Part shown: in pieces, positions 1 to 55,554 of the stretch
Numbering within the stretch: the stretch's first letter is position 1
Layout of the letters: each line of letters starts with the position of its first letter
Origin: Nitrospirota bacterium
GTDB lineage: Bacteria > Nitrospirota > Nitrospiria > JACQBZ01
Direction of reading: 5' to 3'
Length of the DNA: 55,554 bases
Assembly: GCA_016194285.1 (NCBI GenBank)
Contig: JACQBZ010000028.1
Span: forward strand, 89,320-144,873
Notes under the pieces: generated by a model
Databases searched by the model: none
Told to the model about the DNA's origin: nothing
Seen by the model: the letters and a program-made list of their open reading frames with translations, nothing else
Position numbers and translations under genes: made by a program

Positions 1-1
1 C

Positions 2-1396
2 CGCTTCGTGGCGATCAAACGGGACATCACCGAGCGCAAAAAGACGGAGCAGGCGATTCAGCACATGGCCTATTATGACGCGCTGACCGGCCTACCAAAC
101 CGCACTATGCTCTACAACCATTTACTGAATGCCATTCGGGCCGACGCCGGTGAAGGCAAACCGCTTGCGTTGTTGCTCGCGGACATAGACCGTTTCAAAG
201 AAATCAACGATACGTTGGGGCATGACCGAGGCGATGAGATTTTAAAGCAGGTGGGCCGGAGGTTGCGGGAGGCGATGTTTGAGCGGGACATCGTGGCGCG
301 TCCGGGCGGGGATGAATTTTCGGTTCTGCTGCTGAATATGGCAAGTTCGAAGGATATCGACGTGGCGATTCAAAAGATACTGAAAGCGCTGGATCTGCCC
401 TTTATGATCGAGAACCTTCCGATCCGGGTTGAGGCCAGCATCGGCGTCGCGCTTTATCCCGATCACGCTCAGGCGGCCGAGATCCTGTTTCGACGGGCCG
501 ACATTGCGATGCACAACTCCAAGCGGGCCGGAATCTCTTCTACCGTGTACGAACCGGCCCAGGACAAACACAGCCCGCAGCATCTCGCTCTGATGGGCGA
601 GCTGCATTACGCCATCGAGCATAACGAGCTCCTCCTGTTCTATCAGCCCAAGATCAGCCTGAAGACCCGACACATCGTCGGGGTGGAGGCCCTGGTGCGT
701 TGGAAACATCCGCACCGGGGCATGATCCCTCCGGATCAGTTCATTCTCCCAGCGGAGCAGACCGGGTTGATTCATCCACTGACGCGGTGGGTCCTGGCGG
801 CCGGGATGCGCCAGTGCAAAGCTTGGCGCGACGTCGGAATGGAACTCACGGTCTCGGTCAATCTGTCGGCGCGGAACCTGCTGGACCCGAAACTTCCGGC
901 CCAGGTGACCGAGCAACTTCAAGCGGCAGGGGTGAATCCCGACTGGATGAGGCTCGAGATCACCGAGAGCGCCATTATGTCGGATCCTGCGCATGCCCTG
1001 GACGTTCTGACGAGGCTTCATGAGATGGGCATCCGACTGTCGATCGATGATTTCGGGATCGGCTATTCCTCGCTGGTTTATCTTCAGAAACTTCCGGTGG
1101 ACACGGTCAAGATCGACAAATCCTTCGTCATCAACATGACCAAAAGTCAAAACGACGCGGTGATCGTCCGCTCGACCATTGACCTGGCCCACAATCTCGG
1201 TCTCAAGGTTATTGCAGAGGGCGTGGAGAGCGAGGAAATCTGGAATCAGCTGTCGGCCTTGGGCTGCGATGCCGCGCAGGGCTATTACATGGCCCGGCCG
1301 ATGCCGGCCGACGACCTCACGCGGTGGTTGCATGAATCACCGTGGGGTTTATCTCCGTCCACCGTGAACCCTCTGCCAGACCGCCATCTCACCTGA
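2..1396 (+). CDS. PAS-GGDEF-EAL cyclic di-GMP signalling protein, 5' truncated by the window
   Basis: This is the C-terminal part of a bifunctional c-di-GMP enzyme. The frame is open to the window edge, and the first residues (RFVAIKRDITERKK) are the typical tail of a PAS/PAC domain, so the tracked GTG start is not the real start. A diguanylate cyclase domain follows with an intact GGDEF motif at about residue 100 of the visible part. There is no RxxD inhibitory site five residues upstream, so product inhibition may be absent. The EAL phosphodiesterase domain begins near residue 200 and keeps its main motifs: EAL, NLSARNL, EITES, DDFGIGYSSL, KIDKSF and EGVE. Both activities therefore look possible. 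It is on the same strand as the tetR gene but is separated from it by a promoter. The family assignment is certain; the sensory input is unknown. Confidence 0.95.
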   Translation, partial: RFVAIKRDITERKKTEQAIQHMAYYDALTGLPNRTMLYNHLLNAIRADAGEGKPLALLLADIDRFKEINDTLGHDRGDEILKQVGRRLREAMFERDIVARPGGDEFSVLLLNMASSKDIDVAIQKILKALDLPFMIENLPIRVEASIGVALYPDHAQAAEILFRRADIAMHNSKRAGISSTVYEPAQDKHSPQHLALMGELHYAIEHNELLLFYQPKISLKTRHIVGVEALVRWKHPHRGMIPPDQFILPAEQTGLIHPLTRWVLAAGMRQCKAWRDVGMELTVSVNLSARNLLDPKLPAQVTEQLQAAGVNPDWMRLEITESAIMSDPAHALDVLTRLHEMGIRLSIDDFGIGYSSLVYLQKLPVDTVKIDKSFVINMTKSQNDAVIVRSTIDLAHNLGLKVIAEGVESEEIWNQLSALGCDAAQGYYMARPMPADDLTRWLHESPWGLSPSTVNPLPDRHLT

Positions 1397-1416
1397 TACT
1401 CGGTATATCCCCGGCC

Positions 1417-1446
1417 TTGACATCGATGAGTCAAAGTAGATAAGAT
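1417..1446 (+). promoter_or_regulatory. Sigma-70 type promoter of the tetR-exporter operon
   Basis: TTGACA at 1417-1422, an 18 nt spacer and TAAGAT at 1441-1446. The predicted transcription start falls near 1453, inside the inverted-repeat operator, so a bound repressor would block RNA polymerase directly. The -35 match is perfect; the -10 match is moderate. Confidence 0.6.
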
Positions 1447-1470
1447 AATGAGTGACCACTCACTCATTAT
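1445..1470. promoter_or_regulatory. TetR-family operator, perfect 11-bp inverted repeat
   Basis: Arms ATAATGAGTGA (1445-1455) and TCACTCATTAT (1460-1470) are exact reverse complements around the spacer CCAC. The site overlaps the -10 box and predicted start point and lies just upstream of the tetR ATG. This is the usual arrangement for autorepression by a TetR regulator. Because the tracked GTG start of tetR (1452) lies inside this site, the downstream ATG at 1482 is preferred. Confidence 0.8.
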
Positions 1471-1481
1471 GGGTTCAGCCC

Positions 1482-2108
1482 ATGGCCCGTCCCCGCGCCA
1501 ATCGAAAGGCCCTCATTCTGAAAGCCGCGATCAAGGTGTTCGCACGGCACGGCTTTGCCCGCGCTCGCACGGCGGCCATCGCGCGCGAGGCCCGCGTGGC
1601 CGAGGGCACGATCTACAACTACTTCAAGAGCAAAGACGATCTGATCCTCACGATTTTTGAGCAAACCTGGCGCGATCTGATCCAAGCCCTACGGGCGGCG
1701 CTTGATCCGATTCGAGATCCGATCCAGAAGTTGGCCGTGGTGCTGATGACGGTGCTGGATCTCTTCGAGGCGGACCCCATGCTGGCCGAAGTGTTCCTGG
1801 TCGAGCTCCGCCAGAGCGGAAAATGTTTTTCCAACCAGCCGATGTCCGTGATCCTGGAATTTCTCGACCTGCTCGAGGCCATCCTGAAAGAGGGGATCGC
1901 GCAGGGGGTGATCCGAAAAGACATCAACACCAAAATCGCCCGGGGGTTGCTGTTCGGCGCGGTCGAGAACATCGTTCTCGGCTGGCTCTTGCGCAAGACC
2001 CATCCGGACCTTTTTAAGAAAGAGAAACCCTACACGCTGGCCGAGGCGAAAGAGACCCTGATGAAATTGTTCGCAACCGGCTTTTTTGTTACGCCATCGC
2101 ATCGGTAG
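1482..2108 (+). CDS. TetR/AcrR-family transcriptional repressor
   Basis: A protein of 208 residues, normal for the family. The N-terminal helix-turn-helix (about residues 12-58) has the family signature around TAAIAREARVAEGTIYNYF, followed by a helical ligand-binding domain. The ATG at 1482 is chosen because the tracked GTG at 1452 lies within the operator and promoter. No strong ribosome-binding site is visible before either start. The stop codon TAG is supplied by a palindromic repeat that begins at 2105. It heads a co-directional run of eight exporter genes and very likely represses them together with itself, releasing when a toxic ligand binds. The ligand is not predictable from sequence. 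Confidence 0.9.
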   Translation: MARPRANRKALILKAAIKVFARHGFARARTAAIAREARVAEGTIYNYFKSKDDLILTIFEQTWRDLIQALRAALDPIRDPIQKLAVVLMTVLDLFEADPMLAEVFLVELRQSGKCFSNQPMSVILEFLDLLEAILKEGIAQGVIRKDINTKIARGLLFGAVENIVLGWLLRKTHPDLFKKEKPYTLAEAKETLMKLFATGFFVTPSHR

Positions 2109-2133
2109 GGGCGCACGGCCGTGCCCCCCCTAC
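2105..2133. repeat. TAGGGGC-type palindromic repeat at the tetR stop codon
   Basis: The unit starts GTAGGGGC and ends CCCCTAC with the self-complementary core GCACGGCCGTGC, so it can form a long hairpin. It belongs to the same family as the elements at 5127, 7539 and 26264. The TAG of its left arm is the stop codon of tetR. Confidence 0.8.
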
Positions 2134-2154
2134 AAAACATAGGGAACCATTAAG

Positions 2155-3276
2155 ATGCCCTCGATCGCGCGAAAAAATCTTTTTCACGACCGGACACGTT
2201 TCGCCATCACCCTGATCGGCATCACCTTCTCGGTCGTCCTGATCTTCACCACGATCGGGGTGTATCTCGGTTTCATGCAGGACGCCTCGTTTATTATGGA
2301 GTCGATCCCGGCCGATATTTGGATCACGTCAAAAAATCTTCAGAACTTTAATTTCGCCTGGCCGATTTCGGAGCGCAAGCTGGATCAGGTCAAAGAGGTG
2401 AAGGGTGTGGCCGAGGTCGAAAAGATGATCCACTCCTGGGGGGTGATGAAGCTGTTCAGCGGCGGGACGGAGCAGGTCGAGATCCTCGGCCTGGATCCCG
2501 AAGGGCCGCTGGGCTTTCCCTGGCCGCTGGCGGAGGGCCAGCCGACGGATGTGAAGGGAGGCGAGTTCGTGATCGTCGATCAATCCTCGGTCAAACGGTT
2601 GGGCCGGCTCAAGGTGGGGGACGTCCGCGAGATCAACGATTACCGGGTCAAGGTGGTCGGGCTGACGCGAGGACTCAAGTCGATCACGACCGCGCCCTAT
2701 GTCATCACCTCCTACGACACGGCCGCGCTCTTCAATCCTTACTTCCGTGAGCCGGTTTTCATTCTGGTCAAAACGGTTCCCGGGCAATCGGTTGAAGAGG
2801 TCGCTCAGCGGATCCGGGAACACGTGAAGGACGTGGATGTCTACACGCAGGCCGGATTGAGCGCCAAGACCCGATGGTACTGGACCGTCGCCACCGGCAT
2901 GGGGATGGGATTTCTGCTGACGGCCTTTGTGGGGTTTGTGGTCGGCATGGTGGTGGTCAGTCAGACAATCTACTCCTCCACCATCGAACACATCCGCGAA
3001 TTCGGGACGCTCAAGGCCATCGGGGCGACGAACTGGACGATCTACAAAATTATCCTGGAGCAGGCGGCCGTGAATGCCGTCATCGGTTTTATCGTCGGTC
3101 TGGGGCTGGTGCTGTTGATCAAGAAGGGCTATGATGCGCTGGGGATCGCCATGCTGATTCCTCCGCCGTTGATGGGCGTCGTCTCGGTGCTCACGCTGGC
3201 GATGTGTCTTTCGGCCTCGATCATCTCGATCCGGAAGGTCAGGACACTCGATCCCGTGATGGTGTTCCGGGTATGA
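2155..3276 (+). CDS. ABC exporter permease, MacB/DevC (FtsX-like) type
   Basis: A 373-residue permease with the four-helix FtsX/MacB layout: one membrane helix near residues 18-40, a large extracytoplasmic domain to about residue 235, then three helices to the C-terminus. The N-terminus (SIARKNLFHDRTRFAITLIG) and the motif EFGTLKAIGATNWTIYKIIL resemble DevC of the cyanobacterial DevBCA exporter and MacB-like permeases. MacB-type pumps do not transport through the membrane channel in the classic way; they drive periplasmic substrates through an adaptor and TolC. The ATPase, adaptor and TolC follow directly, so this is the permease of a complete tripartite pump. Substrate unknown. Confidence 0.9.
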   Translation: MPSIARKNLFHDRTRFAITLIGITFSVVLIFTTIGVYLGFMQDASFIMESIPADIWITSKNLQNFNFAWPISERKLDQVKEVKGVAEVEKMIHSWGVMKLFSGGTEQVEILGLDPEGPLGFPWPLAEGQPTDVKGGEFVIVDQSSVKRLGRLKVGDVREINDYRVKVVGLTRGLKSITTAPYVITSYDTAALFNPYFREPVFILVKTVPGQSVEEVAQRIREHVKDVDVYTQAGLSAKTRWYWTVATGMGMGFLLTAFVGFVVGMVVVSQTIYSSTIEHIREFGTLKAIGATNWTIYKIILEQAAVNAVIGFIVGLGLVLLIKKGYDALGIAMLIPPPLMGVVSVLTLAMCLSASIISIRKVRTLDPVMVFRV

Positions 3277-3319
3277 AGCGGCAGGGCTTGCCGCTTCCGG
3301 TGTTAAGGATGTGTTTGCA

Positions 3320-3994
3320 ATGAGCGATTATGTATTGGAAGCCAAAGGGCTTCGCAAGGTCTACGTGGAAGGACCGGTGACGGTCGAGGCGGTGCGCGAC
3401 GTGTCGCTTCAGGTCAAGCCCGGCGAAAGCGTCGCGATCATGGGCCCGTCCGGGTCCGGCAAGACGACGTTGCTCTCGATGATCGGCTGCATCCTTCGGC
3501 CGACCCGCGGCGAGGTGATCATCGAGGGCCGTCCGGTGCGGTGGGAGGAGGACGATCTGTCGCGGGTTCGTTTGGAATCGATCGGGTTTGTGTTTCAGAG
3601 CTTCAATCTGTTTTCGGCGCTGACCGCACTGGAAAATGTCGAGGTGGCCCTGGACCTTCGGGGGATCAAGGGATCGGAGGCGAGGCGACGGGCCCGGGAG
3701 ATGATGGAGGCCGTCGGCCTCGGCGACCGCGTGGATTTTCTCCCGCGCGATCTGAGCGGCGGACAAAAGCAGCGCGTCTCGATCGCGCGGGCACTCGTGA
3801 ACCGTCCGCCGTTGATCCTGGCGGATGAGCCGACCGGAAATCTGGATTCCAAAACGGGCCACGCCGTCATTGAATTGTTGCGGGATCTCGTGGTGAAGGA
3901 ACAACGATCCGTCGTGGTCGTGACGCACGATACGCGCATGATGAATCTGGTTCATCGGGTCTATCATCTGGAAGACGGGGTGCTGGTGTCATGA
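3320..3994 (+). CDS. ABC exporter ATPase, MacB/LolD/DevA type
   Basis: A 224-residue nucleotide-binding subunit. Visible motifs are Walker A GPSGSGKTTLL (about residues 41-51), the signature LSGGQKQRVSIARAL, Walker B LILADEPTGNLD and a switch histidine in VVVTHD. The ATG at 3320 is preferred over the tracked GTG at 3311, because an AAGGA ribosome-binding site lies about ten bases upstream of it. Its stop overlaps the adaptor start in an ATGA. It energises the FtsX-like permease encoded just upstream. Confidence 0.93.
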   Translation: MSDYVLEAKGLRKVYVEGPVTVEAVRDVSLQVKPGESVAIMGPSGSGKTTLLSMIGCILRPTRGEVIIEGRPVRWEEDDLSRVRLESIGFVFQSFNLFSALTALENVEVALDLRGIKGSEARRRAREMMEAVGLGDRVDFLPRDLSGGQKQRVSIARALVNRPPLILADEPTGNLDSKTGHAVIELLRDLVVKEQRSVVVVTHDTRMMNLVHRVYHLEDGVLVS

Positions 3995-5100
3995 AGCGCG
4001 CTTTTTGGATCATCCTCCTGGTTCTGGCCGCGGGTCTGGGGGTCATCGGTGTACGGGTGCTCCACGGTCCGGTCGACTCCGGTCAAACCGTGGCGGTGAT
4101 CTACGGCAACATTCTGGACCGCATCGCGGCCCGCGGGAAGGTCGAGGCCAAGACGACCGTGGACCTGGCCGGGAAGGTCGATGGGCGGATCCAATCCATC
4201 GCGGCCAAGGAAGGCGAGGAGGTTGCGAAGGATCAGGTCGTCATTACCATGGACGATGAGTACGCCAAGGCCGCCGTCGACCAGGGCCGGGCCGAGCTCA
4301 AGGACGCGGAACTCAACTATTCGCGCAGCCGGCGCCTCCTTCAGTCCAAGGCCGCTTCAACGGCCCAGTTCGACGAGGCCTCCGCGAAACGGGATCTGGC
4401 CCGCGCCCATCTCGAAATGGCCGAGGCGCTATTGAAGGATATGCACATCGCCTCACCCATTTCGGGCAAGGTGATCGCGAAATACCGGGAGACGGGAGAG
4501 TCGGTCAAGGCCGGGTTGCCCATTCTCACGATCGCGGATGTCTCGGCCGTCCGGGTCCGGGCCGAGATCGACGAAGACGACGTCGGACGTCTGGCCCTCG
4601 GCCAGGAGGCCTCGATCACCTCGGACGCCTATCCCGGCCGCGTCTTTACCGGAAAAGTGATCGAGATCGGGGAGCGGGTCGGCAAGCGGTCGATCAAGCT
4701 GGAGGACCCTTCCAAGATTACCGACACCAAGGTCCTGGAGGCGAAGATCGAACTCAAGAATATTGAATCGGGGGGCCCGTGCGGCGAAGAAGGAACAGGG
4801 TCCTCCGATGCCCCCCGTGCCCCCGCACAAGCACGGGCAACGCTCGACGCTTGCTTGCCTCCATTCAAACTGGGCATGACGGTGGATGTCAAGATCGACG
4901 TGGTCCGGCGCGATCACGTCTTAAAAATCCCGCGCCGGGTGCTTCAGCAGGACGAGAACGGTTCTTACGTGAAGGTCGTGAAGGAGGGTCGGGGGGAAGG
5001 TCCGCCGGAGATTCGACGAGTGGTTTTGGGGGCGATGGACCGATGGGACGTCGAAGTCCTTCAGGGATTAAAGGAACGAGAAAAGGTGGTGGTCCCATGA
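3991..5100 (+). CDS. Periplasmic adaptor (HlyD/MacA-type membrane fusion protein) with an in-frame repeat insertion
   Basis: A 369-residue adaptor linking the inner membrane ABC pump to TolC. It has an N-terminal membrane anchor (FWIILLVLAAGLGVIGVRVL), a split biotinyl-lipoyl domain, a short alpha-helical hairpin (about residues 95-150), a beta-barrel domain and a C-terminal membrane-proximal domain. Between KIELKNIE and KLGMTVDVKI, where the family normally has only a few residues, there are about 33 extra residues rich in Gly, Pro and Ala. These are encoded by a dispersed DNA repeat (see the repeat at 4771). The reading frame is kept, so the gene may still be functional. Start and stop both overlap neighbours through ATGA, showing tight operon coupling. 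Confidence 0.9.
   Translation: MKRAFWIILLVLAAGLGVIGVRVLHGPVDSGQTVAVIYGNILDRIAARGKVEAKTTVDLAGKVDGRIQSIAAKEGEEVAKDQVVITMDDEYAKAAVDQGRAELKDAELNYSRSRRLLQSKAASTAQFDEASAKRDLARAHLEMAEALLKDMHIASPISGKVIAKYRETGESVKAGLPILTIADVSAVRVRAEIDEDDVGRLALGQEASITSDAYPGRVFTGKVIEIGERVGKRSIKLEDPSKITDTKVLEAKIELKNIESGGPCGEEGTGSSDAPRAPAQARATLDACLPPFKLGMTVDVKIDVVRRDHVLKIPRRVLQQDENGSYVKVVKEGRGEGPPEIRRVVLGAMDRWDVEVLQGLKEREKVVVP
4771..4866. repeat. Dispersed repeat (GGGGGCCCGTGCGGC family) inserted in an adaptor gene
   Basis: The first 45 nt align without gaps to 12835-12879, with two identical blocks: GGGGGCCCGTGCGGC and GTCCTCCGATGCCCCC. By my count 35 of 45 positions match. It contains a hairpin with arms CCCGTGC and GCACGGG. 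Its boundaries are inferred from the extra residues in the adaptor protein, so the right end is approximate. Confidence 0.75.
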
Positions 5101-6533
5101 AGACGCACAGGAAGAAGATCCATGGTGGGGCGTACGGCCGTACGCCCCGACGATCCGGGTTAATCATTTTGATTTTTTTGCTGGGGTTCATGTCCGGACC
5201 CTGGCCGGTGTTGGCTCAGTCCCCGGAACAGGAGACGGTCCGACCGATGACCCTGGACGACGTAAAACGGCTGTCGCTGGAGCGGAATCTGGGTCTCAAA
5301 TCCGCCCAAGCCGATGTGCTCAGCGCCCGGGCATTGACGCAAAGTCAGTTCACCGACTTTTTTCCGAAGCTTTCGGCCGAAGCGCGGTACAGCCGTGCGG
5401 GGGATCTGCAGAGGATTCAGATTCCGGCCGGGAATTTCAGTTCCTCTCCGCCTTTCCCTCGGACGAATGTGGACGTGACGACCGGCGCGTTGACCAACTA
5501 TAATCTCCGGCTGTCGCTGGAGCAGCCCTTGTTCACCGGGGGGGCGATTTATTACACCTATCAAACTGCGAAATTAGGATCCGCGTCGGCGGACCTGGGA
5601 TTTCAGCAGACCGTTCAGGATCTTCTCCTCCGGGTGGAACTTGCCTACTGGGATATTTTGAAGACGGAACGGCTGCAGGAGGTGGCCGAACAACAGGTCT
5701 CCGAACTCAAGGAACATCTCCGGGTGGTGAAGGCCTCGTATGATGCGGGCAGTGTTCCGTACAATGAAGTTCTGAAGACGACGGTGAACCTGGCCGAGGC
5801 CCAACAGCGCCTCCTCACGGCGCGGAACAACGCGGGGCTGGCCAAAATGGCGATGAACAATCTGCTCCACCGGGACCTCGCCGAGCCGATCCCGATGGCG
5901 CCGTCGAAGGGCGATGATTCCGGCGATCTGCCCGGTTATGAGGAAGCCTTAAAGACCGCCCGGGAGCACCGTTTGGAACTGGCGGCGGGGCGGACTCAGG
6001 TCGAAACGATGCACGTCCGTCAGCATCTGGCCGAAAGCGACTACTATCCGAAGCTGAACGCCGTCTTGAATTACACCCGGGCCAAAGAAACCACGGCCGT
6101 CATTCCCGAGAACTGGGAAGTTCTGGGCGTGCTGCGCTGGACGTTTTGGGAATGGGGGAAGACCGGTCGGGACGTCGAACGAACGCGGATCCGGCTGCAT
6201 CAAAGCGAGGATGACCTTCAGGCCCTGGAGGACCGCATCGCGTTGGAGGTCCGCGAACAGCACCTCCGCGCGCAGGAAATGAAGGAAAAGATCGCGGTGG
6301 CCCAAACGGCGGTCCAACAGGCCGAGGAAAATTACCGCATTACCGAGGAGCGGTTCAAGGCCGGCGTGACGACCAATGCCGAGGTCCTGGATGCCGAAAG
6401 CCTGCTGGTCTCGGCCCGCGCCAATCAGACCAATGCGGTTTACGACTTCCAGTCGGCCCGGGCGCGGCTGGCGCGGGCGATGGGGTTGCTGACGATGCCG
6501 ACGAACAGCCCCGGCGGGGAGGTCCGGCCATGA
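5097..6533 (+). CDS. TolC-family outer membrane efflux protein
   Basis: A 478-residue outer membrane channel protein. The tracked ORF begins much earlier, inside the adaptor gene. The real start is the ATG at 5097, which overlaps the adaptor stop (ATGA) and gives a signal peptide (basic n-region, LIILIFLLGFMSGPWPVLA, cleavage before QSPEQE). Two outer membrane efflux domains follow with the usual repeated layout and long helices. The signal peptide n-region includes eight residues (about GGAYGRTP) encoded by a perfect 22-bp palindrome that looks like an inserted repeat. The gene lies between two ABC pumps that each have their own adaptor, so one TolC may serve both. Confidence 0.92.
   Translation: MKTHRKKIHGGAYGRTPRRSGLIILIFLLGFMSGPWPVLAQSPEQETVRPMTLDDVKRLSLERNLGLKSAQADVLSARALTQSQFTDFFPKLSAEARYSRAGDLQRIQIPAGNFSSSPPFPRTNVDVTTGALTNYNLRLSLEQPLFTGGAIYYTYQTAKLGSASADLGFQQTVQDLLLRVELAYWDILKTERLQEVAEQQVSELKEHLRVVKASYDAGSVPYNEVLKTTVNLAEAQQRLLTARNNAGLAKMAMNNLLHRDLAEPIPMAPSKGDDSGDLPGYEEALKTAREHRLELAAGRTQVETMHVRQHLAESDYYPKLNAVLNYTRAKETTAVIPENWEVLGVLRWTFWEWGKTGRDVERTRIRLHQSEDDLQALEDRIALEVREQHLRAQEMKEKIAVAQTAVQQAEENYRITEERFKAGVTTNAEVLDAESLLVSARANQTNAVYDFQSARARLARAMGLLTMPTNSPGGEVRP
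5127..5148. repeat. Perfect 22-bp palindrome inside the TolC signal peptide
   Basis: The arm GGGGCGTACGG is followed by its exact reverse complement CCGTACGCCCC. The sequence matches the TAGGGGC repeat family with the core GTACGGCCGTAC. It lies in frame in the n-region of the TolC signal peptide. Confidence 0.8.
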
Positions 6534-7531
6534 ACAAACGCGTGATTGTCGCCGCCGCGATCGCAGCGGTCTTACTGCTGGGCGCGCTCGCGATGGTTCG
6601 GTATCTCGACCGTCGCGCGGACGGAGCCCGCATCACGGCCAGCGGGACGATCGAAGCGACGGAGGTGAATATTGAGTCCAAAGTCACCGGCCGTATCGAA
6701 CAGGTTCGGGCGGACGAGGGCGACCGTGTGACGGAAGGTCAATGGTTGGTCCAAATTGAAACCCGGGAGATCGAGGCCCAGGTTCGAGCCGCGGAGGCCC
6801 AGGTGGAGGCCGCGCGCGCAAACCTTTCGAACCTCGAGGCCGGGTCGCGTGAACAGGAAATCAAGAAGGGCGAGGCCGCCTTGGAAGAGGCGCAGGCGAA
6901 TCTGGAGAAAACCCGGACCGATCGGGACCGACTGGAAAAGCTGCACAACGACAAAGTCGTTTCGGATCAAGAATGGGAACGGGCCCAAACGGCCTACGAC
7001 GTTGCGGTGGCCAAACAGCGGGAGGCCCGGGAGCATCTCGATCTGCTGAGGGCCGGCACGCGCCGACAGGTGATCGAGGCGGCCCGCGGGGAATTCCGCA
7101 GGGCCCAGGCCGCGCTGGAACTGGTGCAGGCCCAGCTCGACAACACCCGCCTGACAGCCCCGCTCGCGGCGACGGTGCTTTTGAGGAACCGCGAACCCGG
7201 AGAGCTCGCGATGCCCGGGACGCCGATCCTTACGCTGGGCGATCTGGATCATCTTTGGGTCTCGATTTATGTGAAAGAAACCAATCTGGGAAGGGTGAAA
7301 TTGGGGGAGGAGGCCCGGGTTACCGTGGATAGTTTTCCGGGAAAATCGTACCAGGGAAAGGTGACCCACATTTCGAACAAGGCGGAATTCACGCCCAAGA
7401 CGATCCAGACGAAAGAGGAGCGGGTCAAGCTGGTGTTTGAGGTGAAGGTCGCGGTCGAGAATCAGAACGGCGAGCTGAAACCCGGCATGCCGGCCGATGT
7501 AGAATTAATGACGCCGCCATCGGGACAATAA
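6530..7531 (+). CDS. Periplasmic adaptor (HlyD-family, YbhG-like)
   Basis: A 333-residue membrane fusion protein with one N-terminal membrane helix (residues about 5-22), a lipoyl half-motif (ASGTIEATEVNIESKVTGRI), a long coiled-coil hairpin (about residues 75-205, rich in Ala, Glu, Gln and Arg) and a beta-barrel domain. This resembles YbhG of the E. coli YbhGFSR exporter. The start codon overlaps the tolC stop as ATGA. It is followed by one ATPase and two ABC-2 permeases, so it is the adaptor of the second pump in the operon. Confidence 0.92.
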   Translation: MNKRVIVAAAIAAVLLLGALAMVRYLDRRADGARITASGTIEATEVNIESKVTGRIEQVRADEGDRVTEGQWLVQIETREIEAQVRAAEAQVEAARANLSNLEAGSREQEIKKGEAALEEAQANLEKTRTDRDRLEKLHNDKVVSDQEWERAQTAYDVAVAKQREAREHLDLLRAGTRRQVIEAARGEFRRAQAALELVQAQLDNTRLTAPLAATVLLRNREPGELAMPGTPILTLGDLDHLWVSIYVKETNLGRVKLGEEARVTVDSFPGKSYQGKVTHISNKAEFTPKTIQTKEERVKLVFEVKVAVENQNGELKPGMPADVELMTPPSGQ

Positions 7532-7538
7532 TTATAAT

Positions 7539-7592
7539 GTAGGGGCGCAATGCATTGCGCCCTGATTCGGGCGTGATAAATCACGCCCCTAC
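7539..7592. repeat. Composite palindromic repeat, two TAGGGGC hairpins in opposite orientation
   Basis: The left unit is GTAGGGGC with core GCAATGCATTGC. The right unit has core GTGATAAATCAC and ends GCCCCTAC. Each unit is a hairpin, and the outer arms GTAGGGGC and GCCCCTAC are also inverted relative to each other. It fills the gap between the adaptor and ATPase genes. The same composite layout occurs at 26264-26331 with different cores. Confidence 0.85.
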
Positions 7593-7607
7593 CAGTTAGG
7601 GGGAAGG

Positions 7608-8531
7608 ATGAACGCGATTGAAGCCGACCGCCTGGTCAAACGATTTGGAAACGTCGTGGCGGTAGACGACGTTAGTTTTCAGATTCAGAAGGGCGAGATC
7701 TTCGGATTCCTCGGGCCGAACGGTGCGGGCAAGTCCACGACGATCCGGATGCTCTGTGGGATACTCCTGCCGACTTCCGGATCCGCGACGATCATGGGCT
7801 TCGACGTGACGCGGGAGATCGACCGTGTCAAGCCGCTCGTCGGCTATATGTCTCAGAGTTTCGGCCTCTATTCCGATCTGACGGTGGAGGAGAACCTGTG
7901 GTTTTATTCACGGTTGTACCTCGAGGCCGGGACGGCCCGTGAAAAAACTCGGGAGGTGATCGCCTCGCTTGGATTCGAGTCGTACCGAAAATCCCTGGCG
8001 GCGCAACTCTCCGGCGGGTGGAGGCAGCGGCTCGCGCTCGGCTGCGCCATCGTTCATGATCCCGAAGTGATTTTTCTGGACGAACCCACGGCCGGAATCG
8101 ATCCGGTTTCCCGGCGGACCATGTGGGACTACTTCTACGGCATGGCCGAGAAGGGGAAAACCCTGTTCGTCACGACGCATTACATGGAGGAAGCCGAACG
8201 TTGCCACCGGATCGGTTTCATCTGGAAGGGTCGGCTCGCCGCCCTGGACAGCCCGTATCGGATCCGGTCCGAGTTCCGTGCCCATGAAATTGTGACGGTC
8301 CGGACCGGGCAGCTCAACGAGGCCTTCCGCCGGATCCGGCAACTCCCGGGAATCATCGACGTCAATATCTATGGAGAGGATCTCCATGTGGCCGTGCCCC
8401 GCGCGGACGAGGCCATCCCGCGCCTGCGGGCCGCGATGGAGGAAGCGGGAATTTCGGTGGGGCGGATAGAGCGAATCCAGCCGTCGATAGAAGACGTGTT
8501 TGTTTCGCTGTCGAAGAGTGAAAAGCCGTAA
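7608..8531 (+). CDS. ABC-2 exporter ATPase (YbhF/CcmA-like)
   Basis: A 307-residue ATPase with Walker A GPNGAGKSTTIRML (about residues 37-50), the signature LSGGWRQRLALG, Walker B VIFLDEPTAGIDP and a His switch in FVTTHYMEEAERC. The C-terminal extension of about 90 residues is typical of ABC-2 drug-export ATPases. A purine-rich site (GGGGGAAGG) sits just before the ATG. E. coli YbhF has two fused ATPase domains; here there is only one, so the active pump would use a homodimer. It pairs with the two permeases downstream. Confidence 0.93.
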   Translation: MNAIEADRLVKRFGNVVAVDDVSFQIQKGEIFGFLGPNGAGKSTTIRMLCGILLPTSGSATIMGFDVTREIDRVKPLVGYMSQSFGLYSDLTVEENLWFYSRLYLEAGTAREKTREVIASLGFESYRKSLAAQLSGGWRQRLALGCAIVHDPEVIFLDEPTAGIDPVSRRTMWDYFYGMAEKGKTLFVTTHYMEEAERCHRIGFIWKGRLAALDSPYRIRSEFRAHEIVTVRTGQLNEAFRRIRQLPGIIDVNIYGEDLHVAVPRADEAIPRLRAAMEEAGISVGRIERIQPSIEDVFVSLSKSEKP

Positions 8532-8559
8532 GGCGTGAAGGGTGAGGGGTCAGGGGAAA

Positions 8560-9663
8560 ATGGGTCCTCTTTGGGCCATCATGATCAAGGAATTTATCGA
8601 GATCCGACGGGATCCCCGGACGCTGGGTCTGGTCGTCTTGATGCCGGTCCTGCTTCTGATCCTGTTTGGATTTGCAATTAACCTGGACATCCAGCAGATC
8701 CGCACGGCGGTCTGCGATCAGGACCGCACGTCCGAGTCCCGCGCACTGACCGAGGCCTTTTTCAGTTCCGGTTACTTCAAATCGGTCGACGCGGTGGCCT
8801 GCGGAAGACAGGCGGAGCTGCTGGATCGGGGGAGGGCCAGTGTCTATCTTGAAATCCCGCCCCGGTTTGGAGATCGGGTGAGTTCCGGAATTTCGGCTCC
8901 GATCCAGATTCTTCTGGACGGATCGGATAACAACACCGCCAGCGTGGCGGGAGGTTACGTGGAGCAGGTGCTCCGCGGTTATTCCCCCCACCGGGTTCAC
9001 GGGACCGCCGCTCCCAAAGCAATCGAGGTGGAGAGCCGGATCTGGTTCAATCCGGATTTGAACAGCACCATCTTCATTTCACCCGGGATCGTTGGATTGC
9101 TGATCATGATCATCGGGGTCGCCCTTCCGGCCATGGCGGTGGTGCGGGAACGGGAACTGGGCAACCTGGAGATTCTTCTGTCCAGCCCGGCCCGGCCGTG
9201 GGAAGTGATCCTCGGGAAGATGCTTCCGTACGGGATCATCAGCCTCGTCGTCATCTTCCTGACCGTGCTGACCGGCGTGGTCGTATTTCATGTCCCGTTT
9301 CGCGGGAGCGCGATCCAGTTGTTCGGGCAGACGCTGGTTTTCCTCCTGGCCACACTCGGGATGGGACTCCTGATTTCCACGATCGCCAAGACGCGGGCCG
9401 TGGCCTTTTTCATCAGCCTGCTCAGCACGCTCCTTCCGACCTTCATCCTCTCCGGGTTCATTTTCCCGGTCGAAAGCATGCCGTGGCCGCTTCAAGGCGT
9501 GAGTTTCCTGATTCCATCGACCCATTTCCTGATCATCCTGCGCGCGATCCTGTTGAAGGGGGTCGGGACCGAAGCGGTTTGGCCGCACACGGCGATCCTT
9601 CTGGGTTTCGGCTTGACCGTGATCACGATCAGTATCCGCCGATTCCGGACCCAAATGACCTGA
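8560..9663 (+). CDS. ABC-2 family exporter permease (YbhS-like)
   Basis: A 367-residue permease with an N-terminal helix (LGLVVLMPVLLLILFGFAI), a periplasmic domain of about 150 residues, and five helices in the C-terminal half ending in the ABC-2 region. The ATG at 8560 is chosen over the tracked GTG at 8542, because AGGGG lies at the right distance before it. It forms the membrane part of the second pump together with its paralogue downstream, from which it is separated by only seven bases. Confidence 0.9.
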   Translation: MGPLWAIMIKEFIEIRRDPRTLGLVVLMPVLLLILFGFAINLDIQQIRTAVCDQDRTSESRALTEAFFSSGYFKSVDAVACGRQAELLDRGRASVYLEIPPRFGDRVSSGISAPIQILLDGSDNNTASVAGGYVEQVLRGYSPHRVHGTAAPKAIEVESRIWFNPDLNSTIFISPGIVGLLIMIIGVALPAMAVVRERELGNLEILLSSPARPWEVILGKMLPYGIISLVVIFLTVLTGVVVFHVPFRGSAIQLFGQTLVFLLATLGMGLLISTIAKTRAVAFFISLLSTLLPTFILSGFIFPVESMPWPLQGVSFLIPSTHFLIILRAILLKGVGTEAVWPHTAILLGFGLTVITISIRRFRTQMT

Positions 9664-9670
9664 GGTTGAC

Positions 9671-10780
9671 GTGATCCAGCGGATTCTCACCATGGCCTGG
9701 AAAGAGGCAAAACAACTTCAGCGGGATCCCCGGCTGTTCCCGATCCTGTTCATCGCGCCAATCATCCAGTTGACCCTTCTGGGATACGGGGCGACCTTCG
9801 ATATCAAGAACCTCTCGATCGCGGTCTGGGATCAGAGCCGGACGGCCGAAAGCCGGGCCTACATCCGGGCCTTCACGCCGACCGAGTACTTCGTCGTAAG
9901 GGAGCCGGTGAACAACTACCGCGAAGCGGTCGACCGGATCGATCGCGGCCGGGCCGTCATCGTCCTCGTCCTCCCCACGGACTTCGGCCGGCGCATCCGA
10001 GGGGAGAGGCCCGTCTCGGTCCAGGCGATTCTGGACGGCAGCAACTCCAACACGGCCCTGATCGGACTAAATTACGTCAACCGGATCACGGAGGCATTTT
10101 CATCCAAGGTTCGTCTGGAAACCGTCGACACACGATCGGGAGTGGATAACCGCTTAAGGGTTTGGTATAACCCGGAACTGCTGAGCAAGAATTATATGAT
10201 CCCGGGCGTCATCGCCGTGCTCCTGATTGTGATTACGAGCATGATGACGGCGCTGGGCATTGTGAAGGAAAAGGAGATCGGGACGCTTGAGCAATTGATC
10301 ATCACGCCGCTTCGGCGGTCGGAACTGATGATCGGAAAGCTGCTGCCGTTCGTGGTGATCGGATTTATCGACATCGGCATCGTTCTGTTATTCGGGATCT
10401 TCTGGTTTGACGTCCCGGTGCGAGGGAGCATCCTGCTTCTGTTTGCGCTGGCGGCGGTCTATATCCTGACGACGCTGGGGCTGGGGCTGTTCGTCTCGAC
10501 GATCTCCAAGACGCAAAACCAGGCCCAGTTGACCATCTTTTTCATCATGCTTCCCATGATGATTCTTTCCGGTTTCGCCTTTCCGATCGCCAACATGCCG
10601 CTCTTTTTCCAGGATCTCTCCTATCTCTCACCGGTCCGGTATTTTCTCGTCATCATCCGGGGCATCTTTTTAAAAGGCGCCGGGATCGACACGCTCTGGC
10701 CGCAGGTCATCCCGCTGGCTGTCCTCGCCGTCGCGATCTTTACCATGAGCGTGCTGCGCTTCCGGAGGACGCTGGGGTGA
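9671..10780 (+). CDS. ABC-2 family exporter permease (YbhR-like)
   Basis: A 369-residue paralogue of the preceding permease, with the same layout: N-terminal helix, periplasmic domain (residues about 45-175) and a C-terminal bundle. Shared motifs include ILDGSNSNTA (compare LLDGSDNNTA upstream), EKEIGTLEQL and LSPVRYFLVIIRGIFLKGAG. It starts at a GTG preceded by GAGG. It is the last gene of the operon; the next gene converges from the opposite strand 18 bases away. A heterodimeric channel with the upstream permease is the likely assembly. Confidence 0.9.
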   Translation: MIQRILTMAWKEAKQLQRDPRLFPILFIAPIIQLTLLGYGATFDIKNLSIAVWDQSRTAESRAYIRAFTPTEYFVVREPVNNYREAVDRIDRGRAVIVLVLPTDFGRRIRGERPVSVQAILDGSNSNTALIGLNYVNRITEAFSSKVRLETVDTRSGVDNRLRVWYNPELLSKNYMIPGVIAVLLIVITSMMTALGIVKEKEIGTLEQLIITPLRRSELMIGKLLPFVVIGFIDIGIVLLFGIFWFDVPVRGSILLLFALAAVYILTTLGLGLFVSTISKTQNQAQLTIFFIMLPMMILSGFAFPIANMPLFFQDLSYLSPVRYFLVIIRGIFLKGAGIDTLWPQVIPLAVLAVAIFTMSVLRFRRTLG

Positions 10781-10798
10781 CGGACAGAAGAAAAGGCG

Positions 10799-11500
10799 TT
10801 ATTTGAGGCGGCCTTTGGGGGCGTCGGCGACGAGACCTTGCCGGTGGGCGTAGACTGCGGCCTGGATGCGGTTATTCACATGCAGTTTCTTCAAGATATT
10901 CTTGAGATGAATCTTGACGGTATGCTCCGAGATATTCAGCGCATTCCCGATTTCCTTGTTGCTGGCGCCGCCCGCCAGCGTCTGGAGAATATCCTTCTCC
11001 CTTTTCGTCAAAGACTGGTACTCGTTGACCGAATCGGCCTTTGGGGCCGGCTGTTTGGCCATGGCAGAGAATTCGGAAAGCAGTTTGGAGGCCATGTTGT
11101 GCGGAATGACGGCCTCTCCCTTCATCAAGAGGTCGATCGATTTGAGCAGATGATCCGGCTCGACGCTTTTTAGCAGATAGCCCCGCGCGCCGGCCTTGAT
11201 GGCCGCGAAGAGATCCTCGTCCTGTTCCGAAACGGTGAGCATGATGATCCGGGCGTCCGGAAGGTCCTCCCGGATGGCCTTGGTTGCCTCGATGCCGTTG
11301 CAGCCGGGCATCTGCACATCCATCAGGATCACATCGGGAGCCAATTGTTTGGCCAGTTCGATCCCTTCCCGCCCGTCCCGGGCTTCCCCCACCACCTCAA
11401 TTCCGGTTTGCTGCTGGAGCAGATGGATGATTCCCTTCCGAAAGAGGGTGTGATCGTCCACGACGAGAACCTTGATGGGTGGCACGACTCTCGCTTCCAT
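10799..11500 (-). CDS. NarL/FixJ-family response regulator
   Basis: A 233-residue regulator. The receiver domain has the phosphoacceptor Asp61 in VILMDVQMPG, acidic residues in VVDDH and the conserved Lys in GARGYLLKS. The LuxR-type DNA-binding domain follows (LTKREKDILQTLAGGASNKEIGNALNISEHTVK). Its ATG overlaps the TAA of the upstream histidine kinase by one base, so the two are translated together. Target genes are not evident; the convergent exporter operon is a possible but untested target. Confidence 0.95.
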   Translation of the reverse strand: MEARVVPPIKVLVVDDHTLFRKGIIHLLQQQTGIEVVGEARDGREGIELAKQLAPDVILMDVQMPGCNGIEATKAIREDLPDARIIMLTVSEQDEDLFAAIKAGARGYLLKSVEPDHLLKSIDLLMKGEAVIPHNMASKLLSEFSAMAKQPAPKADSVNEYQSLTKREKDILQTLAGGASNKEIGNALNISEHTVKIHLKNILKKLHVNNRIQAAVYAHRQGLVADAPKGRLK

Positions 11501-12735
11501 TACAATCCGTGGGGGCGGCTGAGGGGGATATCGATCCGGACCGAGGTTCCCTGGCCGGCCGCGGTGGAGATCCGCACCGTGCCGCCGAGATTGGCGGCGC
11601 GTTCTTTCATGATCGACAGGCCCATGCGCTGCTGGGCCGAGTCTTCGGTCGTGCGGAGATCAAAACCGTCGCCGTTGTCCTGAACCGAAATCTGCAGCCC
11701 GGAACTGGTGCTCCGGACTGTAACGGTGGCTTTCCTCGCCCGGGCATGCTTGCGGACATTCGACAGGGATTCCTGGATCATCCGGAAGATCTGGGTCCGG
11801 ACGGAAGGCTCTAAGAGAGGCAGATCGGTATCGCCAATGAGCTCGGTCTGAATCCCGGTCCGCGCGCCGAAGTCCTGACAATATTTTCGAAGGGCGGGTT
11901 CCAGCGCTTCGTCTTCTTTCATCGGAATCCGAAAGTCAATCAGCATGTTCCGAACATCCTGATAGGTGTCCTGGATGACGTTGCGGATTTGATGGAATTC
12001 TTCCAGAACCGGGGCCTTCAGCTCGGATTGAAAGCGGTCTTCGAGAAGCTTCGTCTGCATATTCAGATAGGCCAGCGACTGCGCAATGTTGTCATGAAGC
12101 TCCTGGGCAATAAACCATCGTTCTTCCAGAAGGGCCGATTCTTTGGTTTTGGAATAGAGCTGCGAATTCTCGATCGCCACGCCGATATGGTGACCGATCG
12201 CAATCAGGAGCTGCTGATCCGCATGGGTAAAAGCATGAGACCGTTTTGAATAGAGGGTCAAAATCCCCAACGTCTTCTCGCGCGCACGAAGCGGAACGCT
12301 GATCATCGAACCAAAACGCTCATCTCGGCAGGCCGAACGGCTCAACCGTTCGTCTTTGGAAAGGTCATCCGAGACCACGACCTCTCCCCGGCGGGCGGAA
12401 AGCCCGCAAAGGCAGGCGCCCATGGGTATCCGGTGCTCGTTGTAAATGAAGGACTGGGTGACGCCGCGGCTGGCGCACAGGATCAAGTCCTGGCGGACGG
12501 GGTCCAAGAGGTGAATCGAGCCGATGTCGGCTTCCGTCAACTTCAGGAGCTGTTCCAGTGTGGCATCCAAGGCGGCCGTGAGATGCGGGGACTGACTGAT
12601 CGTGGCCGAGATCGTATTTAAAACGTCGATCTTTTCGTACGGGTCCTTTGCAACGATCCGCGGAATGGTCGGATCACCGCCGGCCTTGGGATGTTGTTTC
12701 GCAGTATGGTGACTCTGGTGACGCGGTTTGCCCAT
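11500..12735 (-). CDS. GAF-domain histidine kinase, NarX/DegS type (HisKA_3)
   Basis: A 411-residue soluble sensor kinase with no membrane helices. A GAF domain covers about residues 45-195, the HisKA_3 dimerisation domain carries His214 in AQELHDNIAQSL, and a HATPase_c domain follows with N-box LSNVRKHARA and G-boxes DNGDGF and GLSIMKER. Three cysteines cluster in the GAF domain (GACLCGLS and SACRDE), which could bind a redox cofactor or gas; this is inference. It is co-transcribed with the response regulator that follows. Confidence 0.93.
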   Translation of the reverse strand: MGKPRHQSHHTAKQHPKAGGDPTIPRIVAKDPYEKIDVLNTISATISQSPHLTAALDATLEQLLKLTEADIGSIHLLDPVRQDLILCASRGVTQSFIYNEHRIPMGACLCGLSARRGEVVVSDDLSKDERLSRSACRDERFGSMISVPLRAREKTLGILTLYSKRSHAFTHADQQLLIAIGHHIGVAIENSQLYSKTKESALLEERWFIAQELHDNIAQSLAYLNMQTKLLEDRFQSELKAPVLEEFHQIRNVIQDTYQDVRNMLIDFRIPMKEDEALEPALRKYCQDFGARTGIQTELIGDTDLPLLEPSVRTQIFRMIQESLSNVRKHARARKATVTVRSTSSGLQISVQDNGDGFDLRTTEDSAQQRMGLSIMKERAANLGGTVRISTAAGQGTSVRIDIPLSRPHGL

Positions 12736-12755
12736 TGCGGATAACCCCGGCCGTT

Positions 12756-12783
12756 ATATTACACCCATTTTAGGGAAAAGCAA
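12756..12783 (-). promoter_or_regulatory. Probable promoter of the two-component operon
   Basis: Read on the minus strand: TTGCTT, a 16 nt spacer and TAATAT, with the -10 box ending about 20 nt before the kinase ATG. The match is fair and the spacer is slightly short. Confidence 0.4.
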
Positions 12784-12806
12784 AGCGGTTTTTCCCCTCT
12801 ATTATA

Positions 12807-12942
12807 GGGGCTTGCGTCGCTGGCTATCATCTGTGGGGGCCCGTGCGGCAACACAGAAGACTTGTCCTCCGATGCCCCCACACCCCGCGCTCGGACAGGC
12901 GGAGCCTGATCCTCGCTTCCTCCACCCTTGCTCGCTGGGTAT
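12807..12942. repeat. Intergenic member of the GGGGGCCCGTGCGGC dispersed repeat family
   Basis: It begins with GGGCTTGCGTCG (12808-12819), which recurs exactly at 28047-28058. It continues with GGGGGCCCGTGCGGC and GTCCTCCGATGCCCCC, which recur with identical spacing inside the adaptor gene at 4771. It ends near TCGCTGGG, also found at the end of the 28 kb copy. It fills the gap between two divergently ended gene groups. A small hairpin (CCCCT and AGGGG arms) lies at 12794-12810. Confidence 0.75.
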
Positions 12943-12948
12943 CTACAT

Positions 12949-13713
12949 TTATTTCCCGGGTTCGCGCCGCCTCAGGAAAGGTTCGAGAAAGTCGATCGGG
13001 ACCGGGAAGATCGTCGTGGAGCTCTTGTCCCCGGCGATCTCGGTCAAGGTCTGGAGATACCGAAGCTGGATCGCGGCCGGATTCTGGCTCAAAACCGTCG
13101 CGGCCTCGGCCAGTTTCTGCGCGGCCTGGAACTCGCCCTCGGCATGGATCACCTTCGCTCGCCGGGTCCGTTCGGCCTCGGCTTGCTTTGCGATCGCACG
13201 AATCATCTCTTGCGGGAGGTCCAGGTTCTTGACCTCGACGGCTGAGACCTTGACGCCCCAGGGCTCGGTCTGCTGATCGATCACCTGCTGGAGCTTCGCG
13301 TTGATCTCCTCCCGCTTGGACAGCAGATCGTCCAACTGGCTCTGCCCCAGGATGCTCCGGAGTGTCGTCTGCGAGATCTGCGAGGTCGCATAGAGATAGT
13401 CCTCGACCTGAATGATCGCCTTTTGGGTGTCGATCACCCTGAAATAGATGATGGCGTTGACCTTGACCGAGACGTTATCCCGCGTGATCACGTCCTGGGG
13501 CGGGACGTCCATCACGATCGTCCGGAGGCTCACCTTCGCCATGCTCTGGATCCCGGGGATGACGATGATCAGGCCGGGCCCTTTCACCTTCTGGAACCGG
13601 CCCAGGAAAAAAATCACGCCGCGTTCGTATTCCCTGAGGATCTTAAGGGAGATGAACAGGAACAGAAAAACGATAATGATAAGGCCCGGAAGACTGACGA
13701 GTAGCTGAAGCAT
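12949..13713 (-). CDS. Slipin / stomatin-like SPFH membrane protein
   Basis: A 254-residue SPFH-domain protein. The N-terminal hydrophobic segment ([19 protein letters not shown]) anchors it in the inner membrane. The SPFH domain follows ([20 protein letters not shown]), then an Ala/Glu-rich helical C-terminal region. Stomatin-like proteins form large ring assemblies that organise membrane microdomains. It lies 14 bases downstream of an NfeD protease gene, a very widely conserved pairing in which the protease cleaves the C-terminal region of the slipin. Confidence 0.93.
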
Positions 13714-13727
13714 GATTGACCCCCGCT

Positions 13728-15143
13728 TTATTTTTGTGCCCGCCCGCCTGCCTGCCGGTCAGGCAGGTCCGGCAGGCGGGACCGTTTGATATGCAGTTTC
13801 AGTCCCTCGACGCCGGTCACCTCGACCGCCTCGCCCTCCCGGATCGGCTCGGAGCTGACCGCTTCCCAGATCTCTCCCTGGATCCGAATTTGACCTCGGG
13901 GGTTGATCTCGGTCCGGGCGGTTCCCTCGACGCCGATGAAGCCCTCGATTCCGGCGACCGATTTTTGATGACGGCTCTTCCAGGCCATTCCGACCACCCC
14001 CACGAAGAATCCGGCCGTCACAACGGCCGTCGGAAGGATCACCCACAAGGAGATTTGCATCGAGGGCATGTCGGTCTTGACCAGCATCAGCGAGCCCAGC
14101 ACCATCGAGACGACGCCCCCCACCGTCAACAGCCCGTAGCTCGGCACCTTGATCTCGGCGATGAACATCACGACGGCCAGAAGGATCAGGAGCAGGCCGG
14201 CGTAATTGATCGAGAGGGTCTGGAAGGAATAGAAGGCCAGGACGATGCAGATCGCGCCGACCACGCCGGGCAGGATCGCGCCCGGGTTCGACAGTTCGAA
14301 GATCAGCCCGTAAATGCCCAGGAGCATCAGGATGTAGGCGATGTTGGGGTCGCTGAGTGCGTTTAAGATCTCCAACCGGCCGCTCATTCCGACCTTCTTC
14401 ACCACGGCCGATTTCGTTTGGAGGGTGTGCCGTCCCGAGGCCGTTTCAACCGTTCGGCCGTCCACGGCGGTGAGCAGGGCCGGCAGGTCCGGCGCGATCA
14501 GATCGATGATCTTGAGCTTCAAGGCTTCGGTCTCGGTGGCCGAGACGCTCTGGCGCACCGCGTCCTCGGCCCACTGGACGTTGCGGCCGTGTTTATCGGC
14601 GATCGACTTGATATAGGCGGCCGCGTCGTTTTCGACCTTTTTTTTCATTTCTTTATCCATCTCGCCGCCGCCCATCGAAACGGGATGGGCCGCGCCGATG
14701 TTCGTCCCCGGGGACATCGCCGCGATATGGGCCGCCAGCGTGATGAAGACGCCGGCCGAGGCCGCGCGCGCGCCGACGGGCGAGACGTAGACGATGATCG
14801 GCGCCTCGGAGGCGCTCATCTCCTTGATGATCATCCGCATGGAGGTATCGAGCCCGCCGGGCGTGTCCATCCGGATCACCAGCGCTTCGGCATGATCCTT
14901 CGCGGCATCCGCGATCGCCTGAGCCATGTATTCGGCCGCGACCGGATTGATCACGCCTTCATACGTAGCGACATCGACCACGGCGGCCCCGGACGTTTCC
15001 TTTAATTCATCGGCCAGAACGGGACGGGTCTGAAAGGGGATATCCATCACGGATGGAAGCGGGGACAACAGTAAAACGGCTGTTGCGACCATGGACAGGG
15101 AAACGAGCAGGAAGACCGCTCTGATCCGTCGGAAAGCAGACAT
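13728..15143 (-). CDS. NfeD-family membrane serine protease (long form with ClpP-like domain)
   Basis: A 471-residue protein of the long NfeD1b class. It has an N-terminal signal or anchor (about residues 8-28), a ClpP/SppA-like serine protease domain (about 50-225) with the likely nucleophile Ser129 in [11 protein letters not shown] and a downstream lysine expected as general base, several membrane helices (about 255-375), and a C-terminal OB-fold NfeD domain. A normal NfeD domain would end near LKLHIKR. Here the last dozen residues ([11 protein letters not shown]) are encoded by a palindromic repeat, so the tail looks acquired. It forms an operon with the slipin gene, its known substrate partner in archaea and bacteria. 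Confidence 0.92.
13743..13780. repeat. CCCGCCTGCC palindromic repeat forming the nfeD 3' end
   Basis: Arms CCCGCCTGCC (13743-13752) and GGCAGGCGGG (13771-13780) are exact reverse complements. The inside holds a second near-palindrome of CCTGCC and GGCAGG. It is read in frame as the C-terminal tail of the NfeD protein. Confidence 0.75.
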
Positions 15144-15167
15144 CTTAAAGCCCTCACGAGAATGAGT

Positions 15168-15197
15168 ATCATAGTCTTTTCCGGATCAGGCTGTCAA
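15168..15197 (-). promoter_or_regulatory. Promoter of the nfeD-slipin operon
   Basis: On the minus strand: TTGACA, 18 nt, TATGAT, then about 24 nt to the ATG with GAGGG in between. This is a near-consensus sigma-70 promoter with a normal short leader. Confidence 0.7.
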
Positions 15198-15287
15198 GAA
15201 ACGGGGGGAGGGGATTTTATGAAATCCCCAAATACATTCTATAACCCAATGGGGATAGAATACCGGGCTTTGCAGTGAGGCGCAGTG

Positions 15288-15464
15288 ATGTATTTAAATG
15301 TAAAAGAAAGAGCTTTAGATTTCGGGCGGTGTCAGATTAGTGGCATGAACTTTGAGAGTTACACCTACAAAGTGTTAACGCTGGAGATCCGGAAAATTAT
15401 TGATTCCAGAGAAAAAGAGTGTATAGCGGTGCGTGTTAGCCGGCGACCTCATTCTCATAGTTAA
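15288..15464 (+). CDS. Possible small hypothetical protein (58 aa)
   Basis: This ORF is below the size cut-off of the supplied track. It starts at an ATG preceded by GAGG seven bases upstream and reads MYLNVKERALDFGRCQISGM and on, ending RRPHSHS. I do not recognise the family. It lies in a 320-base, relatively AT-rich gap and converges on the epimerase gene. Apart from it, I see only the nfeD promoter in this gap. Coding status is uncertain. Confidence 0.25.
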   Translation: MYLNVKERALDFGRCQISGMNFESYTYKVLTLEIRKIIDSREKECIAVRVSRRPHSHS

Positions 15465-15469
15465 TGCCT

Positions 15470-16462
15470 TCATGCCACGCAAGCTGGCTTGTGTTGGAGG
15501 AGGCCCTGCTGCCAGTACCACCCGATGGCTTTGCGCATGCCTTCATCGAACGGTGTATATCTCATGCCTAATTCCTTGACCGCTTTGGAACCATCAACGC
15601 GGAGTCCATGGACGACGAGTTCAACGGTATCTCTGCTCATCAACGGTGGGCGGTGCGTCCAACGCGAAGCGAAATCACCGAGATCAGCCAGCAGACGTAT
15701 CGGAAAAACCGGACCAAACGGTGGCCTTTTCGTGCCTGCCAACTGACAGGCCAAACCAAACCATTCCTCCATCGTAACGATTCGCTCAGACAGTATGTAG
15801 CGTTCCCCAATTCGGCCTCGGTCTTTCGCCAGCACGTGCCCTGCTCCTACATCGTCAACATAGACGACGCTAATTGCGCCCTTAAACAAGTATGGGACGC
15901 GACCGTTGAGAACATTGATGATGCTACGGCCTGTCGGCTTGAGATCGCTTGGTCCATAAGCACCGGCAGGGCTAACGATAATAATCGGGAGTCCCTTCTG
16001 CAGATAGAGTATGGCCACCTGTTCTGCCTCGAATTTAGCCCGCTCAGCCGTCGTCAGGAAATAATCACGACGTTTCGTACTTTCAGTCCCCACTTCTCCT
16101 TTGTGCTCACCAATAACAATGGCGGTGCTGGTGTAAATGACTCTATCAACCTTATACTGCAATGTTGCCTCCAGTACGCATCGAGTCCCCTCAATTTCTG
16201 TTTGCATCATCGCCTGTTTGTCTGGGACCCAGAAGTCATAGAGCGCAGCCGCATGATAAAGTGTGTCACATCCCTGTAAAGCTGCCTCAACTGAGGCTCT
16301 ATCGAGGATGTCGCCGTAGGCGATCTCAACCCCCAGCGATGTAAGCGGTTCTATCTTGCTGGTTCGGCGCGCGAGGACGCGCACCCGTTCACCCCGCGCC
16401 ACTAAGGCACGAACAATAGCACCACCAACAAAGCCTGTCCCGCCCGTCACCATAACGGTCAT
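15470..16462 (-). CDS. NAD-dependent epimerase/dehydratase, HpnA-like, lacking the catalytic tyrosine
   Basis: A 330-residue extended short-chain dehydrogenase. The NAD-binding motif GGTGFVG is at residues 7-13, and the fold continues to the end, with closest overall resemblance to hopanoid-associated sugar epimerases (HpnA). The start at 16462 has a strong AAAGGAGG site; the tracked start is 33 bases too early. The usual catalytic YxxxK (PYKRSKF in HpnA-like proteins) aligns with TAERAKF, so the tyrosine is replaced by Ala139 while Lys143 remains. This may make it a binding or regulatory protein, or a decayed enzyme. No other hopanoid genes are nearby. Confidence 0.85.
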   Translation of the reverse strand: MTVMVTGGTGFVGGAIVRALVARGERVRVLARRTSKIEPLTSLGVEIAYGDILDRASVEAALQGCDTLYHAAALYDFWVPDKQAMMQTEIEGTRCVLEATLQYKVDRVIYTSTAIVIGEHKGEVGTESTKRRDYFLTTAERAKFEAEQVAILYLQKGLPIIIVSPAGAYGPSDLKPTGRSIINVLNGRVPYLFKGAISVVYVDDVGAGHVLAKDRGRIGERYILSERIVTMEEWFGLACQLAGTKRPPFGPVFPIRLLADLGDFASRWTHRPPLMSRDTVELVVHGLRVDGSKAVKELGMRYTPFDEGMRKAIGWYWQQGLLQHKPACVA

Positions 16463-16578
16463 GGGTTCCTCCTTTCCGGCTTGGATAACCTCCATCGCAT
16501 TGCAAAATGACGTAGCATATGATTTGCTGTCCTTAGCCCGAGTTCTTTGGACAGATTCTCCGCATGAGGCCCATGGGT

Positions 16579-16764
16579 TTAGGCAGCCTGAAGCGGTTGT
16601 ACCTGCTCCTGCTCTTTAATCAAATCCAGGAACGTCTGATAGGGCGTGCGGCCCTGACAGCGATACCCGCTATGCGATCGTTCACGATTATAGAACTCCA
16701 GGAACCGGTCCAGATCGGCCTGAAGTTCCTCGACGAAAGTCACCGATAAGATTTTAGACGGCAT
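16579..16764 (-). pseudogene. Remnant of an IS481/IS3-type transposase (C-terminal end)
   Basis: This 61-residue frame contains FLEFYNRERSHSGYRCQGRTPYQTF, the characteristic C-terminal end of the DDE integrase core of IS481-like transposases. The rest of the transposase (HTH and the D, D residues) is absent, so this is a fragment. No terminal inverted repeats could be identified. It marks an old insertion or recombination event just upstream of the epimerase gene. Confidence 0.75.
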
Positions 16765-16848
16765 TGGGTAATGGCAGACCCGCTGACACGAACCCCCCAG
16801 CCCGCAAGTCCAGACTCGCTTGTTGAGTCAGTGAGCCAAAGATGGTGC

Positions 16849-17226
16849 TCAGGAAGCGCTTGATCTCAGGAAACGGAAGTATCCAAGACCCAGCGCCAAA
16901 AACATCCAGATCGCGACGATAGCCCAACCGAGCGGGTTCATTAACCCGGAGAGTTTGCCGAGTAAAGTTACAATGAAGGCAACAGTGTCGCCGACAAAGA
17001 AAGCGAGGGTGATGCCCTGTAGTGCGTTGCGGTCTGCGCTTCTGTCAAACCAGCATACTAGGCCGATTCCGATGAGGCACGCCCCAACGACTCGTGCCAT
17101 GAGTATTCCATCTGGGTTTAGTGTGACACCGCACAATGACATCACTGCTGCCGGTACCAATACAAACGCGATTCCGAAGGCGAGCGAGATAACGGCTTTC
17201 ACAACCAAAAAGCTACTGAGTTTCAT
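16849..17226 (-). CDS. Small four-helix integral membrane protein of unknown function
   Basis: A 125-residue hydrophobic protein with about four membrane helices (for example FLVVKAVISLAFGIAFVLVPAAVMSL and LGWAIVAIWMFLALGLGYFRFL). The ATG at 17226 is preceded by AAAGGAGA; the tracked ORF starts 126 bases earlier without such a site. Small proteins of this layout are common and mostly uncharacterised. It lies between a transposase remnant and a TPR protein, and nothing in the context points to a role. Confidence 0.7.
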   Translation of the reverse strand: MKLSSFLVVKAVISLAFGIAFVLVPAAVMSLCGVTLNPDGILMARVVGACLIGIGLVCWFDRSADRNALQGITLAFFVGDTVAFIVTLLGKLSGLMNPLGWAIVAIWMFLALGLGYFRFLRSSAS

Positions 17227-17297
17227 GAGTTTATCTCCTTTCCTACCTGATCGGCCGGAAAAATCCTGAGAATCATAAGCCGATATCGATTTAAGAA

Positions 17298-18212
17298 TCA
17301 ATTCTTTTTTTCCGTTGCCTCGATCAACTTTTGCGCTTTTTCCCGGGCCCATCGATCCTCGATCAGAAATTCCGGCCGCGGCGTATCCCGAATCAGGGCT
17401 TCGGCAACCTCCCGCGCCTCTTTCCGAGAGTCCCGGCCCAGATCCCAGAGCGCCTCGGCCAGATAGAGCCGGTTAAGAAAGTTATGCGGGCCGATCTCAC
17501 AGGCGCGACGCAGGAACACGACCGCCTCTTTTGTTGAGGCCCAGCCGGTGATGAAGGGAACATACGGCGTCTGATGATACAGCCTTCCCAGGATACGGTA
17601 TCCACCGCCCTCATTGTAATTCGGATCCATCCGACTGCCCGCCATGGCCAGATCGCGAATTTTTGTCGCGGCCCCTTGACGGACCGCTTGAAACTTTCCA
17701 TAGGCTATCGCCCATTCTCCCCAGTTGGCCGATGACCACAGAAAGGTCGCGACCACGTCCGGCGAGTCGCTCATGACCGGTCCCAGATCAACCGGCCCGG
17801 CCTTGTCCATCGATTTCCCCGTCCGCCGGGAAGCCTCCTTCCGGATCAGTCGAAGGGCCTCCTCCCCGATCGCCTTGCCGTCATCAAAGATAGTCTTCTT
17901 CCGTTCGTTGTCATCCGTCCCATATTCTCCCTTGAAGAAAATCGCACGCATCAGGCGCCATCGAACCGCCAATGAATCGGGGGTCATGGCCAGGGCCTGA
18001 CGGTAAACCGCGATCGCTTCATCAATCTCTTTTGAATCGGGGTGAGAATCCTGCGAACCTTCGCCCCGAAGATCCCAGTGACGGTCGCCTTCTTCCATGA
18101 GCGACTGTGGTGATGGTGCGGTTTCTTGAGGGAAAACCGGGGCTGGAAAAAACAGGGCGAGAAATAATAAAGGTATAATATTTTTCTCTTTAAAATGGAG
18201 GATCTCAATCAT
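17298..18212 (-). CDS. Exported TPR-type protein (TRAP-transporter TatT-like)
   Basis: A 304-residue protein counted from MIEILHFKEKNIIPLLFLALF, which reads as a signal peptide ending before QETAPSP. The mature part is helical with TPR-like repeats: IAVYRQALAMTPDSLAVRWRLMRAIFF and LRRACEIGPHNFLNRLYLAEALWDLGRDS. The overall pattern resembles the periplasmic TatT/T-component family, which is often a stand-alone scaffold protein. No transporter genes are adjacent. The chosen start has only a weak ribosome-binding site, and the longer tracked start would place unrelated residues before the signal peptide. Confidence 0.65.
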   Translation of the reverse strand: MIEILHFKEKNIIPLLFLALFFPAPVFPQETAPSPQSLMEEGDRHWDLRGEGSQDSHPDSKEIDEAIAVYRQALAMTPDSLAVRWRLMRAIFFKGEYGTDDNERKKTIFDDGKAIGEEALRLIRKEASRRTGKSMDKAGPVDLGPVMSDSPDVVATFLWSSANWGEWAIAYGKFQAVRQGAATKIRDLAMAGSRMDPNYNEGGGYRILGRLYHQTPYVPFITGWASTKEAVVFLRRACEIGPHNFLNRLYLAEALWDLGRDSRKEAREVAEALIRDTPRPEFLIEDRWAREKAQKLIEATEKKN

Positions 18213-18722
18213 GTTCCAAAAACACAAAAGCCTTCCACTGAGCCTCAGCTCAGAAGAAGGCCTGTTCAGGTTTCCCCGCGTGTTGATCGCCTTAGAGGAC
18301 AATGCTGTTCCTTTTATAGAGTCGCCAAGAATGCCGGGCACTTGAAACAGGCAGGAAATTCTGATCCTGTGATCAGTGCCTGACCTCTATAAGAAATATA
18401 TTGAGGGAATACTCAACTTAAAGAAATGACACGGCCCAATAGAATCACACTTTAAGGGTAAAGTCAATTCCTCAAAAGAAGGGGTAGTAGGTTTATAATT
18501 TTTAAAACGTTATCATGAAGACGAGAATTACAATTTGAAATATGGAGTCCGGCCGAATATACCATTGATGCGGACTTCAGGAAGCAACTGTTAACTGAAC
18601 AGGAATAATTTTCGTGTTCACATCGAAATTTTGGGGACATCTCTGAAAGCGCGCCGTTAATCAAGAATGATCAGTGTCCGGCCTTACATTAATCCGATGC
18701 GCGCGCACGAGGCAAAAGCGGT
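18213..18722. other. Gene-free, AT-rich spacer
   Basis: About 500 bases with no convincing gene. The part from about 18380 to 18720 is clearly more AT-rich than its neighbours. The only tracked frame here (18464-18664, minus) has no ribosome-binding site and no recognisable family. I see no RNA gene, hairpin terminator or clear repeat. Confidence 0.5.
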
Positions 18723-18751
18723 TTGACATTCAGGGAAAGGGGTGCCAAAAT
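18723..18751 (+). promoter_or_regulatory. Promoter abutting the radical SAM gene
   Basis: TTGACA at 18723-18728, a 17 nt spacer and CAAAAT at 18746-18751. The predicted start of transcription (about 18758) is within a few bases of the ATG at 18762, and there is no ribosome-binding site at a suitable distance from the ATG. This suggests a leaderless or near-leaderless mRNA. The -10 match is only moderate. Confidence 0.5.
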
Positions 18752-18761
18752 ACGTTCCGTC

Positions 18762-20933
18762 ATGCCACGCCTACTTCTCCTGACCCCTCCCTTTACCCAA
18801 CTGAATACCCCTTATCCCGCGACGGCTTATTTGACCGGTTATCTTCAATCCAAAAGCGACACGGTCTTCCAGGCCGATCTGGGAATCGAAACGTTTCTGA
18901 CGCTCTTTTCCCGCTTGGGGCTGGTCCGCCTTTTTGAGGCGATTGATTTGAGCGGGACGCGGAATCGGACATCCGACCCGGTGATTGAGCGGGCCCTCTC
19001 GTTGAGGGAGCGTTACCTTGACACGATCGATCCGGTGATCCGGTTTCTCCAGGGGAGCGATCCTTCCTGGGCGACACAGATCTGCCGGCGTCGATTTTTG
19101 CCGGAAGGGCCCCGTTTTTTGAAGCTGGACGACGATCATTGGGCCTTCGGAAGCCTCGGCCTGACCGATCGGGCGAAGCACCTCGCCTCCCTTTATCTGG
19201 ACGATCTGGCCGACCTCATTCAGGCGACGGTGGATCCCCGCTTCGGGCTCAGCCGCTACGCCGAGCGTCTTGCGACCTCCGCGGCCTCCTTCGATCCACT
19301 CGACCAGGCGCTTCAAGAGCCGCCCGGTCTGATCGATCGGATGTTGGAGGAGGTCCTGGACCGACAGATGAAAACAGTCAAACCCCATCTCGTCGGGATC
19401 ACCGTTCCCTTCCCCGGGAATCTGTATGGCGCGCTCCGCTCCGCCGCTTTCATCCGTCGGCGCTATCCCGGTGTTAAAATCGCTCTCGGAGGGGGGTATG
19501 TCAATACGGAGCTGCGCGAACTATCCGAGCCGCGCCTCTTCGATTTTGTGGACTATGTTACCCTCGACGCCGGAGAGCGGCCCCTCCTGTCCCTCCTGGA
19601 ATGTTTCGACGCTCCGGAGAAAGGGCGGTTGTGTCGAACCTTCCTCCGCCGCAACGGCAAGGTTCTTTATATCAATACGGCGTCGGAGCAGGAGCTCTCC
19701 TTCGCCGAGAGCGGGACGCCGACCTATCGCGGCCTTCCGCTTCGAAAGTACCTCTCGCTGGTCGAGATGCTCAACCCGATGCATCGGCTCTGGTCCGACG
19801 GCCGATGGAACAAGCTGACGGTGGCGCATGGTTGTTACTGGAAGAAATGCGCCTTCTGCGACATCGGGCTCGATTATATCCAACGGTATGAGCCGGCGCC
19901 GGCGGCCCTTCTGGCTGACCGGATCGAGGCCATGATCGAAGAGACCGGGGAGACCGGATTTCACTTTGTCGACGAGGCCGCGCCGCCGTCGCGCCTGGCC
20001 GATCTGGCGCTGGAGCTGCTGGATCGGGGCCGCGCGATTTCCTGGTGGGGAAATATCCGATTCGAAGAGGCCTTCACCCCCGACCTCTGCCGGCTGCTGG
20101 CGGCCTCCGGCTGCATCGCCGTCACCGGCGGGATGGAGGTTGCCTCCGACCGGCTTCTCGCCTTGATGGAAAAAGGGATCACCGTCGCGCAGGTCGCCCG
20201 CGTCGCGCATGCCTTCACCGAAGGGGGGATCATGGTCCATGCCTATTTGATGTACGGATTTCCGACCGAGACGACCGAGGAGACGATTGAAAGTCTGGAG
20301 CGGGTTCGCCAACTCTTTGAAGCCGGGATTCTCCATTCCGCCTTCTGGCATCGATTCACTGCCACACGGCACAGCCCCGTCGGTCTCAACCCCGGCGCTT
20401 ACGGAATCGAGATCACCGGCCCCGTCCCCGGCCGCTTTGCGAACAACGATCTGACCCACATCGATCCCTCCGGCTGCGATCCGGAACGATTCGGGCCGGG
20501 GCTCGCCAAGGCGATCTACAACTACATGCATGGGGTTGGATTCGACGCCGATGTTCGGAGTTTTTTTGATTCCCCCCTTCCCAAACCGAAGGTCTCGCCC
20601 AATCTCATCACGACCGCGCTGGCGGCCGCGCCTTCCTTTCGAGACGATCTGGAGCGGAGGGTGGTCTGGCTCGGCGGCGTTCCGTCGATGGGGTCCCCTC
20701 TGTTCCTCCCCGGCTGGGGAGAGGACCGCACCATCCGGATCGAGCCGTCGATCGCCGAGTGGCTTCAGTCGCTCTTAAAAGAGTCCCGTCCGCGTGGACG
20801 AAAAGGCGCCGCTTACTTGAAGCTCGCGGAGGCGGCCCAGCGCTACCCTGCCAAGTCGAAAAAATCATTTGGGACCTTCATAAAAAGCAGGGAGTGGAAG
20901 GCGGCTCGAGAGGCCGGACTCCTCCTTATTTAA
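18762..20933 (+). CDS. B12-binding-like radical SAM protein with a CX4CX2C cluster motif
   Basis: A 723-residue protein. The N-terminal third contains a Rossmann-like segment typical of cobalamin-binding radical SAM enzymes (HLVGITVPFPGNLYGALRSA, then IALGGGYVNTEL), but no DxHxxG cobalt ligand is visible. The radical SAM core begins at AHGCYWKKCAFCDIG, where the cluster cysteines are spaced CX4CX2C instead of the usual CX3CX2C. Later core elements (HFVDEAAPPSRLADLAL, TGGMEVASDRLLALMEKG, YLMYGFPTETTEETI) are well preserved. The tracked TTG start lies in the -35 box, so the ATG at 18762 is used. Substrate unknown, and no partner genes are adjacent. Confidence 0.85.
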   Translation: MPRLLLLTPPFTQLNTPYPATAYLTGYLQSKSDTVFQADLGIETFLTLFSRLGLVRLFEAIDLSGTRNRTSDPVIERALSLRERYLDTIDPVIRFLQGSDPSWATQICRRRFLPEGPRFLKLDDDHWAFGSLGLTDRAKHLASLYLDDLADLIQATVDPRFGLSRYAERLATSAASFDPLDQALQEPPGLIDRMLEEVLDRQMKTVKPHLVGITVPFPGNLYGALRSAAFIRRRYPGVKIALGGGYVNTELRELSEPRLFDFVDYVTLDAGERPLLSLLECFDAPEKGRLCRTFLRRNGKVLYINTASEQELSFAESGTPTYRGLPLRKYLSLVEMLNPMHRLWSDGRWNKLTVAHGCYWKKCAFCDIGLDYIQRYEPAPAALLADRIEAMIEETGETGFHFVDEAAPPSRLADLALELLDRGRAISWWGNIRFEEAFTPDLCRLLAASGCIAVTGGMEVASDRLLALMEKGITVAQVARVAHAFTEGGIMVHAYLMYGFPTETTEETIESLERVRQLFEAGILHSAFWHRFTATRHSPVGLNPGAYGIEITGPVPGRFANNDLTHIDPSGCDPERFGPGLAKAIYNYMHGVGFDADVRSFFDSPLPKPKVSPNLITTALAAAPSFRDDLERRVVWLGGVPSMGSPLFLPGWGEDRTIRIEPSIAEWLQSLLKESRPRGRKGAAYLKLAEAAQRYPAKSKKSFGTFIKSREWKAAREAGLLLI

Positions 20934-21047
20934 TTTTTGTCCAAAAAAAAGGGGACATGAGGTATCCCAAACTCCGGGTCGGAAGGTGTCGAGGAGTTTT
21001 TCGGCTGCGCGCTTCTGTTTCCGATCGGACAGGGTGATCCCCGTGTC

Positions 21048-22802
21048 TCAACGGCCGGTTCCTCCCGATCCACCGCCTTGGGGAGGAAGAACGACCCCGG
21101 GCTTGGGGTTGGATTGCGGCGGCATCCGATACAAGGGCCGGACTTGTTGGGTTCGCCCCTCCAACGTTTGCGGAGCGGATGGTTCCGAAGGTGTCCTCGG
21201 CAACTTGACGCTCTTGGGGGGAGAGGGTTGCATTTTCTTGGCTTCATGGCTCGGCGCGGCGCGCTCCTCCGGCAGGCCTGGCGCGCGCTTTGGAACAGCC
21301 GAGGGTCGGGAGGGTGTGATCACTTCCCTGACAGTGATGTCTTTGTGGATTTTCTCGCGTGCGGCGCGACGCTCTTCGGCACCCGGCACGCCTTTCTCCG
21401 GAAGGGAGGGCGCGGCGGGGGGGCGGCCTTGCGTGATGACGCCGTGAATTTCCTTTACCCGATGCTCAAAAAGGGGCGGTGGAGCCGAGGGGGGACGGGT
21501 GTAGACCACCGGGCGATGGATCATGCGGGGCGGAAGCCGATCCGCCCGGACCGCTTTTCCGGGCGCGGGATGCAGGCTGGCGCGTGTCGGCACGACCGGC
21601 GGCGGACCGACCGCCACCCGCCCGGCCCGAATGGGATCTTTGGGCGGAACAAACCTTTTTTCTTCCGCCGTTCCGGTGACGAATCGACGCCGGGACATCA
21701 CGATCGCCGCCCCCGGGACACGATAGTTGACGAGGTTGATATTGATATTCACGGAAACGCCGGGATGGTAATAGTAGACCTCGCCCGGTCCGAGCGGCAC
21801 CCAGCCCACCCAATTCGGCCCATAAAAAAATCGAACACAGCCGGGCGTCCAAATTCCCAGAGTCGGACCCGGCACCCAGACCCACCCCATGCCTCCGACC
21901 ACAACCCATCGGCCATAGTGATAGGGGAGCCAGCCCCATGGCTCGTAGGAGACCCAGGTCCAGCCCCACGGCTCCACCCAGACCCATCGGCCGACGTGAT
22001 AGGGAACCCAGCCCACGGCCACTTGCGGGACCCAAACCCAACCATAGGACGAGAGTTGATCCCAGCGGCCATAGGCATACAATTCCGTCACCCCTATCTC
22101 GGTCTCGGAGGGGAGATGCTCATGGTCCTCGGCCCGGGCCCGTTGTGTATCGCGATTTTCAGTCCATCGATCCCATTCGTCCGGCTCCTGAGCCGATTCC
22201 AATAGATAGCGGGGGGTATCGCCTCCCTCGATCGAGACGCGTTGATTGCGGGCGATCACGATCGGCTCTTCATCACGGTTTAGTTCCACCTCGCCGTCGC
22301 GGACCGTGATCACGGTTGAACCGTCCTCCGCCACATCGACCCGAAACGCCGTCGAACGAGTGACCTGAGTCGTGGCCTGCGGGGTGTCGATCTCGAGAAA
22401 GGGCCGGTGAGCGGCCGTGCGGGAAGAGACATGAACCGCGAAACTGGCCACGCCCAACGTGAGCTGGAGCTGGATCCAGTCCGGCTCCAAGCTTAAGAGA
22501 TCCAGGTTCGTGTTTTCGGCCAGCCGAACCACGGTCCCGTCGTCAAACTGGACTTCGGCCCGAGCGTCGTCGGTCGCCCAGAGTTTATCGTGAGGGCGAA
22601 GCGGCATGTTGACGGAGGCCGCCACCCACTCTTCATCATCGCCCCGCTGAAGGAGCACCTCACCCTCAATGAGGCTGATGCGGGAGAGACGCACAGTTCC
22701 GTAGGGGTCGGACGTTTCTTCTTCTGCGGAGGCCGATGGCGGGAACGCGCTCGCCAGGTTCAACAACAACAGCACGGCCAAAACCCTGATGATCACAGAC
22801 AC
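21048..22802 (-). CDS. FecR-domain / DUF6600 secreted protein
   Basis: A 584-residue exported protein. It has a signal peptide (VLLLLNLASAFPPSASA), a FecR domain (about residues 40-160, LIEGEVLLQRGDDEEWVAA) and then a region of tandem aromatic repeats of the form WGWVPYHYGRW (about residues 235-345), the DUF6600 signature. It ends in a Pro/Arg-rich low-complexity tail. It starts at GTG with a strong AAAGGAGG nine bases upstream. FecR domains usually bind ligands or peptidoglycan, so this is likely a periplasmic or envelope-associated protein. There is no FecI-like sigma factor next to it, so a signalling role is not supported. Confidence 0.88.
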   Translation of the reverse strand: MSVIIRVLAVLLLLNLASAFPPSASAEEETSDPYGTVRLSRISLIEGEVLLQRGDDEEWVAASVNMPLRPHDKLWATDDARAEVQFDDGTVVRLAENTNLDLLSLEPDWIQLQLTLGVASFAVHVSSRTAAHRPFLEIDTPQATTQVTRSTAFRVDVAEDGSTVITVRDGEVELNRDEEPIVIARNQRVSIEGGDTPRYLLESAQEPDEWDRWTENRDTQRARAEDHEHLPSETEIGVTELYAYGRWDQLSSYGWVWVPQVAVGWVPYHVGRWVWVEPWGWTWVSYEPWGWLPYHYGRWVVVGGMGWVWVPGPTLGIWTPGCVRFFYGPNWVGWVPLGPGEVYYYHPGVSVNININLVNYRVPGAAIVMSRRRFVTGTAEEKRFVPPKDPIRAGRVAVGPPPVVPTRASLHPAPGKAVRADRLPPRMIHRPVVYTRPPSAPPPLFEHRVKEIHGVITQGRPPAAPSLPEKGVPGAEERRAAREKIHKDITVREVITPSRPSAVPKRAPGLPEERAAPSHEAKKMQPSPPKSVKLPRTPSEPSAPQTLEGRTQQVRPLYRMPPQSNPKPGVVLPPQGGGSGGTGR

Positions 22803-22939
22803 GGCGGGGTCCTCCTTTGAATGAAATTATGACTCCAATGGGGAGAAAGAATCAAGTCTGCTTCTGCGCGGCCCGTTCCGCGGCCGGTTTGGAACTGCTG
22901 CGCGAAGGTATGAAATGCTTTTGAGCAAGAGGTGAATGA

Positions 22940-25060
22940 CTATCCGGTTTCGGCAGGTTTGGATTTGAGGGTTTGTAGCAATTCGGCGATGCGAGATTGC
23001 TCCTGATCGGACAGAGAGGCCCCGGCGAACCGGACACGATAGTAAAGACCGGTCAGCTCGGCCGCGGCGGGACGAAGCGGCCAGGGCGCGGCCGGGATCG
23101 TTGGGAGAAATTCCTGAGGGGTGAAGGTGGGCGGTTTGGGGTAGCCTTTGGCGCGGAGCAGATCGAGCATTTGGTAGTAGAACGCGTGCGGTTGAGCCTT
23201 TCGCAGCCGCTTTCGCCACGGAGAGGTGATCCGGCCTCCCGATAGGTCAAGGTGGCGCATGCCCCAGAACAGGGCCGCGGCTCCGCAAAGGACGACGAGC
23301 ATGATCAGGATCGGATGAAGGAATGCGGAGGAAAGAAGGGCCCACGCGGCATCGAACGCACCGCTCACGCGGTTCATGAATTCGATGCGAACCTTCATCG
23401 TATCTTCCTTCACTTCATTGGCCAGGCTGATCTGGTCGTGGAGGCTGAAGTAGATCACGTACCGATTCCACCACCACTCGAGCGAGTCCATTGAGCGGCC
23501 GAGAAATCCAAAAAAGCTATTGGGATTATCCGGCGGGGCCGGCGGAGTCGGATCGAACGGGATCCATCCGGACCGCTCGAACCAAACCTCGACCCAGGCG
23601 TGCGCGTTACTCTGGCGAACGATGTAGTATCGTCCGAACTCGTTCCATTCGCCGGGCAGGAAGCCCGTCACCAACCGCGCCGGAATACCCATGGTTCTCA
23701 GAAGAAGCGTCATGGCGGTGGCGTAATGTTCACAGAAACCGGCCTTCTGGCGGAACAGGAAGTCTTCGATGGGCATGCCGGACGACGTCGGTTTGACGTC
23801 CAGTGTGTACCGGTAATGGGTCTGGAGGTATTTTTCGATCGTCGTGATCTTTTGGAGGACGGTATCGGCCGACGGCGCCGTTCGGAGGATGTCCTGGGCC
23901 AGCTGTTGGATCCGGTCCGTTCCCTCCGGCAACTGGAGATAAGGCCGAAGAGGGGGGCGGGCAGAAGGAATCGTTTGGGTCTCGGTGTCCGATCGGGTCA
24001 GGGAGGGAATCACGGAGGTGAGGATGTAATCGATCCGTGTGGCCGGGACCATCGGCAGGGAGATGGAATTCATCGCGTTCACCCGGAGGTTGGAGAACTG
24101 ACCGCTGACCTGGATCGCGTGCGGCGCGCCGAAAAGAACGGCGGTGTCCAGGGGCTCCAGGATGATCTCCTGCGTGATCGCCCGTTCGGGGTATTGTCGG
24201 TAGGCCAGATTGAAGACGCCGTTTCCCTCGGATAGGACGGTCCGGCCGCTGCCGAAACTGTTCCGCCACGTCCGGCCGTCGTAGAAATCGTACACCATTC
24301 CCCTCCAGTAGATCCCTTCAACCTCCGGAAGCAGCCGGGAAGGCTGGACCCGCATGATCACCGTCGGATCTTTTTTGACCGAACCGATATCGCCCAGATC
24401 CACTTCGTTCGAAAAACCGGACGTCCGGATCAGGCTGGAATGGGATCGGTGGAAAAAGCCGAGTCCGACCCGCGGGATGAAGATGAACAGGAGGAGCGAG
24501 AATCCCAGCGCGGCGATCGCAATGGTGTTCGTGCTCATGAAAAACGGCCAGTTCAATCCGGACGACCATCCGGGCGGGGACGGGCCGGGAAATTTCGTCT
24601 TCTCGGTTGTGAGATGATGAAGCAGCAGGGCCCAGGTGGCGGTCAGGAGATAGAGCACAAAGGAAATCAGGAAACTGACGTCGATCGTATAAGTGGAGGC
24701 GGCCAGGAGCTGGAGGAAACTGATCAGGTAAAGTTGAAAATGATCTTGGGGTGTTCGGAGATTGAACAGTTTATTGATCATGAGAAAGACGACAAAATGG
24801 GTGCTGGCCGTCAGAAGGGATTGGGAAAATACCGAGAGGTCGATAATGAAAAAAGCCAGCACGGTCAAATTGACCGAGGTCCAGATCTGGCGGTTCAGGT
24901 TGAACGTCATCCCGCGCAAGACCAAGATAAAGCTGGCCGCGACCGCCGCGACGGCCGTGAACCCGAATAAGAAAGAAAATTCATTGGTCAAGATCAGGGA
25001 TAACAAACCGATCGAGGCCAGGAGGCGGGAGGTGATCTGAAAGGTCAAGTCCAGCGTCAT
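22940..25060 (-). CDS. DUF3488/transglutaminase-like membrane protein (TgpA type)
   Basis: A 706-residue protein. The N-terminal DUF3488 region has about six membrane helices (residues 1-200), followed by a periplasmic transglutaminase-like domain with the catalytic triad Cys (KAGFCEHYATAM), His (SNAHAWVEVWF) and Asp (WIPFDPTPP). One more membrane helix near residue 575 and a C-terminal DUF4129-like cytoplasmic segment complete the usual layout. The start overlaps the DUF58 stop by four bases. MoxR-DUF58-TgpA operons are very widespread; the biochemical role of TgpA is unsettled. Confidence 0.92.
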   Translation of the reverse strand: MTLDLTFQITSRLLASIGLLSLILTNEFSFLFGFTAVAAVAASFILVLRGMTFNLNRQIWTSVNLTVLAFFIIDLSVFSQSLLTASTHFVVFLMINKLFNLRTPQDHFQLYLISFLQLLAASTYTIDVSFLISFVLYLLTATWALLLHHLTTEKTKFPGPSPPGWSSGLNWPFFMSTNTIAIAALGFSLLLFIFIPRVGLGFFHRSHSSLIRTSGFSNEVDLGDIGSVKKDPTVIMRVQPSRLLPEVEGIYWRGMVYDFYDGRTWRNSFGSGRTVLSEGNGVFNLAYRQYPERAITQEIILEPLDTAVLFGAPHAIQVSGQFSNLRVNAMNSISLPMVPATRIDYILTSVIPSLTRSDTETQTIPSARPPLRPYLQLPEGTDRIQQLAQDILRTAPSADTVLQKITTIEKYLQTHYRYTLDVKPTSSGMPIEDFLFRQKAGFCEHYATAMTLLLRTMGIPARLVTGFLPGEWNEFGRYYIVRQSNAHAWVEVWFERSGWIPFDPTPPAPPDNPNSFFGFLGRSMDSLEWWWNRYVIYFSLHDQISLANEVKEDTMKVRIEFMNRVSGAFDAAWALLSSAFLHPILIMLVVLCGAAALFWGMRHLDLSGGRITSPWRKRLRKAQPHAFYYQMLDLLRAKGYPKPPTFTPQEFLPTIPAAPWPLRPAAAELTGLYYRVRFAGASLSDQEQSRIAELLQTLKSKPAETG

Positions 25061-26232
25061 CGCCGTTGTCCTCCCGTCCGGGACCAGACCTTGAATCGGG
25101 GCTCGCTGGCCACCAAGACCTCCGAATAACGTCCCCGCTGACGGTCCCAGATCGGATCGGGAGAGGGCAGAATCAGGATCCGACGCCCTTCAAGAGTGAC
25201 AGCCCGGCTGACGGCCGCGATTCTTTGGTTGACCCTATCCTTATCAGCCGGATCCGTGGAATCATTGACCGGCTGGATCAGCGCCAGCCTTTTCAGAATG
25301 GCGTCAAGATCCAAGGACGCTTCCGGTCCGGCTTCGCTTTGAGAGAGCGTTTGGAGGGCGACCGCATATCCGCGGCGATTGAACGCGTAAGCGAGTGAGG
25401 CCGTCAGCTCAACGGCCCGCTCGAAATTTTGAAGCGCTTCTTCCGAAGCCTCGGAACGGTTGCGCGATACCTCCGGCAGATGATTGCTGAAGAACAAATG
25501 GATATTATCGTCCTCTTCGCGCTCGTATTCTTTCAGGAGGAGTTTTGACTCGCGGGCCGAGGCCTTCCAGTGGATTCCGCGTGCGTCGTCCAACGGGGTG
25601 TAATCTCGCAGGTTGTGGAGCGTCGCCCCGCTTCCCCGTTGCCGGTATTCGTGATCTTGGCCGGGGCGTGAGGACATCCATTCGATGCTCGGCGGCACCG
25701 GAAGAACCCGCGGGTATACCAGCACCGTACGGAGATGAGGCCGGATCAGGCTCTTGTGAAAGAACCCGAATGGAAAGGTGGTGTGAAATCGCAGCGTCGG
25801 CAACGTTTGGAACCCTCTTTTTTCAAAACGGGTCGTCTGCGGAAAAGCGGTGGTCTGGTGGGCGGACAGTTTAAATGTATAAACGGCTTGGGCCGCGTCA
25901 GTCCCCGCATCCACCCGGAACGAAAAAGAAGGAAGAAACCTTTTACCGTTGGTGATTCGGATCTCGACCGGGACCGGTTGTTGCGCGAAGATCCGGGTGG
26001 GGAATCGCCATTCAACCGAAATTTTGCGGAGAGACTGCTCGGAGAGAATGCCGGAGACGATGATGAGGCTCAGCATCATCCCGAGAATAAGATAAAGGAG
26101 GTTGTTTCCGGTGTTCACCGCGGCCACGCCGACGGCCAAGGTGAGGAGGACAAAACGGGTGCCGGCCGGTGTAAAGGTAATCGACCGGTTCCGGTAGATC
26201 CGTCGCTGAAGTTTGATGAGAAAGGAGGACAT
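25057..26232 (-). CDS. DUF58 domain protein
   Basis: A 391-residue protein with two N-terminal membrane helices (TRFVLLTLAVGVAAVNTGNNLLYLILGMML), a beta-rich middle part and the DUF58 core (RQRGSGATLHNLRDYTPLDDARGIHWKASAR). DUF58 proteins often carry a von Willebrand A-like fold and work with a MoxR ATPase. An AAAGGAGG site precedes the ATG. It is the middle gene of the moxR-DUF58-tgpA operon, separated from moxR by a palindromic repeat and overlapping the downstream gene. Confidence 0.92.
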   Translation of the reverse strand: MSSFLIKLQRRIYRNRSITFTPAGTRFVLLTLAVGVAAVNTGNNLLYLILGMMLSLIIVSGILSEQSLRKISVEWRFPTRIFAQQPVPVEIRITNGKRFLPSFSFRVDAGTDAAQAVYTFKLSAHQTTAFPQTTRFEKRGFQTLPTLRFHTTFPFGFFHKSLIRPHLRTVLVYPRVLPVPPSIEWMSSRPGQDHEYRQRGSGATLHNLRDYTPLDDARGIHWKASARESKLLLKEYEREEDDNIHLFFSNHLPEVSRNRSEASEEALQNFERAVELTASLAYAFNRRGYAVALQTLSQSEAGPEASLDLDAILKRLALIQPVNDSTDPADKDRVNQRIAAVSRAVTLEGRRILILPSPDPIWDRQRGRYSEVLVASEPRFKVWSRTGGQRR

Positions 26233-26263
26233 AGACTATTTGTATCGGGGGGCCGCTGCTTTT

Positions 26264-26331
26264 GTAGGGGCGCCATGGATGGCGCCCTGGCCTATTGATA
26301 TTATTTTGGGCAGGATGCATCCTGCCCCTAC
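26264..26331. repeat. Composite TAGGGGC palindromic repeat supplying the moxR stop codon
   Basis: The left unit is GTAGGGGC with a core close to GCCATGGATGGC. The right unit has core GCAGGATGCATCCTGC and ends GCCCCTAC. The outer arms are inverted relative to each other, as at 7539-7592. On the minus strand the right arm reads TGTAGGGGC, and its TAG is the stop codon of moxR. Confidence 0.85.
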
Positions 26332-27272
26332 AGCGGAACGGCGACCTGGTTCACCAATTCCAGAAGAATGCGCTCGGCGTCCTCGCTCCGACGACCGTTG
26401 GTTTCAAACTGCGTATTGAGGATCACGCGGTGGGCGAAGACCAACGGGGCCAGCCGTTTGATGTCGTCGGGAACGCAATAATTCCGGCCGTCGACCAAGG
26501 CGTAGGCCTGCGCGGCCTTGTGCAACGCCATGGCCCCGCGGGGGCTGACCCCCAGTCCAAAAAGCTCGCTGCTCCGCGTCGCCCGCGTCAGGGCCAGGAG
26601 ATAATCCACCAGACCTTCGTCCATGTGGACACGATCGACGGCATTTTGAAGTTCCAGAACCTCGTGGATCGTCAACACCGGTTTGAGGTCGCCGGCCGGG
26701 TGAAAAAGGCGCTGGGTGGTCAGGATGACCTTCTCATCCGCAAGATCGGGATAACCGATTCGGATCCTCATCAGAAAGCGATCCAACTGCGACTCCGGCA
26801 AGGGATAGGTTCCGTGGTGTTCCAGAGGATTCTGAGTGGCCATGACCATGAAAGGCTTGGGGAGCGGATAGGTTTGGCTGTCCACCGAAACCTGGATGTC
26901 GTTCATGGCTTCCAGAAGACTGGACTGGGTCTTGGGCGTGGTCCGGTTGATCTCGTCCGCCAGGATAATATTCGCGAAGATCGGACCGAGTTTGAATTCA
27001 AAGGCTTGGGTCTGTTGATTATAAATGGTCACCCCCAGGATATCGGAGGGGAGGAGGTCGCTGGTGAACTGGATGCGCCGGAAGCTGCAGTCCAAGGACC
27101 GTGCCAGACAGTGGGCCAGGGTGGTTTTGCCGATGCCGGGTACATCCTCGATCAAGAGGTGTCCTTGGGCCAGCAACGCCGTGATCGTCAGCCGGACCAC
27201 CTCCGGTTTCCCCTTGATCACCTGTTCGATATTGTCCTGAAGGCCCCGAATTTTCTTGGCGGCATCGTTCAT
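26328..27272 (-). CDS. MoxR-family AAA+ ATPase
   Basis: A 314-residue AAA+ protein. Walker A is EDVPGIGKTTLA (residues 42-53), Walker B is IILADEINRTTPKTQSSLLEAM, sensor 1 is MATQNP, and the C-terminal helical lid follows. MoxR ATPases act as chaperones for the assembly of envelope proteins or enzymes together with DUF58 proteins. It is the first gene of the operon. Its C-terminus (LVNQVAVPL) stops at a TAG that belongs to a palindromic repeat, so the last residues may differ from the ancestral protein. Confidence 0.93.
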   Translation of the reverse strand: MNDAAKKIRGLQDNIEQVIKGKPEVVRLTITALLAQGHLLIEDVPGIGKTTLAHCLARSLDCSFRRIQFTSDLLPSDILGVTIYNQQTQAFEFKLGPIFANIILADEINRTTPKTQSSLLEAMNDIQVSVDSQTYPLPKPFMVMATQNPLEHHGTYPLPESQLDRFLMRIRIGYPDLADEKVILTTQRLFHPAGDLKPVLTIHEVLELQNAVDRVHMDEGLVDYLLALTRATRSSELFGLGVSPRGAMALHKAAQAYALVDGRNYCVPDDIKRLAPLVFAHRVILNTQFETNGRRSEDAERILLELVNQVAVPL

Positions 27273-27432
27273 AGAGAAAGTTTAACAGAGGGTCTGCGAA
27301 TAGTCAACGCGACTGGAGACGGCACCTTGAATTGTGGTAAAATCCCAATTTCGGAAATTCGCCTTGGAGATGCAGGGCGGCGCAAGAGAAAGCGCAAGGA
27401 ATAATCCAAGTAGAAACCATGGATGAGATGCG

Positions 27433-28035
27433 ATGCTCCTTGTCGGACTGACGGGCGGAATCGGAAGCGGCAAATCGCTGGTGGCCCAGATGTTCAAGCA
27501 GTTGGGCGCTTATCTGATCGACGCGGATGAGCTGGCCCATCAGGCGGTTGAGCCCGGCCAGCCGGCTCTAAAACGAATTGTGGAGTCTTTCGGACCGGAA
27601 ATCTTAAATCCGGACCGGACTCTCAACCGGGCCGAGCTGGGCCGTGTGGTGTTCGACCATCCTGAAAAAAGGGAACTGCTGAACTCTCTGGTTCATCCCT
27701 ACGTTTTTATGGAAGAAGAGCGGCGACGAAAGGAAATCGCGCAGAAGGATCCAAAGGCGATTGTTATGTTTGATGCCGCTTTACTCATCGAGACCGGATC
27801 GTATCAACTGATGGACAAGGTGATTCTGGTGACGATTGACCGCCGGAAACAGATCAGCCGCATCATGAGACGGGATGGGCTCAGCCGGGAAGAAGCCGTC
27901 AAGCGCATCGGGACGCAGATGCCCCAGGCCAAAAAGAAGAGCAAGGCCGACTACATTATTGACGGTGGACAGTCATTAAAGGCCGTGGAGGACCAGGTGC
28001 GCAGGATCTATGAAGAGCTCAAACCACTGGCCTGA
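27433..28035 (+). CDS. coaE: Dephospho-CoA kinase
   Basis: A 200-residue enzyme that phosphorylates dephospho-CoA in the last step of coenzyme A synthesis. The P-loop GLTGGIGSGKS is at residues 4-14, followed by the conserved DADELAHQAV and the lid region. Length and motifs are standard. It is transcribed divergently from moxR. The 160-base gap between them contains an extended -10-like sequence (TGGTAAAAT) near 27335. The gene stands alone; a dispersed repeat follows its stop. Confidence 0.95.
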   Translation: MLLVGLTGGIGSGKSLVAQMFKQLGAYLIDADELAHQAVEPGQPALKRIVESFGPEILNPDRTLNRAELGRVVFDHPEKRELLNSLVHPYVFMEEERRRKEIAQKDPKAIVMFDAALLIETGSYQLMDKVILVTIDRRKQISRIMRRDGLSREEAVKRIGTQMPQAKKKSKADYIIDGGQSLKAVEDQVRRIYEELKPLA

Positions 28036-28043
28036 TCTTTTTG

Positions 28044-28156
28044 TATGGGCTTGCGTCGTCCCCTCCGCTGGCCGAGCCGGACGGAGCCTCCCCCTCTCGC
28101 TCACGTTGCCTGCATGCTGCGGTTCGCAGCAGGCATGTTCGCTGGGCAAATAATTT
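28044..28156. repeat. Intergenic dispersed repeat with a strong hairpin
   Basis: It starts with GGGCTTGCGTCG, identical to 12808-12819, and ends near TTCGCTGGG, as does the 12.8 kb copy. Between them it also shares GGAGCCT, but it lacks the GGGGGCCCGTGCGGC block. It contains the hairpin TGCTGCG-GTT-CGCAGCA (28115-28131). It lies between coaE and the galU promoter. Boundaries are approximate. Confidence 0.6.
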
Positions 28157-28191
28157 TGGAGGGGCTCGCGAGGTATCTTCCCAGGCTGAAG

Positions 28192-28221
28192 TTGACTTTT
28201 CGTCGATCCTCTCGGTAGAAT
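28192..28221 (+). promoter_or_regulatory. galU promoter predicting a leaderless mRNA
   Basis: TTGACT at 28192-28197, an 18 nt spacer and TAGAAT at 28216-28221, both five of six matches to consensus. The ATG at 28229 begins eight bases after the -10 box, so transcription should start at or within about one base of the start codon. Confidence 0.7.
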
Positions 28222-28228
28222 GGGAGCC

Positions 28229-29101
28229 ATGCCCTCATCCAATGTGACCAAGGCCGTCATCCCCGCGGCGGGGTTGGGAACCCGGTTTCTCCCGGCGACC
28301 AAAGCTTCCCCGAAAGAGATGCTTCCGCTGGTGGACAAGCCGCTGATCCAGTACGTCGTGGAAGAAGCGGTGGCGGCCGGCATCCGCGAGATCATCATTA
28401 TCACGGGCCGGGGCAAACGGGCGATCGAGGATCATTTTGACGTCTCCTTCGAACTGGAAGAGAACCTCCGCGAGAACGGGAAAAAAGGCCTCTTAAAGGA
28501 AATCCAAGCCATCGCGGAAATGGCCGATTTTTGCTATGTGCGGCAGCGTCATGCACGCGGTCTGGGTCATGCCATTCTGTGCGCCCAACATCTGATCGGG
28601 AATGAACCTTTTGCCGTGTTATTGGGGGATGACATTCTGGATGCTCCGGTCCCGGCGATCCAACAGATGATTCAGGTCTATCAGCGTTTCCAGGCTCCGG
28701 TCGTGGGTATCCAACCCGTACCGAAGTCCGAGGTTCATCAGTACGGGGTGATCAAGGCCGAGCCGATCGAGCCGGATCTTTTCCAGATCACAGATCTGGT
28801 CGAAAAGCCCGTGCCTCAAATGGCCCCGTCCAATCTGGCCGTCATCGGCCGCTACATCCTGACGCCGGAGATCTTCAAGGCGCTGGAAAAAACACCGCCG
28901 GGAAAAAACGGGGAGATTCAGTTGACCGATGCGCTTCGAATCCTGGCCCAGCAAAAAGTGATGTACGGCAAGAAACTTCAGGGGATGCGCTACGATGCCG
29001 GGGATAAGTTGGGTTTTCTAAAAGCGACGGTGGAATTCGGGTTGAAACGTCCGGATTTGGGAAAGCCGTTTCTGCAGTACCTCAAGAGTTTAAAGTTGTA
29101 A
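28229..29101 (+). CDS. galU: UTP-glucose-1-phosphate uridylyltransferase
   Basis: A 290-residue enzyme that makes UDP-glucose from UTP and glucose-1-phosphate for polysaccharide and envelope synthesis. The nucleotidyltransferase signature AAGLGTRFLPATKASPKEMLPLVDKP is near the N-terminus, with later family motifs (GLGHAILCA and GDDILDAP). The ATG at 28229 is used because the tracked ATG at 28220 overlaps the -10 box. No ribosome-binding site is present, in agreement with a leaderless transcript. The protein is otherwise full-length and standard. Confidence 0.95.
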   Translation: MPSSNVTKAVIPAAGLGTRFLPATKASPKEMLPLVDKPLIQYVVEEAVAAGIREIIIITGRGKRAIEDHFDVSFELEENLRENGKKGLLKEIQAIAEMADFCYVRQRHARGLGHAILCAQHLIGNEPFAVLLGDDILDAPVPAIQQMIQVYQRFQAPVVGIQPVPKSEVHQYGVIKAEPIEPDLFQITDLVEKPVPQMAPSNLAVIGRYILTPEIFKALEKTPPGKNGEIQLTDALRILAQQKVMYGKKLQGMRYDAGDKLGFLKATVEFGLKRPDLGKPFLQYLKSLKL

Positions 29102-29123
29102 TCGGATCCGGGAGATCCTCCCT

Positions 29124-29564
29124 GTGCCGAGCGACCCGTTCTTTCATATGAAGATCATCCAGAATCCCATGGGACCGTTTCAGGAAGTGTATCGCACGGA
29201 AGAGAACGAAGGCAAGGAAATGGTCGGTGAGACGGCGACCCCGTTGGTGGACATCTATGAGCAATCGGATGCCCTGGTGATCGAGGCCGATCTCCCGGGG
29301 ATTGAACCGGCAGAGGTGACCGTTCGTCTGGCCGACAATCAGGTGACGATTGAAGGGCAAAGGGGTCAACGGGGCGAAGGACAGGAGGCGGGACATTATC
29401 TGCGGATGGAGCGTTGTTTTGAAGATTTCCGACGCATCATCCATCTTCCTTTTGCCGTGGATCCGCAGAAGGCCGGGGCCAGCTATCGGCAAGGGGTTCT
29501 GATCCTTCGTTTCCCGAAAATCGAGGACCGGCGCAAGCGGACGATAAAGATCGAGATCAAATAA
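29124..29564 (+). CDS. Small heat shock protein, Hsp20/alpha-crystallin family
   Basis: A 146-residue chaperone that holds unfolding proteins. The alpha-crystallin domain covers about residues 35-135 (PLVDIYEQSDALVIEADLPGIEPAEVTVRLADNQVTIEG is the typical beginning, shown here in part). The usual IXI tail motif is reduced to RTIKIEI. The GTG start at 29124 has GGAGA upstream; an ATG 24 bases later is an alternative. It sits 15 bases before lon, so the chaperone and the protease may respond to stress together. Confidence 0.9.
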   Translation: MPSDPFFHMKIIQNPMGPFQEVYRTEENEGKEMVGETATPLVDIYEQSDALVIEADLPGIEPAEVTVRLADNQVTIEGQRGQRGEGQEAGHYLRMERCFEDFRRIIHLPFAVDPQKAGASYRQGVLILRFPKIEDRRKRTIKIEIK

Positions 29565-29579
29565 AAGGGGGTCACACAC

Positions 29580-32021
29580 GTGGCAGAACAGGACAAAGAA
29601 GGAATACAACAACCGATCGAGATTCCGGAGGCGCTTCCGCTCCTACCAGTGCGGGATATCGTGGTCTTCCCCTTTATGGTTCTTCCCTTGTTCGTCGGGC
29701 GCGAGATGTCGATTCGCGCCATCAACGAGGCCCTGGCCGGCAACCGCATGATTCTGATGGCGGCCCAAAAAATATTGGACGTCGAAAACCCCGATCCGAA
29801 GGACATCCATACCGTGGGAACCGTCGGGATGATCATGCGGATGTTGAAACTTCCGGACGGCCGGATCAAGATCCTGGTGCAGGGCCTCTCCCGGGCCCGC
29901 ATCCTGAATTTCATTCAGTCGGAGCCGTATTATCAGGTCCGGATTCAAAAAATCGTCGAGCCCAAGACTGAAGAGCGGCCGCTGGAGCTGGAGGCCCTGA
30001 TCCGCACCGTCAAGGAGCAGCTCGAAAAGATCAGCAGTTTCGGAAAACTCGTGTTGCCCGAAGTCTTGGTGGTGATCGAGAATCTCGACGACCCCGGCCG
30101 CTTGAGCGACATGATCATCTCAAATCTCGGCCTGAAGGTGGAAGAAGCCCAGGAGGTCCTGGAGATCCTCGATCCCACCGAGCGCCTCAAGAAGGTGAGC
30201 GAGATTTTGGCCAAGGAACTGGGCGTCTTGAACATGCAACAGAAAATCCAGGCCGAGGCCAAGGGGGAAATGGACAAGACCCAGCGGGAATATTTCCTCC
30301 GGGAGCAGCTCAAGGCGATTCAGAAGGAACTGGGCGACGTGGATGAGCGCGCCGAGGAGATCACCGAATTCCGGAAACGGATCAAAGACGCCAAGATGCC
30401 CGACAAGGTGTCGAAGGAGGCCGACAAACAGCTCAAACGATTGGAACACATGCATCCCGACTCGGCCGAGGCCTCCACGGTCCGGAGTTATCTGGAATGG
30501 CTGGTGGAGCTGCCGTGGAGCAAGAAGACCAAGGACAATTTGGACATCAAGGCGGCTTCCAAGGTGCTGGACGCGGATCATTACGACCTGGAGAAGGTCA
30601 AGGAGCGAATCCTGGAATACCTCGCTGTCCGGAAGATGAAGGACAAGATGAAGGGGCCGATCCTCTGTTTTGTCGGTCCGCCGGGGGTGGGAAAGACCTC
30701 GCTTGGGAAATCGATCGCGCGGTCGCTGGGACGCGAGTTCGTGCGGATCTCCCTGGGCGGTATCCGTGATGAGGCCGAGATCCGGGGGCATCGCCGGACG
30801 TATGTCGGGGCCTTGCCCGGCCGGATCATTCAGGGGATCAAACAGGCCGGAACCAACAATCCGGTCTTCATGATGGACGAGATCGATAAGGTCGGCGCCG
30901 ATTTCCGCGGCGATCCCTCCGCCGCCCTGCTGGAGGTGTTGGATCCGGAACAGAACAACGCCTTCAGCGACCATTACATGGGCGTGCCGTTTGATCTGTC
31001 CAACGTGATGTTCATCACAACGGCCAATATCACCGATACCATCCTGCCGCCGCTGCGGGACCGGATGGAGGTGATCGAACTTTCCGGGTATACCGAGGAA
31101 GAGAAACTGGGCATCGCGCGCAATTTTCTCATGCCCCGGCAGCTGACGGAGCATGGCATCACGGAGAAGCATGTGACCCTCACGGACGCCGCCGTCCGGA
31201 CGATCATTCAGCAATATACCCGCGAGGCCGGGGTCCGGAACCTGGAGCGGGAGTTGGCAAACATCCTTCGAAAAATCGTGCGACAGATCGCGGAGGGAAA
31301 AGAAAAGCGCTTCACCGTCACGCCGGCCAACATCCACAAGCTTCTCGGAGTTCCGAAGCATCTTCCCGAGGCGGAGCAGGAAAAGGACGAGATCGGTGTG
31401 GCGACCGGCCTGGCCTGGACCGAGACCGGCGGAGACATCATCTACATCGAGGCCACCTTCATGAAGGGCAAGGGAGGCGTGATGTTGACCGGACACCTTG
31501 GGGATGTCATGAAAGAGTCGGCCCAGGCGGCCTTGAGTTACATCCGGTCCCGGGAGAAGACCCTGGGAATCAGGCCGGATCTGTTTGCCAAGAATGACAT
31601 CCATATCCATGTGCCGGCCGGCGCGATCCCGAAGGACGGGCCTTCGGCCGGCATTACGATGGCGACGTCTCTCGCCTCCGTTTTTACCAATGTGCCGGTC
31701 CGTCGGGATGTGGCCATGACCGGAGAGGTGACCCTCCGGGGACGCGTGCTTCCCATCGGCGGATTGAAAGAAAAAATACTGGCCGCGCGGCGGGCCGGGA
31801 TCAAGACCGTGATCCTTCCGAAGCGCAACGAAAAGGACCTGGAGGAAGTGCCGAAACACGTGCGTCGCGGGATGGAGTTTGTCTTTGCCGAAACCATGGA
31901 CGACGTTCTCCCGGCGGCCCTCCGGCAGGCGCCCAGCTCCAAGGTTCACCGTCCGGTGGCGCAGAAGGTTCGCCGCGAAAAGGTTATGGTCCCGGCGATC
32001 TCGGCTCGCAGGAGTCAGTGA
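29580..32021 (+). CDS. lon: ATP-dependent protease Lon
   Basis: An 813-residue LonA protease. It has an N-terminal LON substrate-binding domain (about residues 18-215), a helical region, an AAA+ module with Walker A GPPGVGKT (366-373) and Walker [11 protein letters not shown], and a C-terminal Ser-Lys protease domain with the nucleophile Ser689 in PKDGPSAG and the catalytic lysine in GGLKEK. It degrades misfolded and regulatory proteins in the cytoplasm. The start is GTG with an AAAAGGGGG site. The stop overlaps the thiL start by four bases. Confidence 0.97.
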
Positions 32022-33067
32022 GCCGGGACGGTGATCGCGTGGTATCTCGATCGATTACTCTGAACCAATTGGGGGAGTTCGGTCTTCTTCAACGCCTCTT
32101 TCGTAGGATTCCATCCCCTTCTCGGACCGTCTTAATCGGTCCGGGGGATGACGCGGCGGTTCTTCGGGCCTCAGCCGATCGGGATTGGATCGTCACGACG
32201 GACATGTTGGTGGAGGCGGTCGATTTTAATCGGGCCTACAGTTCTTTCCGGCAGATCGGTTACAAAGCGTTAGCCGTCAATCTCAGCGACATCGCCGCGA
32301 TGGGCGGTCGGCCCGTCGCTTTTCTGGTCGGCCTCGCCGCACCGGGCCGGACCCCGGTTCGGACCGTGGACGAAATCTATCGCGGGATGTTGACCCTGGC
32401 CCGCCGGTACGGGGTGGCCCTGATCGGCGGAGATGTTTCCGCTGCCCGGCAGGGGATCATGATTAGCGTGATGGTTCTGGGACTGGTCGAGCCCGGAACC
32501 GCCGTGACCCGTTCCGGTGCAAAGTTCGGAGACCGAATCTACGTCACCGGTACCTTGGGAGATTCCCGGGCGGGGCTGGAAATTTTAAAGCAGAAAAGGC
32601 GCTTGAAACCTTCGGCGATGGAGTCCACCCTGATCCGTCGTCATTTTTTCCCCACCCCCCGCGTCGAATTCGGTCGGCTGTTGAGCCGTCGGGGATGGGC
32701 CACGGCGATGATCGACCTCTCGGACGGCCTGGCCTCCGATCTCCGGCATCTTTGCGAGGCCAGCCGGGTTGGGGCCCGGCTGGAATGGAATCGATTCCCG
32801 GTTTCGGCTGCGTTAGCCGCCTATGCCCGCCGGTTGAACCGGTCCGCCACGGACTACGCCTTGCGGGGCGGGGAGGATTTTGAACTGCTTTTTACGGTGA
32901 ACCGGGCGCGGGTCGCGGCGGTTGAAGCCGCGGCCAAGCGAATGGCCTTGGCGGTGACCCCGATCGGCACGATCGTTTCCAAGGGCCTCGGGATAACGTT
33001 GATCGGAAAGGAGAGCCGCGAGATTCCATTAACCGTGAGGGGCTACGAGCACTTTAAACATTCATGA
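32018..33067 (+). CDS. thiL: Thiamine-monophosphate kinase
   Basis: A 349-residue enzyme that converts thiamine monophosphate to the active diphosphate. Family motifs include GPGDDAAVL near residue 47, [21 protein letters not shown] and [12 protein letters not shown], all of which bind ATP or magnesium. The GTG start overlaps the lon stop (GTGA), and the stop overlaps the next gene (ATGA), so it is translationally coupled on both sides. The N-terminus is slightly longer than usual. No other thiamine genes and no TPP riboswitch are visible. Confidence 0.94.
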
Positions 33068-33537
33068 TCACGATCTCCTACTGGCGCAACAAGGTCAAAG
33101 CCATTCTGCATCTGGATGACAACCCTCACCGGATCGCCGCGGCCTTCTCTTTAGGCGTATTTATTTCCTGTTCGCCGTTTATCGGGCTCCATTTCATCAG
33201 CGCCTTCTTTCTTGCCTGGGTGCTTCGGCTGAATCCCGTGGCGGTCATTCTCGGAACGCTGTTCAACAACCCCTGGACCTTTGCCCCGATTTTCGGGGCC
33301 AGTTTCTGGATCGGCATCAAGATTTACGGCCGGCACGAGCTCCTTCAACCGATCCACTGGCAGGATCTCACCATTGTAAACGCCATTCCTCAACTGGAGC
33401 CCTACCTCAAGCCGTTCCTCCTCGGGACGACCCTGTTGGGGATCATCGCGAGCGTCATTGCGTATCCCTGCGCCTATTACTTCATCAAAGAGTACCGCTA
33501 TCTCCGCCACCGGGCGCAGGAGACGTCGCATGTATAA
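33064..33537 (+). CDS. DUF2062 membrane protein
   Basis: A 157-residue protein with the DUF2062 core: GVFISCSPFIGLHFISAFF, then the strongly conserved TLFNNPWTFAPIF, and about three membrane helices. The function of the family is unknown; members often sit beside glycosyltransferases or methyltransferases. It overlaps thiL by four bases and the downstream HD gene by eight bases. Confidence 0.9.
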   Translation: MITISYWRNKVKAILHLDDNPHRIAAAFSLGVFISCSPFIGLHFISAFFLAWVLRLNPVAVILGTLFNNPWTFAPIFGASFWIGIKIYGRHELLQPIHWQDLTIVNAIPQLEPYLKPFLLGTTLLGIIASVIAYPCAYYFIKEYRYLRHRAQETSHV

Positions 33538-34936
33538 AGGCTCCCTGTACGAAGGCCACGCGCTGATCGCCGATCCCATCCATGAATACATCACGTTTAC
33601 GGTTCCGTATCCGGATGCGCCACCGGAGATCACGGAGAAACATTTGATCGACTCTCCGTGGATGCAACGGCTCCGATATATCTACCAGCTCCAGAGCGCC
33701 CGCTGGGTCTATCCTTCGGCCGAGCACAGCCGATTCCAACATTCGATCGGCGCGATGCATGTCGCGGGACGGTTTGCGCGTCATCTCTATCCCTCGTTGA
33801 CCGAGATCGTTCCGGACTGCCCGTCCCAGAATTTCATCGAGGAGCTGCTCCGCGTCACGGCCCTGGTTCATGACATCGGCCACGGGCCTTTCGGTCATTT
33901 CTTCGATGATAATTTCCTGGCCCAGTTCGGGATCACGCACGAGGTTCTGGGCCAGCATATCATCCGGGACGAACTGGGAAGCCTGATCCGCAAGATCCGC
34001 CGCAGCCCCTCCGGCCCGTTCGGGCGCGGAGAGGAGATCAACCCGGACCATGTCGCCTTTTTGATCCTCAAGGATCCGCAAAAGGACAGCGCGAAGTACC
34101 CCCGCTGGCTGGTTTTCCTTCAGCCGATCCTGGGCGGAATCTACACGGCCGACAACATGGACTATGTTCTCCGGGATTCTTACATGTGCGGTGTGGCGGT
34201 CGGTCCGGTCGACATCCGGCGGCTGATCCATTACACGTTTTTCACGGGCAAGGGCCTCACGCTTCACAAGACGGGGCTTTCAGCCCTGCAGATGTTTTTG
34301 AACACCCGTCTGTACCTCTATTCGAATGTGTATTACCACCGGACGACGCGGGCGATCGACCTGCACCTCCGCGACATTTTCCACGACACGATCCAGAGAA
34401 TCTTTCCCCATCATCCGGTCAAAAAACGGTCGGAATATCTTCAACTGACCGAATGGTCGTTGCTGGAAGAGATCCGTCGGTGGAAACGGTCCTCGGACGC
34501 AAAAAAGCGGAAACTGTACGACGAGTGGCAGCTGATCTTCCACCGGGATGTGAAATGGAAGATGGCCTATGACATCACCCTGCCCACCCGCGGCGGCGAG
34601 CGCGGCCGAACGTTCCTTGATCAGGAAACGGTGGAGCGGCGAATCCGCGAGCAGCTTCCGCCGGCCTTAAAGAAACTTCCCTTTAAAGTCGACATGGCCA
34701 ACCAGGACCCGAGGCCGCTCAATCCCCTGAGCATGGGGGAGTTCCAGATCTATGTCTACGATCCTTCCACGAAGACCGTTTCGAAGGAGATCCTGCGGGA
34801 GTACTTCGATTTCATTCCGGCCAAGATCGTCCAGTGTCGGATCTTTACGCTCAACCACGAGCACGACGCCGAATTGGCCCGGGCGGCCGAACGCGTCCTG
34901 GGCTCCGAGGCTCCGAGCAGCACGACCAATTTGTAA
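33530..34936 (+). CDS. HD-superfamily phosphohydrolase (dNTPase/SAMHD1-like)
   Basis: A 468-residue protein of the HD family related to dGTP triphosphohydrolases. Metal-binding motifs are visible: H in SRFQHSIGAMHVA, HD in ALVHDIGHGPFGHFFDD and a later Asp in YTADNMDYVLRDS. The start is at 33530 (MYKGSLYEG), preceded by AGGAG; the tracked start lies too far upstream inside the DUF2062 gene. A likely role is hydrolysis of deoxynucleoside triphosphates or another phosphorylated nucleotide. Family members of this length are common in environmental phyla. Confidence 0.9.
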   Translation: MYKGSLYEGHALIADPIHEYITFTVPYPDAPPEITEKHLIDSPWMQRLRYIYQLQSARWVYPSAEHSRFQHSIGAMHVAGRFARHLYPSLTEIVPDCPSQNFIEELLRVTALVHDIGHGPFGHFFDDNFLAQFGITHEVLGQHIIRDELGSLIRKIRRSPSGPFGRGEEINPDHVAFLILKDPQKDSAKYPRWLVFLQPILGGIYTADNMDYVLRDSYMCGVAVGPVDIRRLIHYTFFTGKGLTLHKTGLSALQMFLNTRLYLYSNVYYHRTTRAIDLHLRDIFHDTIQRIFPHHPVKKRSEYLQLTEWSLLEEIRRWKRSSDAKKRKLYDEWQLIFHRDVKWKMAYDITLPTRGGERGRTFLDQETVERRIREQLPPALKKLPFKVDMANQDPRPLNPLSMGEFQIYVYDPSTKTVSKEILREYFDFIPAKIVQCRIFTLNHEHDAELARAAERVLGSEAPSSTTNL

Positions 34937-34998
34937 AAGGCATCGGAGGGGAGAAGATCTGGCGAACCCAAATAATCGACGACGTGCAGGGAGAACCC

Positions 34999-35169
34999 AT
35001 GATTGTGCTCATTCATAAAACCTGCAACGGCCCGGCCGTGGAGACCGACACCCTGACGGCCGAAGCCTGCGCCCTGCCGGTCGAGGCCTTTCCGTTCACC
35101 TGCTTCACCTGCCTTGAAGAGATCACGGATGAGTCGGAACTGCGGTTCTCGGAAGAGATCCGGATGTAA
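34999..35169 (+). CDS. Small Cys-containing protein, possible zinc ribbon
   Basis: A 56-residue protein starting MIVLIHKTCNGPAVET, with the cysteines C9, one in EACALP, and the CxxC pair in FTCFTCLEE. This pattern suggests a small zinc-binding fold. The start has GGGAGA at a good distance. It is part of a longer tracked frame that overlaps the HD gene; that longer start is not credible. Function unknown. It lies between the HD gene and the RNase P RNA promoter. Confidence 0.65.
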   Translation: MIVLIHKTCNGPAVETDTLTAEACALPVEAFPFTCFTCLEEITDESELRFSEEIRM

Positions 35170-35193
35170 ATGCTGGCCGGAAACAATGGACGC

Positions 35194-35223
35194 TTGCAGT
35201 AGCGCCTCCAGACCCTGTATAGT
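35194..35223 (+). promoter_or_regulatory. rnpB promoter
   Basis: TTGCAG at 35194-35199, 18 nt, TATAGT at 35218-35223. The predicted start (35229-35230) agrees exactly with the 5' end of the P1 helix of RNase P RNA. Confidence 0.75.
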
Positions 35224-35228
35224 AGAGG

Positions 35229-35684
35229 TGCGCACTGAAGTGGTTCAGGTGATCGCGCCCCGCACGAGCACGCGGGGTGAGGAAAGTCCGAGCTCCAGAG
35301 GGCAGGATGCTGGGTAACGCCCAGGCCTCGCGAGGGGACGGAAAGTGCCACAGAGAACAGACCGCCGACGATGCGGAAGAGATGGCAGGGGAGCTCCAGT
35401 CATCTCGGACGCATTCGGGCAAGGGTGAAACGGCGAGGTAAGAGCTCACCGCCCCGCCAGCGATGGCGGGGGCACGGCAAACCCCATCCGGAGCAAGACC
35501 AAATAGGTTCCGCCTGGTCCTCCAAGGACCCTAGGACGGCCCGTCTGAAGAGAATCGTATTCCGGGCGGAACGGGTTGGTTGCTTGAGGTCCCGAGTAAT
35601 CGAGATCCCAGAGAAATGATCGCCACCCCGGCGGAGTGATCCCAAGGGGCACAGAACTCGGCTTACGAACCGCTTCAGTGCGCA
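35229..35684 (+). ncRNA. rnpB: RNase P RNA component
   Basis: The catalytic RNA of RNase P, which matures tRNA 5' ends. Bacterial landmarks are present: GAGGAAAGTCCGAGCTCC (CR I) near the 5' end, CAGAGAACAGACCGCC, GGTAAGAGCTCACCGC, GAGCAAGACCAAATAGG and the 3' element CACAGAACTCGGCTTACGAA. The outer P1 helix is formed by GCGCACTGAAG (35230-35240) and CTTCAGTGCGC (35673-35683), a perfect 11-bp match. T6 follows directly, so P1 probably also acts as the terminator. At about 455 nt it is longer than the common type A of about 380 nt, through expanded peripheral helices. Confidence 0.95.
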
Positions 35685-35716
35685 TTTTTTCTCACCGGTA
35701 TCGTTGACGCACTCCG

Positions 35717-36301
35717 ATGAAGACGTATACACTCCTTGAGAAAGCCCTAAACGAATTCGACCGGGTCAACCGTCGGGATCCCCGGCGGCAGCGGGTCGGC
35801 AGGAAATCGTACGCCCGCGAACTTATTTTTGCGCAGACCGTCTTCGCCTGGATCGAACGGCTCGATGCCTCCGCATCCGAAGCGGTACGACTGGCCGCGC
35901 GTTCGCACACGTTAAAGCGTTGGGAGGTGCCCCGAAACCGCTATCGCATGGACGTCGGAGGTTATCATCAATGGCGCGCGGCGACGGCGGCCCATTCCGC
36001 CGATGCCGCGGCCGCGATTTTAAAACGCGTCGGCTATCCGGAGACGACGATCCGAGAGGTTCAACGCATCATCACCGGGCTTCGTCTTCCCAACGATCCC
36101 GGCACGCAACTTTTGGAGGATGCCGATGCCCTGGCCTTTCTCGAGATCAAGCTGGGGGATTATATCGCCCAATGGGATGAGGCGAAGATCCGACGGATCC
36201 TGGAAGGCACGTGGTCAAAAATGAGTCCTCCCGCCCGCCGGAAGGCGGCGGAGCTGCCGCTGGATCCGCGGGTTCAAATGCTGATTACGGGTTTGAAATA
36301 A
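35717..36301 (+). CDS. DUF4202 domain protein
   Basis: A 194-residue soluble protein of the DUF4202 family. Conserved histidine-containing segments AARSHTLKRWEVPRNRYRMD and GGYHQWRA recall an HD-like helical hydrolase fold; this is inference. It begins 32 bases after the end of rnpB and may be transcribed by read-through or from its own weak promoter (a TTGACG lies just upstream). Its function is unknown. Confidence 0.8.
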   Translation: MKTYTLLEKALNEFDRVNRRDPRRQRVGRKSYARELIFAQTVFAWIERLDASASEAVRLAARSHTLKRWEVPRNRYRMDVGGYHQWRAATAAHSADAAAAILKRVGYPETTIREVQRIITGLRLPNDPGTQLLEDADALAFLEIKLGDYIAQWDEAKIRRILEGTWSKMSPPARRKAAELPLDPRVQMLITGLK

Positions 36302-36327
36302 AATTTGAGTTAAGGAACGACGATCCC

Positions 36328-36954
36328 ATGGATATCCTCCATCCGGACATTGAGAACTATCTGATGCGACTCCTTCCAGCGCGGGATGAGATCCTGTCGG
36401 AAATGGAGCGGCTGTCCGAGAAAAAGCGGTTCCCCATCGTCGGGCCGCTGGTAGGGCGGCTGTTGAGCCAGATGGCCCGCACGATCGGGTCGCGTCGGGT
36501 GTTCGAGTTCGGTTCGGGATTCGGGTACTCGGCTTACTGGTTTTTAAAAGGGATGGACGGCCAGGGTCAAGTCGTTTACACGGATGATGAAGAAGAAAAC
36601 GCCCGATGGGCTCGTGGCTTTTTTCAAAGAGCAGGGCTGCTCTCCTGTCTTCAGATCGAGATGGGGGACGCCTTGGAGATCATCGACCATCAGCACGATT
36701 CGTTCGATATCATCTTGATCGATTGCGAAAAGGCCCGTTACCCCATGGCCTATGAAAAGGCTATTCCCCGAATCCGAAAAGGCGGATTGTTGATCGCCGA
36801 TAACGTCCTCTGGTCCGGCTCGGTCATCCGGCCGTCCGAAGATCCGTCGACGGTGGGGATTCAGAAGTTCAATCAGCTTATTCTCGCGGACCCGCAGCTC
36901 TTCACTACGATTCTCCCGTTACGCGACGGTGTCTCGATCAGCTTGAAGCTCTAA
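36328..36954 (+). CDS. Class I SAM-dependent O-methyltransferase (COMT type)
   Basis: A 208-residue methyltransferase. The SAM-binding motif I is VFEFGSGFGYSAYWF, with the acidic motif VVYTDDEEENA and the Asp of motif IV in DIILIDCEKARYP. The later NVLWSGS is typical for the caffeoyl-CoA O-methyltransferase (O-MT 3) family, and metal ligands are expected in these Asp and Asn residues. The start at 36328 (MDILHPDIENY) has AAGGA upstream; the tracked start overlaps the DUF4202 gene. The small-molecule substrate is unknown. Confidence 0.9.
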   Translation: MDILHPDIENYLMRLLPARDEILSEMERLSEKKRFPIVGPLVGRLLSQMARTIGSRRVFEFGSGFGYSAYWFLKGMDGQGQVVYTDDEEENARWARGFFQRAGLLSCLQIEMGDALEIIDHQHDSFDIILIDCEKARYPMAYEKAIPRIRKGGLLIADNVLWSGSVIRPSEDPSTVGIQKFNQLILADPQLFTTILPLRDGVSISLKL

Positions 36955-37042
36955 GCGGTCCGGGCCGCAAGCCGGCAATCCTTAATCGTCCTGACCCTCG
37001 ATAAATTTCAGCTTATATCCATTAATTCAATGAATTGGAATA

Positions 37043-37071
37043 TAGACAACTCGGTGCCCGACTGCTATATT
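37043..37071 (+). promoter_or_regulatory. Promoter of the membrane protein gene at 37100
   Basis: TAGACA, 17 nt, TATATT, each five of six matches to consensus. The predicted leader is about 22 nt and contains GGAG, so this is a normal led transcript. Confidence 0.65.
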
Positions 37072-37099
37072 TTTTGAAGATTCGTCTGGAGCTTGTGAA

Positions 37100-38119
37100 A
37101 TGCCTGAAAAGGTCTGGGTCCTTGAAAGCCCGACAATAAGATCTTCCGCACAGGATGGTCCGTCCGCAGGGGTGCCTCAAACACCTCTGAATGGAAAAAG
37201 CCCCGCCGTGGCGGCCACGCTATCGCTTCTGATCTGGGGAGGGGGCCAATTTTACACCCGAAAATTGAAATGGGGCTTCCTTTTTATTCTTCTTATGGCG
37301 AATTACTCCTTGATCCCGGCCCTGGGCATCGTCTACTGGAATTTTCTCACGCCTATCTTGGAAACATTCCATATCACCCGCTCCGATGGCTTGATGGGGA
37401 TCGAAGCTTTGTGGCTGACGGGACTGATTTTTTGGATTTTCAACGTCCTCCATGCCTATTACAGTGCCGAGAAAAACCGGGCCAAGCCCTTTGACGGAAT
37501 CAATCATCCCATGCTGGTTACGCTCTGCTCCTTCTTGATTCCCGGTTGGGGACAGCTTCTTAATGGTCAACCGAAAAAGGCCGGTTTTTTTCTCATCTTT
37601 GCCGCCGCCGGCTTCGCCGCCATGACGGTGCCGGTTCCAATCTTCTTCATCTGGCCGATGCTGGTGACGATCGACGACCGGATCGCCGTCGAGTGGATGA
37701 TCGTCGCCGCCGCGGTGATTTCCCCGCTCGTTCTATTGATGTGGTTGATCGGCTTATACGATGCGGTGAGGGTCGGTCTGGATCCGGTGAAAAAGGAGCG
37801 CTTGCGCAGCCGGTTTGAGTATGCCATCAATCGGATCCGGATCAAAGGACTGGCCCGAGGGGTTCTTCCTCAGATGAAAGTTTTCCTGATGCTGGCGTTA
37901 TTCCTGGCCTTCACTTTGGTCCTCGGCGTTTTCTATTTTCCGTTAGAAAATTATGTCCCACTGCTGCAAAGCCTTGAGAAAGCGACGGCGGAGCGGGGCA
38001 TGGTTCTGACCCCCTATCTGATCGACCATCTCCGTGAAGCGATTGCTCCGGAAGAATCTTTTCATTCGGAAGATCGGTCGCCAAGATCGCCTCGGACTTC
38101 GCCGGCTGTGAATCGATAA
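37100..38119 (+). CDS. Polytopic membrane protein with a duplicated TM2-like module
   Basis: A 339-residue protein with about seven to eight membrane helices. Two similar segments are visible: LSLLIWGGGQFYTRKLKWGFLFIL and CSFLIPGWGQLLNGQPKKAGFFLIF. Each has a glycine-glutamine turn between helices, as in TM2/DUF5683-type domains, so the protein appears to contain an internal duplication. The C-terminal part holds one more helix (FLMLALFLAFTLVLGVFYF) and a charged tail. Function unknown. The gene converges with rlmI 11 bases away. Confidence 0.7.
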   Translation: MPEKVWVLESPTIRSSAQDGPSAGVPQTPLNGKSPAVAATLSLLIWGGGQFYTRKLKWGFLFILLMANYSLIPALGIVYWNFLTPILETFHITRSDGLMGIEALWLTGLIFWIFNVLHAYYSAEKNRAKPFDGINHPMLVTLCSFLIPGWGQLLNGQPKKAGFFLIFAAAGFAAMTVPVPIFFIWPMLVTIDDRIAVEWMIVAAAVISPLVLLMWLIGLYDAVRVGLDPVKKERLRSRFEYAINRIRIKGLARGVLPQMKVFLMLALFLAFTLVLGVFYFPLENYVPLLQSLEKATAERGMVLTPYLIDHLREAIAPEESFHSEDRSPRSPRTSPAVNR

Positions 38120-38130
38120 AAGGATATGAC

Positions 38131-39312
38131 TTATTTGACCTGAAGAATAGCGCATTTCAGATATTCCGTTTCGGGTATTTCCAGCACGATCGGATGATCC
38201 CGGCCCTGGGTGCGCCAAGCCGTGATGTAAAAGGATCGTTTGGCATCGGCGGCGGCCGAGACCAAGGTCTCACGAAACAGCTCAGGACTAACCAGATGAG
38301 AACAAGAACAGGTAATTAGGATACCCCCCGATGACAATAGTGTCATGGCCAGCCGGTTGATCTCTTTGTATCCCCGTGTCGCCTCTTTGACCTTCTGACG
38401 GCTTTTGGCAAACGCCGGCGGATCCAGAATGATGCAATCGAATCGCTCCTTCGCTTCGCGAAGCCGATGGAGACCGTCAAAAACGTCTTCTTGAAGAAAC
38501 GTACAAACGGAGGCCAGGCCGTTTCGTTGGGCGTTGCCTTGAGCCTCATCAATGGCCTTTTCCGAGCTGTCCAGACCGATCACCTCTCTTGCGCCGTACC
38601 GGGCGGCATGGAGTCCCCATACCCCGGTGTAGCAGAAGGCATCCAGCACGCGTGCGTCTCGGACCATTCCCTCAAGACATCGGTAATTCTCGGATTGATC
38701 CAGGAAAAAACCGGTTTTTTGACCTTCCCAGACGTCCACTTCAAATGACAGGCCATTTTTCTGGATGACCAAAGGGGAGGGGAGTTCTCCATAGAGAAGT
38801 CGTTTTTCTTGGGCAAGGCCTTCGAGCACTCGGCCAGCGGTGTCGTTGCGCGCGACCACGGCGGTAGGGTGAAACCGTTTGATTAAGACCCGAAGCACCG
38901 GCTCGGTCAGACGATCCATCCCGGCGGTCAGGAACTGGGCCACCCAGACGGGGCCGTATCGGTCGATGATTAAACCCGGAAGGCCGTCGGCCTCTCCGAA
39001 GACGACCCGGTAGGCCTCTTCGCCGCCGAGCCACCGTTCGCGGAGCGCCTGTGCACCGGAGATTTTCCGCTCCAGAAAATCCTCGTTGATCTCGATTCGC
39101 TCTCGCTGCAGCAGGCGGACCGCAATAAGCGATCGCGGGTTAAAGTACCCGCGGCCGATCCATTCTCCCCGATGGTTTTGGATATCCACCGGTTGCCCGG
39201 GTTCCAGTTCCTTCGGTAGCCGGGTCAATTCATTCGAGAAGATCCAGGGATGGCCGGTCTTCAATCGCTTGGCGGCATGGGCTTTGATCACGAGGATGGG
39301 AAGCGGGGTCAT
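38131..39312 (-). CDS. rlmI: 23S rRNA (cytosine-C5)-methyltransferase, RlmI/RlmK-L family
   Basis: A 393-residue enzyme expected to methylate C1962 of 23S rRNA. An N-terminal PUA domain (residues about 1-75, starting KAHAAKRLKTGHPWIFSNEL) is followed by an EEHEE domain and a SAM-binding core with motif I LDAFCYTGVWGLHAARYGA, motif IV DCIILDPPAFAKSR and motif VI ITCSCSHLV, which carries the candidate catalytic cysteine. Length and layout match RlmI. The stop lies close to the convergent upstream membrane protein gene. Confidence 0.9.
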   Translation of the reverse strand: MTPLPILVIKAHAAKRLKTGHPWIFSNELTRLPKELEPGQPVDIQNHRGEWIGRGYFNPRSLIAVRLLQRERIEINEDFLERKISGAQALRERWLGGEEAYRVVFGEADGLPGLIIDRYGPVWVAQFLTAGMDRLTEPVLRVLIKRFHPTAVVARNDTAGRVLEGLAQEKRLLYGELPSPLVIQKNGLSFEVDVWEGQKTGFFLDQSENYRCLEGMVRDARVLDAFCYTGVWGLHAARYGAREVIGLDSSEKAIDEAQGNAQRNGLASVCTFLQEDVFDGLHRLREAKERFDCIILDPPAFAKSRQKVKEATRGYKEINRLAMTLLSSGGILITCSCSHLVSPELFRETLVSAAADAKRSFYITAWRTQGRDHPIVLEIPETEYLKCAILQVK

Positions 39313-39317
39313 CGTAT

Positions 39318-40088
39318 TTATAGGAACTCAAACTCCAGAATGGCTTTGATCACTTGATCGTCGCTTGCTTTGGTCAATCCAAAGCCGTATCCGATATCCA
39401 GCCCAACGCGGCGGGAAAATTTGAGTCCCAGACGCGGGAAGACATAATGCTCCTGCTGACTTTTGGGCTTCAGATCACCCCATGGACCCATATCGCCGTA
39501 GAATTCCACGCCAGGCGTCAGCCGAGGCGTCGCCCGGTAATACAGGCCCGATGCGTATTCGAAATCCAGGCCTTCGTCGACATTCGCCCCGCTGACATTC
39601 TTGGAAAAAAGGGGGTTTAGGATTATCGAAATCTGCCCGATGTCTTTTTCAAGAATGACGCGCGTCTCGACCGTTTCGCCGTCGAGATACTTTCTTTTGG
39701 GGAGAACATATTCGATTTCGACCGCTCCATCCAGGAATCGTTCGCCCTGTTCAAAAAAGCGGTATCGCGACACGACCGCTCGAGCCTGGACATATCTGAA
39801 ATCGCCGTCTTTCGGCTGTTCAAAATCGGCGTAAGCCGCGACGGTCCAGTGGTCTGTCATCCCGTATTCGACCTCCAGTGAATGCTGCTGCAGGCCCTGT
39901 TTGTCCAAGAGCTTCCCGAAGTAATTGTAGGAATGATCCGATTTGACGGTGTAGGTCCACCAATAAGCCAGCTCCGTCTCTCCTTCACTCGGTGTTTGAT
40001 ACGGATAGACTTTAAAGTCGAGCGCATACGTCGGAGAGGCCAAGTCAAGCAGCACGGCCAGGATCGGCCAAACCTTCATTCGAAACAT
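39318..40088 (-). CDS. Predicted outer membrane beta-barrel protein of the iron operon
   Basis: A 256-residue exported protein: signal peptide VWPILAVLLDLASPTYA, then alternating beta strands (for example HSLEVEYGMTDHWTVAAYADFE and HYVFPRLGLKFSRRVGLDIGYG) and a C-terminal aromatic end LEFEFL typical of barrels. AAAGGAGA precedes the ATG. It is the last gene of the fur-cupredoxin-FTR1-cupredoxin operon, only 12 bases from the preceding stop. A role as an outer membrane channel for iron is plausible but is inference; there is no TonB box or plug domain. Confidence 0.75.
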   Translation of the reverse strand: MFRMKVWPILAVLLDLASPTYALDFKVYPYQTPSEGETELAYWWTYTVKSDHSYNYFGKLLDKQGLQQHSLEVEYGMTDHWTVAAYADFEQPKDGDFRYVQARAVVSRYRFFEQGERFLDGAVEIEYVLPKRKYLDGETVETRVILEKDIGQISIILNPLFSKNVSGANVDEGLDFEYASGLYYRATPRLTPGVEFYGDMGPWGDLKPKSQQEHYVFPRLGLKFSRRVGLDIGYGFGLTKASDDQVIKAILEFEFL

Positions 40089-40100
40089 CCGGTCTCTCCT

Positions 40101-40544
40101 TTAACGCGGAAGCGGTTGATCGGCTTCGATCAGAATCATCCCGTCCATTCCATGATGGCTGGGAATGCGGCACTGGAAGTCAAACTGTCCTGCGGGCGGG
40201 GAGAGGAGTTTGATCCGGGCCGTCTGGCCGGCTGCGATGTCCACCTCCTCGATGTTCCGGCCGCGAACGGCGCTTTCACCAATCTCCACCTCGATCATCT
40301 GGTCCTTGAAGAGTGCGGACCGGAATTGATGAGGTTCGTGTCCTTCATTTTCAATCACCAGTTCGAGCGGACGATTCGACTTTACCTGAATCCGACGGGG
40401 GGTGAAGCTATATTCCTCCGCCTTAATCTCGACCGTTTGCCAATCCGTCTGAGCATGAACCGAACTGGGTCCGACCGAAAAGATGATCGCCAAGCCGATG
40501 AAGGCTGTCAGGCCGCTTGCAACGAAGAAGGGCATCCGGGTCAT
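40101..40544 (-). CDS. Periplasmic cupredoxin with a type I copper site
   Basis: A 147-residue exported cupredoxin with signal peptide ASGLTAFIGLAIIFSVGPSSVHA. The fold is that of plastocyanin-like proteins, with copper ligands His (GHEPHQF), Cys, His and Met in FQCRIPSHHGMDGMI. Its start overlaps the stop of the FTR1 permease gene by four bases, so the two are coupled. A copper protein next to an FTR1 permease suggests that it oxidises ferrous iron for uptake, or passes electrons, as in fungal Fet3-Ftr1 and bacterial FtrB-type systems. That role is inference. Confidence 0.85.
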   Translation of the reverse strand: MTRMPFFVASGLTAFIGLAIIFSVGPSSVHAQTDWQTVEIKAEEYSFTPRRIQVKSNRPLELVIENEGHEPHQFRSALFKDQMIEVEIGESAVRGRNIEEVDIAAGQTARIKLLSPPAGQFDFQCRIPSHHGMDGMILIEADQPLPR

Positions 40545-41362
40545 TGCGCCAAATCATGGCGTTGCCGCCGGAGCCAGATCAGGGTGATGGGAAAGTAAAG
40601 AAGGTAGAAGAGGGCCTGGACGAGTGACGGGCTGGAACGATACCCAAAAATACCCGCGACCAGTGAGCCCAAAAAAGACCGCTCGCTCAAAAACCAGGAG
40701 GTGTTCCAGATCGGTTCCATCAGTGGTGGGACCAGTCCCACCGTGACCAGTTTTCCGATTCCGGAGGAGAGCATGCCGGCCGCCATAAAAAGGAGGATGA
40801 ATCCGCTCACCCGGAAAAAAGGTTTCAGGTCGAGATGGCCGAATCCCTTGAAAAAGAGCCAGGTCATCAGAACGCCGAGCCCGATCCCCAACAGTCCGCC
40901 CGTGACCGGCAGCGCCACGGATGTTACCCCTCCTCCTTGCAGGAAAAATCCCCAGAGAAAAAGCACCGTCTCCACGCCCTCGCGAAACACGCCCACGAAA
41001 GCCAGCGTGGCCAAGGCCCAAAGCCGATTCTTGGTGATCGCCAGTTCCGCCTGGTGTTGAAGCGCCCCCTTGATCTCACGAGCATTGTGATGCATCCAGA
41101 CCACCATGTGAGTCAGAACACCCGTAGCCAGGAACAGGATGGCAGCCTCAAAAATGTCCTCACCGATGTCCTTGAAGAATACGGACAAGTAATCGGACAT
41201 ACCGGCAAAGATCAAGCTGGCTATAACCGCCCATAGCGCGCCCCAATACACAAAGCGAAACTGCTTGGACTGTCCGATCTTATTCAGGTAGGTTAAGAGA
41301 ATACCCACGATGAGAGCGGCCTCGATGGTTTCTCTCCAGGTGATAATAAATGTTCCTAACAT
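40541..41362 (-). CDS. FTR1-family high-affinity iron permease (EfeU-like)
   Basis: A 273-residue membrane protein with seven predicted helices and the two hallmark REXXE iron-binding motifs: TWRETIEAALIVG near residue 10 and FREGVETVLFLWG in the middle. FTR1/EfeU permeases carry iron across the inner membrane, usually with an oxidase or cupredoxin partner. It lies between two cupredoxin genes under a Fur promoter. No EfeB peroxidase and no full EfeO are present, so this is not the classical efeUOB operon. Confidence 0.94.
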   Translation of the reverse strand: MLGTFIITWRETIEAALIVGILLTYLNKIGQSKQFRFVYWGALWAVIASLIFAGMSDYLSVFFKDIGEDIFEAAILFLATGVLTHMVVWMHHNAREIKGALQHQAELAITKNRLWALATLAFVGVFREGVETVLFLWGFFLQGGGVTSVALPVTGGLLGIGLGVLMTWLFFKGFGHLDLKPFFRVSGFILLFMAAGMLSSGIGKLVTVGLVPPLMEPIWNTSWFLSERSFLGSLVAGIFGYRSSPSLVQALFYLLYFPITLIWLRRQRHDLAQ

Positions 41363-41374
41363 CCTGCTGTTCTC

Positions 41375-41713
41375 CTATTCTGCAATGACCATCCCCTTCG
41401 CGGTATCCGGATGAAAATCTCCGAAAAAATCATAGCTGCCCGGTTTGAGCGGGGGGAGGAAGATCGTTATGGATTGACCCGCCCGTACGACCTTTTCCCG
41501 ATTGAGACTGAAGCTTTCGAATTCTTCGGCCGTTTGATCCTCGTTGCTGACGAGCAATTTGATCTTCGTATGGGCCTTGACCCTGACCTCGGAGGGCGAG
41601 AAGCGATGATCCTTAATGACGATGCGGATCTCATCCTCTGCGGCGGCCGTACCGATAAGCAATAGCCCAAGCCCGAGTACGAAACAGAAATGCATCGCCG
41701 CGTTTCTTTTCAT
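41375..41713 (-). CDS. Stand-alone EfeO-type cupredoxin domain protein
   Basis: A 112-residue exported protein counted from MKRNAAMHF, which begins a signal peptide ending AAA before EDEIRI. The mature part matches the N-terminal cupredoxin domain of EfeO (NEDQTAEEFESFSL and PGSYDFFGDFHPDTAKG). It has no cysteine, so it cannot form a type I copper centre; acidic residues and one His may bind metal. The C-terminal M75 domain of EfeO is missing altogether. The tracked start 45 bases upstream would spoil the signal peptide. It lies 12 bases before the FTR1 gene. Confidence 0.88.
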   Translation of the reverse strand: MKRNAAMHFCFVLGLGLLLIGTAAAEDEIRIVIKDHRFSPSEVRVKAHTKIKLLVSNEDQTAEEFESFSLNREKVVRAGQSITIFLPPLKPGSYDFFGDFHPDTAKGMVIAE

Positions 41714-41777
41714 GATAGTTCTTCGATCCGGTTCGGTGAAAATCGTTCGCAATTTCATGTAAATGGATTTTTGAAAA

Positions 41778-42236
41778 TTAACGGCCGGTCGCCCTCTGCC
41801 AATCCCGACACTTTTCCCAATCGATGCAATGTCCGTAGAGCTCCAATCGGTGGTTGCTCAATGTGAAGCCGTGTCGGGCGGCCATTTCTTCCTGAAGCCG
41901 TTCGATGGCGGGAGATTCAAACTCGATAATCTTATCGCATTTATTACAGATCAGGTGATCGTGATGCTTTTTGTTGATTACGTTGTCGTAAATCGTCCGG
42001 GTATCGTCAAAATGCCGTTGCTGGCCGATGCCGATTTCACACAAAAGGTTCAAGGTTCGGTAGATAGTGGCCAGGCCCATTCGTTGGGGTCCCGTCTGGG
42101 AGATCTGACGATGCAGTTCTTCGGCCGTTATATGATCCACCTTGAGAAAGGCTTCCAGGATCGTTTCCCGCTGTTGAGTCAGTTTTAGGCGTTTCTTGAC
42201 CAGATAGTTCTTTAATCGGCCGACTTCTTTGTTCAT
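41778..42236 (-). CDS. Fur-family metal-dependent repressor
   Basis: A 152-residue regulator of the Fur superfamily. A winged helix covers about residues 5-80 (RMGLATIYRTLNLL is the recognition region), and the dimerisation/metal domain has HHDHLICNKCDKIIEF and a second Cys pair in GHCIDWEKC, which may form the structural zinc site. The ATG at 42236 is preceded by AAAGGA. It is the first gene of the iron uptake operon and is preceded by an inverted repeat overlapping its -10 box, so it probably represses itself and the transporter when iron is sufficient. Full Fur identity versus PerR or Zur is not proven. Confidence 0.9.
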   Translation of the reverse strand: MNKEVGRLKNYLVKKRLKLTQQRETILEAFLKVDHITAEELHRQISQTGPQRMGLATIYRTLNLLCEIGIGQQRHFDDTRTIYDNVINKKHHDHLICNKCDKIIEFESPAIERLQEEMAARHGFTLSNHRLELYGHCIDWEKCRDWQRATGR

Positions 42237-42283
42237 GGGCGGTTCCTTTGTCATCGCGTGCAATCGGGTGTTCGTTGAAATTG

Positions 42284-42325
42284 ATTTTGATTCTCAAAAT
42301 ACAGGACTGCCGGCTGGGTTGTCAA
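42284..42325 (-). promoter_or_regulatory. Promoter of the fur-iron uptake operon with an overlapping Fur-type box
   Basis: On the minus strand: TTGACA (42325-42320), 18 nt, TATTTT (42301-42296). The perfect inverted repeat ATTTTGA-TTC-TCAAAAT (42284-42300, plus-strand reading) covers the -10 box. A Fur-family dimer bound there would block transcription. The arms resemble the AT-rich, TGA-containing half-sites of Fur boxes but do not match the E. coli consensus fully. Confidence 0.65.
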
Positions 42326-42359
42326 GGAAATTATTTGAAACAGGAAAAGCGAGCACAAT

Positions 42360-43403
42360 TTATTTTGCGAGATAGAGCTCCATGAACAGCAGCACAAACC
42401 ATCCGATTTGGAGGATGAACCAGCCGCCGATCAGGACAAATTCCAGTGTGGTGTTGAATGAAATGGAGAAGTTTTCAGCGGCCATGGTATAGACGTCTTC
42501 GAGGATGTCCAGTTTCTCGTTGATGTTTTGCCGCCACTCGTCGAGATGGAATTTTTTAGAGATGAGCGCGTAAAGCCGGGCCGTGTACCAATCCCCGATC
42601 AGTTTGATGCTGTGCTCGATCGCCTGGGATTCCAGAATGGAGGTGGTCCGGGTCTGGATAATCTCTCGCAGGACCGACCGGACCTGCTTGGACCGGAGCC
42701 ACGACTGTTCCGGACGTCGTCGGAGCAACTGAAGGGTCGTTTTCAATCGCCCATCCAATTCTTCATCGAGGATTCGCGATTTTAAGAGTTGAAGGTTGGT
42801 GATTTCGAACAGTTCAATGTTTGCGTCAAAATCTCCATGAGGGTCAAAGATAAAGGCACCGTCCCAGTCCACCACGGTCAGGTCGTCCTTCCCATATTTC
42901 AGATTCGATCGGAGGGTCGCTTTGATCTCTTCTTCGTCCAAAGGGATCCGCTCTTTCTTAAGCAGCGCGGCGATTTTTTCGCCGTGAAGCGCCAGAAACA
43001 TCTCGGGGTCTCCTTGATAATCCGAAATGCAGTAGACACTGTACTCTTCGTCAAACTCGGGGTCGCACTGAAACTCGTTTAAGATGCGGCGGCTCTCCAG
43101 CAGCAGGTCGCGATTGAGCTCGAGCAGAGGTTCCGCCGCCAGATCATGAAATTCGAAGGTGGCTTCCACAATGACGGTATCGGGAACATAGGCCTTGACG
43201 ACAAAGGTGGCGTCCCGGTCCCGGATCTCGCCTTTTTGGATCCGGATGATCGCCTGCTTCGGGATCACGTCGGGATAGTTCGGGGAACTCTTGAGCACCC
43301 GGCTTTCCACGATGGCCGTCGTCTCCAGATTCAGTCCGGTCTGACCCACCAAAAAAGTGACGCATCGCCCTTTCAGGGCCATTTCTTGTCGCCAGATTTC
43401 CAT
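42360..43403 (-). CDS. RMD1/YagE-family protein (DUF155)
   Basis: A 347-residue protein related to yeast Rmd1/Rmd8 and bacterial YagE. Its core DUF155 domain includes VDWDGAFIFDPHGDFDANIELFEITNLQLL and LRSILEEII-like helices, and a single C-terminal membrane helix (FVLIGGWFILQIGWFVLLFMELYL) makes it tail-anchored. The start is set at 43403 because a near-consensus promoter ends only nine bases before that ATG; the tracked start at 43463 lies upstream of the promoter. There is no ribosome-binding site, so a leaderless mRNA is likely. The molecular role of the family in bacteria is unknown. Confidence 0.85.
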   Translation of the reverse strand: MEIWRQEMALKGRCVTFLVGQTGLNLETTAIVESRVLKSSPNYPDVIPKQAIIRIQKGEIRDRDATFVVKAYVPDTVIVEATFEFHDLAAEPLLELNRDLLLESRRILNEFQCDPEFDEEYSVYCISDYQGDPEMFLALHGEKIAALLKKERIPLDEEEIKATLRSNLKYGKDDLTVVDWDGAFIFDPHGDFDANIELFEITNLQLLKSRILDEELDGRLKTTLQLLRRRPEQSWLRSKQVRSVLREIIQTRTTSILESQAIEHSIKLIGDWYTARLYALISKKFHLDEWRQNINEKLDILEDVYTMAAENFSISFNTTLEFVLIGGWFILQIGWFVLLFMELYLAK

Positions 43404-43412
43404 GAACCCATC

Positions 43413-43441
43413 ATAATACGCAGCCGTCGGATGGGTGTCAA
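43413..43441 (-). promoter_or_regulatory. RMD1 promoter predicting a leaderless mRNA
   Basis: On the minus strand: TTGACA, 17 nt, TATTAT, then nine bases to the ATG. The match is nearly perfect, and it redefines the start codon of the RMD1 gene. Confidence 0.75.
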
Positions 43442-43470
43442 GGAAAGCGGTTGACATGGCCAATTTTGTC

Positions 43471-43499
43471 TTGACAAATCATCACCCCTGGCCTACTAT
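43471..43499 (+). promoter_or_regulatory. Polyprenyl synthase promoter predicting a leaderless mRNA
   Basis: TTGACA at 43471-43476, a 17 nt spacer and TACTAT at 43494-43499. The ATG starts at 43506, seven bases after the -10 box, at the predicted transcription start itself. It lies back to back with the RMD1 promoter. Confidence 0.75.
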
Positions 43500-43505
43500 C
43501 AGCGC

Positions 43506-44510
43506 ATGTTTTCATCCGCAAAAACCTCGTCATTTCCAACCATTCAAGACATCTGGGAGCGGTACCGCCCGGACCTGCTGAAGGTGGAAGCGCAGATCCT
43601 AAAAAACCTTTCATCGGAGGTGCCGCTCATCAATCAGGTGGCGCAGTATATCCTCAACAGCGGCGGAAAACGAATTCGACCGCTCCTGATGATCCTGTCG
43701 TCCAAGCTCTGTTCCTCCCCGGGGGAAGACCACATTTTGTTGGCGGCCGTCGTGGAGTTTATTCACACCGCGACACTGCTTCACGATGATGTGATTGATG
43801 AAGGCAACCTTCGACGGGGAAAAAAAACGGTGCGAACGCTCTGGGGCAACCACGCCAGTATTCTGGTCGGGGATTATCTTTACGCCACGGCCGTGGCCCA
43901 CGGCCTGAGTCTGAACAACCAAGAGGTCAACCTTGGTCTGCAGAGGGCCTGCTCTCAGATGATTGAGGGAGAGATGGTCCAGCATGTCCACAACAGCGAC
44001 CTGGCGATCCTCGAGTCGGACTATCTTCGAATCATTCAACATAAAACGGCCAGCCTGATCGCCGCGGCCTGTCAACTGGGGGGGGTCGTCAGCGGCGGAT
44101 CACCCGAACAGAAAGAATCCCTGTATCAATTCGGACAGAACCTGGGGATTGCCTTCCAGGTCGCCGACGACACATTGGATTATATTGCCCAGACACAGCG
44201 GTTGGGTAAGACGCTCGGGGCGGATCTCAGGGAAGGCAAAGTGACACTTCCCCTGATTCATCTCCTACGGAATTGTTCGGATGAAGAGAAGAAACGGGTC
44301 ACGCACACCTTTAGAGCGAACGAATCGTCCGAAAAACGATTTGATGAGATCTTGGACCTGATGCACCGTCATGGGTCGATTGAGTATGCATTTTCCGTGG
44401 CCCGAGGATACATCCAAAAGTCCGCCGGTTTCCTGGAATCGTTCGGCCCTTCCGTCCACAAAGCAGCGATGGAAGTGGTCGCGGATTATGTCGTCTCACG
44501 CGATCATTGA
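43506..44510 (+). CDS. Polyprenyl diphosphate synthase (IspB/octaprenyl type)
   Basis: A 334-residue trans-isoprenyl diphosphate synthase that makes the side chain of quinones. The two aspartate-rich motifs are present: LLHDDVIDEGNLRRGKKT and FQVADDTLDY. The small residue pattern before the first motif suggests a long-chain product, but the chain length is not predicted here. The gene begins directly at the predicted start of its transcript. Its stop is followed closely by the AMMECR1 gene on the same strand. Confidence 0.94.
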   Translation: MFSSAKTSSFPTIQDIWERYRPDLLKVEAQILKNLSSEVPLINQVAQYILNSGGKRIRPLLMILSSKLCSSPGEDHILLAAVVEFIHTATLLHDDVIDEGNLRRGKKTVRTLWGNHASILVGDYLYATAVAHGLSLNNQEVNLGLQRACSQMIEGEMVQHVHNSDLAILESDYLRIIQHKTASLIAAACQLGGVVSGGSPEQKESLYQFGQNLGIAFQVADDTLDYIAQTQRLGKTLGADLREGKVTLPLIHLLRNCSDEEKKRVTHTFRANESSEKRFDEILDLMHRHGSIEYAFSVARGYIQKSAGFLESFGPSVHKAAMEVVADYVVSRDH

Positions 44511-44527
44511 TTCCGCAATCGGCTCCT

Positions 44528-45046
44528 ATGCTATCACCCAAACCCCATCCGCTGGTTGAATTAGCCCAAGAAGCCATCTATGTGTATCTCAGCACGCGAA
44601 TCATGATGCAAGTCCCTGCCTCTCTGATGGAAATGTTTGCCCGACCCGCGGGCGTCTTTGTTTGCCTGAAAAAGAACGGCCAATTGCGCGGTTGTGTGGG
44701 CACCTATCAGCCTGCGCGCCCGACCGTGGCTGAAGAGGTGGTCCACAATGCGATCGCCTCGGCGACGCGAGACCCCCGTTTTAGCACCGTGACCTTGGCG
44801 GAGTTGAAGGAGATCGACTGTTCTGTGGATGTCCTCACGATTCCGGTTCTGACCGCCGCTTGGGACTTGGATCCTCAGCGATTCGGGATCCTGGTTGTTC
44901 AGGGTCCGAGGCGCGGATTGTTGTTGCCCGATCTGGACGGTATCGAGACCGTGGAGCAACAGATCCGGGAAGCGAAACAGAAAGCGGGCATCTTTACCGA
45001 TGAGGCGGTCGAGCTTTACTGTTTTACTGTACAACGTTATCGCTGA
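44528..45046 (+). CDS. AMMECR1 domain protein (AmmeMemoRadiSam system protein A)
   Basis: A 172-residue AMMECR1-family protein. Conserved segments are GVFVCLKKNGQLRGCVGTYQPARPTVAEE and ASATRDPRF, with the family motif LRGCVG intact. AMMECR1 proteins often occur with a Memo-like protein and a radical SAM enzyme; neither partner is adjacent here. The ATG at 44528 is preferred over the tracked TTG at 44507, which overlaps the previous stop, but the choice is uncertain because neither has a clear ribosome-binding site. Confidence 0.88.
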   Translation: MLSPKPHPLVELAQEAIYVYLSTRIMMQVPASLMEMFARPAGVFVCLKKNGQLRGCVGTYQPARPTVAEEVVHNAIASATRDPRFSTVTLAELKEIDCSVDVLTIPVLTAAWDLDPQRFGILVVQGPRRGLLLPDLDGIETVEQQIREAKQKAGIFTDEAVELYCFTVQRYR

Positions 45047-45069
45047 ATCGTCGTTCTGGAGGAGTTCCG

Positions 45070-46383
45070 ATGGCTGTCCTCTTACCGTTTCAAGGCATTC
45101 GTTACAACGGCAATAAGGTCAAGGATCTGCGCAAGGTGGTCTGCCCGCCTTATGACGTCATCGATGCCCAGGCGCAGGATCGTTATTATCATGCCCACGA
45201 GTACAACATCATTCGGGTGGAATTAGGCAAAGAGAATCCCGGCGACACTCCCACAAACAACCGCTACACCCGGGCCGCGGCCTTTCTGAAAGATTGGGTA
45301 AAAGAGGGCGTGCTCGAAAGGGATTCGGAGCCGTCTCTGTATTTATACAAACTCGACTACGGTCTGCCGACCAAGGAAAAGAAAACGCTGAAAGGTTTTT
45401 TTTCGCTGGTTCAACTGGAGGAGATTGGAAAAGGCAAGATTTTTCCGCACGAGTTTACTTTTCCGAAGGCCAAACAGGATCGACTCCGGCTGATGCGAGT
45501 CTGCCACGCCAACACCAGTCCAATTTTTATGCTTTACTCCGACCCGGCCGGCGAGGTGATCGCCACGTTGGAGCGTTCGGTCGATGAAGCCCATCCCCTG
45601 ATTAATTTCGTGGGCGAGGAGGAGATCCGTCACCGCCTCTGGAAGATTTCAACCCCGTCTGTGGTGAACACCCTAGGCGACTCCATGAAGGATCAACCCC
45701 TGTTCATTGCGGACGGCCATCATCGTTATGAGACCGCCCTGACTTTCATGACTGAAATGAGGGAAAAGGATCACGCCCCGGGTCCAAAGCCTTACGAGGC
45801 CGTTTTTATTTTCTGCTCAAACATGGATGACGCCGGTATATCGCTGCTGCCGATTCACCGCGTCATCATGAACCCGCTGCCGTGTGATCTTAAGACCCTG
45901 AAGCAGCGGTTGGCCCAGTCATTTGACGTGACTCATCTGGACTTCAACAACATCACGGAATCTCAGGTTCGCAAGAAACTTTTTGAGGAGATGTCAACGG
46001 CGGGTCGATCCGCAGCGGTCTTTGGGATGTATGCCAAGAGCGAACAGGCTTTTCACTTACTGAAACTCAAACCGGATTTGGCGCCCAAGACCTCCAAGGC
46101 CCTGGAGACGTTGGATGTCTCGATCTTTCAAAAAAACATCCTGGAAAGTGCGGTGGGGATTACGGACCCGGCTGCCAAGAAGGAAAGTCAGATCCAGTTT
46201 GTCAAAGACGAAGAGGCCGCCCTGAAGGCGGTCCAGAACGGCTCGGCCGGCATGGTCTTCTTCCTCAATCCGACCAAGATCCGACAGGTCCGAGACGTGG
46301 TCTTAGTCGGCGACCGAATGCCGCAGAAATCTACCTACTTTTATCCCAAACCGCTGACCGGATTGGTGCTGAATAAGTTTTAG
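45070..46383 (+). CDS. DUF1015 family protein
   Basis: A 437-residue protein of the DUF1015 family. The N-terminal motif KVVCPPYDVIDAQAQDRYY, the central FIADGHHRYETALTF and the C-terminal VFFLNPTKIRQVRDVVLVGDRMPQKSTYFYPK are the family hallmarks. The His- and Asp-rich centre suggests a hydrolase or kinase-like activity, but no function is established. A strong GGAGGAG site precedes the ATG. It may be co-transcribed with the AMMECR1 gene 23 bases upstream. Confidence 0.92.
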   Translation: MAVLLPFQGIRYNGNKVKDLRKVVCPPYDVIDAQAQDRYYHAHEYNIIRVELGKENPGDTPTNNRYTRAAAFLKDWVKEGVLERDSEPSLYLYKLDYGLPTKEKKTLKGFFSLVQLEEIGKGKIFPHEFTFPKAKQDRLRLMRVCHANTSPIFMLYSDPAGEVIATLERSVDEAHPLINFVGEEEIRHRLWKISTPSVVNTLGDSMKDQPLFIADGHHRYETALTFMTEMREKDHAPGPKPYEAVFIFCSNMDDAGISLLPIHRVIMNPLPCDLKTLKQRLAQSFDVTHLDFNNITESQVRKKLFEEMSTAGRSAAVFGMYAKSEQAFHLLKLKPDLAPKTSKALETLDVSIFQKNILESAVGITDPAAKKESQIQFVKDEEAALKAVQNGSAGMVFFLNPTKIRQVRDVVLVGDRMPQKSTYFYPKPLTGLVLNKF

Positions 46384-46482
46384 AGGGCGTCTTTCTCTTT
46401 ATTGAACAACCCGCCCGCTGGAAGCAGGATAGGGACAGAGAACAGAATGGAACGGTAGGTCCTTTTGGAAAAGGAGGAATCC

Positions 46483-46632
46483 ATGGCTAAGGATCCGGTC
46501 TGCGGGATGATGATCGACGAGAAAAAGTCGGCGGGGAATTCTGTTTACAAAGGCACAACGTACTATTTCTGCGCGAAGAACTGCAAGGAGAAGTTCGACA
46601 AGAGTCCGGGGCAATACCTCACGATGAAGTAA
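46483..46632 (+). CDS. YHS-domain small metal-binding protein
   Basis: A 49-residue protein, too short for the supplied track. It reads MAKDPVCGMMIDEKKSAGNS and continues TTYYFCAKNCKEKF, the complete YHS domain found in many copper-associated proteins and P-type ATPases. AAGGAGGAAT lies just before the ATG. It is a close paralogue of the YHS protein at 48153. YHS domains are thought to bind metal through their cysteines, here C7, C30 and C34. Confidence 0.88.
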   Translation: MAKDPVCGMMIDEKKSAGNSVYKGTTYYFCAKNCKEKFDKSPGQYLTMK

Positions 46633-46652
46633 GTCATGCCGCCGCGAATGCC

Positions 46653-47336
46653 ATGGCCCCGCGTATCTCCGTGATCATCCCGACGCTCAATGAAGCTGCG
46701 GTCATCGAAAAGACATTGGCCGCCTTGCCGAAGCACGATCGCTTGGAACGGATTGTTGTGGACGGTTGCAGTTCGGACGGCACGGCCACGTTGGCCGAAC
46801 CGTTTGCGGACAAGGTTCTGGTGACGCAGGCCGGCCGGGCCCGGCAGATGAATGCGGGAGCCCGGGCCGCGGGAGGCGAGGTGTTTTTGTTTTTTCATGC
46901 GGATTCCCGGCTTGACGAGGACGGTTTTCGTGAACTGATCGAGGCGCTTGAGGACCCAACCGTTGTGGGGGGCGCTTTTCGACTGGCGATCGATTCTTCA
47001 CGACCGAGCCTACGCATCGTGGCTGCGCTGGCGAACTGGCGAACCCGGCTGACCGGGATCCCGTACGGCGACCAGGGAATTTTTGTCCGTCGGTCCGTCT
47101 TTGAACGGTTGGGCGGGTATCCGGAACTTCCGATCATGGAGGATCTCGAATTCGCGCGACGGCTCAACAGGGCGGGAAAAATCGCGTTGCTGTCCCGACC
47201 GATGATGACGTCTTCCCGTCGGTGGGACAAAGAAGGGGTGGGGTATACCACGTTGCGGAACCAGATTTTTATACTGCTCTATTTCCTGGGCGTCTCGGCG
47301 ACCCGATTGGCGCGGTGGTATCGTGCGGTCCGTTAA
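46653..47336 (+). CDS. Family 2 glycosyltransferase, TIGR04283 type
   Basis: A 227-residue glycosyltransferase of the rSAM/selenodomain-associated type. The N-terminal GT-A fold begins ISVIIPTLNEAAVIEKTLAAL, with VDGCSSDGT and the conserved GRARQMNAGARAAGG and FFHADSRL motifs. The acidic motif MEDLEFARRLNRAG is present near the C-terminus. It usually occurs with a radical SAM or TIGR04282 partner, neither of which is visible here. Sugar donor and acceptor are unknown. Confidence 0.92.
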   Translation: MAPRISVIIPTLNEAAVIEKTLAALPKHDRLERIVVDGCSSDGTATLAEPFADKVLVTQAGRARQMNAGARAAGGEVFLFFHADSRLDEDGFRELIEALEDPTVVGGAFRLAIDSSRPSLRIVAALANWRTRLTGIPYGDQGIFVRRSVFERLGGYPELPIMEDLEFARRLNRAGKIALLSRPMMTSSRRWDKEGVGYTTLRNQIFILLYFLGVSATRLARWYRAVR

Positions 47337-47346
47337 GAAAGGTCGT

Positions 47347-47913
47347 ATGCCTTCTCAATCCGGCGCGCCTCGATATAAGATCGATCCCTCCGTCTTCATC
47401 GCAGAGACGGCCACGGTTGTGGGAGATGTCTCGATCGGAAAGTCTTCCAGTGTCTGGTTTTCGGCCGTGGTCCGCGGCGATATCGCCCCGATCATCGTTG
47501 GTAAAGAGACCAACATACAGGATGGGGTTGTCCTTCATGTCGGGCACGGATTTCCGTGTGTCATCGGAAACCGCGTCACGATCGGCCATGGAGCGATGGT
47601 GCACGGGGCCACCGTCAAAGATGGGGCCATGATCGGAATTGGAGCGATCGTCTTGAACGGCGCCGTCATCGGTGAAAACGCATTGATCGGCGCCGGCGCG
47701 GTCGTGACCGAAAATACGGTGATTCCCCCGGGTTTCTTGGTCACGGGGATTCCCGGCCGGCCGATCAAACCCATCCGCCCTGAACAACGCGACTACATTC
47801 TGAAGGCCGCGAGTAATTATATCCGGTACGCGCAGGAGTATAAACGGTTCGTTCAAGCAACCGCTCCAAGGGCGAAACAAAGCCCCTCTTTTTCTAAAAG
47901 GAGAAAAACATGA
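47347..47913 (+). CDS. Gamma-class carbonic anhydrase-like protein (YrdA/PaaY family)
   Basis: A 188-residue left-handed beta-helix protein with hexapeptide repeats from about residue 20 to 150. Zinc-ligand histidines appear in VVLHVGHGFP and IGHGAMVHG, arranged as in YrdA/PaaY-type gamma carbonic anhydrases. The ATG at 47347 has GAAAGG upstream; the tracked GTG start overlaps the glycosyltransferase stop. The stop overlaps the next ATG. Catalytic activity is possible but not certain, since many members act as thioesterase or assembly proteins. Confidence 0.9.
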   Translation: MPSQSGAPRYKIDPSVFIAETATVVGDVSIGKSSSVWFSAVVRGDIAPIIVGKETNIQDGVVLHVGHGFPCVIGNRVTIGHGAMVHGATVKDGAMIGIGAIVLNGAVIGENALIGAGAVVTENTVIPPGFLVTGIPGRPIKPIRPEQRDYILKAASNYIRYAQEYKRFVQATAPRAKQSPSFSKRRKT

Positions 47914-48308
47914 AGACCAAACCTCAATACGGTTATTCAAAAACATTGGACTATGCCTACGAGGATGTCCTGGTGAAGGTTACGGAGGAGCTTAAAAAGG
48001 AAGGTTTCGGGGTGATCACCGAGATCGATGTAAAGGAAACGCTCAAAAAAAAGCTGGGCGTGGATTTCAAGAAATACAAGATATTGGGGGCTTCGCATCC
48101 TCGCGATGGTGAAAGCATGTGCGAGGGCCGCTCAGAACGGGAGGTGATAGAAATGGCCAAGGACCCTGTATGCGGGATGCAGGTAGACGAGAAGAAATCA
48201 GCAGGGAGTAGTCGGAATAAAGGACGGACCTACTATTTCTGTTCAACGTCCTGCAAAGGACAATTCGAGAAAGATCCGGAGAAGTTTCTGAAGGACACAA
48301 AGAAATGA
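47910..48308 (+). pseudogene. Truncated DUF302 gene fused in frame to a YHS domain
   Basis: The 132-residue frame starts with a clear DUF302 N-terminal half (YGYSKTLDYAYEDVLVKVTE, then GFGVITEIDVKETLKKKLGVDF). It breaks off at KILGASHP, where normal members continue with about 60 more residues and have ILGACNP. After a short linker the frame runs into a complete YHS domain. The YHS part has its own strong ribosome-binding site (see 48153), so the DUF302 half is probably a degraded gene or a deletion product that remains translated. A true fusion protein cannot be excluded. Confidence 0.7.
48153..48308 (+). CDS. YHS-domain small metal-binding protein, second copy
   Basis: A 51-residue protein reading MAKDPVCGMQVDEKKSAGSS and then TYYFCSTSCKGQFEKD. 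It is very similar to the YHS protein at 46483. GGGAGGTGAT begins about 13 bases before its ATG, so it is probably made on its own even though it is in frame with the truncated DUF302 gene upstream. Duplication of this gene around the GT2 and carbonic anhydrase genes is likely. Role: probable copper or other metal binding in the cytoplasm. Confidence 0.8.
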   Translation: MAKDPVCGMQVDEKKSAGSSRNKGRTYYFCSTSCKGQFEKDPEKFLKDTKK

Positions 48309-48325
48309 ACGGAAGGAGGCTCATC

Positions 48326-48517
48326 ATGGCGAAGGTACTCAGGTGTGGCGATGTAATGCCCGGGTGTAACTGCCCCGCGGTGATGGAAGGAAAGGATGAT
48401 GCGGAGGTGATGGCAAAGGCAGCGGAGGACGCAAAGACAGCGCACGGTATGCCAACGATCCCGCAAGAGACCGTTGCAAAGGTACGGGCGGCAATTAATG
48501 ACAAGAAAGAAAAGTAG
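48326..48517 (+). CDS. DUF1059 family small protein
   Basis: A 63-residue protein reading MAKVLRCGDVMPGCNCPAVM, the family start, with three cysteines in CGDVMPGCNC and a charged helical remainder. GGAGG lies seven bases before this ATG; the tracked ATG 21 bases earlier is less likely. Function unknown; family members occur in environmental bacteria and archaea near stress or metal genes. It ends one base before the start chosen for the MMPL transporter. Confidence 0.85.
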   Translation: MAKVLRCGDVMPGCNCPAVMEGKDDAEVMAKAAEDAKTAHGMPTIPQETVAKVRAAINDKKEK

Positions 48518-48518
48518 G

Positions 48519-50822
48519 ATGCGAACAGTGTGGCCAAAGGTTCGAGAGGCGCTGGTGGGATGGTCCATGGACCATCCGAAGATAGTTCTCACGCTCACCC
48601 TTTTTCTCACGCTCGCCTTCGGAAGCCAGCTTCCGAGGATGCAGACCGACACCGATCCCAAGAGCATGCTCCCGTCCACGTCCCCTGTCCGCCAGTACAA
48701 CGATCAGATGGAGAGATGGTTCGGCCTTCACCCGGACGTGATTGTGGTAGGGATCTGGAGCGAGAAAGGGATCTTCATGCCCGAGACCCTCGCCCGGATC
48801 GCCCGTCTCACCGATGGGATCATGAGATTGCCCGGTGTCATCGCTCGCGATGTGGCTGCATTCTCCACGGTCACCGACATTACGGTGGCTGACGGCGTAC
48901 TCCAAGCACGCCCGATCCTTGAAAGGGTCCCCCCCGACGCTGCCGCAGCGGAGCGGCTTAAACAGCAAGTTCTCGCTAATCCTCTCCTTGTCAACCGCCT
49001 GATCTCTGCCGACGCGAAGACCACTGCCATCTATATCCCCATCGAGACGAGTGCCAACGGAAAGGTCATTGCCGATCGGATTCAGGCAATGGCGGTTGCT
49101 GAACAAGGGCCTGAGCGCTACTTCTTTGCAGGAGATCCCGTCGCTCGGCACACCGTGGGAACCGAAATGTTCCGTCAAAGGAAACTCTTCGCCCCGCTGG
49201 CTGCGGTGGTGATTTGTGTGGTCCTGTACCTCTTCTTCAAGAGCTGGGGACTGGTAGCGGCCAACATGGCGGTGGCCCTGATCGCGATCATTTGGGGTAT
49301 GGGGCTCTTCAGCGGGCTCGGAGTCCCAATCCACATCCTGGCCTCCATGAGTCCGATCTTCCTCATGGCCATCTCCACCGACACGGTGCATATCTTTAAC
49401 GAGTTCACCTTCCGGCGCCGGGAAGTCAGCGACCGGCGCAAGGCGATTCAGGAAACAATGAAGGCGGTGGGTACGCCGATCCTCTTCTCCGACCTCGCCA
49501 CTATCGCCGGTTTTGCCTCCCTGGCCATCGGGCATATTATCCCCGCGCGGGTCTTCGGCCTCCTGGTGGCCTTCGGCACTTTCGTCATCCTCCTCATGAG
49601 CTTCACCCTCGTTCCGGCTCTGCTGGCACTGGCACGTGATCGCCAGCCCCCTGCCGTGCCTCCGGTGGATGATCTGGCTTCCTCATGGCTCGCTCGTTTC
49701 GTTCGGGGTTGCGTGGCATGGAAGACAACGGTAGTCCTAGTCGGTTGTGTCCTGGTGGCCGTCTCAGCCGTGGGGCTCTCAAAGATCCAGATCAATAACA
49801 ATCTGGTGGCCTTCTTCAAACCCAAAAGCGAGATCCGCGTGGCCGACCGGCATCTGAGTCAGACTCTTGGAGGAACCGCTCCCCTCTACTTAGTCGCCGA
49901 CGGAAAGACACCGGATTCCGTAACGCGGCCTGAGTTTCTGCGGGCATTGGAAGACCTCCAACGAAAGCTCGAGCAAGATCCGGTGGTAGGAAAGACGCTC
50001 TCGGTGGCCGACGTGGTCAAGCGCGTCAGCCGCGTGCTGAACAACGACGATCCCTCCCGGGAAGTTATTCCGGATTCGCAGGAGGCGGTGGCCCAGTACC
50101 TCTTGCTCTTCAGCTCTACCGCCCGTCCGCGGGACCTCAACAACCTGGTGGATTACCCCTATCAGAAGGCCAACCTCATGGTCCAACTCAGGAGTTGGGA
50201 CGCGGTGGAGACCCGGGCGCTCCTGGAGCGGATCCGAACCTACCTGTCTTCCCAGCCGCTCCCTGGTGGCGTCGAGCTGAAACCGGCCGGAATGGCTTAC
50301 TTCAACATGGTCTGGAGCGACGAGGTCCTGGTTGGGATGCTCGAGGGGTTCATCGCCTCATGCGTTCTCGTTTTCTTCCTCCTGATTCTCGAGTACCGTT
50401 CCTTCCGTTGGGGGGTGGTGAGTTTCCTACCACTCCTCTTTACCGTGGTCCTGATCTACGGGGCCGTAGGTTTCATCGGGAAGGACTTCGACCTGCCCAT
50501 CTCGGTCCTTTCGACCTTGTCTCTGGGATTGGCCGTTGACTTTGCCATCCACTTCGTGAGCCGGTTTCAGCAGCACTACAGGGAGACGAAGGACCTGGAA
50601 GGTTCACTGATCTGGACAGCGGCGCGCCCCGGGCGCGGGATCGTGAGGAACGCAGTACTCTTCGCCTCGGGCTTTGCCCCCATGCTCTTCGCCGCCCTCA
50701 CCCCATACATCACCGTCGGCGCCAGCATGATTGCCATCATGCTCCTCTCGGCGCTGACTACTGTCGTCTACCTTCCCGCTCTGATCGCACTTTTTCCCCG
50801 GTGGCTGACCCGAGGGCTTTAG
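48519..50822 (+). CDS. MMPL/RND-superfamily transporter
   Basis: A 767-residue RND permease with twelve predicted helices in two repeats. A first helix near MDHPKIVLTLTLFLTLAFG is followed by a large extracytoplasmic domain, then a six-helix block with the sterol-sensing-domain-like sequence LIAIIWGMGLFSGLGVPIHI. The layout repeats in the second half (TLSLGLAVDFAIHFVSRF). The start at 48519 is chosen as the last of several in-frame starts, by proximity to the stop of the preceding gene. With the LolA-like protein and barrel that follow, it resembles hopanoid or lipid exporters of the HpnN/MMPL group. Confidence 0.88.
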   Translation: MRTVWPKVREALVGWSMDHPKIVLTLTLFLTLAFGSQLPRMQTDTDPKSMLPSTSPVRQYNDQMERWFGLHPDVIVVGIWSEKGIFMPETLARIARLTDGIMRLPGVIARDVAAFSTVTDITVADGVLQARPILERVPPDAAAAERLKQQVLANPLLVNRLISADAKTTAIYIPIETSANGKVIADRIQAMAVAEQGPERYFFAGDPVARHTVGTEMFRQRKLFAPLAAVVICVVLYLFFKSWGLVAANMAVALIAIIWGMGLFSGLGVPIHILASMSPIFLMAISTDTVHIFNEFTFRRREVSDRRKAIQETMKAVGTPILFSDLATIAGFASLAIGHIIPARVFGLLVAFGTFVILLMSFTLVPALLALARDRQPPAVPPVDDLASSWLARFVRGCVAWKTTVVLVGCVLVAVSAVGLSKIQINNNLVAFFKPKSEIRVADRHLSQTLGGTAPLYLVADGKTPDSVTRPEFLRALEDLQRKLEQDPVVGKTLSVADVVKRVSRVLNNDDPSREVIPDSQEAVAQYLLLFSSTARPRDLNNLVDYPYQKANLMVQLRSWDAVETRALLERIRTYLSSQPLPGGVELKPAGMAYFNMVWSDEVLVGMLEGFIASCVLVFFLLILEYRSFRWGVVSFLPLLFTVVLIYGAVGFIGKDFDLPISVLSTLSLGLAVDFAIHFVSRFQQHYRETKDLEGSLIWTAARPGRGIVRNAVLFASGFAPMLFAALTPYITVGASMIAIMLLSALTTVVYLPALIALFPRWLTRGL

Positions 50823-50833
50823 GAGGGATTCTT

Positions 50834-50872
50834 ATGAAAAGAACCACGTACACAAAAAGAGAAAATCGATGA
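50834..50872 (+). other. Mini-ORF from a duplicated translation start
   Basis: A 12-residue ORF (MKRTTYTKRENR) with its own TAGGAGGG site. Its ribosome-binding site and first codons nearly repeat those of the real gene 74 bases downstream (TTAGGAAGG, ATGAAAAGGACC). Its stop overlaps another ATG (ATGA at 50869) that is in frame with the downstream gene. It could be a leader peptide or the scar of a short duplication. Confidence 0.6.
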
Positions 50873-50907
50873 ATGGACTTTATAAAGCTGCTTTAGGAAG
50901 GACTCTC

Positions 50908-51714
50908 ATGAAAAGGACCATTTATTTCACGATCGGGTTAGTGATGATCGTCAGCAGCGCGGCTATCGCCCGGGCTCAGGCGCTGTCCGGCGAGGAGATC
51001 ATGCGACGCTCCTATCTGGCCAGATACTACCCGGGTGAGGATATGTCGGCCCATGTCATCATGCGGCTCGTCTCCGAAGGCGGGCAGGAGCGGGTTCGGG
51101 AGTTCATCATGTCCCGCCGGAACCTCAAGGAGGGGGGAGAGCAGCGTTACTTCCTGTATTTCCACCGCCCACCCGATGTCCGGGGCACAGCATTCCTGGT
51201 CTGGGCATACCCGAGACGAGACGATGACCGCTGGCTCTACGTCCCGGCTCTCAATCTGATCCGCCGGATCGCGGCCAGCGACAAGTACGAAAGCTTCGTT
51301 GGTTCTGACTTTACCTACGAGGACGTCGCAGGGCGCGAGCCCGAGGAGGATACCCACAGAGTGCTGCGCGAGGAGAAGGCGGGAGGCCGGGATGCCTACA
51401 TACTCGAAAGCATCCCCAAGAATCCCGGCAACTCGGATTTCAGCCGGAAGCTCTCCTGGATTGACAAGACGACCTGGCTCCCGCTGAAGGAGGAGTACTA
51501 CGACCGCCGGGGCGATCTGGCGCGCGTGTTTACCGCCGATGAGCTGAAGGAGATCCAAGGGTTTTGGACGATGACGAAGCGGGTCATGAAGAATGCCCAG
51601 AGCGGCCATTGGACGGAGGTGATCTTCAGCGAGGTCCGCTACAATCGCAAGCTCTCTCCCGAGTTGTTCAGTGAGCGGTCGCTACGGGCGCCTCCCGCCG
51701 AGTTCACCAAATGA
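50908..51714 (+). CDS. Outer membrane lipoprotein-sorting protein (LolA-like)
   Basis: A 268-residue exported protein with signal peptide TIYFTIGLVMIVSSAAIARA. The mature part has the LolA/LolB-like half-barrel pattern of the outer membrane lipoprotein-sorting family (for example RYFLYFHRPPDVRGTAFLVWAY and DDRWLYVPALNLIRRIAASDK). The start at 50908 has AGGAAGGA; the tracked start at 50869 would extend the signal peptide. Such proteins shuttle hydrophobic cargo through the periplasm. It lies between an MMPL permease and an outer membrane barrel, which suggests a relay of lipid. Confidence 0.88.
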   Translation: MKRTIYFTIGLVMIVSSAAIARAQALSGEEIMRRSYLARYYPGEDMSAHVIMRLVSEGGQERVREFIMSRRNLKEGGEQRYFLYFHRPPDVRGTAFLVWAYPRRDDDRWLYVPALNLIRRIAASDKYESFVGSDFTYEDVAGREPEEDTHRVLREEKAGGRDAYILESIPKNPGNSDFSRKLSWIDKTTWLPLKEEYYDRRGDLARVFTADELKEIQGFWTMTKRVMKNAQSGHWTEVIFSEVRYNRKLSPELFSERSLRAPPAEFTK

Positions 51715-52964
51715 GAGCGTGGGTGCTCGGCGTGGCCGCCGTCCTGCTCTGGCCCGGGCTGGCGAGCGCAGAGTTGTCCTGGGTCCACGGGTTTCTTCAG
51801 GGCGAATCGGCCTACCGCCTGATTCAACCCGACCAATGTCCCCAGACCCAACGTTCGGCCTGTCAGGACGAGTTTGTGCGGGGTGGCGAGCGCTTCCAAC
51901 TGGAGTTGACTCCTCGCGGGGATTGGTGGAACTTCATGGGCAAGGCCGAGGTGATCCACGACGCGATCAGCGGGAGTGTCGATGTCGATCTCAGGGAGGG
52001 CTACCTGGATGTCCGGTTTCCGGCCCTCGACCTTCGCCTCGGGCGGCAGATCATCACCTGGGGCATCGGCGACCTGATCTTCATTACCGACGTCTTCCCC
52101 AAGGATCGGGTCGCCTTCATCTCGGGCCTGCCGATCGAGTACATGAAGAAGGGCTCCGACGCGGTCAACGCGACGGCCCACTGGGCAGGCAGCTCGCTCC
52201 AGTTCGTCTTTATTCCCCACTTCGAGGCCGACACGGTACCTGAGGCGGGAGGCCGGCTCAGCTTCAATGATCCGATGGCGGCCATCGAAGCGAGACGCAC
52301 GGACGAGCCCTCACCGGCAATCGAGAACACCGAGGCTGCGCTTCGGATTTTCGGGAACGTTCTCGGCTGGGACCTCTCGCTCTCCGCCTACCGGGGCTTC
52401 TTCCACACCCCGGCTGCCGAGGTCGAGCCGGGGCCGCAGCTTCGTTTCTTCTATCCGCGTCTTTCTGTCTACGGTGCCAGCGCCCAGGGGGCTGCATTAG
52501 GGGGGGTGCTGAGTTTGGAGGCAGGATATTATGACTCGCGGCAGGATCAGTCAGGGCTGAATCCTGCAATAGAGAATTCCTCTATCAGGCTTCTGACGGG
52601 ATACCAGCGCGAGATCATCCCAGATCTCACGCTTTCCGGCCAGTACTACGTTCAGGTCATGGACGATCACGCAGAATTCCTGAGGACGCTCGGTCCGGGC
52701 ATGCCCAGGCGTCCCCTCGCCCGACACGTTCTCACCCTCAGGCTGACCCAGCTCCTCCTGCACCAGACGTTGAAACTTAGCCTCTTTGTCCTGGGGAGCC
52801 CCAACGAGGGGGACTTCTACGTGAACCCCGAGGTCAAATACGACGTGACGGACGCGGTGTGGGTCGCTCTGGGCATAAACCTCTTCGGCGGCCCTCTCGC
52901 CACCGAGTTCGGCCAGTTCGAGGGGAACTCGAACCTCTATCTTATGGCACGCTACGCCTTCTGA
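51711..52964 (+). CDS. Outer membrane beta-barrel protein (DUF1302-like)
   Basis: A 417-residue exported protein: signal peptide WVLGVAAVLLWPGLASA, then alternating strands throughout, and a C-terminal end LYLMARYAF with the terminal Phe typical of barrels. The segment YLDVRFPALDLRLGRQIITWGIGD is characteristic of DUF1302 and related barrels. It overlaps the LolA-like gene by four bases (ATGA). With the upstream MMPL and LolA-like proteins it forms a three-part envelope system. Substrate unknown. Confidence 0.85.
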   Translation: MRAWVLGVAAVLLWPGLASAELSWVHGFLQGESAYRLIQPDQCPQTQRSACQDEFVRGGERFQLELTPRGDWWNFMGKAEVIHDAISGSVDVDLREGYLDVRFPALDLRLGRQIITWGIGDLIFITDVFPKDRVAFISGLPIEYMKKGSDAVNATAHWAGSSLQFVFIPHFEADTVPEAGGRLSFNDPMAAIEARRTDEPSPAIENTEAALRIFGNVLGWDLSLSAYRGFFHTPAAEVEPGPQLRFFYPRLSVYGASAQGAALGGVLSLEAGYYDSRQDQSGLNPAIENSSIRLLTGYQREIIPDLTLSGQYYVQVMDDHAEFLRTLGPGMPRRPLARHVLTLRLTQLLLHQTLKLSLFVLGSPNEGDFYVNPEVKYDVTDAVWVALGINLFGGPLATEFGQFEGNSNLYLMARYAF

Positions 52965-53393
52965 GGGAGTTCGCCCTCGATAGGTCGGCGCTATGTTCGG
53001 GGTCGGTGCGGTATGGCGCTCCCAATGTGTTGGAGGTGAAGCAACGGAAAGAAAGGGGTCAAGAAAGGGGAAAAGGGGTCTCGAATTTTGAGTTTCACAT
53101 TTACAAGGGCCGCTGTAAGCACTCACTGCGATCTTTTTTTGATTTTAATTTCGTATCCAGCCTTTTCAAGAATTTCCTGTAACCTTTCATCCAAAAAGTG
53201 CTTCTTTTTCTTTAGTACATTGATTGGCCGATCCAATTTCTATCGCGCAGTGACGCTGCTATCCCTCCCATCCTCCCCTGACCACCGAAAAACGATCAAA
53301 AAACCACCGCTAAACCATCGTTCGGCCAGAGCTCGACGAGGACTTTGATGTTCCCGCCGTAGTATCTTCCCCCTCCATAAGGAGGGATGAGCC
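52965..53393. other. Gene-poor spacer with degenerate repetitive DNA
   Basis: About 430 bases. The stretch near 53045-53085 consists of repeated AAGAAAGGGG and AAAAGGGGTC units, like the ends of IS200/REP-associated transposase elements. After it comes AT-rich DNA with a small minus-strand remnant (see 53123). The plus-strand track ORF 53088-53348 has no credible start or family. I see no RNA gene. Confidence 0.5.
53123..53236 (-). pseudogene. Possible C-terminal remnant of a coding sequence
   Basis: A minus-strand frame of 37 residues reads LDRPINVLKKKKHFLDERLQ and ends in a Lys-rich IKIKKRSQ. An in-frame stop lies just upstream. It looks like the end of a basic protein, perhaps the transposase of the degraded element beside it, but I cannot name the family. 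Confidence 0.25.
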
Positions 53394-53642
53394 ATGTACG
53401 AATGCCGTTGTGTGGCGGATGGGAAAAAGCTTGCGGAGATGGCGAGGCCTCCGCTGCCGGATCTCACCTATCGCTATCGCTGCCGTTGCGGGCAGGATCG
53501 CACCGTCCCCGCCTCCGTTGATCCCGTGACCCATCGCATCATTGCACGGGACAACTGCGTCTGCGGGCGGAAGGTCGTGGAGTTTCTCGGCCATCTGGTC
53601 CGGATCAAGTGCAGGGCCTGCAAGGCCGTACAGAAGTTTTAA
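53394..53642 (+). CDS. Small Cys-rich zinc-finger-like protein (Com-like)
   Basis: An 82-residue protein with the cysteine pairs CRC (twice), CVC and the end GHLVRIKCRACKAVQKF. The arrangement suggests a zinc ribbon. The C-terminal part recalls the Com translational regulator of Mu-like phages, which has a similar CxxC-rich layout; this resemblance is by eye and not tested. GGAGGGATGA precedes the ATG. A strong terminator follows about 50 bases after the stop, so it is probably a single-gene transcript. Confidence 0.7.
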   Translation: MYECRCVADGKKLAEMARPPLPDLTYRYRCRCGQDRTVPASVDPVTHRIIARDNCVCGRKVVEFLGHLVRIKCRACKAVQKF

Positions 53643-53690
53643 CCCGCAGTTCACACCGTAAAGGAAAAGCTCCGAGGCTCCCTTAAGAAG

Positions 53691-53725
53691 CCCGTGAGGT
53701 CACCGACGTGACCCACGGGTTTTTT
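53691..53725 (+). terminator. Strong rho-independent terminator
   Basis: The stem is CCCGTG-A-GGTCAC pairing with GTGACC-CACGGG (one bulged A, loop CGAC), directly followed by T6. It ends the Cys-rich protein transcript and separates it from the sigma-like gene. Confidence 0.9.
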
Positions 53726-53733
53726 CTTGCCTG

Positions 53734-53756
53734 TCCCGTCATGTTCGCAGACGGGA
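53734..53756 (+). other. Hairpin before the sigma-like gene
   Basis: TCCCGTC (53734-53740) and GACGGGA (53750-53756) form a 7-bp stem with a nine-base loop, 20 bases before the TTG start of the next gene. It could affect translation or be an operator; the sequence alone does not decide. Confidence 0.4.
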
Positions 53757-53777
53757 GCCTAAGGCCGGGGAGCAGGC

Positions 53778-54635
53778 TTGGAGGAGATACGGAGGCTTGA
53801 CGAGGCCCTTGAAAAAGAGATCGCCTCAGAGCCCTTCATCAAACGCTATGAGGGGATCCGAAAGAGGCATCCCGCGATCCGCCCCTTCCCGAGGCCGGGC
53901 GACCTGATCGCATATCTCCATGACCGGCGCGCGCCGTCCTATTCCTTGAATGATGAAATCTTCCGTGCGCTCATCGGGGAATTTAAATCCCGCCGCCCGT
54001 CCGGCGACGTCGGCACACTTTGCCTGGCCCTTCTCAGGCCGGGCCTCGGAAGGATCTTCCGTATCTACAGGCGGAGGCTTCAATACGTCACCGGGGTGGA
54101 TGACGCCGACCTGTGGCTTGAGATCCGGAAGGAGGCGCTGGAGGTCTTGAGGGAATGGGATATCACAAAGCATCCGATGAAGATTCCTTCCGGGATCGTG
54201 GGGAGGGTGAGCAACCGTATACGCGCCTGGTATCGTGGGATCGAGAAGGAAGAGCGGGCGGCCGTCGAATTTCAGAGGGAAGGGATCACGATTGAGGATG
54301 AGGACGTCTCCATGCCTGACGCTGTCTCTCCGTCCAACTGGATCATTGATGCGAAGGAGATACTCGAAGACCTGGTCGCTCTCCGTGTTATCTCCGAGAC
54401 GGACAAATTCATCCTGCTGGGAACCGCGCTCTACGGCCGGTCCATGGAAGCTCTTTCAAAGGAACTCAAGGGCCTTTCCTATTCGGGGATCCGACAGCGA
54501 AAGTCCAGAGTCACCCGGACATTAAAAGCCTACCTCACCCACCAGGCCCGGCTTCTTGCCGAGCGCCGCGGCGACTCCCCCGGCGAGGTCTCACTCGCAG
54601 AGGTCCTCCGCTATCTGCGGGAGAAGCCGAAATAA
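53778..54635 (+). CDS. Sigma-70-like protein of unknown specificity
   Basis: A 285-residue protein that appears to contain a region 2-like helical segment (GRIFRIYRRRLQYVTGVDDADLW, about residues 90-115) and a C-terminal region 4-like helix-turn-helix (MEALSKELKGLSYSGIRQRKSRVTRTL, about residues 225-251). The order and spacing are like those of group 4 sigma factors, but the N-terminus is about 80 residues longer than usual and the similarity is weak. It begins at TTG after GGGGAG. No anti-sigma factor is adjacent. It may belong to a mobile element together with the Cys-rich protein upstream. Confidence 0.5.
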   Translation: MEEIRRLDEALEKEIASEPFIKRYEGIRKRHPAIRPFPRPGDLIAYLHDRRAPSYSLNDEIFRALIGEFKSRRPSGDVGTLCLALLRPGLGRIFRIYRRRLQYVTGVDDADLWLEIRKEALEVLREWDITKHPMKIPSGIVGRVSNRIRAWYRGIEKEERAAVEFQREGITIEDEDVSMPDAVSPSNWIIDAKEILEDLVALRVISETDKFILLGTALYGRSMEALSKELKGLSYSGIRQRKSRVTRTLKAYLTHQARLLAERRGDSPGEVSLAEVLRYLREKPK

Positions 54636-54703
54636 GAAAACCCGGTCGCTGTCACAAATCCGGACTCCCCGGACATAAACAGTATGAACAGACAGGAGGG
54701 GAG

Positions 54704-55000
54704 ATGAACATGTCGCAGAAAAAAGAAGCGAGGGAGCTTGCGAACCGCATCTTTGAGGAGATCGCCCTTTGTCTGGGCGGGATCTTCCTTTTGAACCGTG
54801 CGGACGACCGCATCATCTGGGCCATTACGAACAGCATCGAGGACCTCTATCTCCGCACGGTAAGAGAACTGAGAATGCCCGATCTCTCGCAAAAGCCAGA
54901 AGGCCGGAAGGACGGCACGCCGGGTCCGCATCCCGCCATTCAGGGCCTGCTTCGCACCATCGCATTCGAAGAATCGTTACGGGAGGAGGGAGAATCATGA
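54704..55000 (+). CDS. Hypothetical protein (98 aa)
   Basis: A 98-residue soluble protein, mainly helical by eye (REAL-like helices such as KEARELANRIFEEIALCLGG), not recognised. AGGAGGGGAG lies directly before the ATG. Its stop overlaps the start of the next gene (ATGA), so it is co-translated with the phosphodiesterase. A role as a small partner or regulator of that enzyme is possible but unsupported. Confidence 0.65.
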   Translation: MNMSQKKEARELANRIFEEIALCLGGIFLLNRADDRIIWAITNSIEDLYLRTVRELRMPDLSQKPEGRKDGTPGPHPAIQGLLRTIAFEESLREEGES

Positions 55001-55554
55001 AGCGGCCTTTCATCATCGCCCACCGGGGCGCGCTGGACTATGTCCGTGAAAACACATTGGCCTCGATCGCACTGGCCCTGAGGCTGGGGGCCGGGATGGT
55101 CGAGATCGATGTACGGCGCACGAAGGACGGTGTGCTTGTTGTTCATCACGAGGACCGGATCGCGGGCATGTCCTTGCCCATCAAGGCGCTCACCTGGCCC
55201 GCAGTCAGGCCCAGGATTCAGGATGCAGGCCTGCCCGCGCCCTATCGCATCCCCACGCTCCGGAAAGTGCTTGCCGTTTTCGGTGACAAGTTTCCGCTGG
55301 CCATCGAGATCAAAAGCCCCGGCGCTGAGAAATCGTTAATACGCCTTCTCTCCCGCAATCGCGGGAGGGGCCATGTCGTGATCGCACCCTATGAGACTTT
55401 TCGAAAGATCAGGTCGCTCGACCCGACCCTCCCTGTCCATCTTCTCATTCATCCCTCGCCCAGGCAGGGTTTTTTGAACTGGGTCCTTGGCCTACTGTCG
55501 CTTGCCCATCTTCGTCTGAGAGGCGCAAGCGGGCTTGTGGTCCACCGCGCGCTT
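54997..55554 (+). CDS. Glycerophosphodiester phosphodiesterase, 3' truncated by the window
   Basis: The frame is open from the ATG at 54997 to the window edge (186 codons) and is missing from the supplied track because it has no stop. It begins MKRPFIIAHRGALDYVRENT, the GDPD family start with the catalytic HRG and ENT motifs, and continues with MVEIDVRRTKDGVLVVHHEDRI, which carries the metal-binding Glu, Asp and second catalytic His, and LAIEIKSP. The enzyme hydrolyses glycerophosphodiesters to glycerol-3-phosphate and an alcohol. No signal peptide is present, so it is cytoplasmic (UgpQ-like). Confidence 0.92.
   Translation, partial: MKRPFIIAHRGALDYVRENTLASIALALRLGAGMVEIDVRRTKDGVLVVHHEDRIAGMSLPIKALTWPAVRPRIQDAGLPAPYRIPTLRKVLAVFGDKFPLAIEIKSPGAEKSLIRLLSRNRGRGHVVIAPYETFRKIRSLDPTLPVHLLIHPSPRQGFLNWVLGLLSLAHLRLRGASGLVVHRAL

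Follow-up and report, generated by a model that had tools for sequence, protein, structure and literature searches.

A predicted Fur-controlled FTR1 iron-uptake operon with an FtrB-like cupredoxin and an outer-membrane barrel gene in a Nitrospirota bacterium

Here we describe a five-gene operon that probably encodes a Fur-repressed iron uptake system of the FtrB-FtrC type, i.e., one built on an oxidase-dependent FTR1 permease, with the gene for an outer-membrane channel included in the same unit. Gene order, protein families, conservation of the Fur box and of the iron ligands, barrel and cupredoxin folds, and recurrence elsewhere constitute the evidence, drawn from sequences and models. The operon bears on two questions, the oxidation of the iron that bacterial FTR1 permeases take up and the passage of ferrous iron through the outer membrane; for the latter, work on Campylobacter P19 had to assume an outer-membrane receptor of unknown identity (PMC6083913).

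Gene layout and predicted Fur control

The operon lies in the window, the whole 55,554-nucleotide stretch of DNA that was analysed, and the source organism is a groundwater Nitrospirota bacterium. All five open reading frames named in the preliminary description are present at 39318-42263 on the minus strand: Fur, a first cupredoxin (cup1), the FTR1 permease, a second cupredoxin (cup2) and a barrel, with successive gaps of 19, 12, -4 and 12 bp, the negative value being the overlap of the FTR1 and cup2 genes. The four structural genes are all under purifying selection (pN/pS 0.07-0.35).

Upstream of the operon, at 42277-42325 on the minus strand, stands a predicted sigma-70-type promoter (TTGACA-18-TATTTT, with TTGACA at 42325-42320 and TATTTT at 42301-42296), and immediately after TATTTT a Fur-box-like site, GAGAATCAAAATCAATTTC (42277-42295), which matches the consensus at 14 of 19 positions, a score of at least 14 being reached by 4.4% of upstream regions, targets included. 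The genomes and loci compared carry the family labels f1, f4-f7, f9, f14, f16, f21 and f24, and the window operon groups with f1. An equivalent site, matching at 14-15/19, occurs in 6/6 f1 relatives; the f4, f5 and f7 loci (n=5) have sites of 13-16/19, the f16 operon, which lacks a fur gene, has a near-perfect upstream box of 16-18/19, and the f6 loci (n=2) show no convincing Fur box (11/19). With its box at the promoter and conserved among relatives, the operon would belong to the predicted Fur regulon. The regulator itself (41778-42263, minus strand; PF01475, 3.2e-34 in Pfam) is listed with 161 aa, its translation likely starting at an internal ATG, and is one of three FUR-family genes in the genome. 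The Fur domain, the site at the promoter and the FTR1 motifs are all consistent with the initial reading of a Fur-FTR1 iron operon.

On the flanks, a conserved protein of 367 aa, with a single membrane segment at its C-terminus, is encoded upstream of Fur (42360-43463, minus strand); Pfam gave no match for it, nor for the small membrane protein P0002, and its membership in the iron system is uncertain. At the other end, the gene for an RlmI-like rRNA methyltransferase with PUA and SAM domains (38131-39312, minus strand) starts 5 bp past the barrel and is probably co-transcribed with the operon, although it is outside the iron function.

The permease, the two cupredoxins and the barrel

The permease (40541-41362, minus strand) falls in the FTR1/EfeU/FtrC family, as had been proposed, with a PF03239 match of 7.3e-44 (150.6 bits, against a gathering score of 25.3) and both RExxE iron-permease motifs (RETIE at 10, REGVE at 127); its identity within f1 is 86-95%.

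Next to it, cup1 (41375-41758, minus strand; Cupredoxin_1 PF13473, 1.5e-29 in Pfam) is a predicted exported cupredoxin, its mature part free of Cys, whose nearest relative of known structure is FtrB of Brucella (PDB 8VUK, 1e-12 by sequence match). The Mn1 iron-site ligands of FtrB, E84, E86, E93 and D119 (PMC11966278), align with E79, E81, E88 and D114 of cup1, all four being kept, and the last position is D or E in most relatives; one row of the relatives' alignment, f24_L142, had been translated out of frame and is left aside. In turn, FtrB has the copper residues D118 and H121, the former needed for copper binding (PMC11966278); in cup1 the first is lost (G113) and the second kept (H116), leaving the pair incomplete. 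Because D118 is replaced by G113, cup1 was filed as FtrB-like (Cup-II) and not as FtrB; in the f5 operons H116 is missing, together with cup2. The earlier assignment to an EfeO type is ruled out, since the sequence match is FtrB and EfeO (7WGU) is absent from the matches; what survives of it is the free-standing form without an M75 domain. The idea that this Cys-free protein binds iron fits its residues, with the FtrB iron ligands kept and the copper-essential Asp gone.

The second cupredoxin, cup2 (40101-40544, minus strand; Cupredoxin_1, 1.2e-13 in Pfam), is a predicted exported type-1 copper protein whose top fold match is AcoP and which also matches, weakly, the copper-resistance protein CopI. 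Its ligands H72, C125, H131 and M136, the first three invariant and the last nearly so among 10 sequences, correspond to the complete type I copper site recognized at the outset. A single type-1 cupredoxin such as cup2 is more likely to carry electrons than to act as a complete ferroxidase and, since the FTR1 operons of f4, f5, f7 and f16 have no cup2, an oxidising role for it would not be general. Of the earlier picture of a copper protein that oxidises iron, the copper ligands remain, and a protein that carries copper fits the residues; as an essential element of these operons cup2 is not supported.

The last gene (39318-40088, minus strand) would encode an outer-membrane beta-barrel of about 12 strands, resembling the COG4313/Phenol_MetA_deg channels. 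As had been predicted, the AlphaFold2 model of the window protein forms a barrel (pLDDT 78.5), for which FapF and the COG4313 channel 4RL8 are the best solved folds (TM 0.60-0.68 to 4RL8 and most FapF chains). Seven of the 14 family members match PF13557 weakly (best 0.00036), the window member has no Pfam match, and a sequence search of solved structures with the barrel profile gave none. The barrel shares an operon with cup1-FTR1 in f1 (6 genomes), f5 (3 genomes) and f16 (3 genomes), the last from another class than the window organism, and it is found in 28/30 genomes with a strong cup1 versus 28/366 others, a count that ignores shared ancestry. It is also encoded in f6, f9, f21 and f24, there with no FTR1 neighbour and no Fur box, and FTR1 occurs without an adjacent barrel in f4, f6 and f7. 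An iron-specific barrel family is ruled out by these members standing away from FTR1; the initial view of the barrel as the point of entry keeps the recurrence beside FTR1 on its side, and the protein may be a lineage-specific outer-membrane entry port for iron.

Natural variants and known systems

The core pair cup1-FTR1 is widespread in the phylum and stands alone in f4 and f7, while FTR1 and barrel are adjacent in f5 and f16 (three genomes each) with neither cup2 nor an insert. In two f1 relatives (G001, G004), four extra genes inserted between FTR1 and cup2 give a long form, whose loci contain ApbE/FMN_bind and which brings an FMN-binding protein and an additional cupredoxin. In a further genome (G006), a porin gene follows FTR1 and then the contig ends, and in an f14 locus (L098) the barrel comes after genes for a porin-like protein, FMN_bind and a membrane protein, adjoins the methyltransferase gene and has no FTR1 nearby. 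In other genomes, barrel and second cupredoxin do recur with FTR1, contrary to the lack of conservation that would have counted against the initial reading; the description of the operon as compact and minimal is misleading, since, given the four additional genes of the two f1 relatives, the short form of the window is one of two.

Regarding other iron systems, the EfeB DyP-type peroxidase is absent among the operon genes and M75 (PF09375) was detected neither in this genome nor in the FTR1 genomes tested of f1, f4, f5, f6 and f7, in agreement with the early remark that EfeB and full EfeO are missing. P19/FtrA (PF10634) and FeoB (PF07664) were each found in 0/58 class genomes, and TIGR00437 (FeoB) gave, in 31 genomes, partial GTPase-type matches, none above cut-off, so that a FeoB hidden by divergence is ruled out. 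As FeoB was not detected in the 58 class genomes, those groundwater Nitrospirota that carry the operon may use it as a main route for iron across the inner membrane.

A search of the literature on groundwater Nitrospirae for the same set of genes found no description. The preliminary description knew of no characterised system with such a composition; the core is close to the characterised ferrous-iron transporter FtrABCD/FtrABC of Brucella and Bordetella, with which it shares an FTR1 permease (FtrC) and a free-standing FtrB-type cupredoxin with conserved iron ligands. Unlike FtrABCD, the window operon has no FtrA/P19, no gene in the FtrD position (the FtrD membrane ferredoxin is absent among its genes) and Gly for FtrB Asp118, and it adds Fur, a type-1 cupredoxin and the barrel. 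Within the same phylum, an EfeU-cupredoxin pair of Leptospirillum, where FeoB is reported absent, was predicted in 2008 as an Fe(II) route (PMC2631029), and the window operon therefore varies a known theme and is not wholly new; the text of that paper, on which this comparison is based, links a kelch-domain gene to the pair, with no mention of a barrel or of another cupredoxin. EfeUOB is similarly iron-regulated and combines an FTR1-family permease with a periplasmic protein of cupredoxin fold, but the window lacks M75, the operon lacks EfeB, and its permease falls below the EfeU equivalog cut-off (211.9 vs 255). The P19-FTR1 systems (FetMP, cFtr1-P19) also pair FTR1 with a periplasmic iron/copper protein and have flavin proteins in common with the long-form relatives, whereas the window operon has no P19, ABC permease or thioredoxin genes.

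Likenesses of single components are looser. With the COG4313 channels and FapF, the barrel shares the predicted 12 strands and the PF13557 matches of its family, but only ~11% identity. To AcoP of Acidithiobacillus ferrooxidans, cup2 is similar in fold, in the His/Cys/His/Met ligands and in the H-x4-M spacing, and differs in the Cys-His spacing (x5, against x6 in AcoP), with an identity of 17-19%. A precedent for an outer-membrane porin gene within a Fur-box iron operon is FeoP of the Acidithiobacillus feo operons (FeoPABC; PMC2631029), though an OprB-type porin accompanies FeoB there and a barrel accompanies FTR1 here.

Proposed route and rival explanations

We infer the substrate, the direction of transport, the redox steps, the role of the barrel and every protein contact as follows. 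Under low iron, Fur would leave its box and the operon, fur included, would be transcribed. Iron, probably Fe(II), would diffuse in through the predicted 12-stranded barrel with no need for TonB, and would be bound beside FTR1 at the Glu/Glu/Glu/Asp site of cup1, where it would be oxidised, cup2 taking the electron and handing it to a periplasmic acceptor. The RExxE motifs of FTR1 would then carry ferric iron across the inner membrane, and in the long-form relatives the FMN-binding protein and the additional cupredoxin might extend the electron path. More tentatively, and with considerable doubt, the whole could form a TonB-independent, envelope-spanning route of a dedicated iron channel, an FtrB-like protein and FTR1, in which a single-copper cupredoxin, with a flavin protein in some relatives, oxidises Fe(II) and passes the electron to respiration, a main iron route where no FeoB is found.

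It seems rather unlikely that only the core of Fur, cup1 and FTR1 is the importer, cup2 and the barrel being passengers or remnants of a separate redox and outer-membrane module that adjoins it in this family. The f14 barrel without FTR1, the complete insert that separates FTR1 from cup2 in G001 and G004, the porin gene after FTR1 in G006, the solitary cores of f4 and f7 and the lone barrels without a Fur box would all fit such a module; nevertheless, FTR1 and barrel are neighbours in f5 and f16, the latter in another class, where cup2 and insert are missing, and cup2 overlaps FTR1 by 4 bp in the window. The reverse redox direction, with cup2 (and the flavin module of the long-form relatives) as a reductase path that delivers electrons to free Fe(III), giving Fe(II) before uptake, appears improbable. 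The potentials of type-1 copper proteins are usually too high for the reduction of Fe(III) complexes, which counts against it, and the window operon has no flavin protein, even though ApbE/FMN_bind is present in the long-form loci. In its favour, the FMN-binding proteins that occur in 260 P19-FTR1 clusters have been suggested to act like assimilatory iron reductases (PMC8238504), but systems with FTR1 are regarded as dependent on an oxidase (PMC11966278).

Finally, it is highly improbable that the cluster serves copper handling or respiratory iron oxidation rather than iron nutrition: AcoP, closest to cup2 in fold, is part of the Acidithiobacillus iron-oxidising chain, and the CopI match would point to copper, yet the Fur box and fur gene indicate iron limitation, FTR1 has both permease motifs, and several homologous operons have no cup2. 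For the preferred reading of an FtrB-FtrC-type importer, the natural variants (core; core with barrel; core with cup2 and barrel; long form with flavin module) constitute a ready series for assigning roles.

Gene order and putative Fur control

Between 42263 and 39318, five genes follow one another on the minus strand of the window. The first encodes a Fur-family regulator and the second cup1, which is a small exported cupredoxin; then come an FTR1 permease, a further exported cupredoxin (cup2) and, last, a predicted outer-membrane barrel. Gaps between successive genes measure 19, 12, -4 and 12 bp. The next gene, for a PUA/SAM methyltransferase, starts 5 bp past the barrel gene, and with spacings so short all six genes are likely carried on a single transcript. 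Upstream lies a promoter-like TTGACA-18-TATTTT, directly followed by GAGAATCAAAATCAATTTC, which matches the Fur consensus at 14 of 19 positions. Since at least 14/19 is reached by 4.4% of 384 upstream regions (targets counted in), such a score is not rare, and the evidence for this putative Fur box is its conservation across relatives.

Indeed, the sites before the operon score 14-15 of 19 in all six relatives within the window's own family (f1), 13-16 in families f4, f5 and f7, and 16-18 in f16, a family of another class whose operons lack a fur gene. The FTR1-cup1 loci of family f24 score 13-15 and the two f6 loci only 11. Barrel genes outside FTR1 operons score 9-12, inside the background range, so that the barrel looks to be iron-controlled, as far as predicted sites can tell, only when joined to FTR1.

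The assembly holding the window comprises 2.31 Mb and is 88.6% complete; its closest named contigs are metagenome-assembled genomes labelled Nitrospirae, the majority from groundwater, and one labelled Nitrospiria. Elsewhere in the window, an NfeD-family gene on the minus strand (13728-15143) is closely preceded by a Fur-box-like site (15/19; 15158-15176).

Proposed division of metal sites between two cupredoxins

The best solved relative of cup1 is 8VUK (1e-12 by sequence, 4.4e-17 by profile), which is FtrB of Brucella abortus, crystallized with Mn(II) as a stand-in for Fe(II) bound by E84, E86, E93 and D119 (PMC11966278). In FtrB, D118 is required for copper binding, and the H121A variant has lost oxidase activity (PMC11966278). 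The four iron ligands align with E79, E81, E88 and D114 of cup1, and H121 with H116, D118 being replaced by G113; this pattern suggests that cup1 retains the FtrB-type iron site and probably not the copper site. In the f5 proteins, glycine also occupies the H116 position.

In turn, cup2 has a type-1 set of copper ligands: across ten sequences, H72, C125 and H131 do not vary and M136 hardly does. Its AlphaFold2 model best matches AcoP (TM about 0.55, 17-19% identity), a member of the Acidithiobacillus iron chain. The Cys-His spacing is x5 in cup2 and x6 in AcoP (PMC4059628). This spacing is x7 in the f6 proteins and in the extra cupredoxin copies of two f1 genomes, G001 and G004. A single-copper cupredoxin alone is unable to reduce oxygen, unlike multicopper oxidases, and for this reason we infer that cup2 would act as an electron carrier.

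Barrel, distribution and related systems

The barrel model (pLDDT 78.5) is similar in fold to FapF and to the COG4313 channel 4RL8 (TM about 0.6-0.68, about 11% identity), and PF13557 is weakly matched by 7 of 14 barrel relatives; the protein is probably a passive channel. The folds of cup2 and the barrel are predictions, and the functional steps of the operon are proposals.

A close FTR1 occurs in 14 of the 58 class genomes, the window's own counted, and Fur-cup1-FTR1 is present at all 14 loci. Six f1 genomes also carry the barrel in this row; in the seventh, G006, the contig ends too early to show it. The barrel directly follows FTR1, without cup2, in three f5 genomes, and cup1-FTR1-barrel recurs in all three f16 genomes examined. 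Families f4 and f7 have the core only; in f6, cup2 lies at a distance from the core, and one genome has a barrel on a separate contig. At the f24 loci read, the order is reversed to FTR1-cup1 and the barrel lies elsewhere. Furthermore, across 396 phylum genomes, 28 of the 30 that have a strong cup1 carry the barrel, against 28 of the 366 others; since related genomes are not independent, the p-value of this association is not to be read literally. At four f24 loci (L099, L100, L101, L104) a YCF48-like gene follows the barrel, with a Fur-family gene near and no Fur box.

FeoB was detected by neither of two models, one of which was run on 58 Nitrospiria-class genomes, some of them complete and lacking a close FTR1; P19 was not found in the class genomes searched, nor M75 in any tested FTR1 genome of f1 and f4-f7. 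Four TonB-receptor plug domains were found, making siderophore-type iron entry possible. FTR1 need not be the sole iron importer.

The nearest characterised system is FtrABCD, and the nearest prediction the Leptospirillum EfeU-cupredoxin pair of 2008, with which FeoB absence was also reported (PMC2631029); FeoP offers a precedent for a porin within a Fur-box iron operon (PMC2631029). A literature search of incomplete coverage returned no prior description of a barrel that recurs in the FTR1 operons of three families, of a division of iron-binding and copper sites between two cupredoxins, or of long and short operon forms, which is not proof of their novelty.

The long form and neighbouring genes

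In G001 and G004, a four-gene insert separates FTR1 from cup2 (L042:6214-9822 and L045:6211-9791), encoding a porin-like protein, an ApbE/FMN-binding fusion, a small membrane protein and a second cupredoxin. G006 has the same porin-like gene after FTR1 (L059:3-767) at the contig end, the only gene of the insert seen there. Both forms are found in two genera, and thus the insert was probably gained or lost more than once. A related porin-like gene, FMN_bind, a small membrane protein, the barrel and a methyltransferase stand in a row without FTR1 in an f14 genome, G304 (L098:4412-9454). For FTR1 clusters with P19, FMN-binding proteins have been described at 260 loci (PMC8238504).

A conserved protein of 367 aa (42360-43463, minus strand), with a single membrane segment at its C-terminus, is matched by no Pfam family. 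Its gene precedes that of Fur in f1, lies close to the operon in f5 and, in genome G016 (L052), stands immediately ahead of the barrel gene. It presumably resembles RMD1/YagE proteins. In f2 genomes (L016-L020, L060), ORFs of about 660 aa contain an FTR1-like stretch of about 26% identity, which may be fused to another domain.
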